From: Saprospiraceae bacterium
GTDB lineage: Bacteria; Bacteroidota; Bacteroidia; Chitinophagales; Saprospiraceae
Reading direction: 5' to 3'
Assembly: GCA_020631355.1 (NCBI GenBank)
Contig: JAHDHL010000005.1
Span: 4,525 to 68,524, forward strand
Length of the DNA stretch: 64,000 bases
Of the stretch, positions 1 through 64,000 are shown piece after piece. Each line of letters opens with the position of its first letter. Position 1 is the first letter of the stretch. The notes under the pieces are model-generated. The model saw only the letters and a program-made list of their open reading frames with translations. It did no database searches and was not told the origin of the DNA. The position numbers and the translations under genes are program-made.

Positions 1-2
1 TT

Positions 3-398
3 TCATTCCTAGAAGCTCCCTTGAAATTCCAAGCACCGGGAATTACGACAATCCTAGGATTGGGAATAGGGAAACTCGTATTTAATGCATTGAACGGGAT
101 TGAAATATTCATTTCTATTGTTTTAATGGTATTGGTGTATCCTAGATTTATTCGGGTAAGATTCAGGTTGCAATTCCCTTGGGTCTTATTATATGTTATA
201 CTCTATTTCCAATCCTTTGTCTTATTACCTGTACTGAATGACAGGGTTTCGATGATTGTTTCGGGGCAGGATATATCAGCTAGCTATCACCATTTAATTT
301 ATATCATTTGTGAAATATCTAAGTTGGTGTTGTTGGTTATTAATTTTTTTAAAATTGAAATTCTTTTTAAGCATATTTATCCTAGAAAAAATGCGTGA
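3..398 (+). CDS. Membrane protein of unknown function, 5' end outside the window
   Basis: The reading frame is open from base 3, so the gene probably starts left of the window; a TTG at 21 is the only start-like codon here. The visible 130 or so residues contain about four hydrophobic segments separated by short basic loops (for example YPRFIRVRFR) and end in a basic tail, PRKNA. This suggests a small inner-membrane protein with no catalytic motif. The stop lies 8 bases inside the globin gene that follows (ATG at 391), so the two are probably translated together, and a link to haem, oxygen or NO handling is a reasonable guess from position only. I do not recognise the family. Confidence 0.6.
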   Translation, partial: SFLEAPLKFQAPGITTILGLGIGKLVFNALNGIEIFISIVLMVLVYPRFIRVRFRLQFPWVLLYVILYFQSFVLLPVLNDRVSMIVSGQDISASYHHLIYIICEISKLVLLVINFFKIEILFKHIYPRKNA

Positions 399-768
399 TA
401 TTGAAAATACAAACGATATAAGGGAAATGGTTCATACCTTTTATGGAATGATTAGAGCAGATACATTATTATCCCCCATCTTCTCATCTCGTATACCCGA
501 TGAGGGTTGGGATGCACATTTGGAAACCATGTGTGATTTTTGGAATTCAGTCATATGTTTCGAAAGGAATTATAAGGGTAATCCTTTTTCAAAGCATATT
601 GTACTTCCTGTGAATGAGAATCATTTTGAGAGATGGATTGAATTATTCCACGATGCTATGAATCAGAATTTCCAAGGAGAAAAGGCGGATGAAATCAAGA
701 AAAGAGCAGAAAATATGACCAGAATATTCAGCACGAAAATTCATTATCTGAATAGATCCGAAAAGTAG
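391..768 (+). CDS. Group III truncated haemoglobin
   Basis: This is a 125-residue cytoplasmic 2/2 globin, the usual size for the group. The N-terminal helix carries the FY pair (HTFYGMIRAD), followed by the SPIF segment. The group III signature region is clear: an aromatic-rich W-x-S-x-x-C-F stretch, then GNPFSKHIVLP with the likely proximal haem histidine, then the HFERWIELF helix. The frame is open further upstream (to 310), but that extension lies inside the preceding membrane gene, so ATG 391 is taken as the start. Family members bind O2, NO or other small ligands; the actual ligand or partner here is unknown. It converges tail-to-tail with the methyltransferase gene at 776, with only 7 bases between. 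Confidence 0.87.
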   Translation: MRDIENTNDIREMVHTFYGMIRADTLLSPIFSSRIPDEGWDAHLETMCDFWNSVICFERNYKGNPFSKHIVLPVNENHFERWIELFHDAMNQNFQGEKADEIKKRAENMTRIFSTKIHYLNRSEK

Positions 769-775
769 TATTGAA

Positions 776-1399
776 TTATTTGGATAAAAGGAAAGAAATC
801 AATCTTGGAATGGGCTTTTTAGGATGTTCATCCCACCATTCTTTGACGGCCTTGACCTGGAAACCCACATCATGAGCAGCATCCCAATATTCCTGGAAAT
901 GATGGGTATAGACCTCACAAATGATTTCCCCTTTCCCTACATCAAATCTGGCCTTACTTCCTAGGTATTGTTTGAAAGGGTGTAGTTCACAAATGAAGAA
1001 ATGACCACCTTTCCTAAGCTTCGTATAGGCTTGGGTGAAAATGGGACGGATGTCATCTATGTGTTCCAAAACCAGATTTGTAGAAATCAGGTCAAATGTG
1101 TGTTCGTGAACCGGCCAAGGATTCAATAGGTCAGTCTGAATGAATTCTACTTGGTCCGATTGTGTTTTCATGCGGGCTTTTTCCAACATTCCCTCCGAGA
1201 TATCCAGACCGACCACCGATGCTTTTCGTTCGAGGAACCAAATGGTATTTTTCCCTGTACCACAACCCAATTCCAATACCTTTCCAAAAGCAATATCAGT
1301 AAGGGATTCCATCGTTGCTACCTGATCCAAATCCCGTGTGGGATTCACATTATCATCGTAAATTCTGGACCATTCATTGTAGGATGTTCTTATACTCAT
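776..1399 (-). CDS. Class I SAM-dependent methyltransferase
   Basis: A 207-residue cytoplasmic protein with a Rossmann-type methyltransferase fold. Motif I is KVLELGCGTGKNT (about residues 40-52), the acidic residue that binds the ribose of SAM is in VVGLDIS (about 62-68), and the post-motif strand is FDLISTNLVLEHI (about 101-113). The C-terminus is short and hydrophobic with no extra domain. The fold does not identify the substrate; relatives act on small molecules, quinones or rRNA. It is the last gene of a minus-strand run starting at 5463 and lies 16 bases after the first RlaP-type gene, so it is probably co-transcribed with the two nucleotidyltransferases. Confidence 0.85.
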   Translation of the reverse strand: MSIRTSYNEWSRIYDDNVNPTRDLDQVATMESLTDIAFGKVLELGCGTGKNTIWFLERKASVVGLDISEGMLEKARMKTQSDQVEFIQTDLLNPWPVHEHTFDLISTNLVLEHIDDIRPIFTQAYTKLRKGGHFFICELHPFKQYLGSKARFDVGKGEIICEVYTHHFQEYWDAAHDVGFQVKAVKEWWDEHPKKPIPRLISFLLSK

Positions 1400-1415
1400 T
1401 TTGGATTTTGGATTT

Positions 1416-2480
1416 TTATTTTTCCTTATAAAATAAAGTCCTTAATTCGATTAATAAATCATCAGCAGCCTTTTCATCCGGTTCGTCAGGTAGTAAACTA
1501 TTTTGATAAGCCGTTCTTACCTTTTCCATTTTTTCATTGGCTTTTTCGATTAAATCATCATATTTCCATTCCCCTTTTCTAATGGATAATAATTCTTCTC
1601 TATTCGGTCGTTTGACAATGACTTTTCCTTCTTCCAATATTTCAATGGCCATATCCAATAGCCGGAAAGTATGCATCATATTCTTGGAGTCATAATTCTT
1701 TCCATGTTTCAGATTATCCTGATATCGATGCTCATTCCTTTTTTCTACCCAATCCCAATATTCCTTATAATCCTTGCAATATTTACTGTATCCATCCTTA
1801 TTGAAATATAAGTGTCCAATCGGATTTTCTCCTTTCGGAATACTACTAAGGAGAACAGTGTTGGCATTTTCCTTTTTCATGATACCCTTATATTCCAAGT
1901 TTTTTCCGGCATCATGATATATACCATAAATATCCTTGAAATGCGGAATATTCACCAACCCCAAATCCAGTTGGTCGATTTGTTTTTCGTTGAGCCATTG
2001 TATCAGGGAAATAGAACCCTGTCCATGTAGTACATAGCAGAATTGCAGCACATTCTTTTTTTCCTTTTCCATCGGATTGACAATCTTCTTATTCAATCCC
2101 CTTGCTTTCCTTACTTGCGTAAAGGCGTAGCCACCGAATGTATCCTTACACTTTTTCGAAAGGAATGTTTTCGGATTTATTTTATCCATCAAGGGATGTT
2201 TGTATAGGATCTTATCCTCGGGTGTAGCCAATAATTCCAGAATATTGGGATTATTCTTTTTCAATAAATCAATATAACGTCCCAATTCATAATACACCGT
2301 ATCGTTGGTTTCATCCGAAACCTGCGGGAGATATTCAAAACCATAAATATCATCCTGCGGAAGAATGAATACTCCCTTGATATCCGTATCCGATGTTGGG
2401 ATATTCGTACCGTAAGCCTGACTTCCTGATATACATTCGTAAATGATGAGATTCCTTTCCTTGAGTTCCTTTATGGTCAT
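1416..2480 (-). CDS. RlaP/YcgL-type nucleotidyltransferase (copy A)
   Basis: 354 residues. The N-terminus has the pol-beta nucleotidyltransferase signature: GSQAYGTNIPTSDTDIKGVF at about residues 20-39, with the GS pair and the metal-binding D-x-D. This pattern and the long helical C-terminus fit the RlaP (RNA-ligase-associated) or YcgL group of predicted nucleotidyltransferases. The family is expected to transfer a nucleotide to RNA, protein or a small molecule; the acceptor is unknown. Its ATG overlaps the stop of a second family member by 4 bases (ATGA), so the two are translationally coupled. No RNA ligase gene is in the window. Confident about fold and family, not about substrate. Confidence 0.82.
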   Translation of the reverse strand: MTIKELKERNLIIYECISGSQAYGTNIPTSDTDIKGVFILPQDDIYGFEYLPQVSDETNDTVYYELGRYIDLLKKNNPNILELLATPEDKILYKHPLMDKINPKTFLSKKCKDTFGGYAFTQVRKARGLNKKIVNPMEKEKKNVLQFCYVLHGQGSISLIQWLNEKQIDQLDLGLVNIPHFKDIYGIYHDAGKNLEYKGIMKKENANTVLLSSIPKGENPIGHLYFNKDGYSKYCKDYKEYWDWVEKRNEHRYQDNLKHGKNYDSKNMMHTFRLLDMAIEILEEGKVIVKRPNREELLSIRKGEWKYDDLIEKANEKMEKVRTAYQNSLLPDEPDEKAADDLLIELRTLFYKEK

Positions 2481-3232
2481 GATGTTCTTAATAATGCTCT
2501 GAAAAATTCATCCAGTGGTTCCACGGATAGGTGTTGAACCGGATTTTCTATATCTACATTACGGATATCATCCAACAGATGATTAACGTATGACTTGATA
2601 TCGGCATCCATATCATACATGAAATCCTCATTGGAAGTGGATTTGATTGTGATGAGTTCCCTGATTTTTTGTTCAATGGCATCATCCTCAATCATGGGCA
2701 TTAGGTTGAAGATATCCATAGGAGGTATCGTCTGTTTTTTGGCAATCCATTTGGCGGCCAACAGCGGTCTTATGACATAGAATAATTTCTTCAATTTGAT
2801 GTGATTCCCATCCAGCGCCTTATAAGAATTGAGTGCAATTCCGATATAATGATTCAGCGTATGCCTGGGTTGGAAAAATTGTCCGGCCAATTCATGGAAT
2901 GCTTTCTGGAATTCAGGATTATCCCTGTAAACAATTGGGGATTGGTTCCATTCGAATGGCGTGGCATTGGATTTTCTCAGTAGACCTAAGGCCTTTCTGA
3001 TATCCCATCCTCCGATATCCATTAATTCACCATGGAAATATTCCAGATGGTCCTTGTTGTTCCCTATGGAGAGATACCAATCCATAGGATGCATATAAAT
3101 GATTCGGACATCATAATCACTATCCGGAGAGGGGAAACCCCAAGCACGACTGCCACTTTCGATGGCCATGAGTATCTTGATATTCCTCTCTTTTTCCAAG
3201 AGATCGAGGTGTTCCTTGATTTGTTCGAGCAT
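2477..3232 (-). CDS. RlaP-type nucleotidyltransferase (copy B)
   Basis: 251 residues, with the same catalytic signature as its neighbour: ESGSRAWGFPSPDSDYDVR at about residues 25-43, that is GS followed by D-x-D. A small helical region beginning RHTLNHYIGIALNSYKAL resembles the substrate-binding domain of RlaP-like enzymes. It is about 100 residues shorter than copy A, and the two differ well beyond the core, so this is a divergent pair rather than a recent duplication. The stop overlaps the start of copy A by 4 bases. Upstream, 33 bases separate it from the YdeI/OmdA-type gene. Substrate unknown. Confidence 0.82.
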   Translation of the reverse strand: MLEQIKEHLDLLEKERNIKILMAIESGSRAWGFPSPDSDYDVRIIYMHPMDWYLSIGNNKDHLEYFHGELMDIGGWDIRKALGLLRKSNATPFEWNQSPIVYRDNPEFQKAFHELAGQFFQPRHTLNHYIGIALNSYKALDGNHIKLKKLFYVIRPLLAAKWIAKKQTIPPMDIFNLMPMIEDDAIEQKIRELITIKSTSNEDFMYDMDADIKSYVNHLLDDIRNVDIENPVQHLSVEPLDEFFRALLRTS

Positions 3233-3265
3233 GGTTTTCTTTTGATGATATGATGAATCGCCAAA

Positions 3266-3760
3266 TTATCGGATCAAGTCCTTGGGGTCCTTATAACCGA
3301 GTTTCAGGTTTTCCATGATTTTGATGGCCCTATTGATTCTGGTATCGGACTGTTTGGCCTTATTCACATGATGAATCAATCCCCGTTGTCTTCCGGGGGT
3401 TAACTGCTCAAACAACCCGAATCCCTCGGAATCAGTTTCAAGAACCTCAAGAAATTCCTCACAAACATGCATCTGGTACTTGGATTCATCTTTGGCAAGT
3501 TGTAGATGGATGACCTCATCCGCTTCTATACCGATATCCTTTTTAGTTTGCTTTCCTATGGTAATCAGGTGTCCCAAGGATTTGCTATATACTATGGCAC
3601 AGTGGAGTAGGGCATCCCCGTTGATTTGACAGACCAACCTTTTTCCGAATGATGCCTGAGCCTTTTCTGCCCATTTTTTGGGTATGGGAATATAATGGGA
3701 ATGATAATTCTCATCATGATACCGCTTGAGTGTGGACTCGAATTCAAGGACCATTATCAC
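3266..3760 (-). CDS. YdeI/OmpD-associated (OmdA) family protein with DUF1905-like N-terminus
   Basis: 164 residues. The first ~90 residues look like a DUF1905 beta-barrel (SHYIPIPKKWAEKA, then GDALLHCAIVYSKSLGHLITIGK). The C-terminal helical part (FEQLTPGRQRGLIHHVNKAK, then TRINRAIKIMENL) is the classic YdeI/OmdA motif. Some family members are linked to bacteriocin or antimicrobial-peptide protection, but the biochemistry is unsettled. Two start codons are possible, 3760 or 3754 (MVLEF); the second gives a more usual N-terminus. It lies 9 bases after the VOC gene, which suggests co-transcription. Confidence 0.8.
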   Translation of the reverse strand: MIMVLEFESTLKRYHDENYHSHYIPIPKKWAEKAQASFGKRLVCQINGDALLHCAIVYSKSLGHLITIGKQTKKDIGIEADEVIHLQLAKDESKYQMHVCEEFLEVLETDSEGFGLFEQLTPGRQRGLIHHVNKAKQSDTRINRAIKIMENLKLGYKDPKDLIR

Positions 3761-3769
3761 ATTGGTTTT

Positions 3770-4153
3770 TTACTTTGGGGAATGAAAGGAAATGTGATTC
3801 CCCTCTGTATCCTCAAAAATGGCGAAGTAACCATGCTCAGGACTGATTTCTGTCTTGGGTAGGATCACTTTTCCTCCCGCACCCTCAACCCTATCAAGGA
3901 AGATGCTGAGGTCATCACCTCCATTGAGATAGAGCCTGACCCCATCTTTTCCGGGTTGGTAACCCTCCGCCTTTACAATGGCTCCTCCGATACCACCACT
4001 TTCCGCATCGAAGGGTAAGAATCCCATTCGGTCATTCAGGATGACCTGTTCGGACATTTCGTATTCGTAGATCGTACTGTAGAATTGCTTGGCCCGTTCA
4101 AAGTCCGTCACTGGTATCTCGAACCAGCTGACAGTATTTTTTATCATTTCCAT
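3770..4153 (-). CDS. VOC (glyoxalase/bleomycin-resistance fold) protein
   Basis: 127 residues, a typical single VOC module with two beta-alpha-beta-beta-beta units. The first starts at NTVSWFEIPVTDFERAKQFY (about 6-25) and the second around GVRLYLNGGDDLSIFLDRVE (about 71-90). It ends with DTEGNHISFHSPK, containing the conserved E-G-N metal/substrate strand. Family members are metal-dependent lyases, isomerases, dioxygenases or drug-binding proteins; this subgroup is usually annotated only as VOC. It lies between the TraB-like lipoprotein and the YdeI/OmdA-type gene in a tight operon. Confidence 0.88.
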   Translation of the reverse strand: MEMIKNTVSWFEIPVTDFERAKQFYSTIYEYEMSEQVILNDRMGFLPFDAESGGIGGAIVKAEGYQPGKDGVRLYLNGGDDLSIFLDRVEGAGGKVILPKTEISPEHGYFAIFEDTEGNHISFHSPK

Positions 4154-4186
4154 ATGGTGTATAGTTTAGGGTTACAATTTAGGGTA

Positions 4187-4894
4187 TCATTCCTTTTTTA
4201 TCAATTTCCAAGCTGGATTTAATCGCTTCAATTCCTTGGAAAAGGCAGATTTGTGTTGATATCCGTAAGTCACCAGAATGTAGTCGAAATGCGTACCCTC
4301 GATTTTCTTGGCAAGTAGCTTATTCCGATGTTCTAGGATGACCTTATTGAATTTCTTACTCGGTAAGGTATTCTTAATCGGCATATGAAGTGGTGTCTGA
4401 TAATCATCACCATCCAGTTCTATTACACCATATCTTTTTTCATATTCCCTGACAATATCAGAGTAACTCAGATCAATATTGTAATCCCTGCCATTCTCAA
4501 TGTCCAATAATTCCTTGGTTTGTTGTACAGTGAGTCCCTTATCCTTGATGATGCCTTGGAATCGGTTCATGTAGCCCTCATTACTCGGCATGAACCCTAG
4601 AAATTTCCTGACTTTCCTGAATTCCTCATCGGATACATCCTCGCTCCTAGCAAATTCGTAGTAATGGATATAGCCCTCGGACTTATATTTTTGGATAATG
4701 GATTTGACATCCTCAAAAAAATCGGGATGTGCCACATGACTCATGGGTATGTACTTGATGGTTTTGGTTCCATCAGAAAAGGTCATGACTTGTGCTTTTT
4801 GTGGAAAATCTTCCTTGTAGACAGAACAAGATGCTACTAGGAATATGGAAAGTATCAATCCTAGTACAAAAGGGTGTAGCGTATTCTTCATCAT
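4187..4894 (-). CDS. Lipoprotein with TraB/GumN-like domain
   Basis: 235 residues. The N-terminus MMKNTLHPFVLGLILSIFLVASC is a lipoprotein signal peptide with the lipid-accepting Cys at about residue 23. The mature part has features of the TraB/GumN (Tiki-like) fold: an early strand with IPMSHVAHPDFF (about 50-61), then YIHYYEFARSED with the acidic motif after a helix, and near the C-terminus a strand ending ILVTYGYQHKSAF (about 206-218), matching the G-x-x-H of the second half. Tiki-type members are metalloproteases, but most bacterial ones are uncharacterised. Its ATG overlaps the pentapeptide gene by 4 bases. Confidence 0.65.
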   Translation of the reverse strand: MMKNTLHPFVLGLILSIFLVASCSVYKEDFPQKAQVMTFSDGTKTIKYIPMSHVAHPDFFEDVKSIIQKYKSEGYIHYYEFARSEDVSDEEFRKVRKFLGFMPSNEGYMNRFQGIIKDKGLTVQQTKELLDIENGRDYNIDLSYSDIVREYEKRYGVIELDGDDYQTPLHMPIKNTLPSKKFNKVILEHRNKLLAKKIEGTHFDYILVTYGYQHKSAFSKELKRLNPAWKLIKKE

Positions 4895-5463
4895 TCGATT
4901 ATAATGTCATAATGGTTTAGTAAACCCCTGATATTTTCGTGGGAGAATCTGGTTTTCTTGACTCTGTTAATTTCAAGATTGATGTTGTAGTTGTATGACT
5001 GACTGAAGTCAGCGAATTCCAAATTGGTATTTTCAAATTGACTGTCCTTGAGGTCGCAATGATTGAATCGGGTATGCTGAAGTCCCGTATTCGTAAAATC
5101 AACCTGTTGCATTCTGCACTCATGAAAAGAAGTATTCTTCAATTTCATCCCAAGGAATGAGGAATAATCCATGATACAATCCTCAAAATCGAAAGCAAGC
5201 AATAAGTCATTACAATGATGGAATGCAATACCCATCAATTTGCATGATTGAAAACGGACTTCCTTGAAACTGGTATCCGAACAGGTAATCATACTCAGGT
5301 CGCAATGACTGAATGTGCATTCTGAAAACCCAAAACCCGATAAATCCAGATTGGGAAACTTACAATTTGAGAATGAACAGCCATCATACATGGCTGCGGT
5401 AATGCCTGTAATGGTGAAGTCAAGATTCTCAAACGATTGGTCATCTATAAAAGGACGGTGCAT
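4891..5463 (-). CDS. Pentapeptide-repeat protein, Qnr-like
   Basis: 190 residues from the ATG at 5463. The frame is open further up (ATG at 5523), but the repeat solenoid and the family-like start MHRPFIDDQSFENLDF favour the shorter form. Nearly the whole protein consists of five-residue repeats with a central F or L (CSFSNCKFPNLDLSGFGF and so on), which build a right-handed square beta-helix. The C-terminal part SYNYNINLEINRVKKTRFS followed by a small amphipathic helix (GLLNHYDIIIE) resembles the dimerisation end of Qnr/MfpA-type proteins. Those mimic DNA and protect gyrase from quinolones; whether this one does so is not known. First gene of the seven-gene run. Confidence 0.83.
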   Translation of the reverse strand: MHRPFIDDQSFENLDFTITGITAAMYDGCSFSNCKFPNLDLSGFGFSECTFSHCDLSMITCSDTSFKEVRFQSCKLMGIAFHHCNDLLLAFDFEDCIMDYSSFLGMKLKNTSFHECRMQQVDFTNTGLQHTRFNHCDLKDSQFENTNLEFADFSQSYNYNINLEINRVKKTRFSHENIRGLLNHYDIIIE

Positions 5464-5630
5464 CAGGATTTTTTGATGGGCGTAAATGTATGAAATAATT
5501 CGGCCATAACAAACATGTTCCATTTCATATCTGTAGCTTTAATAGCCTGTCAGGGACATATCTGTTACATAGATTTTCGATTGGATAGGATGTTGTAGGA
5601 AAGAATGAAAAATGGGATGTGACTAAACTA

Positions 5631-5647
5631 TAGACAGACTTGTCTGT
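5631..5647. promoter_or_regulatory. TetR-type operator copy 1 (at the tetR promoter)
   Basis: TAGACAGACTTGTCTGT contains the inverted repeat ACAGAC-TT-GTCTGT and ends 10 bases before the tetR ATG (5658). The same element occurs again at 6241 and 6385. This position suits autorepression. Confidence 0.8.
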
Positions 5648-5657
5648 TGTGATAGGT

Positions 5658-6224
5658 ATGAAGAATGAGACTCGGAATAAGATAATTGAAACAGCTTCGG
5701 AGTTGTTTTATCGAAAAGGTTACAATACAACCGGTATCAATGAAATCATCAAGGAGTCAGGTATTGCAAAAGCAACACTGTATAGTCATTTTGCTTCCAA
5801 GGAAGATTTATTGATTGCATATCTCGAAATTAAGGATGCGGAACTAATCGAGAGTCTGGGCGAACACTGTGATGGTTTGCCAAGGGGGAATGGCCAATTG
5901 GTGGGGGTGTTGGAATTCCTCATTCCATTCTTCAATCAAGAAAATTTCAATGGTTGCTGGTGTATTCGTTCCGTAGCAGAGGTGCCTAGGGAAAACCAAA
6001 GAGTACGATTGAAAATACGGGACAACAAAGAGAAATTCAGGAATTTCCTGAAACTACTGGTCGTGAGGAATAAGCCTGATTTGAGTGCTGCACAGCAGGA
6101 GGCTTTGGGTAATCAACTCTATCTTCTTTACGAGGGTGCACTTACAGAAAGTCATATTCATGGCGCAGAGTGGCCCATCGAGACTTCAATTTGTCTTTTG
6201 CGGGACATCTTAGGCGATGAATAA
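5658..6224 (+). CDS. TetR/AcrR family transcriptional regulator
   Basis: 188 residues. Residues 1-50 form the HTH: TRNKIIETASELFYRKGYNT, then INEIIKESGIAKATLYSHF, the classic recognition helix with the YSHF ending. The remaining helical domain should bind an inducer; GCWCIRSVAEVP has two cysteines close together, which could sense electrophiles or oxidants (inference). A TTG lies in frame at 5640 but inside the operator, so ATG 5658 is preferred. An operator copy lies directly before the gene, a second directly after its stop and a third before the neighbouring dehydrogenase gene. This makes that enzyme its probable target, with autoregulation. Confidence 0.9.
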   Translation: MKNETRNKIIETASELFYRKGYNTTGINEIIKESGIAKATLYSHFASKEDLLIAYLEIKDAELIESLGEHCDGLPRGNGQLVGVLEFLIPFFNQENFNGCWCIRSVAEVPRENQRVRLKIRDNKEKFRNFLKLLVVRNKPDLSAAQQEALGNQLYLLYEGALTESHIHGAEWPIETSICLLRDILGDE

Positions 6225-6240
6225 AATTTTTACCAAACAA

Positions 6241-6257
6241 TAGACAGACCTGTCTGT
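6241..6257. promoter_or_regulatory. TetR-type operator copy 2
   Basis: TAGACAGACCTGTCTGT, the same element as at 5631 with a CT centre. It begins 16 bases after the tetR stop. Two overlapping inverted repeats are readable here (ACAGAC-CT-GTCTGT and AGACAG-AC-CTGTCT), as expected where two TetR dimers bind one site. Confidence 0.78.
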
Positions 6258-6384
6258 TTTGTTTTCATTGTTATGATATCCATAATGTAATGCATTTTAA
6301 GAATGGTGGTGCTTCATTGTTAAATCACATATAAGATGAGTAGATATCAAGCAATTTTTGAATAAATATTTTTTTAATAATTAA

Positions 6385-6401
6385 TAGACAGACTTGTCTG
6401 T
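6385..6401. promoter_or_regulatory. TetR-type operator copy 3 (at the SDR promoter)
   Basis: TAGACAGACTTGTCTGT, identical to copy 1. It ends 17 bases before the dehydrogenase ATG at 6419 and is placed to block that promoter. The 144-bp spacing from copy 2 would allow looping, though this is only inferred. Confidence 0.8.
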
Positions 6402-6418
6402 ATAAAAAGTAATCAATT

Positions 6419-7165
6419 ATGACACAGTTTTCATCAAAAACAGCGTTAATCATCGGAGGAACAAGTGGTATTGGTAAGGCTACGACAGAGGCATTATTGA
6501 GCCAAGGGGCGACCGTTCATATCGTGGGTCGAAATCCACAGAAAGTTGCAGATGCTCCCAATCTCATCAAGCACAAGGTAGATATCACTAATCGGGAAGA
6601 AGTTGCTAGACTGACCGCGGAGATAGCTGGCCTTTCTAACCTTGATTACTTGGTGAATGCATCGGGTATTTTTGGCCCGAAACCATTTTTGGACCATACT
6701 CCAGAGGATTATGATGCTTACTTGGACTTGAATAGAGGATTTTTCTTCATCAGTCAGTCCGCAGCCAAGACGATGAAAGCAAGTGGAGGTGGTTCTATTG
6801 TTAATGTAGGTTCCATGTGGGCCAAGCAGGCTGTCAAGGCTACTCCCTCATCAGCTTATTCGATGCAGAAAGCAGGATTGCATTCCTTGACACAGCATAT
6901 GGCAATGGAGTTGTCCGAGCACAAGATTAGAGTGAATGCGGTATCACCTGCCGTAGTGGATACACCGGTATACCATGGTGTATTCGGAGGTGAGCAAGCT
7001 GCCAAGGAAGCATTGGTTGGATTCAATAATTTTCATCCCATAGGCAGGAATGGAACAGCAGGGGATATCGCTGAGTCCATTTTGTTCCTGCTTTCTGATC
7101 ATGCTGCTTGGATTACAGGAACCATCTTGGATGTGGATGGAGGAGTAATGGCAGGAAGAAACTAA
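6419..7165 (+). CDS. Short-chain dehydrogenase/reductase (SDR)
   Basis: 248 residues, standard for classical SDRs. The Rossmann glycine motif is GGTSGIG (about residues 13-19), and the NAG-equivalent is NASG (about 79-82). The catalytic Ser is in NVGSMW (about 128-133) and the Tyr-x-x-x-Lys in AYSMQKAG (about 145-152). The C-terminal VDGG segment is conserved ([10 protein letters not shown]). An Arg after the second strand (HIVGRNPQK) suggests NADPH preference. The substrate cannot be read from sequence. Its control by the adjacent TetR protein fits inducible detoxification of a reactive aldehyde, ketone or quinone (inference). Confidence 0.92.
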
Positions 7166-7195
7166 GCGGAATAGGGAAATATCCAATTCTATCCG

Positions 7196-7230
7196 AATTA
7201 GGACTGCCGCTCAATGTGGTAGTCCTAATT
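7196..7230 (+). terminator. Hairpin terminator after the SDR gene
   Basis: A 13-bp stem (AATTAGGACTGCC with GGTAGTCCTAATT, one G-T pair) and a 9-base loop lie 30 bases after the SDR stop, followed by GAGTTT. The U-run is weak, but this is the only candidate. Confidence 0.6.
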
Positions 7231-7272
7231 GAGTTTCTATGAGTCTGGAAATTAGGGAAAGAAAGACAACTT

Positions 7273-7319
7273 ATGATAAATCACGTCAACCACACATGCA
7301 CTAGTGATGATAAATCACT
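7273..7319. repeat. Direct repeat pair ATGATAAATCAC upstream of the histidine kinase gene
   Basis: Two identical 12-base copies start at 7273 and 7307, 34 bases apart (about three helical turns). The second lies within a 6-bp inverted repeat, AGTGAT-GATAA-ATCACT (7303-7319). They sit about 110-160 bases before the kinase start at 7431 and may be an activator or repressor binding site. Confidence 0.45.
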
Positions 7320-7430
7320 CCCAAATTGGAACATAATTTGAATGCATCAGTATAATAACAAAGCTAATGTCAATCCCTCACTAACCCAAGGCCCGGAAAA
7401 CAAATTAAGAAATAGACACAAATATTCATC

Positions 7431-8735
7431 GTGAGAAAGATACTGAGACAACTCATCCAACTTGGCATTACACCTGAGCGGAGTACTTCTGAAATATTGA
7501 AGCTTAAGATGCTCAATCGGATTTCCCTTTCCATCATACTCATCTGTTTTGTCACATTCATCGTAATGTGTTCCATCGGAATGTACACCAGTGGGTTTTT
7601 GGCTCTTTTGGGTACCCTAATGCCAACCTTGACCTTATACATTGTATACAAAGGCAAAATTCATTCAGCATTCGTATTCTTTATCTTCGCGAATATGCTG
7701 ATTGATGTCATTTTGGTACTTACCATAGGTAATCAGAGTGGTATGGAATATGTCTTTGTGCTATTTCCCATTCTAGGGGCGGTATTCTATCTTGACAATA
7801 TCAGATTATTGGTCATTACCGCTGTCGCATCATTCTTTTCATTCGTATTGATTGAGATTTATTTCTTGTATTACGATTCTTTAGTATTGACATCAAATAC
7901 GACGACGGAAAGAATCCTGACCTATCTGGCCTTGTTGGTTGCTGCTTATTTTACGGCATTATTCTATATCAAGGAAAGTAGGGAGTATAGGAATATGATC
8001 CAGGATTATATTGATAATATTGAATCAAAGAACAGTGAACTGAAGAACTTCGCCAGGGTGGCTTCCCATGATATGAAAGAGCCACTAAGAACTATTTCGA
8101 GTTTTGCGGGCTTGCTGAAAAGGAAACTGAATCGGTCGGGCAATGATGCAGGTCTTGAAATGGAATCCGTTGATTTTATAGAAGATGCTTCCAAGAGGAT
8201 GTCCTTGTTGTTGGATGATTTATTGGAATATTCGATGGCGGATATCAAGTATATAGAAACCGAGATAGTGGACCTCAACCAAGTTTTGGGAACTGTCCAG
8301 AGTAACCTGAGCCTCATGATTCATGAGACGGATTCCAAGGTTGAGGTAAAGGATTCCCTACCCAAGGTTCAGGGAGCCTATAATGCCATGGTACAATTAT
8401 TCCAGAATATTGTATCCAACAGTATCAAGTACCAACCCAAGGATCAGGAGAGGAATCTCGTCCACCAACCTTTCATCGAGGTTCGTTCAGGAGTGGAGGA
8501 TGGTTTCCATGTGATAGAGGTTACGGATAATGGTATAGGCATTTCTCCTGAAAATCAGGAAAAGGTATTCGAACCATTCAGAAGATTGCACGATAGGCAG
8601 GAATATGAGGGATCTGGTTTGGGTTTGGCTACTTGTAAGAAGATTGTGGAGAAATTCAATGGGGTGATAGATATCAATTCCCAAGTGGGGCAAGGCACAA
8701 CCTTTGCATTGAAATTTCCTATTGTGGCAGCTTGA
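7431..8735 (+). CDS. Membrane-bound sensor histidine kinase
   Basis: 434 residues, GTG start; an ATG 26 codons later (MLNRISLSI) is a possible alternative. Residues ~30-180 hold about six membrane helices with very short loops, like the sensor part of 7TM- or MASE-type kinases. The HisKA H-box is VASHDMKEPLR with His213. The ATPase domain has the N-box NIVSNSIKYQ (about 326-335), DNGIG (366-370) and GSGLGLA (394-400). It phosphorylates a response regulator not encoded nearby, so it is an orphan kinase. The helices themselves probably sense a membrane or lipophilic signal, because no extracytoplasmic domain is present. It converges on 8825 with a shared terminator. Confidence 0.9.
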   Translation: MRKILRQLIQLGITPERSTSEILKLKMLNRISLSIILICFVTFIVMCSIGMYTSGFLALLGTLMPTLTLYIVYKGKIHSAFVFFIFANMLIDVILVLTIGNQSGMEYVFVLFPILGAVFYLDNIRLLVITAVASFFSFVLIEIYFLYYDSLVLTSNTTTERILTYLALLVAAYFTALFYIKESREYRNMIQDYIDNIESKNSELKNFARVASHDMKEPLRTISSFAGLLKRKLNRSGNDAGLEMESVDFIEDASKRMSLLLDDLLEYSMADIKYIETEIVDLNQVLGTVQSNLSLMIHETDSKVEVKDSLPKVQGAYNAMVQLFQNIVSNSIKYQPKDQERNLVHQPFIEVRSGVEDGFHVIEVTDNGIGISPENQEKVFEPFRRLHDRQEYEGSGLGLATCKKIVEKFNGVIDINSQVGQGTTFALKFPIVAA

Positions 8736-8769
8736 TTTTCTAGATGATGAAACCAATATTGATACGAAT

Positions 8770-8804
8770 AAAAAAGGTGTTGTGGATTCCACAACACCTT
8801 TTTT
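8770..8804. terminator. Bidirectional terminator
   Basis: A perfect 16-bp stem with a 3-base loop (ATT), an A-run on one side and a T-run on the other, between the converging genes ending at 8735 and 8825. It works in both directions. Confidence 0.9.
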
Positions 8805-8824
8805 ATTCTGAAATTCAGGCTGTT

Positions 8825-9190
8825 TTATCTTTTGATTTGAAAGTGTTTGAAATCCCCAATCAAAAGGGGCGTATCCTTACTTTTATAATCCCTGATGAAT
8901 CCGACCTTACTGTCTTTTTCGAGAGGCGGAGTCTGGAGATTGCCCGAAAATCCATCTTCAAAATCGACATATAAGGAAATTCGCTTGAGTTTCTTGTATT
9001 CGTCGAATTCCAAGTCCTTGTATCTGATAGTGACACCGGCCTCGGTTAATTCTTTTTTCATTTCAATCAAATCATCGAATTCCACATCGTTATTGAATTC
9101 GATAATGATTCTGTCCTCACTGACATCAAGGAAAGGTGATGTACCCAGCGCCATGATTCCTACCAAGGAGAATAAGAACAATACTTTCAT
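8825..9190 (-). CDS. Small exported protein of unknown function
   Basis: 121 residues. An N-terminal signal peptide (MKVLFLFSLVGIMALGTSPF) is followed by an acidic/basic domain with strand-helix-strand character: DRIIIEFNNDVEFDDLIEMK (about 26-45), then a segment containing TIRYKDLEFDEYKKLKRISL. This alternation of a short strand, an acidic helix and a YKDLEF-type strand resembles the small domain found at the end of some Bacteroidota BlaR1/M56-type or periplasmic proteins, but that is an impression only. It is monocistronic, and the upstream 480 bases have no gene. Confidence 0.6.
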   Translation of the reverse strand: MKVLFLFSLVGIMALGTSPFLDVSEDRIIIEFNNDVEFDDLIEMKKELTEAGVTIRYKDLEFDEYKKLKRISLYVDFEDGFSGNLQTPPLEKDSKVGFIRDYKSKDTPLLIGDFKHFQIKR

Positions 9191-9670
9191 AGGAAATGTG
9201 TTAAGCGTAATGATTTTTCACAAACAATCAGATACTGAAACATAAGTCACTACCTGTGGAGTAATCCATTACTTATTATGAAATAGGTTAACATGATAAC
9301 AACTGCAAAGAGTAATCCAATTTTTCCATAGTTGTCATAAAAAATTGAAAGGTCTTGGCCATATGTGAGAATGAATGCAATCCGAACAGGAGAAATGTTC
9401 CTATTTCTACCGTTTTAGGGTAATTCCATTTACATGATAATCCGTTTTGATATGTAAACCTATTCTGTCAATAAAATTTGATAGCACTCTGCAACAATTT
9501 AGAAAAACTTGTATATTACAGATACTTATGTAGTTACAAAGGGTAATCCCGAATTTTCAACTTGCACATCGCCCCGTTTTAGACCCACTATATTGAACCT
9601 CTACGACATCCATTCATATCGGGATATCCGATATAGAATGAATAAAAAACTGAATTAGAACAATTGAGCA
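9191..9670. other. Non-coding stretch between divergent genes
   Basis: 480 bases between the divergent genes at 8825-9190 (minus) and 9671 (plus). No convincing reading frame or exact TAnnTTTG box was found. A small hairpin ATATCGG-GATAT-CCGATAT lies at 9616-9634, 36 bases before the T9SS cargo gene. The motif GTAATCC occurs three times (near 9259, 9311 and 9543) without clear meaning. Confidence 0.5.
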
Positions 9671-10747
9671 ATGAAGACTAAAATTTTACTATTTCTCTTT
9701 TCTTTTATTTCTGTAGGATTGCTGGCTCAGACGGAAGACTTCGAAACAGAAACTGTGAATAACAAAACATTCACATTGGGTTCTGACGTGTTCAATGTCT
9801 CAGGGGATTTGGCCATCAATTCTGATACTGATTTTTCCTGTGATGGAAGTACGGGTTCTAACCTGTTCCTAGGTACTGGATACCTGAACGGTTTGTCCAG
9901 TGGGGTATTCGGTAGCATATCCATTGCGAATTCGTCAAGGGTATTCCAAGTATCCACCACAACAGCACAATGTGGTTGGCCGGGCATCAATGACGGATTC
10001 AATGGAACTACAGGAACCATTCGATTCATCGGTATCAAACCAGATAATACCACGGTGACCGAGGATTTTACACTTACATCCGTAGACCGGACACTATTCG
10101 TGCCTTTTACATTCTCTCCCGGAATTTGGTCTGGGGTGGACCTCAAGGAAATCCAATTGCAAATCATCAGTGGGATGGACCATTGGGCCATGGATAACTT
10201 CGTGCTTTCAGCCATCAATCCCTTGCCTGTGGAATTGACTTCCTTTGAGGGGAATATGATTGCGGATAGGATTGTTCTGGACTGGACCACAGCTTCAGAG
10301 CTGAATAATAAGGGATTCGAAGTGGAGTATTCGGATGATTTGGAAAATTGGGAGCAGATTGGTTTTGTCCAGGGACACATGACGACCCTTGAGGCCCATG
10401 ATTATACTTTCGTAGCTCCCGTTCCTAAGGTGAAGCACAATTATTACCGCTTGAAACAAGTGGATTTTGATGGTCAATTCGAATATACTGAAATCATAAC
10501 CGTCCTGTTTGATGCACAATTAGACATAGGTGTCTATCCCAATCCGACCAAGGGGAAATTCAGTATCACAGGCATTGACTCCGAGGAAACCCTTGTGGAA
10601 GTCATAGATAGTTATGGCAAGGTCATCAGGGAAAAAATGGTACTGAATGACAAGATAGACCTGACCGAACTACCGAAAGGTATCTATTACGTCAGGGTAC
10701 ATGCCTTTGATGAAGTCGTAACCAAACGATTGGTAAAGAATAGGTAA
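9671..10747 (+). CDS. Secreted T9SS cargo protein with type A sorting domain
   Basis: 358 residues. The signal peptide MKTKILLFLFSFISVGLLAQ ends at the usual A-Q. Residues ~20-180 form a beta-rich domain beginning DFETETVNNKTF, with no catalytic motif recognised. Then comes the linker seen in many Bacteroidota cargo proteins (LPVELTSFEGNMIADRIVLD, about 189-208), followed by a fibronectin-like strand region. The end, VYPNPTKGKFSITG through KGIYYVRVHAFDE to the final basic residues, is a T9SS type A sorting domain that directs export across the outer membrane. Function unknown; probably a surface or matrix protein. Confidence 0.85.
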   Translation: MKTKILLFLFSFISVGLLAQTEDFETETVNNKTFTLGSDVFNVSGDLAINSDTDFSCDGSTGSNLFLGTGYLNGLSSGVFGSISIANSSRVFQVSTTTAQCGWPGINDGFNGTTGTIRFIGIKPDNTTVTEDFTLTSVDRTLFVPFTFSPGIWSGVDLKEIQLQIISGMDHWAMDNFVLSAINPLPVELTSFEGNMIADRIVLDWTTASELNNKGFEVEYSDDLENWEQIGFVQGHMTTLEAHDYTFVAPVPKVKHNYYRLKQVDFDGQFEYTEIITVLFDAQLDIGVYPNPTKGKFSITGIDSEETLVEVIDSYGKVIREKMVLNDKIDLTELPKGIYYVRVHAFDEVVTKRLVKNR

Positions 10748-10772
10748 GTCAGTTGTTTTTTCATAGGATATG

Positions 10773-10807
10773 AAAACCCACCTTGGATAGCTTCCAAGGT
10801 GGGTTTT
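10773..10807. terminator. Bidirectional terminator
   Basis: A perfect 15-bp stem (AAAACCCACCTTGGA and its complement) with the loop TAGCT and flanking A and T runs, between the converging genes ending at 10747 and 10813. Confidence 0.9.
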
Positions 10808-10812
10808 TATGA

Positions 10813-11034
10813 TTATGCTCCTATTTTCTGTTGTCGTCCAATAATGAAATAGAGTATTCCTCCAATAGGGCTGACTAGGATAGTTAATAGTATCCAGACG
10901 AGTTTGTCGTTGTTTCCCTTGAATTCGCTCTTTACAATATCAATCAGTGCTGCGACTGTAATGATAAAACTAACTAGACCGATTAAGAGAAATACAATTA
11001 AGAGTATTGTGAATTCTGAGCCACCACTCACCAT
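10813..11034 (-). CDS. Small membrane protein with PLDc_N domain
   Basis: 73 residues, two membrane helices (about 10-33 and 45-65) joined by VKSEFKGNNDKLVW. It ends with SPIGGILYFIIGRQQK, the typical PLD-nuclease N-terminal (PLDc_N) signature of the second helix, P-x-x-G-x-x-x-Y-x-x-x-G-R. In many bacteria this piece stands alone without a nuclease. Role unknown. Confidence 0.8.
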   Translation of the reverse strand: MVSGGSEFTILLIVFLLIGLVSFIITVAALIDIVKSEFKGNNDKLVWILLTILVSPIGGILYFIIGRQQKIGA

Positions 11035-11156
11035 AAGAATATTGTTTTTTATGTGATATAATTATAAAGTGTCTTCGGATTGATTCTATAGGAAAGGTAC
11101 AAAAGCAAATAAACACTTTATTCATTTTATTACGAAGAAGTATCCGATAATGTTGG

Positions 11157-11184
11157 GATTCTTGGATGAATCCAAGGAAGAATC
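11157..11184 (-). terminator. Weak hairpin after the propeller histidine kinase
   Basis: A stem of 10 bp with one bulged G (GATTCTTGGA with TCCAAGGAAGAATC) and a TGAA loop, 26 bases downstream of the gene's end on the minus strand. No U-run follows, so termination here is uncertain. Confidence 0.35.
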
Positions 11185-11210
11185 AGATGAATGTTTTGAT
11201 TTCAAGTTTT

Positions 11211-14200
11211 TTAGAATCCCACTTCCAAAGGTAATCTTACCACCACTTTCGTCCCCTTGACCTCCTGATTGCCATCCAATACATCATTGACTTCCAAGGG
11301 GGTATAATTCATGCTTCCCTTAAGGGCATTCAATCTATCCTTGGTTACTTCCATGGCTACGGACTGATGACCGGGTTTCTTGGATTGGCGGAGTTCATTG
11401 GCTTTATCCCTCCCGACTCCATTGTCGGTAATCCTGCATTCCAATAACTTTTCATACACTTGGAATTCAATCTGGATATGGCCCTTTTCCTTGAGGTGGG
11501 AAATGCCATGTATGATGCTATTCTCGACAAAGGGTTGGAGTAGCATGGGTGGAATTTCTACTTCCTCAGGATCAATGTTATTCGGAGATATGATTTGGTA
11601 ATTGAATTCTACCCGTTGACAAAATTGTTCCATTTTGAGATAATGCTCCAATGTATTGATTTCTTCTTGGAGATTGATTCGGGATTGTCTCGAATTGTTG
11701 AGGATTCCTCGCATCAGTGTAGCAAAATTACCGATTTGCGAACGTGCGGTGGAATAGTCCTTGGTTGCAACCAATCCTTGGATACTATTGAGGGCATTGA
11801 AGATGAAATGTGGATTCATCTGTAATTGCAGTGCCTTTTGTTCCAGTTGTAATATGTGATTCTCAATTTCCAATTGTTCCCTTTTGGCCTTTTCCTTTTT
11901 CTTGATATTCCTCTGCCAATTCCAAAGGATGAACCCAAGTAAACATAGGGCTACCGTACCCATTAGAAGTTGGAACCAAAGCAGTTGCCAAATGGGGCGT
12001 TTGATTTGGAATGATGACCGAATGGGAGGACTCAATAGATCCTTGCCCGATATGGCCTGTACCTCAAAGGTGTATTCGCCGGGAGGCAAATTGGAATAAT
12101 CCACGGATTCCTTTTTGGAGAATGGTGACCAAGTTTCTTCGGCACCTACCAATTTCCATCTGTACCTGATATCCTGCGGGTTGGAAATATTAATGGCCTT
12201 GAACTCAAAGTTGATGTTGTTCATGTGGTAGGGGAGTCGGAGTCCCTCCATGATACCACCTTGCGGATTGGCAAAGCTACTGAAACGTGTTTCTCTAAGG
12301 GGCTGATAAAACAAGGATACATCCTTGAAGTGAATCAGTGGCGGTGAAATCCGGATTTGTTGTTTGGATGGGATATGCTGCGTAAGGCCGTTCATGGTTC
12401 CGAACCAAACATTGCCTTCCTGATCGCAAATGGCCGAATTCTGACAGGTTTCTATACCTAGGAATCCTTTGTTCCTACCATAGAATTGTATTTGGGTAAC
12501 AACCCCGGATTCATTGATACTCAGTTTGTCCACACCTTGTTCGTTACCTGCCCAAAGGTTACCCTCATTATCAAAAATCAAGAGGTAGATATTATAGGAA
12601 TGTAATTCCTCCCTGAGTTCAATCGGTTTGAATTGGATGGAGTCCTTACTCAACTCAGCCTTGAGGATACCATCACCGGCCGTACCAACCCAGATATTTC
12701 CCAAATTATCAAAGGCAATGGAACGAATGGCGATGTCATACGTCAAACCCTCTGTCTGACTGAATATTTTCTTAATCATTCCATCTTGGAAATAACCGAT
12801 TTCACCTAATCGGGTGGCAAACCAAATATGCTTGTCAGGCCCTTGTTTGATGGTCGTGATGCGATTACTCCGTAACCCTTGTTTCCTGCTGAAACTTAGA
12901 ATGGAATAGCCTAGGCTATCCCGGTCCCTGATTCTGAAAATGCCCTCATAATTGGTGCCCACCCAAATGTCACCAGAGGAATCCTCTGCCATTGAAATGA
13001 TTTCCTTTCCCTCCATTCCGTCCTCTATGTCAATGGTGTCAACTCCAATGGTATCCATAACGATGATACCCTTACCGATTGTTCCGGCCCAAATCCGCCC
13101 TTTCTTATCCTCTAGTATGGCCTTGCACTTGACATTCAGAAAACCACTGTCCGCTTCGGAAATATGAAAACCCAGGCTATCATAGTAAGCCAATCCATTC
13201 GAAGAAGCAGAAAACCAGACCTTATTATCCTTGGCCTGGTGTATGGCATATATTCGATCACCATGGACACCCTCCCGTTCATCAAAATGTACAAAGAACT
13301 GACCCAGATATTTGACGATACCACCACCTGAAGTGGCCATCCAGATATTTCCCCAATCATCCTGTAGGATGGAAATGATATTATTGTTGGGTAATCCCTC
13401 ACGGGTAGTAATGGAAGTCCAGGACGAATCCTGTGCTTGGTAAAGATAAAGGCCCTTTTCTTCCCGTCCCATCCATAGGTTTCCTTGGTTATCTTGATGG
13501 ATACACCAAATCTCATCCATATTGGGAATGTCCTCATCCTTGATAATACTCAATTTATCCTCATGGATACGGGTAATACCTTTCTCATGTACGGCTACCC
13601 AAATGATACCATCCTTTGTTCTCTCGAAGTCAAGGGCCTCATCACCTCCTAGTCCGTTTTCGCTATGAAAATGATCCAGTTTGCCATCATATCCATAATG
13701 CCATGCGCCCACTGTAGTCCCAATCCATATGCCGTTCTTACCCTGGAAAAAGCTATGGACAATATTTCTATCAAGTCTTCTGGTCAGTAATTTTTGATAG
13801 ACTGAATCTTGTGTATAGGAATATTCAAGGATACCATTCCGTGAACCAATCCAAAGGGTGCTATCATTGATTTGCAATAGGGCCTCAACCCTGACAATGG
13901 GTTCGCCATTGTGCTGGATGGGATGGAAATCCTGTCCGTCATATTTGCAAAGACCTCTTTTGGTTCCTATCCAGAGTTGGTCATTATGGTCTTCATAAAT
14001 AGAATTGATGGTGTTGGATGGGAGGCCATTCTTCGTAGAGAAATTATCGAATTGTTGGCCATCGAAACGACTGAGTCCTCCTCCTTGTGTACCTAGCCAT
14101 AGATAGCCCTTATTGTCCTGTTCCATTGCATACACCTGGGATTGGGCCAGTCCTTCCGATACTGAGTACTGAATGAAATTGTACTGTTGCGCATTAAGGA

Positions 14201-14243
14201 AAGGCCCCAAGCCTAAACATAATATAAGGAATAGGATTCTCAT
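11211..14243 (-). CDS. Two-component propeller sensor with LytS-type histidine kinase
   Basis: 1010 residues. A signal peptide (MRILFLILCLGLGPFLNAQ) precedes about 14 propeller repeats of the form G-x-[IL]-W-[IVA]-G-[TS] (residues ~25-640), which make two seven-bladed periplasmic propellers. A Y_Y_Y domain follows (about 645-740: INFEFKAINISNPQDIRYRW, then YTFEVQAIS), then one membrane helix (about 745-770). The cytoplasmic His_kinase domain has LQMNPHFIFNALNS (His at about 812) and an ATPase end with ITDNGVGRDKA. LytS-type kinases normally signal to a LytTR regulator; none is adjacent. The gene follows two unknown membrane-anchored proteins on the same strand, 30 bases after the nearer one. 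Confidence 0.92.
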   Translation of the reverse strand: MRILFLILCLGLGPFLNAQQYNFIQYSVSEGLAQSQVYAMEQDNKGYLWLGTQGGGLSRFDGQQFDNFSTKNGLPSNTINSIYEDHNDQLWIGTKRGLCKYDGQDFHPIQHNGEPIVRVEALLQINDSTLWIGSRNGILEYSYTQDSVYQKLLTRRLDRNIVHSFFQGKNGIWIGTTVGAWHYGYDGKLDHFHSENGLGGDEALDFERTKDGIIWVAVHEKGITRIHEDKLSIIKDEDIPNMDEIWCIHQDNQGNLWMGREEKGLYLYQAQDSSWTSITTREGLPNNNIISILQDDWGNIWMATSGGGIVKYLGQFFVHFDEREGVHGDRIYAIHQAKDNKVWFSASSNGLAYYDSLGFHISEADSGFLNVKCKAILEDKKGRIWAGTIGKGIIVMDTIGVDTIDIEDGMEGKEIISMAEDSSGDIWVGTNYEGIFRIRDRDSLGYSILSFSRKQGLRSNRITTIKQGPDKHIWFATRLGEIGYFQDGMIKKIFSQTEGLTYDIAIRSIAFDNLGNIWVGTAGDGILKAELSKDSIQFKPIELREELHSYNIYLLIFDNEGNLWAGNEQGVDKLSINESGVVTQIQFYGRNKGFLGIETCQNSAICDQEGNVWFGTMNGLTQHIPSKQQIRISPPLIHFKDVSLFYQPLRETRFSSFANPQGGIMEGLRLPYHMNNINFEFKAINISNPQDIRYRWKLVGAEETWSPFSKKESVDYSNLPPGEYTFEVQAISGKDLLSPPIRSSFQIKRPIWQLLWFQLLMGTVALCLLGFILWNWQRNIKKKEKAKREQLEIENHILQLEQKALQLQMNPHFIFNALNSIQGLVATKDYSTARSQIGNFATLMRGILNNSRQSRINLQEEINTLEHYLKMEQFCQRVEFNYQIISPNNIDPEEVEIPPMLLQPFVENSIIHGISHLKEKGHIQIEFQVYEKLLECRITDNGVGRDKANELRQSKKPGHQSVAMEVTKDRLNALKGSMNYTPLEVNDVLDGNQEVKGTKVVVRLPLEVGF

Positions 14244-14273
14244 GTATGGTAAATGTAAGGAATGTTGCTTGGA

Positions 14274-14948
14274 TTAGGAATCCCAATGTTCATCTGAATA
14301 ATGTTCATTGATGGTTCCGTCCTCATTGATATCATACTCGATTTTGAATTCGTCATTTTCCCAGATACGAATGTCTTCATAATCCATTCCCTTTTCGTAA
14401 AAAGTGGTAAAGAAAGAGGATGTACCTACTTGTAGTGAAGTGGTTCCTACCACTTCATTTTCAAAGATATCCCTTTCTTCTAGTAGGATATTATCAATCA
14501 ATTCGATGGTTTCGTTATCTATTGTGGTCAGGTGGATGGTCGTATGGTCATCTTTGTCATATCGATATAAGAATACACTGAATGCGCCCTTATTTTCCAA
14601 GAAATAGAATTTTTGATAGTCCGCTGCTTCTTTGAATATTTGTTCGGATAGTAATTCATCGAGTTCGGTTGTCTCAGGTTTGAATTCAAGATATCTGGCC
14701 AAGCTGATAGGCTTGGAGAATGTTTCGAAAGAGCGGGCATGCCCTAGGAATTCCAAATAAGAGTCCCATTGTTTTCTTTTTGTGGTAATGACCTTGGGTT
14801 GTTTCAAGGGAATATGGCTCACGACCAAGGGTTGTACCATGGAGGGAGCTGTATTGAAATGTATATTTTGTGTTGATTGATGCGTCAATGCCTTGTAGGA
14901 AATGGCTGAAAGTATCAATATTGGAATTGCGAAGAAAAGGATTCTCAT
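14274..14948 (-). CDS. Unknown protein with N-terminal membrane anchor
   Basis: 224 residues from the ATG at 14948. The frame is open to 15020, overlapping the upstream gene, but MRILFFAIPILILSAISYKA is a proper signal anchor and fixes the start. The rest is a soluble acidic domain with DELLSEQIFKEAADYQKFYF (helix), FSVFLYRYDKDDHTTIHLTT (strands) and a very acidic C-terminus (KIEYDINEDGTINEHYSDEH). No family recognised. It lies between the gene ending at 15013 and the propeller kinase gene. The three may form a transcription unit, so it could be a periplasmic accessory of that sensor (inference). Confidence 0.65.
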   Translation of the reverse strand: MRILFFAIPILILSAISYKALTHQSTQNIHFNTAPSMVQPLVVSHIPLKQPKVITTKRKQWDSYLEFLGHARSFETFSKPISLARYLEFKPETTELDELLSEQIFKEAADYQKFYFLENKGAFSVFLYRYDKDDHTTIHLTTIDNETIELIDNILLEERDIFENEVVGTTSLQVGTSSFFTTFYEKGMDYEDIRIWENDEFKIEYDINEDGTINEHYSDEHWDS

Positions 14949-15012
14949 ATGAATTCGATTTAATTGTTGAGAATGATGGACTGAAATGAGGTAGATATGG
15001 TATGTACCATAC

Positions 15013-16017
15013 CTACTCATTCCAGCTCAGGATGTCGTTTTTTGGAGTAGTTGATATAGTGGTAAAAAAGCGATTGTCTTCCATGTCGGGTTCGAATGGT
15101 AGTGGAGTATATGGTGCCTCATCATTCTGAATGGTCAATGCCCTATGGATACTGACGGTAGTTAGGTCCCCATCATATTGGTACCGAGTGTAACTATCCC
15201 CGGGGAATCTGGGTTCCAAACGGTCAAGTGTGGTTTTCCAGTCCATTTCTTCATGGGGATAGTTGGTTTTGAATTGTTGGATGATCTTATTCTCGACCAA
15301 AGCATCCTCTACTTTGAAAAAGCTAAAGAAACTTTCAGTGATATATTTATAGGAACCCACGCTGTCAAAGTGATAGGTATCCATGAGCTTTGATGAGGTC
15401 ACTGATGGCCTTTCGTCGTCATTTCCTCCGAAAGCCACTGCCAGTAGTTTCATCAATTCCTCATTGTTGCCAATGCCCATTCCTTCGACAAGGATTTCGG
15501 TATTGGCATCCACGATACCATTTTCCAATGGATTCAGTTGTTGGCTGGCCATGGCAATCAATATTTCCTGGCTTGTATTCCTTTGTTCCTCGGATAGGAT
15601 ATGAATGCCTTTCCAATCCTCACTGCGTTGTACGATTCTGATGGTACCCCAAGGTTGTTGTCTAGGAGTTTTCCTAAGGTGGTCAATGACAGATATGATG
15701 GATCCGCAATGGTTGACAAATTCCTCATTATCAGTTAATGGATGGTCTTGATAATACGATTCGGCTTCCTGATAGGACTCGCTATCCTCCAGATTCATAA
15801 TAAAGGTAATGGATGGCCTTTCTGGTAGCGCCATTTCAGCTTCGTAGATGATATCCTCTGCGAATACCTGAATCGACTTCGGTTCATTTTCCATGGCAGG
15901 CGCCTTATTAATATTTGGCCCCTGATAACCTTGGAGGGTTTGGTTTCTGTGGATTACCCATGCTATTGTAGCGATGAATGCGATGCTATATACTATAACG
16001 ATAATTCCCTTTTTCAT
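15013..16017 (-). CDS. Unknown protein with N-terminal membrane anchor
   Basis: 334 residues. One membrane helix at 4-21 (GIIVIVYSIAFIATIAWVIH) is followed by a long soluble acidic region exported to the periplasm. No motif, repeat or cysteine pattern is recognised. Two segments read as mixed alpha-beta (SITFIMNLEDSESYQEAESY, then WGTIRIVQRSEDWKGIHIL). It resembles the next gene only in layout (anchor plus acidic domain), not in detectable sequence. First gene of the possible unit leading into the propeller kinase gene. Confidence 0.65.
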   Translation of the reverse strand: MKKGIIVIVYSIAFIATIAWVIHRNQTLQGYQGPNINKAPAMENEPKSIQVFAEDIIYEAEMALPERPSITFIMNLEDSESYQEAESYYQDHPLTDNEEFVNHCGSIISVIDHLRKTPRQQPWGTIRIVQRSEDWKGIHILSEEQRNTSQEILIAMASQQLNPLENGIVDANTEILVEGMGIGNNEELMKLLAVAFGGNDDERPSVTSSKLMDTYHFDSVGSYKYITESFFSFFKVEDALVENKIIQQFKTNYPHEEMDWKTTLDRLEPRFPGDSYTRYQYDGDLTTVSIHRALTIQNDEAPYTPLPFEPDMEDNRFFTTISTTPKNDILSWNE

Positions 16018-16259
16018 ACATCAATGGTTTTGGTTATTTCCTTGATTTGAATGCAAGGTATCGGCATATGTAAGCGAATGGCGTGGCTGTCTAGCGGATG
16101 GGGTTGTGATTGGAGAATTCGTAGTACTTTTTTGATTAAGTGTATATCATATCACCCTAAGTTATTTAACTAATTGTTTTAAATATACTGTACTAAAAGT
16201 TTTAAAAAAGATTGCTTTGTATTATCTTGTTATCATTCGACAAACAAAAATCATTATTT

Positions 16260-16760
16260 ATGGAATTGAATATGTGGATAGCGCCCATTGCTGCTATCAT
16301 ACCTATGGTAATAGGTTTCATTTGGTATCATGAAAAGGTATTCGGAAAGGCATGGATGAGTGCTGCGGGTATGACACCCGAAAAAATCCAAAATGGGAAT
16401 ATGCTTGTGACTTTTGGCGTATCCTATATTTTGAGTTGTTTTCTTGCGATTACACTCATGACAATGAGTATCCATCAATTCGGGGTATTTCAGGTTTTGG
16501 CAGGTGTCGAGGGGATAGACAAAGAGGGATCTGCCATTTTCCAGTATTTCTCTGATTTTATGGCTGAACACGGTCATAGACACCGAAGTTTCGGTCATGG
16601 TGCGTTACATGGGGCGATTGCAGCAATTATGTTTGCCATACCTGTCTTGGCTACGAATGCATTATTCGAAGCCAAGGGATTCAAGTATATCCTTGTGAAT
16701 GGTGGATATTGGATAGTTACCATTACATTAATGAGTGGTTTGGTATGCCAGTTTGGATAA
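16260..16760 (+). CDS. DUF1761 family membrane protein
   Basis: 166 residues from the ATG at 16260 (a reading start at 16212 would add 16 residues with no family support). Four membrane helices are visible: near the N-terminus (WIAPIAAIIPMVIGFIWYHE), around residue 55, then two in the C-terminal half (HGAIAAIMFAIPVLATNALF, then the last 20 residues). The opening W-x-x-P-x-x-x-P-x-x-x-G-x-x-W-Y-x-x-x-x-F-G-x-x-W is characteristic of DUF1761. Function unknown. Confidence 0.82.
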   Translation: MELNMWIAPIAAIIPMVIGFIWYHEKVFGKAWMSAAGMTPEKIQNGNMLVTFGVSYILSCFLAITLMTMSIHQFGVFQVLAGVEGIDKEGSAIFQYFSDFMAEHGHRHRSFGHGALHGAIAAIMFAIPVLATNALFEAKGFKYILVNGGYWIVTITLMSGLVCQFG

Positions 16761-16945
16761 TGGATATAGGAGTTATTCAAAAATGACTTAATAGGAACTA
16801 AATTCATCTTCGTATAGGCTGTCCCATTGACTTGGGGCGGCTTTTTGGTAAATATATCAATTTGAAAGAATGAAAAAGGAGAAAGAGGAATTACCAGAAT
16901 GAAAAAAGCAGCTATGAGAAATCTCATAACTGCTTGATTCTGAAG

Positions 16946-17018
16946 TGGCCGCGCTGGGGTTCGAACCCAGGACCCTTTGATTAAAAGTCAAATGCTCTAC
17001 CAGCTGAGCTACGCAACC
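16946..17018 (-). tRNA. tRNA-Lys (anticodon TTT)
   Basis: 73 bases fold into a full cloverleaf. The acceptor stem is GGTTGCG with CGCGGCC (two G-U pairs), the D arm GCTC/GAGC, the anticodon stem TTTGA/TCAAA with loop CTTTTAA, and the T arm CTGGG-TTCGAAC-CCCAG. The discriminator base is A; CCA is not encoded. A matching promoter lies at 17046-17077. Confidence 0.97.
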
Positions 17019-17045
17019 TATCCAACACTTCTTTAAAGTGCGGTG

Positions 17046-17077
17046 CAAATATACGAGTAGTTATTCGAATTATACAA
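17046..17077 (-). promoter_or_regulatory. Bacteroidota-type promoter for tRNA-Lys
   Basis: On the minus strand, TTG (17077-17075), 21 bases, then TATATTTG (17053-17046), matching the TTG-N19-21-TAnnTTTG consensus. The box ends 27 bases before the tRNA. Confidence 0.75.
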
Positions 17078-17240
17078 CCTTTTTGTAGGGATTTTTTCAA
17101 AAAAAATTCTCGCTATTCGCAACGTTCTATATAACAGGGAGAAATGGGGTTTGGTTCCCAAAAAATAGATTTTATTGTTGATTTATTTTAGGCATAAAAA
17201 TGGTTATCCCACGGCGGGAAATCAGTCTTGTGACAAATGA

Positions 17241-17762
17241 TTAATCAACTTCCCCCTTACTTTTTTCGTAATCCTCGATATATTCGGTAACGATACTGTT
17301 CACGATATCCTTGATATAGGATTTTTCCATACGGGCAATGGATTTGAGTTTTTCCACCTTATCCCTATCAAAGGAGAAAGTAACTCTCTTTTTCTTGGGT
17401 CTGGACGGGTCATTGGATTGCTCCGATATTTCCACTTCGCTGGATGTTACCGTTTGGCGAATCAATGCATCCAAGCCACTTAGGGTTCTCTTGATGCGTC
17501 CTCGTTGTATCTTACGTTTGGATTTAGCAACAGGTAGGGATTTTTTCTTCTTGGCACTATGTTTTTCCACAGATTCCTGAAGTGCTTCCTGGAGTAGGGA
17601 GTCCAGATCAGCAGTGAAATCCTTGGAGGATTTCTTTTTCTTACGGGTTGCTACCTTCGTATTGGGCTGTTCCTTATCCTTGGTAATGATACTCAACTCC
17701 TCTGAGTTTTGATCCTCACCAAAGATACTGTCCAGTCCTTGTATGAAATTTTTCTTAGCCAA
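17241..17762 (-). CDS. ParA-associated basic protein with C-terminal ribbon-helix-helix-like segment
   Basis: 173 residues. Residues 1-110 are low-complexity and highly basic, with a repeated short motif: FIQGLDSIFGED near the N-terminus, FTADLDSLLQEAL near 50-60 and TLSGLDALIRQTV near 93-105, that is L-D-[SA]-[IL] three times. The C-terminus, VTFSFDRDKVEKLKSIARME followed by SYIKDIVNSIVTEYI, reads as a strand-helix-helix ribbon-helix-helix DNA-binding fold. It lies 33 bases after parA on the same strand, the position of a centromere-binding partner. The three L-D repeats could be contacts for ParA or for itself (inference). Family not known to me. Confidence 0.68.
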   Translation of the reverse strand: MAKKNFIQGLDSIFGEDQNSEELSIITKDKEQPNTKVATRKKKKSSKDFTADLDSLLQEALQESVEKHSAKKKKSLPVAKSKRKIQRGRIKRTLSGLDALIRQTVTSSEVEISEQSNDPSRPKKKRVTFSFDRDKVEKLKSIARMEKSYIKDIVNSIVTEYIEDYEKSKGEVD

Positions 17763-17795
17763 TGTTATTTCCTTGTGATTTTCTCAGGTGTATGT

Positions 17796-18560
17796 TTAAG
17801 CTTCGACGGTTTCTTCCGTCCTTTCCAGTATTTCCTTGCATAATGCAAGGTAATCCTTGGCTCCATTACTGGATTTGTTGTAGTCAAAGATATCCTTTCG
17901 CTCGGTAGGAGCTTCTGCCAAAGCTACGTTATCACGGATATAGGTATTGAATACCTTGTCACCGAAATATTTCCTAATGGACTCGGCTACATTACGATTC
18001 AGTACTTTTCTCTTATCATACATGGTCGCAATTACCCCGCCAATCTGAAGTTTCTTATTCAAACGGTATCTCACCTTGTCTATGACCTGCTTGATTTTGA
18101 CCAAGCCTTGCAGAGCCAAGAATTCTGTCTGTAATGGTATATATACGAAATTACTGGAAGTCAGTGCATTCAGGGTCAATAGACCCAAGGACGGCGGACA
18201 ATCAATGATGATATAATCATATTCCTCAATGACGGTATCGAATAATTCCCTTAGTATGAATTCCCTACCGGCTTCGTTAATCAGTTCCATTTCGGCACCG
18301 GATAAGTCCAATGTCGATGTAATGACATCCAATCCCTCCTTGACCGTATACGGTTCCAAGTCGGCTTCACCTCTTATGGCTTCATAAATTGTGGATCTCT
18401 GACGTGGTATGCCAAGGGATAAGGTTAGGTTGGCTTGCGGATCCAAATCCACCAAAAGGGCCCTTTTACCCAATTCTACCAATCCTGCTCCTATATTGAT
18501 TGCGGATGTTGTTTTTCCGACTCCTCCTTTATGATTCAACAGTGAAATGATAATCCCCAT
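17796..18560 (-). CDS. parA: ParA-family ATPase
   Basis: 254 residues. The deviant Walker A motif is NHKGGVGKTT (residues 9-18), with the signature Lys before the GG. Walker A' is LLVDLDPQANLTLSLG (about 38-53), and the Walker B strand is YDYIIIDCPPSLGLLTLNAL (about 115-134). Length and motifs fit the small type Ib or Soj-like ParA ATPases without an N-terminal HTH. Such proteins move plasmids, chromosome origins or protein clusters over the nucleoid. The partner here is not ParB but the RHH-like protein downstream, and no replication gene is nearby. The cargo is therefore unclear: a decayed plasmid locus or a positioning system for a cellular complex. Confidence 0.9.
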   Translation of the reverse strand: MGIIISLLNHKGGVGKTTSAINIGAGLVELGKRALLVDLDPQANLTLSLGIPRQRSTIYEAIRGEADLEPYTVKEGLDVITSTLDLSGAEMELINEAGREFILRELFDTVIEEYDYIIIDCPPSLGLLTLNALTSSNFVYIPLQTEFLALQGLVKIKQVIDKVRYRLNKKLQIGGVIATMYDKRKVLNRNVAESIRKYFGDKVFNTYIRDNVALAEAPTERKDIFDYNKSSNGAKDYLALCKEILERTEETVEA

Positions 18561-18607
18561 TTCGCGCGTATGTTTTATTTACTTTGTTAGAAGTAATGGT
18601 TTCACTA

Positions 18608-18634
18608 CAAATATAACGAATTGTAGATTAACAA
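18608..18634 (-). promoter_or_regulatory. Putative parA promoter
   Basis: On the minus strand, TATATTTG (18615-18608) is a perfect -7 box about 48 bases before the parA start. A TTG lies at 18634-18632 with a 16-base spacer, shorter than usual. An 8-bp inverted repeat TAACAATG/CATTGTTA (18629-18636 and 18660-18667) overlaps the -33 region and could be the binding site of the downstream RHH-like protein. Confidence 0.5.
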
Positions 18635-18707
18635 TGTAATTATTTTTAATGTGTCAATTCATTGTTATGGGACATGCATGCTTGTATTATGATGGGATTG
18701 GATAGAA

Positions 18708-18743
18708 AAGTCCCCTTACGGTTCCATAACCGCAGGGGGACTT
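18708..18743 (-). terminator. Terminator after the peroxidase-fusion gene
   Basis: A 16-bp stem with one mismatch and one G-T pair (AAGTCCCC... with ...GGGGACTT) and the loop CCAT, 45 bases downstream of the gene ending at 18789. Confidence 0.75.
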
Positions 18744-18788
18744 CTTTCATTTAGATTCTAAGGCATTTACCTATTCCATGATATCGGA

Positions 18789-21350
18789 TTAATGCTTCAG
18801 TACCTTGATGGTCTCTATGATTCCGGTTGCGTCATGTACCTGAATCAGGTATATCCCCGAGGATAGACCCGCCATATCAAAGTATTGCTCATTGGTACGG
18901 GCAATGATCTGACCTGATGCATCCATTAGGGTATAATGCAGGTTGTCCTTTGTAGTCATGATGTGTACCTTTCCTATAACAGGATTAGGCGCAACACGAA
19001 TTGCAATCGGCCCATCTTCTGTCTCCGAACTGATCTGACCCTGTGTCATCCGAGCAGAGGAACAGGTCGCTTGGGCTTCATAAGCTCCTAAATCCACGAC
19101 TCCGAAAATCCTTGGATTTCCGTCAATATCCGTTTCTCCTGATGCTAGGGCATCATCACCCGCATCCACTGCCGGGGAGCATTCATTCAATGCATAATCT
19201 GAATCCAATAATAAATCACCTGCGGTAGCAGAATACAATGTATTCGTCCCTGTTCCTATTACACTACTTCCTTGGAAATAACAATGATTGTGATTGAAAT
19301 GCAGGGTGCCATTATTGAATGCCACGACATTCTTGTTGTGATTGATGTTCTGATGGGCGATGATGGAGTTGTTGATATTGAATGTAAGTACATCATTATA
19401 TCCGATTTGTAGTGTAATCAGGTTCTTATTGGCCACCTCACCCAGGATAGTCGTGTTGAATATATCACAAGTTTGATTCCTATTCGTAGCAATGGAGCCG
19501 ATGGCATTCGCATTAGCGGAATCATTATTGGCAATAATGGAATTCTCAATTTTGGTATATAATGAGTTATTGATTTCAATGGCACATCTGATAAGGGAAT
19601 TATTATTGATGATTCTCGTCCTATTGATGAACATTTGTGTTTCATTACTATGGTAAAGGGCGCTACCATAATTCGCTTCGTTCATCTCAATGCTACAATC
19701 CGTAATGGTGACATTCGGTGATAGAGTAGCGAACATCGCACCTCCATATAAGGCCTTGTTGTTACTGAGTGTTACGTCAGAAATGACGAACTCCGAACCA
19801 GAAGAATAGATACCTCCTCCCCGTGATCTGGCGAAAGAAGCCGCATTATCCGCATTGCCATCGGAAATAACGATACCATCCAATTTGACTTGGTTGACAT
19901 TCCTGATAAGGACGACATGAAATGAATTACCTGATGATGTGCCATCATTATCAATATCCCCTGATAGTATGGTAGGGTAGAGGGCCGGATTTCTTTCGCC
20001 TCCTCCTGATGGATAACCACCAAGGAGTTCTATTCCCTGTGGCATCTCAAAGGCAATTCCGCGAGCAGTATTGGTGGTTGGCTTATAGGTGCCTTGTGCT
20101 ATATGGACATCAAAATTATCTCCCATTGCCAGGGCATCCTGTAAATCCGTATAGGCATTTTCCCAATCGGAACCATCATTATTACCCGTAGCAGTCTCAT
20201 CGACGTAAATGTCATACATTCCATTCAATATGGTCAATGCACCATTTTCATCGAATGGATCGGACCATCTTTCATTGGTATATACGTCCGTGCCTGATAA
20301 GGTATGTAGAAATGCCACCACTGCATCCTTTTCGACTTGTGTCAGTTGTAGGTTTTGTCCTGGGCCACCCGGTCCGCCGCCCAATCTATTGTCCAGTCCC
20401 GGAACATTGGTAATCAAATTGTAATGGTCCATGACATCATCCAGGGTAGCCAGACTTCCATCATGCATGAATGGCCCGTTCTCTGTACCATCCGTTCTGG
20501 CAACATCCCTCAATGAGGGCGCTCGGGTATTGGTAAAATCGGTTAGTGTGGGGTTTCCGGCTACACCTACGACTCCATTATTCATACTATTGGGAACAAT
20601 ATCGAATTCAGGGGCACCATGGCAAACATTACAGTTGGCTCCTCCATTTTGGGGAGGAGTCATAAAGAGTTGCTTACCCATATTTTCCTGATTCGTGAAA
20701 TTAGGGAATGGAGCCCCCGGATTACCCGCCAAGGCAATCCCTGCATCATATTTGGAATCAAATGATTGTATACTCCTTACGAATTGTGCCAATGCCTCAC
20801 CTATTCTTTGTTCGGTAATTGTGGCGTCACCGTATGCAGCAGTAAAGAGTTCCTCATAATATTCTATCGCACTCAGCTTGGTGATGAGGTCATTGAAATC
20901 AGGGTCGCCATTCGTACCACTGAACCCCATTTCCACATGGTCCTGTATGGGTTGTGTGGTTTGGGCTTCCAGTGTGGCAGCCCTTTCGTCCCAGAAGAAT
21001 CGCACCTCATTGGCAAAGCGGGCATTTACCAATCTCATGGAATGTCTTCCGGTCAATCCTCCATCCAATCCTACACTCTGAATGGCAGGGTCACCAAAAG
21101 CGAATTCCTGTTGGTGGCAACTGGCACAGGCGATGGTGTTGTTATCCGAAAGATTCTTATCATAAAATAAGACCCGTCCCAGAGTAGCCGTTGTATTATT
21201 GATTTCGTTTCCTAAGGTCGTATTATCCTTTTGTATATAATTGGGAATGGTTTGGTTTGAGTAATCAAAAAGATTAGCCAAGTCGATTATTCCTGAAATT
21301 AGTGTGAGGGAGAATAGGGAAAAAATAATAAGGTAAATGATTCGCTTCAT
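18789..21350 (-). CDS. Dihaem cytochrome c peroxidase fused to a beta-helix domain and a T9SS sorting domain
   Basis: 853 residues. Residues 1-20 form a signal peptide or anchor. Residues ~45-355 are a MauG/CcpA-type dihaem peroxidase, with haem motifs CASCH (75-79) and CNVCH (240-244), a RFFWDERA segment (117-124) and a possible distal Met in FMHDGSL (294-300). The linker DGSDWENAYTDLQDALA (392-408) opens a right-handed parallel beta-helix region with many N-x-x-I turns (about 400-760). The last ~75 residues (RVAPNPVIGKVHI to the end) are a T9SS type A sorting domain. Stand-alone peroxidases of this family are about 330-450 residues and periplasmic; this one should be carried to the cell surface. 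Loading of haem c before export is implied. Confidence 0.9.
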   Translation of the reverse strand: MKRIIYLIIFSLFSLTLISGIIDLANLFDYSNQTIPNYIQKDNTTLGNEINNTTATLGRVLFYDKNLSDNNTIACASCHQQEFAFGDPAIQSVGLDGGLTGRHSMRLVNARFANEVRFFWDERAATLEAQTTQPIQDHVEMGFSGTNGDPDFNDLITKLSAIEYYEELFTAAYGDATITEQRIGEALAQFVRSIQSFDSKYDAGIALAGNPGAPFPNFTNQENMGKQLFMTPPQNGGANCNVCHGAPEFDIVPNSMNNGVVGVAGNPTLTDFTNTRAPSLRDVARTDGTENGPFMHDGSLATLDDVMDHYNLITNVPGLDNRLGGGPGGPGQNLQLTQVEKDAVVAFLHTLSGTDVYTNERWSDPFDENGALTILNGMYDIYVDETATGNNDGSDWENAYTDLQDALAMGDNFDVHIAQGTYKPTTNTARGIAFEMPQGIELLGGYPSGGGERNPALYPTILSGDIDNDGTSSGNSFHVVLIRNVNQVKLDGIVISDGNADNAASFARSRGGGIYSSGSEFVISDVTLSNNKALYGGAMFATLSPNVTITDCSIEMNEANYGSALYHSNETQMFINRTRIINNNSLIRCAIEINNSLYTKIENSIIANNDSANANAIGSIATNRNQTCDIFNTTILGEVANKNLITLQIGYNDVLTFNINNSIIAHQNINHNKNVVAFNNGTLHFNHNHCYFQGSSVIGTGTNTLYSATAGDLLLDSDYALNECSPAVDAGDDALASGETDIDGNPRIFGVVDLGAYEAQATCSSARMTQGQISSETEDGPIAIRVAPNPVIGKVHIMTTKDNLHYTLMDASGQIIARTNEQYFDMAGLSSGIYLIQVHDATGIIETIKVLKH

Positions 21351-21568
21351 GCCAAATGATTTTCGTTTGATAATTTATAATTCAGGGAGTATTTGTTGTT
21401 TGTAGTCAAGTTTGACCAGAATAACCACAGTATTATTCCTGCATTAACCATTATTTTTCAAATAACTATCATTATCTGAAATCGGGTAGGAATAGATGAG
21501 TTTTAAACTGGTTGGGAGGTGATTGGTGGCTTAATGCATATTGGATTGCAATATGTATTCCTTTTATC

Positions 21569-22201
21569 TTACTTTTTTATCAATGTTGCATCCTTGAGGA
21601 TATAATTCATATAATCAAGGTTGGTATCATTCAATTGTAGGGTTCCTCTGAATGTTAGGATGTCATCCATCTTGAATTCCTTGTGAATCTTATGGGTTTG
21701 TACATCCATTACGGATTCAGGCCCTGCACCGCCACAGAAAAAGCATTGGCTCATGGGATAGGCTGACAGGAAGTGTAATTTGCCTGTTTCTTCACCAAGG
21801 GGAATCACGTATCCTTTGATTTGTACCTTTTGTCCATCCAAGGCCTTGATATCATCATGGAATATGGGGAACATGAGCAGAAGGGTGTCACTTACTCTTT
21901 TATCTTCGAAAACAATTCTGGAAAGGTGTTGCCATTCCAGTACCAGATGGCCGTCTTCTTCTTCATACTTACTTTTATCCAGTGTAGGCTGTTGGTAGCC
22001 CGGAATATCCCTGAACGAAACGAGAATGTCATAGCCATTGGAATCCTTTTCTGATTTGGGAACTGTATCTACGGGGATTGCCTCAATCACCTCATCCAAG
22101 GTTTCGTGGTTGGCTTCGGCTATACTACCGTTTTGGCAGGAGTAGATAAGAATGGATAGAATAAAAGCTAGGAAATATTCAGTTCTCAATATTAATGGCA
22201 T
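21569..22201 (-). CDS. Lipoprotein of the DUF3299 type
   Basis: 210 residues from the ATG at 22201; the frame is also open from 22210, and TTG 22189 would give a tighter signal peptide. The signal peptide ends in a lipobox, LIYSC. The mature part contains LEWQHLSRIVFEDKR (about 80-94), MFPIFHDDIKALDGQKVQIK, then the hallmark FLSAYPMSQCFFCGGAGPES (about 147-166) with two closely spaced cysteines, and ends with RGTLQLNDTNLDYMNYIL. This matches DUF3299-like predicted lipoproteins with an OB-like fold and a possible metal or thiol site. Function unknown; monocistronic. Confidence 0.72.
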   Translation of the reverse strand: MPLILRTEYFLAFILSILIYSCQNGSIAEANHETLDEVIEAIPVDTVPKSEKDSNGYDILVSFRDIPGYQQPTLDKSKYEEEDGHLVLEWQHLSRIVFEDKRVSDTLLLMFPIFHDDIKALDGQKVQIKGYVIPLGEETGKLHFLSAYPMSQCFFCGGAGPESVMDVQTHKIHKEFKMDDILTFRGTLQLNDTNLDYMNYILKDATLIKK

Positions 22202-22207
22202 TTGCCA

Positions 22208-22215
22208 CAAATATA
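22208..22215 (-). promoter_or_regulatory. -7 box TATATTTG at the DUF3299-type gene
   Basis: A perfect TAnnTTTG box on the minus strand that overlaps the possible first codon (22210). Transcription would start near 22201, so the mRNA is either leaderless at ATG 22201 or translated from TTG 22189. No -33 TTG is present at the right distance. Confidence 0.45.
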
Positions 22216-22276
22216 ATTGTCTTATGTTTTAGGATTGTCTTTTGAATATGATAAATTATTGATATGTGAAATAAAA

Positions 22277-22302
22277 AAAGAGGTGGATACATCCACCTCT
22301 TT
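22277..22302 (-). terminator. Terminator after rplT
   Basis: An 11-bp stem (AAAGAGGTGGA with TCCACCTCTTT), a 4-base loop and an A7 run (T-run on the minus strand), 31 bases downstream of rplT. Confidence 0.88.
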
Positions 22303-22332
22303 CTATTTCATACCGTATGTTGCTCCAGCAAC

Positions 22333-22677
22333 TTATTTTGTGCTATCAACGATAGCCTTGAATGTTTCCGGGTGATTCATGGCCATATCAGCCAATACCT
22401 TTCTATTCAATTGGACATCCTTTTGGGATAGTTCGTGCATCAACTTGGAATAAGTCGTACCGTTCAAGCGAGCGGCTGCATTGATACGTGTGATCCATAA
22501 TCTACGGAAAGCACGTTTCTTATTTCTACGGTCACGGAATGCATATTGCAAACCTTTTTCTACAGCATTCTTTGCTACTGTGTAGACCTTTGATCTGGCG
22601 CCAAAGTAACCTTTGGCCATTTTCATGATTTTCCTACGTCTGTTTCTTGACGCTACATGATTGACTGAACGAGGCAT
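22333..22677 (-). CDS. rplT: 50S ribosomal protein L20
   Basis: 114 residues, the usual length. It begins [20 protein letters not shown] and shows the typical basic N-terminal extension, then [20 protein letters not shown] and [20 protein letters not shown], and ends in a short helix. It binds 23S rRNA early in large-subunit assembly, and in several bacteria also represses its own operon. It lies 95 bases downstream of rpmI, with a hairpin in the spacer. Confidence 0.98.
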
Positions 22678-22684
22678 AATTAAG

Positions 22685-22742
22685 ACTTTTTTGTTCGATA
22701 CAGGGGTTCCGTTCTTGAACGCTTTTTTCCTGTATCCTCGTT
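22685..22742 (-). promoter_or_regulatory. Hairpin in the rpmI-rplT spacer
   Basis: On the minus strand an outer 8-bp stem (GATACAGG with CCTGTATC) encloses an inner CGTTC-AA-GAACG hairpin, followed by an A-rich stretch. It lies directly before rplT, where it may control L20 translation or processing (inference). Confidence 0.5.
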
Positions 22743-22772
22743 AAAAAATCGGTTAAATGATAATTAATGGGA

Positions 22773-22967
22773 TTAGATACAAAGTAATGCTCTTACTCTT
22801 CTTGCATCACCGGCAGATAAAATATCCGGCCCTGTCAAGCGAGTCTTTGCCTTCTTGGATCTTTTCCTCAATAAGTGGCGCTTACCTGACTGGAAGTGTT
22901 TGATTTTACCCTTACCAGTCACCCTGAAACGCTTCTTTGCACTTGAGTGCGTCTTCATTTTAGGCAT
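22773..22967 (-). CDS. rpmI: 50S ribosomal protein L35
   Basis: 64 residues. MPKMKTHSSAKKRFRVTGKG is the signature start of L35, followed by KIKHFQSGKRHLLRKRSKKA and the ending VRALLCI. A small basic ribosomal protein that binds 23S rRNA. Second gene of the conserved infC-rpmI-rplT cluster. Confidence 0.98.
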   Translation of the reverse strand: MPKMKTHSSAKKRFRVTGKGKIKHFQSGKRHLLRKRSKKAKTRLTGPDILSAGDARRVRALLCI

Positions 22968-22999
22968 GATGACTTCATTTTATTTTTAAAAATGGAACG

Positions 23000-23007
23000 C
23001 AAATGTA
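23000..23007 (-). promoter_or_regulatory. -7 box TACATTTG before rpmI
   Basis: Perfect TAnnTTTG on the minus strand, 33 bases before the rpmI ATG and directly behind the hairpin at 23015-23058. The nearest TTG upstream is 25 bases away, longer than usual. It suggests that rpmI-rplT also has its own promoter. Confidence 0.5.
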
Positions 23008-23014
23008 TAACAAA

Positions 23015-23058
23015 ACAGCGAGAAATAAAAGGCAAGCAGCCATTTTATTTCCCGCTGT
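23015..23058 (-). terminator. Attenuator-like hairpin between infC and rpmI
   Basis: On the minus strand a 16-bp stem with a single A-C mismatch (ACAGCGGGAAATAAAA with TTTTATTTCTCGCTGT) and a 12-base loop is followed by TTTTGTTA, so it looks like an intrinsic terminator. A second imperfect 11-bp stem lies just upstream (23068-23078 with 23094-23104). Together they fill the 146-base spacer. Confidence 0.65.
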
Positions 23059-23113
23059 CGTATATGTACACTAAGGACTATTTTAATCTATTGGTCCTCA
23101 GTGTGATATGAGC

Positions 23114-23704
23114 TTATTTCTTACTCTTTTTCTTCGGTTGGATTGTAACGGACATTCTTCTTCCTTCCAATCTGGGAAGTGCCTCGGCCGAACCCAATTC
23201 CTCCAATTCCTTGATAAAGTTCAGAAGGAGTAATTCCCCTCTTTCCTTAAATACGATGGAACGTCCACGGAATTGGACGAATGCCTTAACCTTGTTACCA
23301 TCTTCCAGGAATCCTCTGGCATGCTTCAGTTTAAATTCGAAGTCATGCGTATCGGTATTGGGACCGAAACGGATTTCCTTGATGACTGTCTTGGCAGTTT
23401 TGGCCTTGAGTTCCTTTTCCTTTTTCTTCTTTTGGTATAGGAACTTCTTGTAATCAATGATTCGACAAACAGGTGGCTTGGCCTTAGGAGAGATTTCTAC
23501 CAAATCCAATTGCATGGTGTTGGCCCAATCCTGACATCTTCGAGTATCATAGATGCCCGGCTCGACGGTTCTGCCAGCTGCCTTACTGATGGCATCCATA
23601 TCATCACCAACCAGACGGATTTCAGGTACACGGATTTGATGGTTGATTCTGTGTTGGGGTCTTTCCCTTTCTTGTCGGTTATTCCTCTTAAATCTTTTAG
23701 CCAA
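23114..23704 (-). CDS. infC: Translation initiation factor IF-3, TTG start
   Basis: 196 residues. The N-domain runs to about 105 ([14 protein letters not shown], then [20 protein letters not shown] and [16 protein letters not shown], the basic inter-domain helix). The C-domain contains [20 protein letters not shown] and [20 protein letters not shown]. It stops in a lysine tail, [10 protein letters not shown]-3 binds the 30S subunit and checks the start codon. The frame has no ATG before residue 36. The likely start is TTG at 23704, directly preceded by ATA, with an in-frame TGA seven codons upstream of the TTG. A non-ATG infC start is the known basis of IF-3 autoregulation in other bacteria. 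Confidence 0.96.
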
Positions 23705-23853
23705 TATAAAATTATTTAATGATCAATGGGCATTTAAGCCTTTAGTATACAATTAGTTCAACGTTTTGATAGGATGATTTAGTTCCCTCCTACAAGATTA
23801 TGACAAATATGGGTTTTTTTAGTCATAAAATAAAGGTGGAGGGTAAATAAAAA

Positions 23854-23887
23854 AATCAGTAGCCGCCAATATGGGCAACTACTGATT
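23854..23887 (-). terminator. Terminator after clpC
   Basis: A 9-bp stem (AATCAGTAG with CTACTGATT) with an inner GCC/GGC pairing. On the minus strand it is followed by a run of T with one A (TTTTTTATTTA). It lies 23 bases downstream of clpC. Confidence 0.8.
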
Positions 23888-23909
23888 CTATCACTCTATT
23901 TCGGACCAA

Positions 23910-26456
23910 TTAGATTTCCTTTTTGGCCGAACTTTTCAGTTTCTTAATGGTCAATCCATCTTTCTCCTTGTTGAGTACTGCCTCGAACTTTGTCCCGTCC
24001 TTGGGATTATTGTTAAGGATGTATTCTGCCAAAGGATCTTCGATGTATTTTTGGATGGCCCGATGTAATGGCCTGGCTCCGAACTTGGGATCATATCCTT
24101 TCTCAGCCACAAACAATTTGGCCGGTTCGGATAATTTCAAGCTGAAGCCCATATTTTCCAATCTCTTGTACAAGTCCTTCAAGGTAATGTCAATGATGGA
24201 TGTGATATCATCCTGGTTCAGACTATTGAATATGATGATGTCGTCAATCCTATTGAGGAATTCAGGAGAGAATGTACTTTTCAATGCACCTTGGATAACC
24301 CGCTTGGCATCTTCCTTTGTGCTTTCCTGTCTGGATTTGGTAGCGAATCCCACTCCTTGTCCGAAATCCTGCAAATCCCTGATTCCAATATTGGAAGTCA
24401 TGATGATAAGCGTATTCTTGAAGTTGACCTTACGGCCCAATCCATCAGTGAGCTGCCCATCATCCAATACCTGTAGCATGACGTTCCAAACATCTGGGTG
24501 TGCCTTTTCTATTTCATCCAAAAGGATAACAGAATAAGGTTTTCTTCTCACCTTTTCGGTCAATTGTCCACCTTCCTCATAACCCACATATCCCGGAGGC
24601 GCTCCAATCAGTCGGCTGATAGCGAATTTTTCCATGTATTCTGACATGTCGATTCGAATCAGGGCATCCTCAGAATCAAAGATGTACTTAGCCAAAGCCT
24701 TGGCCAACTCTGTCTTACCCACACCGGTTGGTCCCAGAAAAACAAAGGAGCCGATAGGCTTGGATGGATCCTTCAGCCCGATCCTATTCCTTTGGATAGC
24801 GCGTGTTACTTTCTTTATGGCCTCATCCTGTCCGATTACTGCACCCTTAAGGTCATCAGACATTTTTACCAACTTGTTGCTCTCACTCTGAGCTACCTTT
24901 TGTACGGGTATATTGGTCATCATGGCCACGACCTCTGCGATGTCTTCCTCCGTTACAGGATAGCGCTTGGTCTTGGATTCCTCCTCCCATTCCTGCTTGG
25001 CAAATTCCAATTGGCGCAAGAGTTTGGATTCATGGTCTCTTAGGTCGGCAGCTTTTTCATACTGCTGATTCTTTACGGCATTATTCTTCTTCTCCTTGAC
25101 CAATTCGATCTTCTCCTCCAAATCAAGGATATGCTTAGGGACATGAATATTCTTCAAGTGTACCCTTGCTCCCGCTTCGTCCAGCACATCAATGGCCTTG
25201 TCCGGTAAGAATCGGTCACTGATATAACGATCACTGAGCGTTACACAAGCCTTAATGGCTTCTTCCGCATAATTCACATTATGGAATTCCTCGTATTTGG
25301 GAGTGATATTAGTCAGAATATGAATGGCTTCCTCAGGTGATGGTGGATCCACAATCACTTTTTGGAATCTTCTATCCAAGGCACCATCCTTTTCGATGTA
25401 CTGTCTGTACTCATCGAGTGTTGAGGCACCGATACACTGTAATTCTCCTCTGGCAAGTGCCGGTTTGAAGATATTGGATGCATCTAATGAGCCTGTTGCT
25501 CCACCGGCACCAACTATGGTATGTATCTCATCAATGAATAGGATAACGTCCCTCGACTTCTCCAATTCATTCATGATGGCTTTCATCCTTTCCTCGAATT
25601 GTCCTCTATATTTGGTACCCGCTACCAAAGCAGCCAAGTCCAACATGACGATCCTTTTATTGAAAAGGGTACGGGATACCTGCTTCTTGATGATTTTCAG
25701 GGCCAAGCCCTCAGCAATAGCCGTTTTACCCACACCAGGTTCTCCGATAAGTATCGGATTGTTCTTTTTTCTTCTACTTAGGATTTGGGATACCCTTTCG
25801 ATTTCATTCTCACGACCAATGATAGGGTCCAGTCTGCCATCCTCAGCCAGTTTGGTTACATCCCGACCGAAATTATCCAAAACCGGAGTCCGTGACTTGG
25901 AACCACCCTTTCTGGGTTGCTGGTATCTTTGTTCGTCATCCTCGAACGGTTCTTCTGGGTCACCGGGGCCCGGTGCTTCATTACTGATGTTTGGCATTGT
26001 GAAATCAACATCCTCTTCCTGCATGATGAATGCCAGTTCGGATTTGAATGTATCATAATTGACATCAAATTCCTCAAGAATACGAGAAGCCCTATTGTCC
26101 CTATCCTTTAGGATGGAAAGCATCAGATGCTCTGGACCAATGGATTCACTTTTCATCTGACGAGCTTCTAGGAACGCAACCTTCAGAACACGATCCGCAT
26201 GCTTGTCCAAGGGCAATTCCCCAATCTTAAGATGTGCACTCGGTATTCTTCTTCTGAATACGGAATCCTCAATCAGTTGCTTCAATTCGGTACTATCCAC
26301 ATCCAGAGAGTCCATCACCTTACAGGCAAGGCTCTCGGTACGTTGGACGATACCCAGAAGCAGATGTTCTGTGCCGATATAGTCATGTCCCAGTCTCTTG
26401 GCTTCTTCCATGCTTCGAGAAATGACCATCTTAACCTTAGGCGAAAATTTCTTCAT
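23910..26456 (-). CDS. clpC: ATP-dependent Clp protease ATP-binding subunit ClpC
   Basis: 848 residues. Two Clp_N repeats come first (FSPKVKMVISRSMEEAKRLG, then residues ~80-145), followed by an acidic/basic linker. NBD1 has Walker A GEPGVGKTAIAEGLA (about 238-252) and an arginine-finger region. The UVR-containing middle domain has KNNAVKNQQYEKAADLRDHE, the mark that separates ClpC from ClpA and ClpB. NBD2 has GPTGVGKTELAKALA, and the ClpB-D2-small C-terminus has GARPLHRAIQKYIEDPLA. A hexameric unfoldase feeding ClpP. A single-gene unit with its own terminator; clpP is not in the window. Confidence 0.97.
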   Translation of the reverse strand: MKKFSPKVKMVISRSMEEAKRLGHDYIGTEHLLLGIVQRTESLACKVMDSLDVDSTELKQLIEDSVFRRRIPSAHLKIGELPLDKHADRVLKVAFLEARQMKSESIGPEHLMLSILKDRDNRASRILEEFDVNYDTFKSELAFIMQEEDVDFTMPNISNEAPGPGDPEEPFEDDEQRYQQPRKGGSKSRTPVLDNFGRDVTKLAEDGRLDPIIGRENEIERVSQILSRRKKNNPILIGEPGVGKTAIAEGLALKIIKKQVSRTLFNKRIVMLDLAALVAGTKYRGQFEERMKAIMNELEKSRDVILFIDEIHTIVGAGGATGSLDASNIFKPALARGELQCIGASTLDEYRQYIEKDGALDRRFQKVIVDPPSPEEAIHILTNITPKYEEFHNVNYAEEAIKACVTLSDRYISDRFLPDKAIDVLDEAGARVHLKNIHVPKHILDLEEKIELVKEKKNNAVKNQQYEKAADLRDHESKLLRQLEFAKQEWEEESKTKRYPVTEEDIAEVVAMMTNIPVQKVAQSESNKLVKMSDDLKGAVIGQDEAIKKVTRAIQRNRIGLKDPSKPIGSFVFLGPTGVGKTELAKALAKYIFDSEDALIRIDMSEYMEKFAISRLIGAPPGYVGYEEGGQLTEKVRRKPYSVILLDEIEKAHPDVWNVMLQVLDDGQLTDGLGRKVNFKNTLIIMTSNIGIRDLQDFGQGVGFATKSRQESTKEDAKRVIQGALKSTFSPEFLNRIDDIIIFNSLNQDDITSIIDITLKDLYKRLENMGFSLKLSEPAKLFVAEKGYDPKFGARPLHRAIQKYIEDPLAEYILNNNPKDGTKFEAVLNKEKDGLTIKKLKSSAKKEI

Positions 26457-26902
26457 TTATTATTGTCTTGTGTATACTGTCCCAAAATTCGAGGGACTTT
26501 GGTTCTTTAAACGGTTATATCCCATTATTTGTGCGATGATTCATAATGGAATAAAAAAATCTTAACATTTGAAATCCCTATTAGTAGGTTTTGTTTGTAT
26601 GATAATCATCGCCAATATAACCAAAGAAAACTAATTGGTCATGTATTACCAACTTATTACCAACAAAATAGTGCCAACATACAGATTCCGCCAAAATTGC
26701 AGGATTTCCATCCAATGCGGTGATTTCGCATGTATACAAGTTTCAATACGATATAAACGTATATAGGTTCTATTGGGTTTACGATTTTTAGTATTACTTT
26801 TGTGACAATATTGACAAAAGGTTTTGTTTGGTCAAGCACCAAATAATAATTACCTTGTTGTACCTAATGACTCGAATTAATTGATAACTAAGATTTGTAT
26901 TT
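26457..26902. other. Non-coding stretch between clpC and the STAS gene
   Basis: 446 bases between divergent genes. The only strong signal is the plus-strand promoter at 26773-26802. No CIRCE or other known heat-shock operator was recognised near clpC, and no reading frame looks real. Confidence 0.5.
26773..26802 (+). promoter_or_regulatory. Bacteroidota-type promoter for the STAS-rnz unit
   Basis: TTG (26773-26775), 19 bases, then TACTTTTG (26795-26802), a full consensus match about 100 bases before the STAS start. Confidence 0.7.
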
Positions 26903-27283
26903 ATGAAATTTTCCGTAGATAAGCAGGAAAAGCACACCGTAATGACGCTTCAAGAGGAGAATCTGAACTCATTGATGGCTCCTGACTTGAAGTCGGAATT
27001 CGTCATTCTGCGAAATGAGGGTGTTCCCAATTTCATCTTGGATTTGAGTGAAGTGAAATTCGTGGATTCCTCAGGATTAAGTGCCATATTGACAGCCAAT
27101 AGGCTTTGGAAAGATATAGGAACATTCATATTGACAGGTGCGAGCCATCCGCATGTGAAGAAATTGATTGAAATATCAAGACTACATACCGTACTTACCA
27201 TAATCCCCACATTGTCCGAATCCATCGACTATGTGAAAATGGAAGAATTGGAAAAAGAACTGGGAGGAGGAGATGACGAATAG
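26903..27283 (+). CDS. STAS-domain protein (anti-sigma-factor antagonist type)
   Basis: 126 residues, a single STAS fold. The hallmark FILDLSEVKFVDSSGLSAIL (about 44-63) holds the DSSG loop; Ser57 is the equivalent of the phosphorylated serine of SpoIIAA. The end carries an acidic tail, EKELGGGDDE. Members switch an anti-sigma kinase by binding it when unphosphorylated. No RsbW-like kinase or matching sigma factor is adjacent. The following rnz gene starts 15 bases later, so the pair is probably one transcript. Confidence 0.9.
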   Translation: MKFSVDKQEKHTVMTLQEENLNSLMAPDLKSEFVILRNEGVPNFILDLSEVKFVDSSGLSAILTANRLWKDIGTFILTGASHPHVKKLIEISRLHTVLTIIPTLSESIDYVKMEELEKELGGGDDE

Positions 27284-27298
27284 TCTGTTCCGTATCTT

Positions 27299-28222
27299 AT
27301 GAAATTCGAACTTACCATCCTAGGGTCCAGTGGGGCTATGCCTTTCAAGGACCGATATATGACTGCTCATGTACTGAACATACGTGAGCAGTTGTTTTTG
27401 ATAGATTGTGGTGAGGGCACACAAATGCGAATGTCCCGATTCAGGGTCCGACGGGGCAAAATCAATCATATCTTCATTTCCCATTTGCATGGCGACCATA
27501 TTTTCGGTCTGCCGGGGCTGTTGACTTCTTTCGGAATGAATCTAAGGACCGAAAATCTCTATATCTATTCTCCTCCCGGCCTGAAGCAAATGATTGACGG
27601 CTTATTTCCATATGAGGGTAAGGGACCATCCTTTGAAATTATTTACAGGGAACTGGATACGACCGTTCACCAAATGGTTTTTGAGAATGAGGATGTAGAG
27701 GTATGGACGATTCCCTTGTCGCATGGTATTCCTTGTAATGGGTATCTGTTCAAGGAAAAACCGAAGCAGAGGAAAATGCTTAAGGAGAAGATCAAGGAGT
27801 ACAATATTCCCTTTCAGGATATAGCAGGAATTAAGGAGGGGAATGATTGGACGGATGCCAATGGCAATATGATACCTAACTCTGAATTGACTACTGCTCC
27901 ACCTCCGGTCCGGTCTTATGCTTTCTGTTCGGATACGGCCTATAAGGAGGATATCGTACCTATCATTGAGGGGGTAGACCTTTTATACCACGAAGCTACT
28001 TTTTTGGAGGAAGCCATAGATAAGGCGATAGCAACCAACCACTCCACAGCACTCCAAGCTGGACGAATTGCTTCCAAGGCCAATGTAAGGCAATTGGTCA
28101 TCGGGCATTACTCTGCTCGATACGAAGAAATCAATGGTCATCTGGAAGAAGCCAGAACGGTTTTTCCTAATACCCATTTGGGTACAGACGGTGCCGTATT
28201 TGACGTGGAACGGAATAGATAA
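27299..28222 (+). CDS. rnz: Ribonuclease Z
   Basis: 307 residues, the normal short-form tRNase Z. The metal-binding motif is FISHLHGDHIFGLPGL (about 59-74), with His62, His64, Asp66 and His67. Further ligands lie in CSDTAYKEDI (about 212-221) and HYSARY near 270. The insertion that holds the tRNA arm is in the middle of the protein (about 150-195). It cuts the 3' trailer of pre-tRNAs, needed here because the visible tRNA-Lys gene does not encode CCA. Confidence 0.96.
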   Translation: MKFELTILGSSGAMPFKDRYMTAHVLNIREQLFLIDCGEGTQMRMSRFRVRRGKINHIFISHLHGDHIFGLPGLLTSFGMNLRTENLYIYSPPGLKQMIDGLFPYEGKGPSFEIIYRELDTTVHQMVFENEDVEVWTIPLSHGIPCNGYLFKEKPKQRKMLKEKIKEYNIPFQDIAGIKEGNDWTDANGNMIPNSELTTAPPPVRSYAFCSDTAYKEDIVPIIEGVDLLYHEATFLEEAIDKAIATNHSTALQAGRIASKANVRQLVIGHYSARYEEINGHLEEARTVFPNTHLGTDGAVFDVERNR

Positions 28223-28413
28223 ATCTTCATTTCCCTAGGCATCTTCCTTTCTATCTATTTAGAATTCTCCCCATCCATAGCTTATCGAATCCTACATTTT
28301 TTTATCAGTTTGAATTTTTATTCAAAAAAATCACCCTTTGCCCCAACCATTTCCAGAAAGCCTCCTGTCCTTATGGACGACAATCATTATTAATCCGAAA
28401 TGAATTATTTGAA

Positions 28414-29682
28414 ATGAGAAAAGAGATTCTTTTAATAGCCGTAATGGCAGTGATTACCGCCACATTCTTTCAGAGTTGTGTGGAAGATAAATGCAAGGAA
28501 AAAGTTACCTATACCTATTACGAACCTATTTATCTATTAACCACAGATATCAGAACTGAAATCCAGGCAGAGGGACCAAGGGAATTGATCAATCCGGGCA
28601 AATTATATTTCTATAATAATTATGTACTGATAAATGAGGTGAATGAGGGAATTCATATCATTGATAATCAAGACCCCACCCAACCTACACCCATCTCATT
28701 TATACCCATTCCTGGAAATGTGGATATGTCAGTTAAGGATGATATTCTATATGCTGATAATTATATGGATTTGGTGGCTTTGAAAATAACCAATCCTACA
28801 GCACCTGAATTGGTGAAACGAGTTGAGGATGTATTTAATTGGTACAGCTATCATGAGGAATTCGGTTATACGGTAGAGTACAGAAGAACGACGACGACAG
28901 ATGTAAGGGATTGTAATAATTATATGGTAGACATCTGGTTTGATGGTGGCGGATTTTTTGCGAATGATGCGCTCGAACTACAGGGTACTGTTGATGCTGG
29001 AGTGAATCCATCTACGGGGAATGCCAATATCGCCGGTTCAATGGCCAGATTCGGTATTTCTGATGATTATCTCTATTGTATAGATGAGTACAATTTGGAT
29101 GTATTCGATATATCTAATGTCACCTGTCCTGAATTCTTGAATACAGTTCATGTAGGATGGGGTATTGAAACTATATTTCCACATGGAGAACATTTGTTCA
29201 TTGGTGCAGAGGATGGTATGTATATCTTCGATAATTCCAATCCTCAGGAACCTGTCCAACAGTCCTTGTTTCAGCACGCAAGAGCATGTGATCCTGTGTA
29301 TGTCCGGGAAGATAGGGCTTTTGTAACACTTAGGGATGGCACGGAATGCGAGGGATTCAATAACCAATTGGATATCGTGAATATTGAGGATTTGAATAAT
29401 CCTTGGTTGATGCGATCACATTCTATGGTGAATCCTCATGGACTGTCTGTTACACCAAGTAATAAGATGTTCTTGTGTGAGGGAACCGCCGGAATGAAGA
29501 TATTGGATGTCAGTGATAGTTATAATGTTGTGGAATTGGGTAGGGTGAATGGATTTGATGCATATGATGCCATTGCTTTGGGAGAAAATCATGTGATGGT
29601 CATAGGCAAGGATGGATTCTTCCAATTCGATACTACTGACCCATCAAATATTGAGCAGCTGAGTTTGTTGCCGGTACAATAA
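28414..29682 (+). CDS. LVIVD-repeat lipoprotein
   Basis: 422 residues. The lipobox is ATFFQSC, with Cys near 22. The rest is a beta-propeller-type array of LVIVD repeats: LVDVWF-like strands with the recurring pattern of a date-like [IV]-x-D-[ILV]-[ST]-[DN] (for example GIHIIDNQDPTQP, LDVFDISNVTCPEF, MYIFDNSNPQEP, LDIVNIEDLNNP, MKILDVSDSYNV). Such proteins are common in Bacteroidota and are thought to be cell-surface or periplasmic, without known enzyme activity. Its own transcript; a hairpin at 29750 follows. Confidence 0.88.
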   Translation: MRKEILLIAVMAVITATFFQSCVEDKCKEKVTYTYYEPIYLLTTDIRTEIQAEGPRELINPGKLYFYNNYVLINEVNEGIHIIDNQDPTQPTPISFIPIPGNVDMSVKDDILYADNYMDLVALKITNPTAPELVKRVEDVFNWYSYHEEFGYTVEYRRTTTTDVRDCNNYMVDIWFDGGGFFANDALELQGTVDAGVNPSTGNANIAGSMARFGISDDYLYCIDEYNLDVFDISNVTCPEFLNTVHVGWGIETIFPHGEHLFIGAEDGMYIFDNSNPQEPVQQSLFQHARACDPVYVREDRAFVTLRDGTECEGFNNQLDIVNIEDLNNPWLMRSHSMVNPHGLSVTPSNKMFLCEGTAGMKILDVSDSYNVVELGRVNGFDAYDAIALGENHVMVIGKDGFFQFDTTDPSNIEQLSLLPVQ

Positions 29683-29749
29683 TCATATTGAAATTGTTTA
29701 TACCCCTGACACCCCAAGTGAATACGTTATTTTTTCAGTCTGTAAGTTC

Positions 29750-29775
29750 GGGAGTCGGAATAGCATCCGACTCCC
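29750..29775 (+). terminator. Hairpin between the LVIVD gene and the next gene
   Basis: A perfect 10-bp stem (GGGAGTCGGA with TCCGACTCCC), a 6-base loop and partial extension of the arms (AAGT/ACTT). No clear U-run. It could end the LVIVD transcript or lie in the leader of the gene at 29795. Confidence 0.55.
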
Positions 29776-29794
29776 TACTTCAAACCAAAAGAAC

Positions 29795-30394
29795 ATGAGA
29801 CATTATATCATATTTCTATTCATTCTATCCGTACTGTCACTTCAGGCACAGGATGAGAATGCATTATCCAATTCTTTATCCAAACAATCCGAAACACCTA
29901 GGTTTTACAATTCTCTAGCATTCGGTTTCAATATGGGACGTCCCGGAACAGATGCGGTATACATGCAAGGTGGTTTGGGATTCAGGTATGCAGCAGGTTA
30001 TAAATTGAATAAATGGATGAATTTCGGGGCCGGAACCGGTTTTGAGTTCTATGACTTTGATGCTCCAACGGTCTTTATTCCATTATATGCTGAAATGAGG
30101 GGAGAGTTGACAAATTGGAGGGTTACACCTTTCTATATAGTGGAGGTAGGAATGGGATTCAAATTAAGGAATGGATTTTCCAATTATGATAATAAACCCA
30201 AAGGGGCTTATTTCAGACCTCAGCTGGGATGGAAATTCAAGCGTAAGAGTGGTTTTGCATCGACTGTGGGAGTGGGATATGTATTACAGACATCCAGATC
30301 CAAGTATGATAATAGTTGGGGGGATGATATTTATATCAGTGATATCAGGCGAAAGTACCAACGCTATTTCGTTCAATTCGGATTCGAATTTTGA
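29795..30394 (+). CDS. Outer-membrane beta-barrel-like protein
   Basis: 199 residues. A signal peptide (MRHYIIFLFILSVLSLQAQ) precedes alternating hydrophobic/polar strands with glycine and aromatic girdles (GFNMGRPG, LGFRYAAGYKLNKWMNFGAG, FIPLYAEMRGEL, YIVEVGMGFKLRNG). The C-terminus ends in a phenylalanine strand (RYFVQFGFEF), the classic barrel end recognised by BAM. Small porin-like or PorT-like barrels of unknown function are frequent in the phylum. The sigma factor gene starts 62 bases later. Confidence 0.78.
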   Translation: MRHYIIFLFILSVLSLQAQDENALSNSLSKQSETPRFYNSLAFGFNMGRPGTDAVYMQGGLGFRYAAGYKLNKWMNFGAGTGFEFYDFDAPTVFIPLYAEMRGELTNWRVTPFYIVEVGMGFKLRNGFSNYDNKPKGAYFRPQLGWKFKRKSGFASTVGVGYVLQTSRSKYDNSWGDDIYISDIRRKYQRYFVQFGFEF

Positions 30395-30455
30395 TTTGAA
30401 TTCCTATTCTGATAAAATGATACTAACTTAAAAGACTTACAGCACTGAATGCTAA

Positions 30456-31022
30456 ATGCTATTTAGGAAAAAGACATATACGGACCATGATTTGGTAGCG
30501 GGTTGTTCGAAGAATGACCGTCGCTATCAGGAACGACTGTATAAGCGGTATTTTCCCAAGGCAATGGGGTTGGTGATGTATCATGTCAAGGATCAGGAAA
30601 AGGCTTTGGAAATAGTGAATCAGGGATTCCTGAAAGTCTTTCAAAAAATTCAGACCATCAAGGATGCACAGGCATTGGAGGCATGGATAAAGACGATTAT
30701 GATGCGGACCCGAGCGGATTATTTCCGCAAGGACAGCCGGTATCTCCGGTCCGTTATTCTGGAGGAAGCAACGGATGATAGAACAGAGAATAACACTTTG
30801 AGTAATTTATATTTCAAGGATATCATCCGATTATTGGATCATTTGCCCCCGGCAACCGCAGAGGTGTTCAGATTGTATGCCGTAGAGGGATATAAACATG
30901 ATGAGATTGGGAAACATTTGGGAATCAGTGCTGGAACTTCCAAGTGGCACCTTTCCGCAGCGAGGAGCAAACTCAGGGAATTAATTCACGAACATTACGA
31001 TACGCAGAGAGATGTTGGATAA
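30456..31022 (+). CDS. ECF-type RNA polymerase sigma factor
   Basis: 188 residues. The sigma2 region (about 10-75) shows YQERLYKRYFPKAMGLVMYH and the polymerase-binding segment around FLKVFQKIQTI. The sigma4 region (about 120-180) shows LPPATAEVFRLYAVEGYKHD, then EIGKHLGISAGTSKWHLSAA, the HTH. It reads only its own promoters when the partner releases it. The gene overlaps the next by 11 bases, the usual arrangement of a sigma/anti-sigma pair, so the next protein is the probable regulator. Confidence 0.92.
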   Translation: MLFRKKTYTDHDLVAGCSKNDRRYQERLYKRYFPKAMGLVMYHVKDQEKALEIVNQGFLKVFQKIQTIKDAQALEAWIKTIMMRTRADYFRKDSRYLRSVILEEATDDRTENNTLSNLYFKDIIRLLDHLPPATAEVFRLYAVEGYKHDEIGKHLGISAGTSKWHLSAARSKLRELIHEHYDTQRDVG

Positions 31023-32379
31023 CAAGGAACTCATGGAAAAAGGATGGGAGGATATGTCTGCCATCTTGGATCAGGAGATGCCCCAGAAAAAGAAACGGAG
31101 GTTGGGCTTCTGGTTACTATTCTTTGGAGTAGTGATTGGTCTGTCTTCAGCCATTGGCTGGATGATGACTGACCAGGAATTGGCCAGTGATGAGTCGGAA
31201 ACGAATATCGAAAAGGAAGAAATGGTATCTTCCGAAGTAGAAATGAAGGAATACCAAGATGATTCATCTCTTGATATAGAGCAAAAAACGAGTCAATCTG
31301 AAAACGACGCCGCCGTTGTGTCCGAGATTCCGAATCCATCCCATTATTCGAACCCAACAATCCAATCCAATACTCCTACGACCATTGATTATAGAATAAA
31401 GAATAACTCAATTCATACGATTTCCGAATCCATCCCTATGAATGGGAATGGCATCAATTTCACCAAGCGTCAATTACAAAATAAAGGTTTTGGTACTTCC
31501 CTCATTCCGACGTATTATCAATTGATGGAACCTATCCAGGAAGTAAGGGCTAGTGAGCCTGTCATTAATGTTTCAGAGGAACCAGAAACCGAAGAACCAA
31601 TTATTCAGGAGGCAACAACACCCACTGAAAAGAATAAGGAACCCATTTTGGATATAACGCCAGTTGCATTCCTTGAGGTATCCGAAATTCCATATGAATC
31701 ATATGCCAAGGAATTGGCAGTTCCAACCTTAAGGAAACCATGGGAATGGGCTGTCGAGGGAGCATATAATTTCCAGAGTAAGAACGAAATGGGAATATCC
31801 CTCGGACTGATTGCAAGGCACAACTTCAAGAGCAGATTTTATCTGGAAACAGGCTTGTTGTATAATGTCCAATTTCTTAGATATGGAAACTCCGATGTGA
31901 ATAACCTATTTGTTGATGCTGAATTTAGTGGAGCGAATACTGAGGATGAATTGGCTGTCCAGGATGCCATTACTAATCGGTTGTCAAATCTTAATCAGCA
32001 CTACCTGAGGATACCAATGCACTTCGGGTATCAAATGAAGAATGGCCTTTCTTTCAAGGGGGGAGCCGTGGCAAGTGTCATGCTCTTTGAAAGGAATGGC
32101 ATTGCAATGGGGCAATCCGAGGATTTGTCATTGACACCACCATTGGCCGAGTCTTACAATGTATCCAATTCATTCAGTTCGAATTTTGAGGTATTGGGGA
32201 GTGTGGGAATCGATTATAGATGGAAAAGGAAGTGGCAGGTAGGTCTGCGTTATGATATGGGATACAAACTCAGGAATTTTGATCTCAGTTCCGTGAATAA
32301 CAATAGTTTTAGGGCCGTTACAACTGGTTATAATAGTAAGGTGCGACTACTCAGCCTTAGTGGAAGAATGTATTTCTAA
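31012..32379 (+). CDS. Membrane-anchored probable anti-sigma protein with outer-membrane-barrel-like C-terminus
   Basis: 455 residues. Residues 1-30 are cytoplasmic and would face the sigma factor (MEKGWEDMSAILDQEM). A positively charged KKKRR leads into one membrane helix (about 30-52). Residues ~60-250 are a low-complexity acidic and Pro/Thr/Ser-rich linker. Residues ~250-455 look like an outer-membrane barrel: amphipathic strands (FYLETGLLYNVQF, YLRIPMHFGYQMKNGLSFKG, GSVGIDYRWKRKWQVGLRYD) and a final LSGRMYF with terminal Phe. One chain touching both membranes would span the periplasm. It is probably the anti-sigma factor of the upstream ECF protein; no classical ZAS motif is present. Confidence 0.75.
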   Translation: MLDNKELMEKGWEDMSAILDQEMPQKKKRRLGFWLLFFGVVIGLSSAIGWMMTDQELASDESETNIEKEEMVSSEVEMKEYQDDSSLDIEQKTSQSENDAAVVSEIPNPSHYSNPTIQSNTPTTIDYRIKNNSIHTISESIPMNGNGINFTKRQLQNKGFGTSLIPTYYQLMEPIQEVRASEPVINVSEEPETEEPIIQEATTPTEKNKEPILDITPVAFLEVSEIPYESYAKELAVPTLRKPWEWAVEGAYNFQSKNEMGISLGLIARHNFKSRFYLETGLLYNVQFLRYGNSDVNNLFVDAEFSGANTEDELAVQDAITNRLSNLNQHYLRIPMHFGYQMKNGLSFKGGAVASVMLFERNGIAMGQSEDLSLTPPLAESYNVSNSFSSNFEVLGSVGIDYRWKRKWQVGLRYDMGYKLRNFDLSSVNNNSFRAVTTGYNSKVRLLSLSGRMYF

Positions 32380-32397
32380 TCTAAAACCAAGAAAATA

Positions 32398-32431
32398 AAA
32401 AACGCCTTTGGTACATTCCAAAGGCGTTTTT
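32398..32431. terminator. Bidirectional terminator
   Basis: A perfect 14-bp stem (AAAAACGCCTTTGG and its complement), a 6-base loop and A/T runs on both sides, between the converging genes ending at 32379 and 32450. Confidence 0.92.
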
Positions 32432-32449
32432 GTAAGGTATTGAACCTGT

Positions 32450-34006
32450 TTATTTTACCCTTAATCGCTGTCCGATACTGATAATGTTATTGGTCAGACC
32501 ATTCAGACGTTTGATATCCGCAACCGAAGTATTGTATCGTTTGGATATGTTGTATAAGGTATCCCCTGAACCCACAGTATGGTACAATTGAGCACCTGGT
32601 TCTGTTGGTGATGGCGGTGTGGTAGGAACAGGAACCGTTATCACATCAGTTGGTGGACTCGGAGGTGTTGGTGCAGTTGGGTAGGGTGGTGTTACGATGT
32701 CCGGACCACTGGGATTTGGTGTGGTAGGAGACGGTGTAGTCGGTGTCGGTGGCGTTGGTGTTGTGGGAGGCGTGTAGGGTGCGGTATTGGTTGCTCCCTC
32801 TGTAATTTTCAGATAAGCCTGTGTCCTTTCCCTCATGTCAAATGCATTCACATTCGTTCTGATGACATCCACGATATTCTTTCCGTCACTTAAGTCATAC
32901 TTAGGCGGAGCATCAACAGGTGCTGCATCATCCGCAACGGGGTCCTTACTCGGATCCCTGAGTTTGATTCTGATGTTCTTACTGATTTTCCTTCTCAAGG
33001 ATAGCTTCTGTCCGAATGCGGGTTCAGTTCCAACAAACATCCTATTCTTCTTATAGAGTTGCTTGATTTTGATACCATACAATTGCGAAATGGAATACAT
33101 GGTTTCACCCGGCTTCACCTTATGGAATTCGTTATTACCTCTCCATTTTTTCTTTTTGGCTTGGAGATAGATTCTATCCCCCTCATTGAATGTAAGGGAA
33201 CCTCCCTCATACAACTCATTGAAGATGGTCACTTTCTTCGCTTTTACCCCGAAGAAATCCTCTATACTTGCAGGAGTATCGCCCTTTTGTGCAAAAATCA
33301 TTCGGATGCCATTATTGAGAATGACCTCGTTCTTGGAATAGTTCGATGGCAATGCTGGCCCCTCATTCACATTGGGTTTGGTCGGTCCCGTATTGGGTTG
33401 GGTTGCCACCAATGGCAACTCGAAGAAACCGGTTTGGTCGTATTCATATAATTTATTGGCCTCGATGATACCGATAAGCAATTGTGCATAACGAGGGTTC
33501 GTTGCATAACCTGATTTTTTCAACCCCTTGGCCCAAGCCCTGTAATCCCTGATATCCAAGTCGAAAAGAAAACCATAACGACTGACTTTCTTCGGATTGT
33601 GTAGGAATTCGGAATGTGCATAATAGGACTCCTCAGGTGTTTCGAATACTCTGAAACAGGATTTGACCAGATTACCATTGGTGTCATAATCATCATCCTT
33701 GAGGTAATAAGTTTCGCCATCCCATTGGCCACCACATTTCATACCGAAATGATTATTGGCCTCCCGGGCCAATGAACTTTTTCCATCACCTGATTCCAGT
33801 ATTCCCTGTGCTAACTTGATAGAGGCGGGAATTCCTGCACGGCCCATTTCAGCAATGGCAATATCCTTGTATCGTTGGATATAAGCTTTCCTTTCCGGAT
33901 TATACGGATTCAGGTAATCCGATTCGATGGTGTATTCCCTTGCATCCAATTGTAATGTTATGAAAACAATGGCAAAGGAGAGAAGTAATAAGGTTCTGTT
34001 CATCAT
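32450..34006 (-). CDS. Glucosaminidase with LysM domains (peptidoglycan hydrolase)
   Basis: 518 residues from ATG 34006 (the reading frame is open to 34045). A signal peptide ends near LQLDA. Residues ~30-175 form the FlgJ-type glucosaminidase domain, with the catalytic Glu in GILESGDGKSSLAREANNHF and with YGFLFDLDIRDYRAWAKGLK. Two LysM-like modules follow (about 230-285: MIFAQKGDTPASIEDFFGVK; about 295-340: KVKPGETMYSISQLYGIKIK). A Pro/Thr-rich linker and a last LysM at the end (HTVGSGDTLYNISKRYNTSV) complete the protein. It cuts peptidoglycan glycan strands in the periplasm and uses LysM to hold on to them. Confidence 0.93.
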   Translation of the reverse strand: MMNRTLLLLSFAIVFITLQLDAREYTIESDYLNPYNPERKAYIQRYKDIAIAEMGRAGIPASIKLAQGILESGDGKSSLAREANNHFGMKCGGQWDGETYYLKDDDYDTNGNLVKSCFRVFETPEESYYAHSEFLHNPKKVSRYGFLFDLDIRDYRAWAKGLKKSGYATNPRYAQLLIGIIEANKLYEYDQTGFFELPLVATQPNTGPTKPNVNEGPALPSNYSKNEVILNNGIRMIFAQKGDTPASIEDFFGVKAKKVTIFNELYEGGSLTFNEGDRIYLQAKKKKWRGNNEFHKVKPGETMYSISQLYGIKIKQLYKKNRMFVGTEPAFGQKLSLRRKISKNIRIKLRDPSKDPVADDAAPVDAPPKYDLSDGKNIVDVIRTNVNAFDMRERTQAYLKITEGATNTAPYTPPTTPTPPTPTTPSPTTPNPSGPDIVTPPYPTAPTPPSPPTDVITVPVPTTPPSPTEPGAQLYHTVGSGDTLYNISKRYNTSVADIKRLNGLTNNIISIGQRLRVK

Positions 34007-34072
34007 GGTAATATGGGTCTTTCTCTTAAAGTCGGTAATCTCCATGCTTTTTCTTCAAGCGTTTAGTAAAAC

Positions 34073-34080
34073 CAAAGTTA
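34073..34080 (-). promoter_or_regulatory. -7 box TAACTTTG before the glucosaminidase gene
   Basis: A perfect TAnnTTTG box on the minus strand, 67 bases before the ATG at 34006. No TTG at the expected -33 distance. Confidence 0.4.
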
Positions 34081-34253
34081 TAAAAGTAATTGTTAATCGC
34101 ATAATCCTACCATAGCAGTTGGTTTTTAACGCAGATTTTGGATGCTTATCCCTTAAAAATTCCCTTTCATCGAGTGATGGGGTCAGTACCTCTATTCAAT
34201 TCCCTAACTCTACTAATTCTTCTTAATTTTCAGCATCATAACGTACCCGTTCC

Positions 34254-35498
34254 ATGAATTCATTCGAAAATATAAGGTTGGCACTTCGATCCATCAGACA
34301 TAATCTACTGAGGAGTCTCATTACCCTGTCCATTATTGCCATTGGTATTGCCGCCTTGGTTGGAATTCTGACAGCATTGGATGTTCTACTGTTGAGCCTG
34401 TCTAGTAACCTATCGGATATGGGAGCCAATTCTTTCAATATCGAAAGGAAATATGAGGACCTCCAAGGGAATCGGAGAGGGAGACGAGCAAAGCGTTCCG
34501 CAGTGATTTCCTACGATCAGGCTACATCATTCAAGGAAAAGTATGATTATCCGAATGCGAAGGTCAGTTTGGCTTTGTTCTGTACATCCCTAGCCACAAT
34601 AAAACACAAGAGTGAAAAATCCAATCCCAATGTCAGTGTCTCAGGATGTGATGTCAACTATGTGAAGATGCGGGGGTACAAGATGGCTGCAGGCCGTATA
34701 TTCTCTGAGTCAGAAATAGAACACGGTTCGCACAAGGCCATGATTGGATGGGATATCTGTAAGCTCTTGTTCGATAGTAAACCTGAAAAGGCCATAGGAA
34801 AGTCCATTTCAAATGGAAATGTAAAATATAAGATTATCGGAGTAATGGAATCCAAGGGAAGTAGCATGAGTTCCAATGAGGACCGTATGATCTTGATTCC
34901 CCTGACGAATGCCGTTAGGTATTATGATAATCCTGACCGCTCCAGTTATGATGTATCCGTTTCCGTAAGTGATGCCATTGAAATGGAACCTGCAGAATCC
35001 ACAGCTATCGGAGTATTCCGAAATATCAGGGGATTGAAAGCGGGACAGGATAATGATTTTGAAATCTTCAAGAGTGATGGTATCATGGAGGTACTAAAGG
35101 AGAATACGGTTACGATCCGTATTTCAACCATATTCATTGGTCTGGCCACACTTTGCGGTGCTGCTATTGGTCTGATGAATATCATGCTGGTATCCGTAAC
35201 GGAAAGAACCCGGGAAATCGGGGTTTGTAAGGCTTTGGGAGCATCAAGACGTAATGTGTTATTACAATTCCTGACGGAGGCTGTATCCATTTCCATCCTT
35301 GGAGGAATCGTAGGTATCCTATTGGGAATACTGGCCGGTTTGGGCGTTGCCTATGCTTTGGGAGGGCAGTTTGTCATGCCTTGGAATTGGATTGCTCTGG
35401 GCTTTGGCTTGTGCTTTTTCGTAGGTGTGGTTTCTGGTTTGTATCCGGCTGCGAGGGCTAGTGCGCTAGATCCAATAGAGGCATTGAGGTATGAGTAG
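34254..35498 (+). CDS. ABC transporter permease of the MacB/FtsX type
   Basis: 414 residues. A first membrane helix (about 20-45: LITLSIIAIGIAALVGILTA) is followed by a periplasmic MacB_PCD domain (about 50-270). Three C-terminal membrane helices have the FtsX signature (TVTIRISTIFIGLATLCGAA, then the loop TERTREIGVCKALGASRRNV, and GLYPAARASALDPIEALRYE at the end). It forms the membrane half of a type VII ABC system, coupling cytoplasmic ATP hydrolysis to work in the periplasm, such as export or lipoprotein release. No ATPase gene is adjacent, so its partner is encoded elsewhere. The next gene starts 23 bases later. Confidence 0.93.
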   Translation: MNSFENIRLALRSIRHNLLRSLITLSIIAIGIAALVGILTALDVLLLSLSSNLSDMGANSFNIERKYEDLQGNRRGRRAKRSAVISYDQATSFKEKYDYPNAKVSLALFCTSLATIKHKSEKSNPNVSVSGCDVNYVKMRGYKMAAGRIFSESEIEHGSHKAMIGWDICKLLFDSKPEKAIGKSISNGNVKYKIIGVMESKGSSMSSNEDRMILIPLTNAVRYYDNPDRSSYDVSVSVSDAIEMEPAESTAIGVFRNIRGLKAGQDNDFEIFKSDGIMEVLKENTVTIRISTIFIGLATLCGAAIGLMNIMLVSVTERTREIGVCKALGASRRNVLLQFLTEAVSISILGGIVGILLGILAGLGVAYALGGQFVMPWNWIALGFGLCFFVGVVSGLYPAARASALDPIEALRYE

Positions 35499-35521
35499 GA
35501 AATTCAACTGATTCCAGTTTT

Positions 35522-36058
35522 ATGCAAGACCCCATTCTAGATGAGAAATATGCGAAAGAAGACCATCCCGAGGTAGTGAGTCAATCCGTTTTTATTTACT
35601 ATGCTGCGGATGAGATGGTTTTTTTGGGAATGTTGGGAGTGACTATTTGCCTCATTCTACTGGTTGTGAATTACTTTGATGTTGCCATGCCCATCCGGAT
35701 TTTGGGTAGCATATTCCTTCCGGTCGTTTTTCTTGTTGGTGTATTCTATTTTGTAAATAGAATCATTTCCACCAATACAAGGTATATCCTAAGGGAAGAT
35801 GGCTTATATATCGAAAATTGGGATAGAACCCTACTCATTCCCAATGAGCACATGCGATATGTGAATCAGGAGTTTATCCAATATACAGGTGGTGTAAAAG
35901 GAGGTTGGGCCAGATTTATCCAAAAACCATCTTGGTTGATTAATTTGGGATACTATGAAATCAATTCCAAAGGGAAACGGGTAACAAAAGAATATAGGTT
36001 AGGCCCATTTGACTGTCCTCCAGTCATGTATCCGATATTAAGGGAAAGGGTATCGTAA
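35522..36058 (+). CDS. Unknown two-helix membrane protein with PH-like domain
   Basis: 178 residues. Two adjacent membrane helices (about 30-75: FLGMLGVTICLILLVVNYFD, then ILGSIFLPVVFLVGVFYFVN) are followed by a beta-rich cytoplasmic part, TRYILREDGLYIENWDRTLL to the end. The strand pattern (Y-x-L-x-x-x-G-[IL]-x-[IV]) resembles the bacterial PH (bPH2) domains attached to membrane pairs. It directly follows the permease gene and is probably co-transcribed. No firm function. Confidence 0.65.
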   Translation: MQDPILDEKYAKEDHPEVVSQSVFIYYAADEMVFLGMLGVTICLILLVVNYFDVAMPIRILGSIFLPVVFLVGVFYFVNRIISTNTRYILREDGLYIENWDRTLLIPNEHMRYVNQEFIQYTGGVKGGWARFIQKPSWLINLGYYEINSKGKRVTKEYRLGPFDCPPVMYPILRERVS

Positions 36059-36067
36059 ACAGAATAA

Positions 36068-36104
36068 GACAAGGCGGTAGAATATTTTATTCTACCGCCT
36101 TGTC
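36068..36104. terminator. Bidirectional terminator
   Basis: A perfect 17-bp stem (GACAAGGCGGTAGAATA and its complement) with loop TTT, between the converging genes ending at 36058 and 36133. Confidence 0.88.
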
Positions 36105-36132
36105 TCTCTAATAGTTTAAGGTATCAAACGCC

Positions 36133-37258
36133 TTATCTGACAATCATCAACTTCTTCACTTCTCGATACTTCCCATAATCAACATGAACCAAGTATGTAC
36201 CCGGTGCATATGTATCCACGGGTATGATGAGATTTGATTCATTATTTTTTAATTCATGTGAAGAAAGAAGCTTGCCTACCAAATTCGTTATCCTTATCTG
36301 AGTATCCTGCTGATTGGTTCCTGTAAGGCTGATGGAAACCTCATCCGTTGTAGGATTGGGAGTGATTTCGAAACTGACATCCTTGTTCAATTCTGTGGTA
36401 CTTACGGATACACCGGTTTGTATACGAGCTTCGTAGGAGAATAGTTTTTCTGTTCCCATGTATACTTCAGGCATGGATACAACGATGAAAAAGACATCTG
36501 TATCTTCGGGAGTCAGACTAAGGGCAAGGGATCCTTCTTGGTCACTTAGAACTTCCATCGGGAATATGGTCGTACCCGTAACATTATTCTGTACAACGAC
36601 CACACCCTCGAAATAGGAATTATCTTGTTCATTACTCAGTGGGTTTCCCTTATATTCGAATTGATATGTCTGATTGATGTTATTATTCAATTTGAATGTA
36701 TTGAATGCCCAAGCAGCAGTAACGACCGAATCGGGAGGAGTTATCCAACCATTGGTTCCATCATTGGTGAATTCAGCCACATATTTTTTGTCATCTGCAA
36801 GGTCTGCAATATTTTCCCATTCCAATAGGGCTAATTCGGTTTGGATACTTGGTATGAATTGGAATCCATCCAACATGTCTGCAATCCAATTCTTGAAATG
36901 TGATCTGAATGTGGAAAGGCCTACTGACTCAACAATGAACTCCTGGGGTGTCAGATTCGTATTGGCTGTGAAACCACCCGAAATATTATTCCTGGGCACA
37001 CCCAAAGCTTCCGTGAGGTAGAAAAGTAAATAGCCAAGTCCGTATTGATGATTTTCCCTTTGCCAGTTCTGAGGGTGATGATCCGGTCTGTTATCCCATC
37101 CATACCATAAGGGAACCTGTGGGATTCTAACCAGGATTTATAGAGGAACTAGCTAGTTGGACATTGAATTCCTGACAGTTTTGGGCTTGTATGGTACTAA
37201 ATGAAAGGAATATTAGGAGTATAAATGTCCCATTACAAAAAAGGTTACTTCTTGACAT
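36133..37258 (-). pseudogene. Decayed DUF6055-type T9SS cargo gene
   Basis: The gene is broken into two pieces. The first (37258 to 37127) is a complete start: ATG, signal peptide (LLIFLSFSTIQAQ) and ~20 mature residues, ending at a TAG. The second is open from 37137 to 36133 in another frame. It begins with a conserved-looking stretch (VPLWYGWDNRPDHHPQNW, then HQYGLGYLLFYLTEALGVPR) that has no start of its own except a TTG at 37005. It continues through a beta-domain and ends in a T9SS type A sorting domain (FEITPNPTTDEVSISL to the end). The two pieces overlap by 11 bases. Because relatives have a long catalytic-like region between these parts, a deletion as well as a frameshift is likely. 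Confidence 0.75.
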
Positions 37259-37378
37259 AAAAGATAATTTAATTAGAAAGGGAAACCTTTCTATATATAC
37301 TTGGGACAAAACAAATATAACTACAAAATGCAATATCCACAACCTTGACTTCGTTTTTCTGTCTTTGGAAACAAAGGG

Positions 37379-37386
37379 TATTTTTG
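37379..37386 (+). promoter_or_regulatory. -7 box TATTTTTG before the PBP1A gene
   Basis: Perfect TAnnTTTG, 44 bases before the PBP1A ATG. No TTG at the right distance, so this is tentative. Confidence 0.4.
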
Positions 37387-37430
37387 TAGTATTAGACAGA
37401 ACCATACTTTCTGTACCAACCTAAGACATC

Positions 37431-39911
37431 ATGACAAAGGAGGAAATCAAAACTTATTTGATAGAGCATCAGGAACAGATTGTTTTCTGGTGTAAGTTAA
37501 TAGGAGGAGGAATACTAGCGATATTCTTGTCACTTCTTTTATTCATCAATAGTGTAAGTTTGGGGTGCTTTGGAAAGTTGCCCACAACCAAGCAACTGAC
37601 ATCCATCAATAATCTTGTAGCTTCTGAAATTTACTCATCTGACGGCGTACTTCTGGGTAAATATTATAGGGAGAACAGAACCAATTCTTCCTTGGAGGCG
37701 ATTTCACCTGTGGTGGTTGATGCATTAATCGCAACGGAGGATGCCCGTTTTTATGAGCATTCAGGAGTTGATTTTTTGTCTTTGTTCAGGGTGTTTTTCA
37801 AAACCATACTAGGAGGTGATGAAAGTTCTGGTGGTGGAAGTACCTTGAGCCAACAATTAACCAAAAACCTATATCCTCGTTCGAATACATTACTCGTTTC
37901 CAAGGTCAAGGAAATGCTAACGGCCAAGCGATTGGAAAAGGTCTATACCAAGGAGGAGCTACTGACACTTTATCTCAATACCGTCTCTTTCGGAGAAGAA
38001 GTCTATGGTATCGGAGTGGCGTCCGAACGTTATTTTAATACTTCGCCCGATAAGCTTAAGACAGAACAGGCAGCCGTTCTGATTGGTATGCTGAAAGCCA
38101 CTTCCTATTACAACCCAAGGAACTTTCCAGAAAGGGCATTGACCCGTCGTAATGTAGTTTTGAAACAAATGTTGACCTATGAGAAGATCAACCAATCTAC
38201 TTATGATAGTTTGTCCCAAGTACCATTGGATATTGATTATAACCTCATTTCAACCAATGAGGGATTGGCACCTTATTTTCGTGAACATCTTCGCGCGGAA
38301 CTAAAGGAGTGGATTGCCACCCAAAAAAAGCCCGATGGTACTGCCTATGATCTTTATACGGATGGACTCAAAATCAGAACCACCATTCACTCCAAGATGC
38401 AGGCCTACGCAGAAGAAGCGGTGAGGGAACATCTGACTGCATTGCAGAAATCCTTTGATAATCATTGGAAAGATGGAAAACCATGGGGAGACGACAGAGT
38501 CATAGACAAAGCCATGAAACGGACGCGGCGGTACAAGATACTCAAGGAAGAAGGAAAGACGGATTCTCAAATCAAGAAGAATTTTAATGAACCAGTATCC
38601 ATGTCCATTCTGGATTGGGAAAAAGGAGCGGTAGAAAAGGAAATGAGTCCATTGGATTCACTTCGTTATTACTATTGTTTACTGAATACCGGATTTTTGG
38701 TCATGGAACCTTCCACCGGAGCCATCAGGGCATGGGTCGGTGGCTCGAATTATAAGTATTTTAAGTACGACCATGTAAAGTCCAAGAGACAGGTAGGTTC
38801 TACTTTCAAACCCTTAGTCTATGCTACGGCCCTTCAGAAAGGATACCAACCTTGTGATTATTTCTATAATAGGAATACCATCTACACGGATTATGATAAT
38901 TGGGAGCCGAGGAATTCCGATGGTGTATATGGTGGCCTCTTGAGTATGGAGGGGGGATTGATGAACTCCGTGAATACCATTACAGTAGACCTCATCATGA
39001 GAACAGGAACGAGGGATGTCATTAATCTGGCCCAGAAAATGGGAATCAAGAGCCATATTCCTGATGTTCCTTCCATTGCTTTGGGTAGTGCGGATATTTC
39101 CTTGTATGAAATGTTGCAGGTGTATGGCACACTTTCCAATAAGGGAATGCACGTCAAACCTAAGTATCTAGTAAGTGTAGAGGATGCCAATGGCAATCTG
39201 ATTGGTGAGTTCCTACCCAAGACTGAAGCTGAAATGGCAGCGGATACCACACGGGTGCTTTCAGAACATGAAGCCCTGATTATGACTGATATCCTAAGGT
39301 CAGTAGTGGACTCCGGTACTGCCAAACGACTGAGGTGGAAATATGATTTTAGGAATCAGATAGCAGGAAAAACAGGAACAACCCAAGCACAGGCCGATGG
39401 TTGGTTCATGGGGTATACACCCAATTTGGTAGCAGGTGTATGGGTCGGTGCGGAAGATCCGAAAGTCCACTTCAGGGATATCTCCTTGGGACAAGGTGCG
39501 AATATGGCCTTGCCCATCTGGGCTGAATTCATGAAACGGGTGTATAAGGATCCGGAATTCAAATCCATGGAAAAGGACACATTCCAGACTCTACCAGAGG
39601 AGATTGCGTGGAATATGGAATGTCCGCCCAAAATCACCGAGGAAGAATATTATTATCTCCAGAATCAGTTTGTGATACAGGACACTTATATCACCTATGA
39701 TGATAGCTCGTCTTTTGATGTTCAGGATATTTTTGATGTTCCGGATAGGATATTCAATGAAAAACCCCAACGCAATACCAATCGTCGGACCAAGGAGGAA
39801 GCTCGTAAGGAAAGAGAAAAAGCATTGAAGAAAGCCAATAAGGCCAGGAAAAGAGCTGAACGGAAAAAGAAAAGGAAGAAATTCTTTGACAATTTGTTCA
39901 ATCGGAAATAG
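37431..39911 (+). CDS. Class A penicillin-binding protein 1A
   Basis: 826 residues. One N-terminal membrane helix (about 20-42). The GT51 transglycosylase is at about 60-260: ATEDARFYEHSGVDFLSLFR with catalytic Glu103, GGGSTLSQQLTKNL. The transpeptidase (about 415-690) has GSTFK with Ser457 and Lys460, SVN at 513-515 and KTGTT at 647-651. The tail is highly basic (RKRAERKKKRKKF). It polymerises glycan strands and crosslinks peptides at the cytoplasmic membrane. No outer-membrane lipoprotein activator is nearby. A single-gene unit or with the small gene at 39975. Confidence 0.95.
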   Translation: MTKEEIKTYLIEHQEQIVFWCKLIGGGILAIFLSLLLFINSVSLGCFGKLPTTKQLTSINNLVASEIYSSDGVLLGKYYRENRTNSSLEAISPVVVDALIATEDARFYEHSGVDFLSLFRVFFKTILGGDESSGGGSTLSQQLTKNLYPRSNTLLVSKVKEMLTAKRLEKVYTKEELLTLYLNTVSFGEEVYGIGVASERYFNTSPDKLKTEQAAVLIGMLKATSYYNPRNFPERALTRRNVVLKQMLTYEKINQSTYDSLSQVPLDIDYNLISTNEGLAPYFREHLRAELKEWIATQKKPDGTAYDLYTDGLKIRTTIHSKMQAYAEEAVREHLTALQKSFDNHWKDGKPWGDDRVIDKAMKRTRRYKILKEEGKTDSQIKKNFNEPVSMSILDWEKGAVEKEMSPLDSLRYYYCLLNTGFLVMEPSTGAIRAWVGGSNYKYFKYDHVKSKRQVGSTFKPLVYATALQKGYQPCDYFYNRNTIYTDYDNWEPRNSDGVYGGLLSMEGGLMNSVNTITVDLIMRTGTRDVINLAQKMGIKSHIPDVPSIALGSADISLYEMLQVYGTLSNKGMHVKPKYLVSVEDANGNLIGEFLPKTEAEMAADTTRVLSEHEALIMTDILRSVVDSGTAKRLRWKYDFRNQIAGKTGTTQAQADGWFMGYTPNLVAGVWVGAEDPKVHFRDISLGQGANMALPIWAEFMKRVYKDPEFKSMEKDTFQTLPEEIAWNMECPPKITEEEYYYLQNQFVIQDTYITYDDSSSFDVQDIFDVPDRIFNEKPQRNTNRRTKEEARKEREKALKKANKARKRAERKKKRKKFFDNLFNRK

Positions 39912-39974
39912 TCATTGGTATTGAAAAGTACTAGGATGAAATTATGGTTAGCTTATCTATTCAAAAAATGATTT

Positions 39975-40202
39975 ATGTTGGATTTTATAAGGAATATGAA
40001 CTTTGGATGGATACTTATTTTTTTAGGGTTCCTTATGATCATTTCTGGTTTTTCGATGATTGATGATGAAACTAGAGAGAAAACTTTCCTTTGTTTCGAT
40101 AGAGGATGTATTTATGTCCAAGGAGTTTCATGTATTGTGTTTGGTATATTTACTATAATCATAAGTATCTATCAAATGTTAAGGTATCGTATAATGAAGT
40201 AG
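39975..40202 (+). CDS. Small two-helix membrane protein
   Basis: 75 residues. Helix 1 is about 11-28 (GWILIFLGFLMIISGFSM), then an acidic loop with two cysteines (TREKTFLCFDRGCIY), helix 2 about 48-66, and a basic end (RYRIMK). Small but with good membrane topology and a terminator right after. Unknown function; 63 bases after the PBP1A gene, so possibly transcribed with it. Confidence 0.55.
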   Translation: MLDFIRNMNFGWILIFLGFLMIISGFSMIDDETREKTFLCFDRGCIYVQGVSCIVFGIFTIIISIYQMLRYRIMK

Positions 40203-40280
40203 TCATATGCTCCATTTGTAAAATAATATTGTTGCAGATGAATGAATAATCATCTACTACCCAACACCTGTAATAAAATA

Positions 40281-40318
40281 AGAACGGCAGCAATTCTTTT
40301 TGGAATTGCTGCCGTTCT
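40281..40318. terminator. Bidirectional terminator
   Basis: A perfect 16-bp stem (AGAACGGCAGCAATTC and its complement) with a 6-base loop, between the converging genes ending at 40202 and 40341. Confidence 0.9.
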
Positions 40319-40340
40319 CAATATCATATCCAATAATGAA

Positions 40341-43300
40341 TTAGTGGATGACCACTTTCTTTACATCCTGTCCGTTTTGGTCGGATAGTCTGACAAGGTA
40401 TGTTCCCCTTGGAAGATGATCCAAGTCGAATCCAACGACTTGCTGACCTTGTGGTACTGATATCGATTGGACATTCCTACCCAATAAATCCATTACCTCG
40501 ATTTGTAATTCGTCATTCAGGTATCCCTCCAATTTGATAGCGAATTGACCATTGTTAGGATTCGGTAAAATACTCCAAGCATTCACACTGGCTATATCCT
40601 CCACTCCCACAAGAATGACCTCCACGGTTTGTGTGAATACATCTGTACCACAATCATCCGAAATGGTCAGTGTAACGGTATAATTACCCGTTGCACTATA
40701 AGTATGAGTTGGATTCATATCATTGCTTGAATTACCATCTCCGAAATCCCAGGTATAGGTTGTGTTTCCGGAAGTATTGGAACTATTCGTGAAGTCGAAT
40801 ACGCCATTGTCACCATCATAACTGAATCCTGCTTCGGACTCCGGTAAAACCGTGATGTAATTATTCTCTTGTAATGAATTATTACCCGCTCCATTAACAA
40901 CTACCAGGGATACGTTGTAAGTACCGGAAGTATTGAATGTAATACTTGGATTCTGATCGTTCGATGTCAGATTTTCAGGACCACTGAATACCCATGACCA
41001 ACTGGTTGGATTACCAGTGGATTGGTCGCTGAAATTCACGGTGAATGGTGTACATCCTGTCGTTGCATCCGCACTGAAAGCAGCTGTTGGTGCGACGACC
41101 TGTACCTCACCACATGTCGTAGTGAATCTCATATTATCCACGAATAGGTTATTACTGTAACCATTCACTGTTTCCAGTTTCAATCTGATATTGGATTGAT
41201 TATCATATACACTCAAATCAAGGCTGATACAATCCGAACCATAATTACCATCAAAGCACCAATCCGATGTAAGGGTCGGAATGAAGTTCAATGTGGTAGC
41301 TTCCCTTGTGGCGAAGTTTCCTGAACCATTATCTGAATCAGAGAAGATTTGGTTATAGTTATTACCACCATCCGTTGAGATGTAGATATTCAGTTGGTCG
41401 GTGTAATCATTATTGTACTTCGCATAGGCATAATCCATTTCAAAACGGACATTCGTTCTGCCAGCAAAGTCGATAACAGGAGAAACCAATTCATCCAGTT
41501 GACCAATTTGGTCGTACTCATAATGATTGATATAATACGCTTGGGAACCGGATTGCGTACCACCCACGGCAATCTTTTCCCATCCCAGACCACCGTCAGG
41601 ATTATTGACGGTCCAATCATCCACTCCCTCGAAATCCTCGATGTAGAATGTATGTGTGGCATTCTCATCAATAACGATATAGGCATTGAGGGTCTTCGTA
41701 TCCGAACCACCGGAATTCGAAGTGGTCAATGTAACATCATAGGTTCCTTCAGTTGAGTAGGTAACGACCGGATTGGCATCCGTGGAAGTATTCGGCGTAC
41801 CACCCTGGAATGTCCATGACCAACTGGTTGGCATAGGATTACCATAGGAAAGGTCAGTGAATTGGACACTGGTACCTTCGCAACCACTGGTGATATCAGC
41901 CATGAAATCCGTAGTAGGTGCTCCCGGAGGAATGAAACAATTACTGCTCAATCTGATATTATCCAAATATAAATTATTACCATAATCATTCACATTCTCG
42001 AATTTCAATACAATATTGGACATGTTATCATAAGCGGATAAATCCAATGTTGGACAACTGGCACCCACTTGTCCACCGTAACACCAATCATCTATTGAGC
42101 TAGGAATGAATTGTGCTTGGGTTGTGGTATTGGTAGCAAAACTACCTGTACCATCTTCCGCATTCTGATAAATTCTGGAATAGGTACTACCACCATCAGA
42201 TGAGATATAAATGACCAATGAATCCGCATAATCCTGGGAATATCTTCTATGTGCATAGTCAAAGTCGAGGGTGATATTGCTTCTACCTGAGAAATCAAGT
42301 ACCGGCGAAACCAAACCATCCCTTTGGCCTTGTGCTTCGTAATTATAATTGTCGAGACCGGCTGCATTGGCACCACCTTGGGTTCCGCCTACAGTCCAAA
42401 GATCCCATGTAACGGCATTATCAGGATTATCTGTGGTCCAATTACCCAATCCACCCTCAAAATCCTCATTGAAGAAGACTTCTGTTCCGTCAACACCGAC
42501 TACGATATATCCGGTCTCCATTTTGGTATCGGAACCATATTGATTGGTTACGGTCAGGGTTACATCGTAAGTTCCTACGTTGGGATAGGTGACCAAAGGA
42601 TTCTGGTCTGTGGAAACATTTGGTGTACCTCCCGGGAATGACCATGACCATGAGGTAGGACTAAAGATGGAGAAGTCGGTGAATTGCACCGTTACACCAG
42701 GGCATTGTTGTCCTTGATTATCTGCTGAGAAATTCGCCACAGGCGGATTTGTAGGATTGGAACATTGTAGTGCTAGGTGCGCATTGATTCTTCCCGCACC
42801 CAACTGGCTAATGAAACTTGGGTTTTGGGAATCAATGTTATCTGCCGTATTGGTGATGCAGAATTCAATGTCATCCGGAGATAGGGAACCATCATAGGAT
42901 TTTAATAAACCACAAAGGCCCGCTACCATTGGACAAGCCATGGAAGTTCCGTCATAGACTTGGTATGAGGTAGCAGAAGTCGCTACCGTACTTAGGATTT
43001 GTGAACCCGGAGCACTGATGTCTATCCAGGAACCATAATTGGAAAAACTGGATTTTTGGTCGCCCTGATTGGTTGAAGCGACACTGATGACAAAGTTGTA
43101 TCCGGCTGGATAGAATGTTTGTGAAGAATTATCATTACCCGCAGCAGCCACTAGGGTGATACCCATTCCATGAGCTTGGTTGAATACATTCTGGGCTGTC
43201 TGGGATGCTTGTGGGCCTCCCCAACTCATACTGATGACATCCGCTCCTGCAGCCATGGCATATGCCACACCTTCGTATCCGTTTTCCACGAATTGGGGAT

Positions 43301-44078
43301 TACCATTATCACTGGTACATTTCACACCCATAATCTTATTACTGAATCCGATGGATGCGATACCTGTACCATTATCAGTGGCCCCACTGGCGATACCTGC
43401 ACAGTGCGTACCGTGTGAGAAGTTGAAGTCAGCCGCTGAAGCTGGAGGATTAGGGTTGTTGTCGAGATCCGCAACATCAAAACCATTGACATCATCCACA
43501 TAACCATTGGCATCATCATCAATACCATTGTTTGGAATCTCGGCAGTATTTACCCACACGTTAGGAGAAAGGTCGTTGTGACTGATTCTTACCGCATCAT
43601 CTACGATGGCAACAACTGCATTACCTCCCGTATGGATATCCCAGGCATCAAAGGCAGATATGTTGTTGAGGTGATATTGTTGTGGAACGCCCGGGTCATT
43701 GGGCGTTAGGGTAGGACGTAGGAGTTCCACCCTTTCCGCATATTCTACATCATCCAAACGCTCTAGGTCCCTAATCAAGGCTTCTGCCTTGGAAATGGAA
43801 GCAAATTGAATTTTGTAGGTTCTGTCGAAGATGTCCGTATTCAAGTGAATGAATGGTCGTTGTACGGATTCTACCTGATATTGTGAGAAGATATAGGAAA
43901 TCTCTCTGAAGTTCTTGTTGGCCTGTACCTCATCCAAGGACCTGAAAACCATCTGGCTTTCATTCTTTATCTTTAGATAGATGAATCCATCCTTGAAATC
44001 CTTGTGGATGGTTTGTGAAAAACCAATGACTGCTATCAGTAGGAATGATAGTAGTGAGATAGATGACTTGAATTGCAT
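40341..44078 (-). CDS. Secreted subtilisin-like (S8) protease with PKD repeats and T9SS sorting domain
   Basis: 1245 residues. A signal peptide ends near 21. A propeptide runs to about 130. The S8 domain has Asp160 in AIVDDAVRISHND, His222 in SHGTHCAGIASG, the oxyanion Asn315 in AAAGNDN and Ser379 in GTSMACPMVAG. Then two copies of a module of PKD (SPTSWSWSFPGGTPN) plus a MAM/choice-of-anchor-like domain starting FFNEDFEGG (residues ~446-714 and 722-988). Two further PKD domains and a T9SS sorting domain (WSILPNPNNGQFAIKLEG to the end) follow. A cell-surface or released protease, probably for protein or biopolymer degradation. Confidence 0.93.
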   Translation of the reverse strand: MQFKSSISLLSFLLIAVIGFSQTIHKDFKDGFIYLKIKNESQMVFRSLDEVQANKNFREISYIFSQYQVESVQRPFIHLNTDIFDRTYKIQFASISKAEALIRDLERLDDVEYAERVELLRPTLTPNDPGVPQQYHLNNISAFDAWDIHTGGNAVVAIVDDAVRISHNDLSPNVWVNTAEIPNNGIDDDANGYVDDVNGFDVADLDNNPNPPASAADFNFSHGTHCAGIASGATDNGTGIASIGFSNKIMGVKCTSDNGNPQFVENGYEGVAYAMAAGADVISMSWGGPQASQTAQNVFNQAHGMGITLVAAAGNDNSSQTFYPAGYNFVISVASTNQGDQKSSFSNYGSWIDISAPGSQILSTVATSATSYQVYDGTSMACPMVAGLCGLLKSYDGSLSPDDIEFCITNTADNIDSQNPSFISQLGAGRINAHLALQCSNPTNPPVANFSADNQGQQCPGVTVQFTDFSIFSPTSWSWSFPGGTPNVSTDQNPLVTYPNVGTYDVTLTVTNQYGSDTKMETGYIVVGVDGTEVFFNEDFEGGLGNWTTDNPDNAVTWDLWTVGGTQGGANAAGLDNYNYEAQGQRDGLVSPVLDFSGRSNITLDFDYAHRRYSQDYADSLVIYISSDGGSTYSRIYQNAEDGTGSFATNTTTQAQFIPSSIDDWCYGGQVGASCPTLDLSAYDNMSNIVLKFENVNDYGNNLYLDNIRLSSNCFIPPGAPTTDFMADITSGCEGTSVQFTDLSYGNPMPTSWSWTFQGGTPNTSTDANPVVTYSTEGTYDVTLTTSNSGGSDTKTLNAYIVIDENATHTFYIEDFEGVDDWTVNNPDGGLGWEKIAVGGTQSGSQAYYINHYEYDQIGQLDELVSPVIDFAGRTNVRFEMDYAYAKYNNDYTDQLNIYISTDGGNNYNQIFSDSDNGSGNFATREATTLNFIPTLTSDWCFDGNYGSDCISLDLSVYDNQSNIRLKLETVNGYSNNLFVDNMRFTTTCGEVQVVAPTAAFSADATTGCTPFTVNFSDQSTGNPTSWSWVFSGPENLTSNDQNPSITFNTSGTYNVSLVVVNGAGNNSLQENNYITVLPESEAGFSYDGDNGVFDFTNSSNTSGNTTYTWDFGDGNSSNDMNPTHTYSATGNYTVTLTISDDCGTDVFTQTVEVILVGVEDIASVNAWSILPNPNNGQFAIKLEGYLNDELQIEVMDLLGRNVQSISVPQGQQVVGFDLDHLPRGTYLVRLSDQNGQDVKKVVIH

Positions 44079-44495
44079 GGTTAAGTTAGTTTGTGTAATA
44101 AGATGATACGAAATCCTTGGGTAATGAATGGATAGAATTTATTCATTCTTAAAAGAAATCATATGTTGTTTGTTGAATTCTTGGGAAATGTATGCGAATG
44201 TAAGCATCTATTACGGGCTTCGGTTTACAAGAATTCATACTTTCGGTATAAAATTGAAAATAGAAGACATAATTCGGGATAGAAACGTCGTAGATGGATG
44301 TCTAATGTTAGGATTGGATAGCTGATTAGTAAGGAAAGATGAAGTATGGTGAATGTAATGTTGGGAAAATCTTAACAATTTGTTATTGTTCAATTCATTA
44401 AATTTGTAAGGATATACAACCTTTTGAAAGCAACTTTCATTACAATATATGATACTTGTCGCTTCAATTGATTTTAACCATAAAATGATACGATA
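44079..44495. other. Non-coding stretch between divergent genes
   Basis: 417 bases. A 65-codon frame (44128-44325) has no family, no good start context and unusual composition, so it is not taken as a gene. A promoter-like box at 44399-44406 serves the plus-strand lipoprotein gene; no exact box faces the protease gene. Confidence 0.45.
44380..44406 (+). promoter_or_regulatory. Putative promoter of the DUF6569-type lipoprotein gene
   Basis: TTG (44380-44382), 16 bases, then TAAATTTG (44399-44406), about 90 bases before the ATG. The spacer is shorter than the usual 19-21. Confidence 0.45.
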
Positions 44496-45530
44496 ATGAA
44501 AAAATTATTCTTGTACATGCTGCCGGTATTCTTTTTGGCTGCGTGTACTACTGAAAATTCAAACAATTCCACAGTCGATACTGATACCCCTCAGACTTCC
44601 AAGGATGCAACATTCCAGATAGGTATTGAGGAAAGCACTGCCTTGGTTCATGGAAACCTTCAGGTGTATCCGATTATGGCTAAGGAAGATTTTTACAAAT
44701 CCAATGAGGCTGCTGCTACTGTCGGTAACCTAAAGGAAGGTATTGATACCAAAGGTTTCTATGTAACCGAAAAGAAACCATATGGTAGACAAGACGATAT
44801 GAGTGCAGTGAATTCATTGACTGTACAGAATAAGAGTGATAAGGATATCTACCTGATGCAAGGAGATGTAGTGACTGGTGGTAACCAGGACAGAATCATC
44901 GCTGAGGACCAGATTATCGTAGCTCGTTCAATCCAGGATGTTCCTGTATTCTGTGTAGAGAAAAGCAGATGGCATTATCGTGAGCATGAAGTAGACGAGA
45001 ATGATCCTGAATCCACTCACAAGCGTAAGATTTTCGCATTCTCAGGTTACTACAACGTAGCAGCCAATGATTTGCGTAGAACCGTTCGTACGACACAAGA
45101 CCAAAGTTCCGTATGGACCAAGGTAGGTGAGTTCACAGCGAAGAACAATGCTCCAAGTGAAACACATACCTATGCTGCATTGGAAGGTTCCGAATCATTC
45201 ACCACACAACGTGATTCATACATGAACTTCTTCAAGGGTAAATTGGAGAGTATGGAAAACTGTGTAGGTTTTGTTGCTGTTTCAGGTAACGAAATCATCG
45301 GAGTGGACTTATTCGGACACCCTAACTTGTTCCAGAAGCAAGCAGATGGATTGTTGAACGGATATGTAGCTGATGCTATTACTACAGGGTCTCCTGTTAC
45401 GGTTTCTGTAAAGCGTATGGTGAAGTACCAAGACGAATTGAACAGTAAGTACAAACTAGACCAAAAGCATGATAACCAAGAGGATTTATTCCAACACAAT
45501 GGTGTGGTTATCCACTATTCTAAGTTGTAA
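44496..45530 (+). CDS. Lipoprotein with an ARPP-1/DUF6569-type domain
   Basis: 344 residues. The lipobox is FFLAAC, with Cys near residue 17, followed by a short Thr/Asn/Ser linker. The rest is one domain with strands such as STALVHGNLQVYPIMAKEDF (about 45-64), SLTVQNKSDKDIYLMQGDVV (about 109-128) and TGGNQDRIIAEDQIIVARSI, then ending in LFQHNGVVIHYSKL. This order (a 'graceful' beta domain with GDVVTGG-x-Q-x-R) matches the ARPP-1 (DUF6569) group as I recall it. Its role is unknown; it is predicted to lie on the periplasmic face of a membrane. Single gene with strong terminator. Confidence 0.7.
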   Translation: MKKLFLYMLPVFFLAACTTENSNNSTVDTDTPQTSKDATFQIGIEESTALVHGNLQVYPIMAKEDFYKSNEAAATVGNLKEGIDTKGFYVTEKKPYGRQDDMSAVNSLTVQNKSDKDIYLMQGDVVTGGNQDRIIAEDQIIVARSIQDVPVFCVEKSRWHYREHEVDENDPESTHKRKIFAFSGYYNVAANDLRRTVRTTQDQSSVWTKVGEFTAKNNAPSETHTYAALEGSESFTTQRDSYMNFFKGKLESMENCVGFVAVSGNEIIGVDLFGHPNLFQKQADGLLNGYVADAITTGSPVTVSVKRMVKYQDELNSKYKLDQKHDNQEDLFQHNGVVIHYSKL

Positions 45531-45570
45531 CCTAAATAGGTACTGATCCGGAATTGATTTTCCGATTCGT

Positions 45571-45607
45571 AAAGCGGGAAGTATTGTAATACAATACTTC
45601 CCGCTTT
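45571..45607 (+). terminator. Terminator after the DUF6569-type lipoprotein gene
   Basis: A perfect 17-bp stem (AAAGCGGGAAGTATTGT and its complement), a 3-base loop and a following TTTTGTTTT run. Confidence 0.92.
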
Positions 45608-45743
45608 TGTTTTAGTCATCATTAAGCTATGGTCAGCTCACATCTTATTGCGCAATAATACGCAGAATCCACATGTTTGGATAGAAAATTTGTATGTCCA
45701 TCAGGTATGAATTAATTTCGTAATACTTACAACCAAATACGCC

Positions 45744-47060
45744 ATGAGTCAGAATACCTGGAAAAATTGGGCTGAGACCTGTGTTTGTCATCCCGAACAA
45801 ATCATTCTTCCTCACACAGAGGAGGAAATCATTGAAGTCATAAAGGCTGCGGCGGCACATGGCAAGAAAATCAGAGTGGCCGGTAATGGTCATTCATTCA
45901 CCCAATTGGTAGGGACTGACTCATTACTTTTGGCATTGGACCATTGGAATGGCATTGTGGATATAGAGGGCCAATCTGCAAGGGTTCGTTCAGGAACGAA
46001 CATCAAGGTCCTTGGAGAATCCCTATACGAGAAAGGTCTCGCCCAGGAAAATTTGGGCGATATTGATGTCCAGTCCATAGCAGGAGCCATTTCCACAGGA
46101 ACACATGGCACAGGCATCCAGTTTGGGAACTTGGCTACACAGGTAGAGGAAATCACATTCATCAATGCACGGGGAGAGCGCATTACTTGTTCGGAAGCCC
46201 AGAACCATGATATTTTCAAGGCTGCACAAGTATCCTTGGGAGCATTGGGAGTGATCACGGAATTCAAGTTGAAATGTCTTCCGAAGTATGTACTTCAATT
46301 AAGGAACGTGAAGAACACGGTCAAGGACTGTATGAGTCGATTGGAGGAGAACAAAAAGCAGCACCGTAATTACGAATTCTACTATTTTCCATATACGGAA
46401 ACCGTTCAGGAGAAGATATCCAATGTTACGGATGGTGAAGCCAAGGAGGGAGGTATGCTACAGTATTTGAATGATATCATCCTAGAGAATGGAGCATTCA
46501 AATTATTCTCAGAAGTGAGTCGGATTTTTCCATCTTCCAGCAGGGCTATCAGTAAGCTGACAGGTAAGGCTGCCGGTGAATCAGTAAGGAACACTTGGTC
46601 GCATAGGGTATATGCCACAGCTAGATGGGTAAGATTCACTGAGATGGAATACAATATTCCTGCAGAACATTTTGAGGAATGTTTCTATGAAATCAAGAAG
46701 AAAATCGAAGATACCCAATATGACCTCCATTTTCCGATAGAGTGTAGATTCGTGAAAGGGGATGATATCTGGTTGAGCCCGGCCTATGGTCGTGATTCGG
46801 CCTATTTGGCTTGCCATATGTACAAGGGGATGCCCTATGAAAAATATCTTAGGGATATGGAAACCATCTTTAAGAAGTATGAAGGAAGACCGCATTGGGG
46901 TAAACTGCATTATCAGACACCTGATTCCCTAAGGCAACTTTATCCGAAATGGGACGATTTTCATGCCATCAGAAAGGAAATGGATCCGAATGGAATGTTT
47001 CTGAATGCTCACCTGAGTCAGATTTTCATTGATGAGAAAAAAGCGGTACTGACCGAATAG
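45744..47060 (+). CDS. FAD-linked aldonolactone-oxidase-like protein
   Basis: 438 residues. The FAD-binding PCMH domain (about 1-190) has IRVAGNGHSFTQLVGTDSLL (about 33-52) and the FAD-loop ISTGTHGTGIQFGNL (about 117-131). A C-terminal ALO domain follows with the usual ending, RPHWGKLHYQTPDSLRQLYP, then MFLNAHLSQIF. The H-W-G-K and the D-P-N-G-M-F-L-N pattern are those of L-gulono- or D-arabinono-1,4-lactone oxidases. In Bacteroidota these are usually annotated as D-arabinono-1,4-lactone oxidase; the true sugar lactone or polyol substrate is not known. Cytoplasmic; single gene. Confidence 0.92.
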   Translation: MSQNTWKNWAETCVCHPEQIILPHTEEEIIEVIKAAAAHGKKIRVAGNGHSFTQLVGTDSLLLALDHWNGIVDIEGQSARVRSGTNIKVLGESLYEKGLAQENLGDIDVQSIAGAISTGTHGTGIQFGNLATQVEEITFINARGERITCSEAQNHDIFKAAQVSLGALGVITEFKLKCLPKYVLQLRNVKNTVKDCMSRLEENKKQHRNYEFYYFPYTETVQEKISNVTDGEAKEGGMLQYLNDIILENGAFKLFSEVSRIFPSSSRAISKLTGKAAGESVRNTWSHRVYATARWVRFTEMEYNIPAEHFEECFYEIKKKIEDTQYDLHFPIECRFVKGDDIWLSPAYGRDSAYLACHMYKGMPYEKYLRDMETIFKKYEGRPHWGKLHYQTPDSLRQLYPKWDDFHAIRKEMDPNGMFLNAHLSQIFIDEKKAVLTE

Positions 47061-47066
47061 ACCTAC

Positions 47067-47597
47067 TTATTCAAAAAAGGCAGGGGGATAAATGGCCTTG
47101 CCTTTGATGTCCTTTAGTTCTCCTTCATTGAGCTCCTTTACCATACAGTTTTCTTCAGCGGAATCGAATGGTACCGTAATGCCATGCGCAGCACAGGTCT
47201 CATATCCGAAACGGGGATAATAATCGGCATGGCCAATCAGCATGACTGCCGCATAACCCATTTCTGAACCGATGGCATGTGCCTCGTGTATCAGTTGGCT
47301 ACCAATACCTTGTTTTTGGAATTTTGGTGCTACTGATACAGGAGCCAAATTAAGGATTTCGTATTGGGTCCCACGGTCAAGTATGGGAATGGTAGTCAGT
47401 AGGATATGACCTACAATCTGACCATCTGATTCGGCAACCAAGGATAATTCAGGAATGAAACAATCATCCTTTCTCAGTTTTCTGACCAAGTGGTGTTCCG
47501 TCTGTTGGCTATAAGGCATGGTCTTGAAAGCAGCTTCGATAAGTTGCTCCACATCATGATGGTCTTTTGTTGTTTCCTGTCTGATTCGAATGTTCAT
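47067..47597 (-). CDS. GNAT-family N-acetyltransferase
   Basis: 176 residues. The fold has the acetyl-CoA P-loop KFQKQGIGSQLIHEAHAIG (about 94-112, Q-x-x-G-I-G), preceded by the strand ILNLAPVSVAP and followed by a strand with AVMLIGHADYYPRFGYE. This G-x-x-x-Y-Y-x-R-F-G-F/Y ending fits the COG3153 type (predicted N-acetyltransferase). Substrate unknown. It lies 9 bases after the GH17-like gene and is the last gene of the five-gene operon. Confidence 0.9.
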   Translation of the reverse strand: MNIRIRQETTKDHHDVEQLIEAAFKTMPYSQQTEHHLVRKLRKDDCFIPELSLVAESDGQIVGHILLTTIPILDRGTQYEILNLAPVSVAPKFQKQGIGSQLIHEAHAIGSEMGYAAVMLIGHADYYPRFGYETCAAHGITVPFDSAEENCMVKELNEGELKDIKGKAIYPPAFFE

Positions 47598-47606
47598 TAT
47601 TGATGA

Positions 47607-49445
47607 TTATTGTGAATAAAAAATATTCCTGATTTCAATATTGCCTCCATCAAAGTTGTTTTTTCCCTTGATGAATAATGGAGCTGAAATATTTTCTGAT
47701 TGAACTGCTCCTTGATTCAAATCGGATACGGGAATGGAAAATGTTTGCCATTCGGAATGGATGGAATATTTTTCTTCCGGACCAAAGGATATGGCATTTT
47801 CCTTTAGATTCCCCTTGGTATAATGCCCCGTCAAATATCCTAGAAAAAATGATGATTGGGTATTACCTCTTATTTCGAATTGGATAGAACCCTCCTTGAA
47901 AAGATTGAGATTTTCCCCTACCGAAGTGTTTTCCAATTCCAATCCGCAGCCCCACCAGTTTCCTGTTCCGGATTGTATTTCAATGATATTTTTTATATTC
48001 ATCTTAATATGACAAGTACCTTCCCATGCATTCAATTTTATCGTAGAACTAGGGTAGGATATTATTTTAGCATCCAGTGTGTTGTTAGGATATTGAATGA
48101 TGTAATATTTGCCGAGAATTGTTTCTCCTAATGTATTCTTTTTATTATTCGGATATTCTAATTTCAAATAACCCATTTCCTCAATGCTAGGAGGAGTAAG
48201 GGAATGATTAATTAATTTATCCTTGTCTCCGAAATATGATTTTGATAATGGTTGGTTATTTCTTTTTAATCCCTTTTTGTTGAATTTTTCTGCTTCATCC
48301 CAAAGTGCATATTTTATTTCATTTTTTAAATTGATTAATCCAAAATGATTTTCAGAACCTAAGGGTTGTGCTGCATCTTTCCATTTTTCGTCGAATGCCT
48401 CGAAATAAAAACAAGTGATATTCTCCTTTTTCGTCCACTCCCTGATGGCTTGGTAATATAAGGCGGCTTTATATTCGTCTGCTGCTTTTGAACCTTGGTT
48501 TCCATACAAGGAATTCGACGTAGTGGCCCAGCCAGTTTCACCAATGTGAATCGGTTTTTTTATTCCAATTTTTTCTAAATACTGTTTTACCGAATGGTAT
48601 TGTTGCTGTGCATAATTACTGGATCGTCTTATGGCTTTTCTTATTTTTTCCTCCTTGGATAAATGCATGTCTTCCAAGGGCGTTGTCCAAAAAGAAGCAT
48701 TATAATGCGTATCATGAAAAGGGTAGGTGTGCAAGGAAATAAAATCTACTTCAGAAATTAATTCATTTAATTCTTCCGTATGATAATCCTCACTTCCTCC
48801 TCCCCAAGAGGCATAATTATCTGAACTGGTAATGAGAATATGCTGCGGTAATAAACCAGACTGCCTTAGCGTCTTGAGACGGACGACCTCATCCGTAATG
48901 ATTTTTGGTGTTACATGGTATCCGGCCCAATGTACCATGGCTTCATTACCTACGGCAATTATTTTCACAATGTCTGGATACTTCCTCGTAAGATCAATGG
49001 CTGCTGTTATTTCAGCAATATTATTAATTATATTTCCTTTGGTATGGTCAGGGTTTCCGGACCAGGCATCCTGGCATTCCATCCACACACCTAGCATGAC
49101 ATGCATCTCAAAATCAGGGATTTCTTGTTTGAGTTGCTGAATGGCTTCTAGTGTTATGCGGGCATGGCTGTATTGTTGGGTGTTGTAGGTTCGGATAAAT
49201 GTAGTGCCCAAGGCATTCAGGATTTTTAAATCCTCTTTTACCTCTTGGATGCTAGGCGTAATTTCTCTTGTATTTTCCCTGTAGCCACCGTAGCAAAATG
49301 CATTGTGTTCCTGATGCAGGATATCCGTAGGCAAATGTAGGGTGATGGGTGGGTGTTGCATTCCTTCTTTTTTGGAATGACAACTATTCAGTAAGGAAAT
49401 AAGCAAAATGATGGAAAGAAAAAGAATATGCTTTCGAATATCCAT
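47607..49445 (-). CDS. Lipoprotein glycoside hydrolase, GH17-like (beta-1,3-glucanase type)
   Basis: 612 residues. Lipobox LISLLNSC with Cys near 21. Residues ~45-390 look like a TIM barrel of the GH17 kind: strand ends FIRTYN (about 83-88), IIAVGNEAMV with the proposed acid/base Glu168, FISLHTYPF (about 235-243), and IHIGETGWAT with the proposed nucleophile Glu303. A C-terminal beta-sandwich (about 440-612) resembles a carbohydrate-binding domain (GTGNWWGCGLELENTS). GH17 enzymes cut or rearrange beta-1,3-glucans. It is anchored to a membrane facing the periplasm or the surface and is part of the operon from DUF2339 to GNAT, so a role on an own envelope glycan is possible. Confidence 0.8.
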   Translation of the reverse strand: MDIRKHILFLSIILLISLLNSCHSKKEGMQHPPITLHLPTDILHQEHNAFCYGGYRENTREITPSIQEVKEDLKILNALGTTFIRTYNTQQYSHARITLEAIQQLKQEIPDFEMHVMLGVWMECQDAWSGNPDHTKGNIINNIAEITAAIDLTRKYPDIVKIIAVGNEAMVHWAGYHVTPKIITDEVVRLKTLRQSGLLPQHILITSSDNYASWGGGSEDYHTEELNELISEVDFISLHTYPFHDTHYNASFWTTPLEDMHLSKEEKIRKAIRRSSNYAQQQYHSVKQYLEKIGIKKPIHIGETGWATTSNSLYGNQGSKAADEYKAALYYQAIREWTKKENITCFYFEAFDEKWKDAAQPLGSENHFGLINLKNEIKYALWDEAEKFNKKGLKRNNQPLSKSYFGDKDKLINHSLTPPSIEEMGYLKLEYPNNKKNTLGETILGKYYIIQYPNNTLDAKIISYPSSTIKLNAWEGTCHIKMNIKNIIEIQSGTGNWWGCGLELENTSVGENLNLFKEGSIQFEIRGNTQSSFFLGYLTGHYTKGNLKENAISFGPEEKYSIHSEWQTFSIPVSDLNQGAVQSENISAPLFIKGKNNFDGGNIEIRNIFYSQ

Positions 49446-49460
49446 ATGATAAAAAAGAAT

Positions 49461-49916
49461 TTATTCATTATCCTTTTCGGATGCTTCAATAATGAAATAT
49501 ATAATTAATATAATGATTTCTTTCTGAGAAAAATCATACTCTTTTCCATATATCCAATAATCAATTCTGCCACTTTCCTTAATTCTGATATTATAATCAG
49601 CGGAGCCATATTCTTTTAGTCGGATATTGAAATCCGAAAAACCACTTTCCTTGATGCGAATTTTGATATCGGGATTTAAGGAAGTACTGGGTCTGATATC
49701 GGCCTTGGATAATTGGGTGGTAAAACCCACACTGAAATCATGATAACCGAATTCCTTGAATCTGAAACTCATGTCATGGGAGCCATAATCCTTGAAACGA
49801 ATGGATAAATCCGCTGGCCCTTTTTGAACCGTTCCTACTTCCGTTTGTCCGGATAGTATGAAGCATTGGAAAATAAAAAATAATAAGATTGATAGACAAG
49901 GAAAATTAATAATCAT
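49461..49916 (-). CDS. Exported short-repeat protein
   Basis: 151 residues. A signal peptide (about 1-23) is followed by at least seven repeats of about 13 residues with the pattern [DH]-[FYML]-[SN]-[IVF]-[RG]-[IFL]-K-[ED]-[YSF]-G-x-x-D (LSIRFKDYGSHD, MSFRFKEFGYHD, DIKIRIKESGFSD, FNIRLKEYGSAD, YNIRIKESGRID). One strand per repeat with alternating charge suggests a beta-solenoid or a beta-sheet stack. It could be of the DUF6150 kind, but I am not sure. The start lies 11 bases inside the DUF3999 gene, so it is translationally coupled. Confidence 0.7.
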   Translation of the reverse strand: MIINFPCLSILLFFIFQCFILSGQTEVGTVQKGPADLSIRFKDYGSHDMSFRFKEFGYHDFSVGFTTQLSKADIRPSTSLNPDIKIRIKESGFSDFNIRLKEYGSADYNIRIKESGRIDYWIYGKEYDFSQKEIIILIIYFIIEASEKDNE

Positions 49917-51138
49917 TGTTCCGCATCATCTTGAAGGTATACCAAACCAATAAGCCTGCAATGACAAGTATCATTAGATAAACCCATACTTTTCGGGTAT
50001 TCAAACCATTGTAGCCATCTTGTTTTTTCTCAATTTGAATTTCTTGTCCCAAGGAGGATACATTCATGTTTTCTGGAATGGTACTCTTGAAATGACTCAA
50101 ATCATAGCTAGGAGCTCCTGCATAAGTATTGCCATAAACGATTTCATGCCGATCACTGGAATGCAATCGGGCAGTTAATGAATATTCATATCCCTTGACT
50201 ATACAATTCCCGATATCCAATGGTGCATCATCCAGATTATTGATGATGATCTTAATGCGTCGGGTAATCTTACTGGAAAAAGTAATGATATTCTCATTAA
50301 GTGAACTAATAATCTGCGAACCAGCCTGTGCATAGTGATACTCCCAACCATCCTGTGTTTGCGTACTGTCCTTGGCGACATATATGGTTACATTCCGATA
50401 ATAATCAATATCTGACTGAATGGGTATTTCCAAATAGGAAACAGGGACAGGCTGTCCGAGATTCAATAAGACTTCGGATTGCTTTTTTCCATTGTCATTC
50501 AGGATTTGTTGCTCCATAACTTTCTTATCCAATCTTTTTCCCTCATCCACGATGTATTCATAAATGGATGCTTGTTTGAGAGTAGGCTGTTCAGGAGCCA
50601 GTATGGATAACCTGTAGAATTTATATTGTGAATTAGGGAATACCAAGTCCGTATATTTGAATTCCGTATTGTTATTATTGATGGATAGAATCCTGTATTG
50701 TTCCAAAATGGTAAACCATTCTTCCTGGTCATTGCTACCCTCTAGATTTACTTTCCAATCAAAGTTCTTATCATCAAAATTTAGGAGTATCCTGTTGATG
50801 GTTTTTTCATTGAGAATCTTATAGGTATAGTAGAATTCATTCCCTTTTTTCGACTGGTTCAATAATTCGAATTGGATATCATCCCTGAATGACTTCTTGG
50901 TCTTATCGATTTTCAGAATGTAGGGGGATTCTACCGTATCCTGCTCGGAAATGGAATAAATACGGATATCCTCCAATAGGGAATTGGTCTTGCCGAACAT
51001 GTCATCCGGAATGATGATTTTATTCCATCTTCCCTCAATATTGGTGATTTCCCTCTTGTAGCCATAGTCCTCCATTTGTGCTTGGATGGAAAGACATAGA
51101 CTGATTGCAATTAGATTAAGAATGATCTGCCTCATCAA
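49906..51138 (-). CDS. DUF3999-like exported protein
   Basis: 410 residues. A signal peptide (to about 20) precedes a domain beginning GYKREITNIEGRWNKIIIPD, which reads as a discoidin-like beta-sandwich (FDWKVNLEGSNDQEEWFTIL, about 125-144), and a second similar part. One membrane helix at the C-terminus (about 385-403: WVYLMILVIAGLLVWYTFKM). DUF3999 proteins are usually found next to DUF2339 membrane proteins, as here, so this call leans partly on position. The start overlaps the DUF2339 gene by 23 bases (20 if ATG 51135 is used). Probably periplasmic partner of that membrane protein. Confidence 0.75.
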   Translation of the reverse strand: MMRQIILNLIAISLCLSIQAQMEDYGYKREITNIEGRWNKIIIPDDMFGKTNSLLEDIRIYSISEQDTVESPYILKIDKTKKSFRDDIQFELLNQSKKGNEFYYTYKILNEKTINRILLNFDDKNFDWKVNLEGSNDQEEWFTILEQYRILSINNNNTEFKYTDLVFPNSQYKFYRLSILAPEQPTLKQASIYEYIVDEGKRLDKKVMEQQILNDNGKKQSEVLLNLGQPVPVSYLEIPIQSDIDYYRNVTIYVAKDSTQTQDGWEYHYAQAGSQIISSLNENIITFSSKITRRIKIIINNLDDAPLDIGNCIVKGYEYSLTARLHSSDRHEIVYGNTYAGAPSYDLSHFKSTIPENMNVSSLGQEIQIEKKQDGYNGLNTRKVWVYLMILVIAGLLVWYTFKMMRNNDY

Positions 51139-53524
51139 ATATGACTTGAGTGTATTTATTATACAAGAATGAAATAATGAGTAAAAGGATACCCAGTGAT
51201 ATGAAAATGATTGTTTTGGATATAGTGTTCAAATGCGCGATGTCATAAAAGAATAATTTGATTAATGTAACAGCAAAAAGCGCAATGGCTGCCATCCTTA
51301 GGTGTTTTTTCTTTTTCCATATACCGATACCGATGGTAATAAGAGAGAAGATACCCCAGAAAATACTCAACCCGAGCTTGTAGGAATCACCATAATCCGC
51401 TAAGGTCATATGATAGATGATTTCACTACTGATGAGCCAAAGTAGGGTGAGTGCCAAGATGACTTCAAAGAATGACTTCCAAAATCCTCCCAAATACTCC
51501 GATTTGATAATGCGCCAATTGGCCCATGTCATGAGACCCATGATGGCTATTGAGATGTACCTAATGATGATATGACCCGTTCCTCGGTCGAAATATTCCG
51601 CATCTGTTTGCTCCATATAACTATCCCTCAAGAGACTACACAGGTACAACCCGATGAGTAGGAATAGGAATGTGGTAATGGTATTGATGAAATTATTGAC
51701 ATAGGATAACGCCTTGTTCTTGATGACGTACTGATTCAGCAGCGTCATTACAGCAGCAAAAATCATAGTGAAATTCAATAGCCAAATGCTCTTGAATAAT
51801 TCAAGGTCGGAATCATGTTTCCAGAAATTATAATCATATTCCGCATCGTAGATATCCTTTCTGGTAGCATAATAAATCTGATCGTAGTACAGATTGATTT
51901 CTATACAGCCCGCAATGAATAATGTGCCAATGAATGCGGCATTGATGAGATAGGTCATCAGTTTGGAAAGCATGGTTTCTCCGAACAGATTGGATACGTG
52001 CTTGCCATCCACATAACTTACAAATCCCAACATGGCTGCAATGAGCATCGAGGCCAGGAAGTTGATGTTGAATAACGGACGGAATTGGTCGGATTCACCA
52101 TCATAGAAATAATCACCCATGTAGTAACCGTAATCCAATAACCAACTGATACCCGTAATGAATAATAATCCATATGATAATCCTTCGTAAAATCCGACTT
52201 TCCATTTCCGGCCAATCCAGAATGTAAGTCCTGATAAGGCTGCCCACAATAGGGTTACCCAATGTCCATCCAATTCTACAGGAATCGCAATCGTAACGAA
52301 AACCAAAACCAATCCCGTAATAAAATAGAACAGATTCCTGTCACCGAGTTTTTGCGTATAAATGACTGCGGAAACACTGAAATGTATCAATGCATTCAGT
52401 ATGGTAAAAATACCGAGATACTGCATGTAGGGATAAGTCATGCTGCTACCCTCATAATAACTATAATCATATAGGAGATAATAGCCCACAGCGTAGAAAA
52501 TGAACGAATTGATGAGTATCAGAATGATATCACCTAAATGGAATACCTCCTTGTGAATCAGCTTATATCCTAAAATCAGTAAGTAGTAAAGGATGAAGAA
52601 TATACAACTGAATACCATTGCGGTATTGAAATGTTCATCATCATCATAGCTTTCCCCAAACCAAAAGAAATAGATGAACCATGTCATGACGAATGAGGCC
52701 AATTCGACTATCCGCCATTTCTTCAGAAAGGAAATTATGAGAATGCCGAGATTGATGATGGCCATGTAAGAGAATAGGGTAGTTGCGCTACCATTATCGT
52801 CACCAATGAGGAACGGGATGGTGTAGGCACCCACCAACCCTATCAGCGCGATGATTTGATTCTTATAACTCAAAGCTGCAACAACGGTAAATACCGTAAA
52901 CAAAACCATCAGTCCAAAGGTCAGACCCTGCGGAATCAATTCGTAGAACTGATAGGCTGCATAGGTAATGAAATACATGATAGCCATCGAACCACTCACC
53001 AATACGGCGCTATAATTCGGATATTTTTTCCTGAGTCTAATTCCTACGCCCACCAATCCGAAGCCAATGATATACCCGATGAGAATCCTTGTGGTCGGAC
53101 TAATGAGATTGTTGTCTATGGAATATTTGGCACCAATGGCCACACCAATGACCGTGATGATGATTCCTATCTTGTTGATGAGGTTTTCCCCGATGAATCG
53201 CTCCAATGCGGAAGAATCCCTTTGTGCAGGTTGGTGCTTCTTTGTAGGAACCTTGGTTGCTGCTATGGGTTGCTGAACAGGCTTTAAGGGAGCTTTATCC
53301 TGCTTGTTTTCCTCGATTGGAATGGGCTTGTCCTTGGGTATGTCCTGTTTGGACTTTTCAGGAATATCCTCCTTTTTCTTCTCAGGCGTTGCATCCTTGG
53401 AATATTTCAGATGAAACAACTGATTTCTCAGATGATCCATTTCCTTAGTCATCTTATTCTGCTGCTGGGTCAGTTCTTCCAGTTTGGCAAGGAGCTGATT
53501 GAGAATTTCATTCTTATCATCCAT
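51116..53524 (-). CDS. DUF2339 polytopic membrane protein
   Basis: 802 residues. The N-terminus is a coiled-coil (MDDKNEILNQLLAKLEELTQ), then a Lys/Pro-rich linker (~45-100), then SALERFIGENLINKIGIIIT, the family's signature entry to the membrane part (about 105-124). More than 20 membrane helices follow to the end, with few soluble loops. Family members have no assigned activity; the layout recalls polymerase- or flippase-like envelope proteins. First gene of the operon DUF2339-DUF3999-repeat protein-GH17-GNAT. Confidence 0.9.
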   Translation of the reverse strand: MDDKNEILNQLLAKLEELTQQQNKMTKEMDHLRNQLFHLKYSKDATPEKKKEDIPEKSKQDIPKDKPIPIEENKQDKAPLKPVQQPIAATKVPTKKHQPAQRDSSALERFIGENLINKIGIIITVIGVAIGAKYSIDNNLISPTTRILIGYIIGFGLVGVGIRLRKKYPNYSAVLVSGSMAIMYFITYAAYQFYELIPQGLTFGLMVLFTVFTVVAALSYKNQIIALIGLVGAYTIPFLIGDDNGSATTLFSYMAIINLGILIISFLKKWRIVELASFVMTWFIYFFWFGESYDDDEHFNTAMVFSCIFFILYYLLILGYKLIHKEVFHLGDIILILINSFIFYAVGYYLLYDYSYYEGSSMTYPYMQYLGIFTILNALIHFSVSAVIYTQKLGDRNLFYFITGLVLVFVTIAIPVELDGHWVTLLWAALSGLTFWIGRKWKVGFYEGLSYGLLFITGISWLLDYGYYMGDYFYDGESDQFRPLFNINFLASMLIAAMLGFVSYVDGKHVSNLFGETMLSKLMTYLINAAFIGTLFIAGCIEINLYYDQIYYATRKDIYDAEYDYNFWKHDSDLELFKSIWLLNFTMIFAAVMTLLNQYVIKNKALSYVNNFINTITTFLFLLIGLYLCSLLRDSYMEQTDAEYFDRGTGHIIIRYISIAIMGLMTWANWRIIKSEYLGGFWKSFFEVILALTLLWLISSEIIYHMTLADYGDSYKLGLSIFWGIFSLITIGIGIWKKKKHLRMAAIALFAVTLIKLFFYDIAHLNTISKTIIFISLGILLLIISFLYNKYTQVIFDEADHS

Positions 53525-53672
53525 ATTCCATTGATTTTAGGGTTGGTCCCAGTGAAAATCCATGTTGGATTGAATTGTTCAACATGATTCAGAATCCAAT
53601 CATAAACCATTTCATATGCTAAATGTAATGAATTGTAGGCATAACAAGCAAGGTATGCGGAAGTCTAATGTG

Positions 53673-53710
53673 TGAAAGCCTCTTGTCCCACAAGGAACAA
53701 GAGGCTTTCA
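53673..53710 (-). terminator. Terminator after the 651-residue protein gene
   Basis: A perfect 14-bp stem (TGAAAGCCTCTTGT and its complement) with a 10-base loop, 21 bases downstream of the gene's end on the minus strand. Confidence 0.78.
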
Positions 53711-53730
53711 TTCAACACACAAAACCAGGT

Positions 53731-55686
53731 TTATCTTCCTTTGCTATAAATGCTGAATATGGGAATGTCAACTGCAAGGAATGCACCCATTCTGAATCCT
53801 CTGGCTTCTGTTACATCGAATTGGGCATCATTGGTTACCCCTCTCAGATTAGGCCCCATCTGTACACCCAAACCAATAGAAATCGGAATGTCATTACCTG
53901 CACCATAAACGAGATAACCACCGGGAGAAAAGACATTACTGAATTTCAACTTTGGGAGATTATCAAAATTATTATCATTCAGGCGATAGGTGGCGAGTGC
54001 CCCGACATCAATAATGGGAAAAAAGAGACTCACCGAGCCACCCTTACCCAAACCAGTGCTTACGGCTATACCTACAGGAGCTGCGAATGCAACATAATTG
54101 GCTACATGCGAAGTGGAATCGGTATAAAGGGTTTCAGACCCTCCTGCCAAGCCCATGTAGGCATTGAGCGACATATCGAATCGGGAGCGTTTCTTCCTCG
54201 ACGAGCCACCGACAGGCATGGCATAGCGTTCTATGACATCCTTGGCTTCCTCGGGGGATTTTGCCTCGGCTACTTCAGATGCGAAAGTACCGTACTTCAT
54301 GACCACCTGTGCTGCTTGTCCGCTATTTTCAAAGGGTAGGAGTGTAATGGCCTTACTGAGGTTGACCATGGCAGAACTATAATGTTCCTTTCGGAGATCA
54401 AAACCCATATCGCCAAGTGTTCCCACCAAATCTATATAATTCTCAATGACCTCAATCTTGGGTTCGGTATAGGGGGCCAAATCCTTGACGAGGTTCACTT
54501 GACTCTTAATCATATCGAATACCCCTGAGTATATCTTATACTGGATTTCGGTTTTTAGGGAGTCATTATCCCCGGCATCTCTCAACTCTTTCTTGTATGT
54601 ATTGATATTGTCCGCAAAGGCTACGACTTCCCTGAGTGCCGTAGCGATTTTCCTACGGTTTTCAGGTGTGAATACATCGGCTATCGTTACTCCATTACCC
54701 AATTCGATGTGTTTTACACGTTGGTATTGGAGCCCACAATAAATAATTAATAGACTATCATATCTGATCACATCCCTGATGTGCTGACGACCTACGAAAA
54801 TCTCATCCTGATCCGTACTTCTGAGGGTTTGTAGGATTTCATTCGTGAAAGTGAGAATACCCCTGATATCCTGCACTGTCGGATTATCCGTATCAAAGTC
54901 TCCTTGGATATAAGCATCCTCACCCAGGTATTTGAATACTTCGAATACATCCACATTTTCTTCCAGTAGCATCTCCGTGAGGTGGAATGCATCCGCCAAT
55001 GCGAATTTTAATTCGGGATGGTCGGCCAGGAGTTTTTCCTTACTAATGAGATATTGCTCCGCATGATTCACAAAGGATTGCATATCCTTGACGAATGCAC
55101 TTCTGAGTTCATTGATGTAAGTATTGAATTGGTATACGTCATCCTCAATGGTGGATAATGTCTTGTAGGAATGAGGGAAAAGGATTTGTAAATCACTGTG
55201 CTTTTCCAATTTCCGTTTGAAATCCTTGAAGAATGTCGCACTGAGTTCCTGTTTGAAACGATCAACAAGGAAAAGGGTAAGTCCCTTGGCGAAGTTGTCA
55301 AAGATATCGGCTCCTTGGGTACCGAAGTCATCCAAACCCGAAAAAGCTGCCTTTCGTAGCATTGGGTTTCCCTGTAAGGATTTTTCAATTTTGAAAATTC
55401 CATCCGGACCGATGAAAGGATTGTCCTTGTAATAAATGTCAATTAAATCCTGTGCGGAAATGTTTGTGACTGTAGGATTATTCGTGGCATACCTAGAAAG
55501 GATTCGCATGGGAATAGGGTTGTCCCTATCTCCGATTTCTATGGTGTTGGACCCAGTGAATTTATAAATTCGATAAAGGGAGTCGGCATCAACGAATATT
55601 TTTTGGGCGTCTGATTTTGGGATGGAAAAAATGAGTAGAAATAATATTGGAATAATTAATTTCTTAATGGTAAATAAGTTTTTCAT
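53731..55686 (-). CDS. Exported protein of unknown function, 651 residues, paired with a subtilase
   Basis: Signal peptide (LIIPILFLLIFSIPKSDAQ, ending near residue 28). Residues ~40-500 are mostly helical with many charged residues and no motif known to me (for example DLIDIYYKDNPF, then FAKGLTLFLVDRFKQELSAT). The last ~150 residues are beta-rich and glycine-rich (SRFDMSLNAYMGLAGGSETL, VGIAVSTGLGKGGSVSLFFP, PISIGLGVQMGPNL), with the last strand MGAFLAVDIPIFSI, resembling part of an outer-membrane barrel. Its ATG shares bases with the stop of the preceding gene (TAATG). So the subtilase is likely translated with it, and the two may work together. Confidence 0.7.
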   Translation of the reverse strand: MKNLFTIKKLIIPILFLLIFSIPKSDAQKIFVDADSLYRIYKFTGSNTIEIGDRDNPIPMRILSRYATNNPTVTNISAQDLIDIYYKDNPFIGPDGIFKIEKSLQGNPMLRKAAFSGLDDFGTQGADIFDNFAKGLTLFLVDRFKQELSATFFKDFKRKLEKHSDLQILFPHSYKTLSTIEDDVYQFNTYINELRSAFVKDMQSFVNHAEQYLISKEKLLADHPELKFALADAFHLTEMLLEENVDVFEVFKYLGEDAYIQGDFDTDNPTVQDIRGILTFTNEILQTLRSTDQDEIFVGRQHIRDVIRYDSLLIIYCGLQYQRVKHIELGNGVTIADVFTPENRRKIATALREVVAFADNINTYKKELRDAGDNDSLKTEIQYKIYSGVFDMIKSQVNLVKDLAPYTEPKIEVIENYIDLVGTLGDMGFDLRKEHYSSAMVNLSKAITLLPFENSGQAAQVVMKYGTFASEVAEAKSPEEAKDVIERYAMPVGGSSRKKRSRFDMSLNAYMGLAGGSETLYTDSTSHVANYVAFAAPVGIAVSTGLGKGGSVSLFFPIIDVGALATYRLNDNNFDNLPKLKFSNVFSPGGYLVYGAGNDIPISIGLGVQMGPNLRGVTNDAQFDVTEARGFRMGAFLAVDIPIFSIYSKGR

Positions 55687-57026
55687 TACGTTAAAGGATT
55701 TTTATTTAGATGCAGAAATGTGTAGGTGTCCTCTACAGGAATATAGTCTTTATAAAAACGTGTGGCTTCATTTTTAAGTTCCGAAATAAACGTTTTACTA
55801 TCGACTAAATAAGCGGGATTTTTTGATTTTTCATGGCCTAGTTTTAATGCTGCCAGACTGGCCATGTATGGGGTGGCAAAACTACAGGTCATCAGTGTGT
55901 GATGACTGATTTTATCCATTTTTTCCACTACGGTAATTTCACTTTCCTGTACGATGAAATTAATCTTTTCCTTAGCGATATCCGATACGATAATCGTATC
56001 GGGTTGGCTCAACCTATCCTCTAGTAATACCCCGACCTTATTCAATGGGAAAAATGGCGTTGGGGTATTGGCATCCAGGATATATTTGTCGAGACTGGGA
56101 TTGGCGGATGATTTCAGAGCCCAGAACCACAAGGTATTCGTACTCATGGTCTGACTGATGAGTTCATCCTGCTGAATACTCAAATCAGGATAATCAACAC
56201 TGACCGAAACGATATCCATCTCCAAGTGGGAAATCATCAGTATGGCCTTATCCATTAATTCCCTGGATGGTTTGATAATGGGTGATCCGAAAGGCCCCAC
56301 TTGATGTTCGTAAACATTGAAAAGGAAAAAATTGGCATTGGGAACCAATCCTAATATTTCCTTATTCGGATCATTCGCACCCATGATACTCAGGCAGGAA
56401 GTACCATGTGATTTGACTGGCATCTTATCGAGTCCGGCCAGATTCTTGACGAATTGCTCATTTCTAAGGTCATTGAGATTATTATATTGTTCCTTTCGGG
56501 GGTCATATGTTTTTAATCGTTGCTCCAGATGCTTGAAACAAGGACTCATCAAGTCAAAACCTGCATCAATGATGGCGATATTCAATCCCTCTCCTTTCTG
56601 TTGCATCCATTCCTCAGGAATCAACTGTCCGGCCCTCGCTTTCTTCCTCCAGTCAAATGTGTGTGTAACAGGATCGGTAACAGGGTCGACCGGAATGGGT
56701 ACAGGAGTAGGGCCGGGTATGGGGTCCCTTGTCGAATCGGTATCGCTTTCTGCTTCTTCCAATGTTCTGGTGGCACCATTCCAATACCACCAACCATTCA
56801 TATCCTGATACCAGATATTACTTTTGACCTTGAATTTTTTAATATCTCCAGTATCATTCAGGAAATTCAATTCCTTTTCGAATTCGAAACCCTCTTTTTC
56901 ACCTACAATCGGTACGATGGCACCGGGTTGGAGAATACCGATGGATGAGGGTCTTTTGCTGAGATCTGATTCTGGGAAATCGGCATGGAAACCAATTTGG
57001 TGTCTAATGGTTATGGTTCTGGCCAT
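55686..57026 (-). CDS. Signal-less SH3-like/subtilase protein
   Basis: 446 residues from ATG 57026 (MARTITIRHQIGF); an open frame continues to 57140 but has no signal peptide and poor start context. Residues ~5-90 form an SH3-like module (KVKSNIWYQDMNGWWYWNGA), then a Pro-rich hinge (DPIPGPTPVPIPVDPVTDPV). A divergent S8 domain follows: Asp154 in IAIIDAGFDL, His207 in KSHGTSCLSIMG and Ser382 in MTCSFATPYMASLAAL. The usual T-S is C-S and the oxyanion Asn region is unclear. It seems to be cytoplasmic, or moved by a route without a signal peptide. The stop is fused with the start of the 651-residue exported protein (TAATG). Confidence 0.82.
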   Translation of the reverse strand: MARTITIRHQIGFHADFPESDLSKRPSSIGILQPGAIVPIVGEKEGFEFEKELNFLNDTGDIKKFKVKSNIWYQDMNGWWYWNGATRTLEEAESDTDSTRDPIPGPTPVPIPVDPVTDPVTHTFDWRKKARAGQLIPEEWMQQKGEGLNIAIIDAGFDLMSPCFKHLEQRLKTYDPRKEQYNNLNDLRNEQFVKNLAGLDKMPVKSHGTSCLSIMGANDPNKEILGLVPNANFFLFNVYEHQVGPFGSPIIKPSRELMDKAILMISHLEMDIVSVSVDYPDLSIQQDELISQTMSTNTLWFWALKSSANPSLDKYILDANTPTPFFPLNKVGVLLEDRLSQPDTIIVSDIAKEKINFIVQESEITVVEKMDKISHHTLMTCSFATPYMASLAALKLGHEKSKNPAYLVDSKTFISELKNEATRFYKDYIPVEDTYTFLHLNKNPLT

Positions 57027-57334
57027 GGGAGGTTGATTTGGTTTTTCTGTCTTTAAGTGTCGTTTACAGAAAGGGTTGTATTTATAAATATATAAAATGC
57101 AGAGAGTTATTATACATTCGGTTCCTCTTTTTATTCCCAAAATCGGACAAGCTGGATGAATACATTCTCTTGGGTGACTGGTGGAGGCAGTGAAGCTACT
57201 TTCTTTATTTATTAATAAGTTCTTTTTTAATATTGAAAATATGAAATCAGATTCTAGGGTAGGGGATAATTGAAAAGACCTGAAACACTTATTGTGTTTC
57301 AGGTCTTTTGATACCAGTGAATAATTGGTTCCTA
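57027..57334. other. Non-coding stretch between metalloprotease and subtilase genes
   Basis: 308 bases. Holds the terminator at 57273-57309 and the likely promoter region of the subtilase unit, but no exact TAnnTTTG box in that direction. No further gene is seen. Confidence 0.5.
57273..57309 (-). terminator. Terminator after the metalloprotease gene
   Basis: A perfect 16-bp stem (AAAAGACCTGAAACAC and its complement), a 5-base loop and flanking A/T runs, 26 bases downstream of the gene ending at 57335. Confidence 0.88.
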
Positions 57335-60300
57335 TTATTGATATTTAATTAATTTCTCAATAAAATACTCATTACCAATTTTGATATGAATCAAATAAAT
57401 ACCATCGGATAAATGAGATAGATCAATACTTTGGTTGGTTAGTGCTTGAGCCTGGATTTCGTTTTGATACATAACTTTTCCAGTTGCATCAAAAACCGAA
57501 ATTCCCAAATCACCCGTAACCTCTTGTCCGAAATTCAATTGGAATTGTCCTTTGTTAGGATTAGGGGAAATATGGATTTCCTGCACTTCATTGATATGAA
57601 TGTCAATGATTTCAGAATAGGAGAAAGACTCATCCCAATCAATCATTTTCAGGCGGTAGTACTGATGCCCCAATTGATAATCAGTATCCTTGAAACCATA
57701 GTCTACGGATGTGGCAGATTGCCCTGCGGCAGCGACCTGACCGATTGTCCTGAATGTTGGATGCTGTGGTGTTGCTCGTTGTACTTCGAATGTCTTACTA
57801 TTTTCTTCTGAAATGGTCGTCCAAGAAAGTTCATTCCATCTATCATTGATATGTATTCCATCAAATTGTACGAGTTCTACAGGTAATGCTCCTTGTCCGG
57901 TAGCACCACCGGCGCCACCACCACCGCCACCAAAATGACCAACGGTATATTCGGCTGCATTCCATTCAGAATTACCACCCCAGTTCGGAATTCTCATCCA
58001 TGTGGTAGTGGATGCAGAACCGCCGTTTGCGTATTGCTGGTAGCCATCCTGAGCATGTCCGGTAGCAAAAGGAACACCAGTGTGTCCGCTTGTTGGATCC
58101 ACATTCCAAGGACTGATGTCATTGATTTTCCAGAAATACATATCCTCATGTGCCGTAACATTAGAAGCTACTGCAGTAATTCCTGTAAAATCAGCCTCGG
58201 TATAATAGAATCGTACTTCAACATCCGATGTCGGTTCATTGGTAGGAGTAATATTCCAGTAGCGATTCATCGTATACCAACCATCCGGATTACTGGCATA
58301 ATCTGCACTTGACAAATCAGATACAGTAGGGTCTACCCTAAGGATACATTGGAACGTACCATCGCCGATGGTTCCGATATTTTCACCGTTTTTCTTGACT
58401 GAAAGCAATAACATATCATCACAAGGGTCGGCAGGCGTACCTGCATCATCAATGTAGTGGGTCCAATTACCTACGGTTATTTCAGAATCTGCCGTATAGG
58501 TTGCAGCAGCTCCATCTGGTATTTGCTCCAAATAGGCACAATCATTCGAGACGCTGAAGTTGTCAATGCCAAAACCGTATTCCCAGCCTCCATTATCGTC
58601 ATAATCAAATTCTACTCTGAATGCACCGTTGAGGAATCCAGACGGTAAGGTTTCCGAGAATGTACCTATTTCGCTTGTAACATCCAACCAATTGGTAGCT
58701 GTGGTCGTCCAAGCAGTACCATCCCAATATTGCCATTGGGTACCATCATAAACCCTCATTCTTACAAATTCCTGATTTGCATCATTATACTCCCTGTAAG
58801 TGTAGTCAAAACTCAAGGTTACATTACATGCATTACTCAAATTGAAGTAGGGTGATATGGCCTTGGCTTGATCCGTAGAACCATTCCCTGCGGCATCGTC
58901 ATCAAAATATCCCCATGCGCCTGTGCCGTTATTGGCACCTGTGGTTCCTCCTCCGATGGATCCATTATCAAAGTTCCATGTATTCGTAAAATACCAACCG
59001 TCAGGTTGTCCTGCTTCGAAATCCTCTGTGAGACAAGTCTGGCATGCAGGAGGTAATGTCCCATTACCTGTACATTGGAATGTAGGAATACCATTATCGG
59101 TATTGATACTAGCACTTCCACATGGGTCAGACCAAACTATCAGCACGATATCCCCATCCATGGGTGTTGTGAATGTAGCAGTACAGCCTGAGGTAGTGAA
59201 GAAATCCGTAGTTGGTGCCGAACCATCATAATACGCTACCGTAATATTGGCAGCCCAGGTAGCTGCATTGTATCCATTACAGAATTCAAAGGTGTATTCG
59301 GAACCTGCATTGACATTACGAACAAGATAGGATTCGCTACTCCATACCTCATAGCCTAGTGCATAGGGGATTCCACATGCAGATGCACAAGGAGCATTGC
59401 CAAAATCGGTATATGGCCCGGCGGCATAGGTCGTACAAGGAGGAGTCGATTGAGTGGTATATGACCATACGGAAGACCAGGCATCAGTCAAACAATCATT
59501 GACGGCTCTGACTCTCCAGTAATAGGTAGTGGAAATAGCCAAACCCGAAGCAGTAGTGGAAGTACCCGGTATTCCCGTTTCAGTATATACAATATTGGAG
59601 AATGCCATATCTGTCGCAACTTCTACCTCATAAGAAACAGCATTGGGGATGGCATTCCACGAGAGTGGGGTATTGACACCCTCATCCGTTGCTCCATCAG
59701 TCGGTGAATTGAGGCTTACAGCTCCCAGATTTGTAGATGAGATTGATAATGCTAAGTCCAAAGTTCTGGTAATGCCTCCACCATTAGCGGTTACGGTTAT
59801 GGTGTATGATCCGATAGCTGCAGTTCCCGGGTCAATGGTGAGTGTGCTACTAGCAGTAGGCGTGATGTTATTGGCAGAGAAACTACTGGTTGCTCCTGAC
59901 GGTAAACCTGAAACACTGAGATTGACCGATGAACTGAATCCACTGAATCCTTCCAAATCCAGCACATAATCGCCCGTGGCAGGAGGACACAAATCCAATG
60001 CTGTTGGACTAGCTGTCATGATATAGGTTGGGGTGGTAGTTTGAATGGTGAAGTCCTCATTGGAAATATCGAAGAAGATATTATCCGAACAGAAAATCAT
60101 GATTCGGGTCTGATTTCCCAGATTATTTGGAACAATGATATCATGGGTACCATCATTTGCCACATTGGATGCCAATGTAACAGGGTAGGTCATTCCTCCA
60201 TCCTGTGATAAGAGAATATCCACATTGGAACAATTGATAGGAGCTATGTCTGTACCTGCAACATCCCAAGTAATGGTTTCGGTATCACCTATATCCCAAG

Positions 60301-62083
60301 TAACATTTGTATTGGGAGAAGTGACAAGGAAAGGTCCTGCACCCGCAACAGTCGTTACATTCATCAAGTCACTGGATGTACATCCGGCAATACCATTGTT
60401 ATCCCTAACGATGAAAGAGAATTCCATGTTTCGACTTACAGAAGGTAATACTTCGAATGTAGGTGTAACATTATTGACCAAGTCATCAAGATTGGGCATA
60501 TAACGGTAAGGTTCGGATACAGGGGGAAGTGACCTGAACATCGGGCCTACTGTACGGGTAGGAGTCGGAGCAGCATTGGAACTTGGATTCTCAGGGTCAT
60601 TCTGTTCCCAACAATAAGTGATTCCTGAATCATCGGGGTCGCTTCCGGTTCCCTCTAATTTGAATGGAGTGGAAACAGGAATGGAATAATCTGAACCTGC
60701 ATCAGAGCTTGGGCCGCTATTGCCCGAAGTAATCAATTCTGCACATCCGCTGGCATTACCGCCATTGGCAGTAGTGACGATATCCCTGATATTGACATAA
60801 GCAAAATAATCATCACTCTGATTTTGGACATTGGCAGTACAGATACCGGCATATCCCATAATGGAACTACCACTACCAGTTTCAACTTCAGTCGCGCCAC
60901 TTCCCGAACGGCAACTGGCATTACTCTGAACATGATAGCCACCATATTGGTGACCCATTTCGTGTGCAACATAATCAATGTCAAAGGGGTCACCGATAGG
61001 AGCAGCCCTACCCGTATAACCACGACCCTTGTGCGTACCATTTTGGCTGACAGCCAAGCAAACACAATCCAGACAACCCGCATTTCCTCCTCCAGAGGTA
61101 TTGAAGTTATGGCCTATGTCATAGTTCGCTACTCCGATCTGAGCATCAATGGTTTGGGCAGTAGTGGTGTTATATTCACCGGACCAAGGGTCCGTTGCTG
61201 CATTAAGATAAATGATGAGATCATTGTTGGGAATGAATTGCATGGTGATTCCCATGTCATTCTCAAATACGCCATTCACACGATTCATGGTGACATTCAT
61301 GGCTGCTTGAACAATGGCCTTGTCACCTGCTGTTGTTCCTGTAGTACCGCCAGCTTGACTGATATGATACTGGGCATATTCCCCTGTACAAGATTGGGCC
61401 AGACGGTATCTCCTAAGATTACAATCACCCAATGCTCCAACCCTTGAATGCCTTTCCACATGGTGGTGTGTCCCGGGATGCGGTTCTTCCGTGAAGCATT
61501 CGAAGCTGGTATCAGGATTGGTGATGTCCTTTCGATAATAGGCCATATAATACTGGTGGTCCTTGGTGAAAGGGTCGATATAAACCGTACTGTGTTTTCC
61601 TGATTGTATCATTACATTCAGTCCGAAATAAGGAGAATAACTAACGCGTACTGAAGCAGTCTTATCTTCTATTCCCTTACCGATATAATTCTTTAGTTCT
61701 GGGAACTTGGCGGCTAAATCAGGATGCATGAGTTCTGCATTGACCATCTCAAACTGACCGTATCGACCATTGGGTAATGGAAAACCCATGACGATACCAT
61801 TACCCGAACCAAGTTGGTCTCTGGAAGGTGCTTCCTGCAACTGATTCAGGAATGTACCGCTATCAAATGATAAGGTCCTGAATTGTGTGGGTTGGCTGAG
61901 TCTTTCCTTTTTAGGGCTAATGATTCTTTCAGAGGGTGCATCCTGCCAAATATCCTGTGCATTCATACTGAATGAATACATGGAGAATACAATGAGAAGA
62001 ATGAAGATTTTCGAAATGGTCCGTGAATGGGGAATGGACAATGAGGGTAAGGCTATGCCTAACCGATTTGGGCTAAATAACAT
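57335..62083 (-). CDS. Secreted reprolysin-type metalloprotease with T9SS sorting domain
   Basis: 1582 residues. A signal peptide with a long basic lead (SKIFILLIVFSMYSFSMNAQ). A pro-region to about 200, then a zinc metalloprotease of the M12B (reprolysin/metzincin) kind: the motif HEMGHQYGGYH at 374-384, followed by a Met-turn candidate SIMGYAGIC. Then PKD-like and fibronectin-like domains (SSDAGSDYSIPVSTPFKLEG, then a segment with WNAIPNAVSYEVEVATDMAF) and a choice-of-anchor domain. A Gly-rich stretch (FGGGGGGAGGATGQGALP) precedes a T9SS type A sorting domain (HISPNPNKGQFQLNFG to the end). Cell-surface or secreted proteolysis. Confidence 0.93.
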   Translation of the reverse strand: MLFSPNRLGIALPSLSIPHSRTISKIFILLIVFSMYSFSMNAQDIWQDAPSERIISPKKERLSQPTQFRTLSFDSGTFLNQLQEAPSRDQLGSGNGIVMGFPLPNGRYGQFEMVNAELMHPDLAAKFPELKNYIGKGIEDKTASVRVSYSPYFGLNVMIQSGKHSTVYIDPFTKDHQYYMAYYRKDITNPDTSFECFTEEPHPGTHHHVERHSRVGALGDCNLRRYRLAQSCTGEYAQYHISQAGGTTGTTAGDKAIVQAAMNVTMNRVNGVFENDMGITMQFIPNNDLIIYLNAATDPWSGEYNTTTAQTIDAQIGVANYDIGHNFNTSGGGNAGCLDCVCLAVSQNGTHKGRGYTGRAAPIGDPFDIDYVAHEMGHQYGGYHVQSNASCRSGSGATEVETGSGSSIMGYAGICTANVQNQSDDYFAYVNIRDIVTTANGGNASGCAELITSGNSGPSSDAGSDYSIPVSTPFKLEGTGSDPDDSGITYCWEQNDPENPSSNAAPTPTRTVGPMFRSLPPVSEPYRYMPNLDDLVNNVTPTFEVLPSVSRNMEFSFIVRDNNGIAGCTSSDLMNVTTVAGAGPFLVTSPNTNVTWDIGDTETITWDVAGTDIAPINCSNVDILLSQDGGMTYPVTLASNVANDGTHDIIVPNNLGNQTRIMIFCSDNIFFDISNEDFTIQTTTPTYIMTASPTALDLCPPATGDYVLDLEGFSGFSSSVNLSVSGLPSGATSSFSANNITPTASSTLTIDPGTAAIGSYTITVTANGGGITRTLDLALSISSTNLGAVSLNSPTDGATDEGVNTPLSWNAIPNAVSYEVEVATDMAFSNIVYTETGIPGTSTTASGLAISTTYYWRVRAVNDCLTDAWSSVWSYTTQSTPPCTTYAAGPYTDFGNAPCASACGIPYALGYEVWSSESYLVRNVNAGSEYTFEFCNGYNAATWAANITVAYYDGSAPTTDFFTTSGCTATFTTPMDGDIVLIVWSDPCGSASINTDNGIPTFQCTGNGTLPPACQTCLTEDFEAGQPDGWYFTNTWNFDNGSIGGGTTGANNGTGAWGYFDDDAAGNGSTDQAKAISPYFNLSNACNVTLSFDYTYREYNDANQEFVRMRVYDGTQWQYWDGTAWTTTATNWLDVTSEIGTFSETLPSGFLNGAFRVEFDYDDNGGWEYGFGIDNFSVSNDCAYLEQIPDGAAATYTADSEITVGNWTHYIDDAGTPADPCDDMLLLSVKKNGENIGTIGDGTFQCILRVDPTVSDLSSADYASNPDGWYTMNRYWNITPTNEPTSDVEVRFYYTEADFTGITAVASNVTAHEDMYFWKINDISPWNVDPTSGHTGVPFATGHAQDGYQQYANGGSASTTTWMRIPNWGGNSEWNAAEYTVGHFGGGGGGAGGATGQGALPVELVQFDGIHINDRWNELSWTTISEENSKTFEVQRATPQHPTFRTIGQVAAAGQSATSVDYGFKDTDYQLGHQYYRLKMIDWDESFSYSEIIDIHINEVQEIHISPNPNKGQFQLNFGQEVTGDLGISVFDATGKVMYQNEIQAQALTNQSIDLSHLSDGIYLIHIKIGNEYFIEKLIKYQ

Positions 62084-62119
62084 AAGTAGTAGTTAAAAAT
62101 TGTGATTGCTAATTGGAAA

Positions 62120-62149
62120 CAAATATATGTAATTGTTTGATACGAACAA
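62120..62149 (-). promoter_or_regulatory. Bacteroidota-type promoter of the metalloprotease gene
   Basis: On the minus strand, TTG (62149-62147), 19 bases, then TATATTTG (62127-62120), a full consensus match 36 bases before the ATG. Confidence 0.78.
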
Positions 62150-62241
62150 TATTCCATGTCACAATTTTAGAAAAACCTTTGTTAAGGATTTTGGCAGCCT
62201 GATTTCAAAACGGATGAAAGCCCATTTCATTCCAATAAAAA

Positions 62242-62275
62242 ATCCCGAATTTTCTACTTGATGAAAATTCGGGAT
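62242..62275 (-). terminator. Terminator after the 465-residue protein gene
   Basis: A perfect 13-bp stem (ATCCCGAATTTTC and its complement) with an 8-base loop; a T-run follows on the minus strand. It lies 26 bases downstream of the gene ending at 62302. Confidence 0.85.
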
Positions 62276-62301
62276 ACTCTATGGTCATTGGCCAGTAAGT
62301 A

Positions 62302-63699
62302 TTATTTAGACGGTGTAGGTCGCTTCTTGCGCTTAGTCTTGAACAATTCCTTAATGTCCTTTTCTTTCATGAATTCACATTCCTTGAATGTAGCCGTAGT
62401 GAATTTCTTGATACCTTGGTAATCACCACCACGCTTATCCGTATATCGCTTCAATAGTCGCTTTAGGTATTTCAGGTACAATACCTTGATGCTTTGGTTG
62501 AATTGCTCATTACCGAAGATATTTATGTATGAAACGAATACCTTGTGCATTTCAAACCAAGTAGAATAGTCCGTTTCTTCCAGATTTTCCATCAGGATTC
62601 TGACATAAACAAGTATGGACTGGCGGATAGCCATGTTGTTATCAGAAAGTCCCTCATTGGATTCATGGTATCGTTTTACGACAGCCATGGCCTCATCATT
62701 CACATAACCTTTGGAATGGATGGCATCCAGTGTCTCATAGAAAGAAAGGATTTCATCCTCATGTTCTTCATCCAATAATGATTTGAATCGTCTATCAGCA
62801 TCAGCATTCAATGCAGGTTCTTGGCGTTCGTGCAAATCCAAGATGAAGTTGAAGTAGTATTCGGAGAAATTAGGATTATCCTTTCTCTGGCTATTCAGGA
62901 TAGGTCCCAGGATATTGACATAGTCCTCATTCAATTCGAAGTAATTCAGGAATAATCCCAATAAGTATGTGTATTCCTCTGTTCCCTTGAGCTTATCATC
63001 CATCAACATGGTTGTGACGGGATTGTAAAGCGTAACATTATTCAGTTGGTGACTGATTCTATACATCAGGAAATTCCTGATACCACCAAAGGTGATTTTC
63101 AAATCCGCCTGAGTGGTTGGGAACTTGGTAGAAAGGTAATTGTATCCCTTGAACTGTCTTTGGTACCTTAGATAAGCTGCCTTTCTGTTCTTGATATCGC
63201 GATACTCGGACAATTTTTGGTTCTGCAACCACCACTTCACACGCTTATTGGTCAGGTCCTTAAGGATGTTCGTAATCCAGATATCACTACTTAGGGAGAA
63301 TCCTACCTGAATGGATTGGCCGATTCTTGCCTTGAGGACATCAAAGTTCGGTGAATTACAGATGAATACCAATATGTTCCTGAAGTGATCCTGTGATTGG
63401 ACATACTTGTAATTGACATCCAATTGTCCCCTTAGAATGGTGAATCCCAAAACCTTTGGGAGGTAGAGACCAGCGAAATCATCAGTTAGCAAAACTTCTT
63501 CCAAGGCTTGCAGCTGCAAAGGCTCATTTTCAGCCACTACGCCATAAAGTTCCTCTATGGCAGGTTCGAATTGTTCCTGTAGTGCCTTATAATCCTCTGG
63601 TTCCTCCGTATCAATGAAAGTCTCCAATTGTTCGGATGCTTGGATTGCTTCTGCAATTTTGAGCAAATGCTCCTTGTATGCCTCGTTCAATTCAGCCAT
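62302..63699 (-). CDS. Helical protein of unknown function, 465 residues
   Basis: Start at ATG 63699 (MAELNEAYKEHLLKIAEAIQ); the frame is open to 63783, but that part lies in the structured leader and is not expected to be translated. The protein is almost all helical, acidic in front (ELETFIDTEEPEDYKALQEQ region) and basic at the end (KTKRKKRPTPSK). It has no signal peptide and no membrane helix. Repeating helical pairs (YTYLLGLFLNYFELNEDYVN, SEYYFNFILDLHERQEPALN) may form an alpha-solenoid. I do not recognise the family. The gene has its own promoter, a 16-bp-stem leader and a terminator, thus a well-defined single unit. Confidence 0.75.
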   Translation of the reverse strand: MAELNEAYKEHLLKIAEAIQASEQLETFIDTEEPEDYKALQEQFEPAIEELYGVVAENEPLQLQALEEVLLTDDFAGLYLPKVLGFTILRGQLDVNYKYVQSQDHFRNILVFICNSPNFDVLKARIGQSIQVGFSLSSDIWITNILKDLTNKRVKWWLQNQKLSEYRDIKNRKAAYLRYQRQFKGYNYLSTKFPTTQADLKITFGGIRNFLMYRISHQLNNVTLYNPVTTMLMDDKLKGTEEYTYLLGLFLNYFELNEDYVNILGPILNSQRKDNPNFSEYYFNFILDLHERQEPALNADADRRFKSLLDEEHEDEILSFYETLDAIHSKGYVNDEAMAVVKRYHESNEGLSDNNMAIRQSILVYVRILMENLEETDYSTWFEMHKVFVSYINIFGNEQFNQSIKVLYLKYLKRLLKRYTDKRGGDYQGIKKFTTATFKECEFMKEKDIKELFKTKRKKRPTPSK

Positions 63700-63719
63700 T
63701 GTAATAGGTATTTTAACTG

Positions 63720-63794
63720 ATAGTCCATAGTTGGAACCCCATCCCTTTTTTAAGGGTCGGCTTGCGCCGAATGGTAACTCCAACTATGGACTAT
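63720..63794 (-). ncRNA. Structured 5' leader: 16-bp stem enclosing two hairpins
   Basis: On the minus strand a perfect 16-bp stem (ATAGTCCATAGTTGGA with TCCAACTATGGACTAT) encloses 43 bases. Inside are TCGGC-GCAA-GCCGA (a 5-bp stem with a GNRA loop) and CCCTT-AAAA-AAGGG. The result is a three-way-junction-like fold. It lies between the promoter and the ATG at 63699, with the fold ending 21 bases before the start codon, so it will be in the mRNA leader. It could be a cis-regulatory RNA or a processed small RNA; a small mobile repeat is the alternative. Confidence 0.65.
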
Positions 63795-63819
63795 TTGGTA
63801 TAATCAATAAATTGTGGTG

Positions 63820-63850
63820 CAAATGTAGGATTATTCAAGGAGATTTACAA
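63820..63850 (-). promoter_or_regulatory. Bacteroidota-type promoter of the 465-residue protein gene
   Basis: On the minus strand, TTG (63850-63848), 20 bases, then TACATTTG (63827-63820), a full consensus match. Transcription would start near 63813 and include the structured leader. Confidence 0.75.
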
Positions 63851-64000
63851 GAGACAGGATATTATGATAAATAACACATGCCGTATCGTGGAATGGAAGC
63901 GAGTTTTCAGTCGTATCTGACAGGGCTTGTCATTCTAGTTCTTTTCTTGGGAGGAAATGATAATTATCATGTCACACCTTATAATTATATTAAATATAAT

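What the first reader, a model, noticed from the sequence alone, without database searches (positions are those of the whole stretch)
63720..63850. Possible new structured RNA in the leader of an unknown helical protein gene
A perfect 16-bp stem encloses a GNRA-loop hairpin and a second hairpin, 21 bases before the ATG and just after a full consensus promoter. Such a compact three-way fold is typical of cis-regulatory RNAs or processed small RNAs. I know no class with this layout.
Basis: partly seen in the sequence, partly recalled or inferred. Interest (0 to 1): 0.65.

Follow-up and report, generated by a model that had tools for sequence, protein, structure and literature searches.

The report
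Conserved leader hairpin of orphan gene
The window holds a real RNA hairpin at the start of the messenger RNA of an uncharacterised protein; nearly every bacterium of the family Saprospiraceae that has this gene carries one hairpin of this kind just after the promoter, which makes it a new candidate gene-control RNA.

Summary
On the minus strand, 63794-63720 folds into a perfect 16-bp stem enclosing a CCAT/ATGG helix and two hairpins. It lies between a Bacteroidota-type promoter (-7 box TACATTTG, 63827-63820) and the ATG of a 466-codon gene (63699). The leader folds far better than shuffles (z -5.4) and has no Rfam match. It is single-copy, so not a mobile repeat. Eight species of the genus keep it before the orthologous gene (62-77% protein identity). 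The outer stem is almost invariant; six pairs covary, mostly in the inner hairpins. GNRA loop and three-way junction are not conserved.

Beyond the genus the orthologue is restricted to the Saprospiraceae (257 of 298 family genomes; 0 of 244 others in the class). Outside the window's clade, 71 of 72 orthologue loci carry one hairpin of another sequence, AACCUGGUAG-GC-UUAANU-GC-CUAUCAGGUU, at the equivalent place; 10 of its 15 pairs covary and G-U pairs outnumber A-C mismatches 72 to 11, as expected of sense-strand RNA. The protein is a predicted alpha-solenoid with a conserved basic tail and no known family. Most likely the element is a cis-acting mRNA-leader hairpin bound by protein, perhaps its own product (autoregulation). 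Binding is untested.

The parts
63848..63850 (-). TTG, possible -33 element, 20 nt upstream of the -7 box
   Evidence: read from sequence; Bacteroidota consensus quoted in PMC7366714
63820..63827 (-). TACATTTG, Bacteroidota -7 promoter box (TAnnTTTG); transcription start inferred at roughly 63811-63815
   Evidence: a TAnnTTTG box lies within 100 nt upstream of the leader hairpin in 57 of 77 loci; shuffles mean 5.2, maximum 11; antisense strand 3
63720..63794 (-). structured leader element (window type): 16-bp outer stem enclosing two hairpins
   Evidence: fold, z -5.4; single copy; conserved before the orthologue in 8 species of the genus
63779..63794 (-). outer stem, 5' arm AUAGUCCAUAGUUGGA
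   Evidence: nearly invariant in the genus
63720..63735 (-). outer stem, 3' arm UCCAACUAUGGACUAU
63771..63774 (-). inner closing helix, 5' side CCAU
   Evidence: fold; not kept in all relatives
63739..63742 (-). inner closing helix, 3' side AUGG
   Evidence: fold
63757..63770 (-). inner hairpin 1, UCGGC-GCAA-GCCGA (GNRA loop not conserved)
   Evidence: pairs covary in the genus; loop sequence not conserved
63743..63756 (-). inner hairpin 2, CCCUU-AAAA-AAGGG
   Evidence: pairs covary in the genus
63710..63716 (-). UUAAAAU motif just 3' of the stem, shared in form by both hairpin types
   Evidence: TTTAAA or TTAAAA soon after the stem in 34 of 71 relatives
62302..63699 (-). gene for a 465-aa predicted alpha-solenoid protein with a basic C-terminal tail (FKTKRKKRPTPSK)
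   Evidence: 257 of 298 family genomes; pLDDT 92.7; last 62 residues pI 10.2; no Pfam, NCBIfam, PADLOC or PDB sequence match

Best explanation
It is a cis-acting RNA hairpin in the 5' untranslated leader of the mRNA of a Saprospiraceae-specific alpha-solenoid protein. Shown by sequence comparison: it follows a Bacteroidota promoter motif, it is the sense-strand RNA whose pairing is conserved, it belongs to this one gene, and the place and long-stem form persist although the stem sequence was exchanged between two clades. Inferred: the long, sequence-constrained stem is bound by a protein, most likely the gene's own product through its conserved basic C-terminal region, and binding sets the output of the mRNA (translation or stability), i.e. 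autoregulation. The hairpin keeps a steadier distance to the promoter (about 40 nt) than to the ATG (about 20 to more than 600 nt), so it more likely acts from the 5' end, through stability or early ribosome loading, than by simply masking the start codon.
For: Real and structured. Single copy. Stays with this gene: window genus; family, (71 of 72 loci outside the window's clade; L110, L120 and L152 were found although not in the training alignment, L120 and L152 at unusual distances; 18 of 18 genomes with a pattern hit have it once, beside the orthologue; positions compared; control 0; the second-locus hits that were read look like ordinary terminators). The upstream gene differs in identity and orientation, so the hairpin belongs to the leader. 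Covariation. Sense-strand RNA: G-U 72 against A-C 11. Promoter motif upstream. Anchored to the promoter. Window type is one side of a branch, one switch suffices. Same restricted range as the gene. Basic tail.
Against: Binding by the protein is not shown and no fold match suggests RNA binding. The stem sequence differs completely between the two clades, which sits awkwardly with one protein recognising both unless protein and RNA co-changed. No expression data are available. The outer stem of the window type is nearly invariant, so its own covariation is slight. The distance to the ATG varies widely. A TAnnTTTG box was not found in about a quarter to a third of loci.
Confidence: 0.5

Rival explanations
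1. A passive mRNA-stability or RNase III processing element: a strong hairpin near the 5' end protects the transcript or is cleaved, with no dedicated regulator.
For: Hairpin position is anchored to the promoter rather than the ATG, and the long-stem form persists while its sequence was swapped between clades.
Against: Within each type the stem sequence is far more conserved than a generic hairpin needs (CCU...AGG and the UUAANU loop; AGUCCAUAG), and it is confined to one gene.
Confidence: 0.28
2. A transcription attenuator or weak intrinsic terminator in the leader.
For: GC-containing hairpin soon after the promoter; a few relatives have GGUUCUUUUC after the stem.
Against: No terminator-like site in the window element; only 4.4 T on average in the 10 nt after the stem, whereas terminators in the same genomes have T-runs; no alternative antiterminator helix is evident.
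Confidence: 0.07
3. A DNA operator: an inverted repeat bound by a transcription factor.
For: Inverted repeat next to a promoter, with conserved arms.
Against: G-U pairs outnumber A-C mismatches 72 to 11 (24 to 4 in the window type), as expected for RNA on the sense strand and not for DNA; spacer length ranges from 6 to 48 nt; the inner hairpins covary.
Confidence: 0.07
4. A mobile repeat (REP- or MITE-like) that landed in the leader.
For: Palindromic form; TAGTCCATAG-type repeats are multi-copy in another genus of the family, and an unrelated repeat with 40 or more copies has inserted in one relative's leader.
Against: Single copy in the window genome and in its congeners, always at the same place; stem kept nearly invariant while the protein diverged to about 62% identity. 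A repeat origin followed by domestication remains possible.
Confidence: 0.05

Closest known systems
Ribosomal-protein leader RNAs (autogenous regulators, e.g. L10 leader RF00557, S15 leaders)
   Same: Structured 5' leader of a single gene, confined to a clade, with covarying stems; distinct RNA structures serve one orthologous gene in different phyla, as described for S15 regulators (PMC4137082, abstract).
   Different: The gene is not a known ribosomal protein, protein binding is untested, and no Rfam leader family reaches its gathering score (L10_leader only at E 0.66 and not at the hairpin).
Intrinsic transcription terminators of the same genomes
   Same: Stem of similar size with CCTG/CAGG letters; these were the second-best matches to the model.
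   Different: Terminators end in T-runs; the leader hairpins do not.
REP/BIME or MITE palindromic repeats
   Same: Long palindromic stem with internal hairpins.
   Different: Single copy, fixed place, covarying pairs.

Membership tests
cis-regulatory mRNA-leader RNA | lies between promoter and start codon of the gene | tested here: met
   TACATTTG box upstream, ATG 20 nt downstream; box in 57 of 77 loci against 5.2 in shuffles. Transcription start itself not measured.
cis-regulatory mRNA-leader RNA | structure conserved by compensatory changes on the sense strand | tested here: met
   10 of 15 pairs, 0 of 500 shuffles; G-U 72 against A-C 11; 6 pairs in the window type
cis-regulatory mRNA-leader RNA | stays with one gene or regulon across species | tested here: met
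cis-regulatory mRNA-leader RNA | changes expression of the gene | not testable with these tools
   needs reporter or transcriptome data
protein-binding autoregulatory leader | the gene product binds the leader | not testable with these tools
   only indirect: conserved basic tail
any described Rfam family | reaches the family's gathering score | tested here: not met
intrinsic terminator / attenuator | stem followed directly by a T-run | tested here: not met
REP / MITE repeat | many copies in the genome | tested here: not met
riboswitch | ligand-binding aptamer with conserved junction or loop nucleotides | tested here: inconclusive
   family-wide form is a simple hairpin; junction and loops of the window type are not conserved; ligand binding not testable

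The most novel reading that the evidence does not exclude
A new family-wide autoregulatory RNA-protein pair: an orphan alpha-solenoid protein of the Saprospiraceae binds a hairpin in its own leader, and protein and RNA switched together to an unrelated stem sequence in the window's clade.
Probability: 0.3. Interest if true: 0.75.

Novelty: new member of a known kind. Interest (0 to 1): 0.55.

Why it matters
It defines an apparently undescribed leader RNA with strong comparative support across many genera, tied to a near-universal but wholly uncharacterised gene of a large environmental bacterial family. The exchange of the stem sequence with position and long-stem form kept is a natural test of how leader RNAs and their binders co-evolve, and the element gives a handle on the function of the orphan protein.

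Tried and rejected
Mobile repeat: rejected, single copy. Viral or plasmid origin: no match in plasmids or viral contigs. Known RNA family: none. Trans-acting antisense partner: no second place with the 16-nt stem sequence above the reversed-pattern control. Terminator: rejected. Protein function from sequence or fold: Pfam, NCBIfam, PADLOC and PDB sequence searches gave nothing (one sub-threshold Pfam hit to DUF1912, E 0.52); Foldseek best E 0.035 and VIA-align Z at most 7.8, which for helical repeats may mean only a common arrangement. The UUAANU loop resembles the UUAAGU loop of a 16S rRNA hairpin (from memory); not pursued, because the window type lacks it. A pseudoknot between the loop and the downstream UUUAAAA was judged sterically unlikely (reasoning only). 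Literature searches found no description of the element; the library lacks most subscription journals. L012 (genome G005) was a chance hit; that genome (88% complete) shows no orthologue.

Full report
What is there. The element lies on the minus strand at 63794-63720. Its 16-bp outer stem is perfect; inside are a CCAT/ATGG helix and two hairpins, one with a GCAA loop. The leader folds at -42.8 kcal/mol, z -5.4 against shuffles. Downstream, 20 nt away, is the ATG (63699) of a 465-residue protein. Upstream is TACATTTG at 63827-63820, which fits the Bacteroidota -7 consensus TAnnTTTG, with a TTG 20 nt before it; the consensus is quoted in PMC7366714. The E. coli-type scan finds no promoter there. 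The next gene upstream is divergent.

Not a repeat. In the 6.16-Mb genome the element occurs once, and the 16-nt arm with up to two mismatches occurs no more often than its control. In the genus search all nine genomes gave a match; eight, the window's included, are true copies directly before the orthologous gene. The ninth, L012, is a chance hit. The proteins are about 62-77% identical to the window's, yet the outer stem is almost invariant, while the inner hairpins differ in sequence and keep their pairing. The loop letters, GNRA included, are not conserved.

The same gene elsewhere. The gene is single-copy in most of the family: 257 of 298 genomes, 101 of 112 genera. A profile search found none in the 244 sampled genomes of the class outside the family. 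The loci are titled Saprospiraceae, Lewinella, Phaeodactylibacter and similar. Reading the leaders of these orthologues showed a second hairpin type, consensus GAACCTGGTAGNGC-TTAANT-GCNCTATCAGGTTT. With a covariance model built from 54 of them, 71 of the 72 loci outside the window's clade have one, sense strand scoring highest, upstream of the gene; L166 is the exception. L110, L120 and L152 were not in the training alignment; in L120 an unrelated repeat with 40 or more copies has inserted between hairpin and gene, and the hairpin survives 622 nt upstream.

Evidence for RNA. Ten of 15 pairs show changes on both sides, 96.4% of cells pair, and no shuffle reaches this. G-U pairs (72) far exceed A-C mismatches (11); in the window type the numbers are 24 and 4. 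A DNA operator or cruciform would show no such asymmetry. The rows are related, so these counts are not independent events. The upstream neighbour changes in kind and orientation between genomes, so the hairpin is not the terminator of a fixed neighbour. The TAnnTTTG box precedes the hairpin in 57 of 77 loci against about 5 in shuffles and 3 on the other strand.

Specificity. A pattern search in 120 genomes hit 18, one place each, all beside the orthologue, with zero control hits (positions compared). With the covariance model, the high-scoring places I compared lie beside the orthologue, while the weaker places at other loci that I read look mostly like ordinary terminators with T-runs. Only 50 candidates per genome were scored, so weak further copies cannot be excluded.

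Evolution. In the protein tree the window type (window genus plus L097) is one side of a branch, SH-aLRT support 88, so a single exchange between the two hairpin types suffices (root placed at the midpoint only). Position after the promoter, long stem and a following UUUAAAA-like motif are shared; the stem letters are not. Whether one type was rebuilt from the other or replaced it is open. In another genus (g4), most of whose sampled genomes gave no orthologue, TAGTCCATAG-type repeats are multi-copy; a domesticated repeat is therefore a possible origin of the window type.

Mechanism. Distance from box to stem is steady (median 39, quartiles 31.5 to 47.5); distance from stem to ATG is not (median 28, quartiles 20 to 82, maximum 622). 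That favours action from the 5' end of the mRNA over direct masking of the start codon. Bacteroidota mRNAs lack Shine-Dalgarno sequences and initiation is tuned by mRNA structure and base identities (PMC6847099, abstract), so a leader stem can plausibly matter. The stem and loop letters are constrained within each type, which suggests recognition by a protein. The gene's own product is the natural candidate: predicted all-helical solenoid, pLDDT 92.7, with a conserved strongly basic end (last 62 residues pI 10.2; TDKRGKDYQ and FKTRRKKK motifs). This last step is inference; no fold or family match supports RNA binding.

Verdict. The three-way GNRA fold is a local detail; the wider finding is a family-wide leader hairpin tied to one orphan core gene.

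Noticed in passing
window 62302-63699 (-): The downstream gene is a widespread, single-copy, wholly uncharacterised alpha-solenoid protein of the Saprospiraceae, found in no other sampled family of the class.
   Followed up: partly
L120 2850-2965 (genome G545): A palindromic repeat of about 100 nt with a 26-bp stem, in 40 or more copies, inserted between the leader hairpin and the gene.
   Followed up: partly
L068-L070, L076-L088 (genomes G197, G246, G279, genus g4): Palindromic repeats, multi-copy in G246, built of TAGTCCA/TAGTCGA-like heptads, similar in letters to the window's outer stem.
   Followed up: no
L166 and L191, within about 100 nt before the gene: The one locus without the ACCTG hairpin has another hairpin, AAGCCTGTCGAAAC...GTTTCGACAGGCTT, at a similar place.
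   Followed up: no
window 57335-62083 (-): 1582-aa secreted-looking protein with an HEMGHQYGGYH zinc-protease-like motif and a C-terminal sorting-domain-like end.
   Followed up: no
window 8766-8808: Perfect 21-bp inverted repeat with 1-nt spacer and T-rich ends, possibly a terminator.
   Followed up: no
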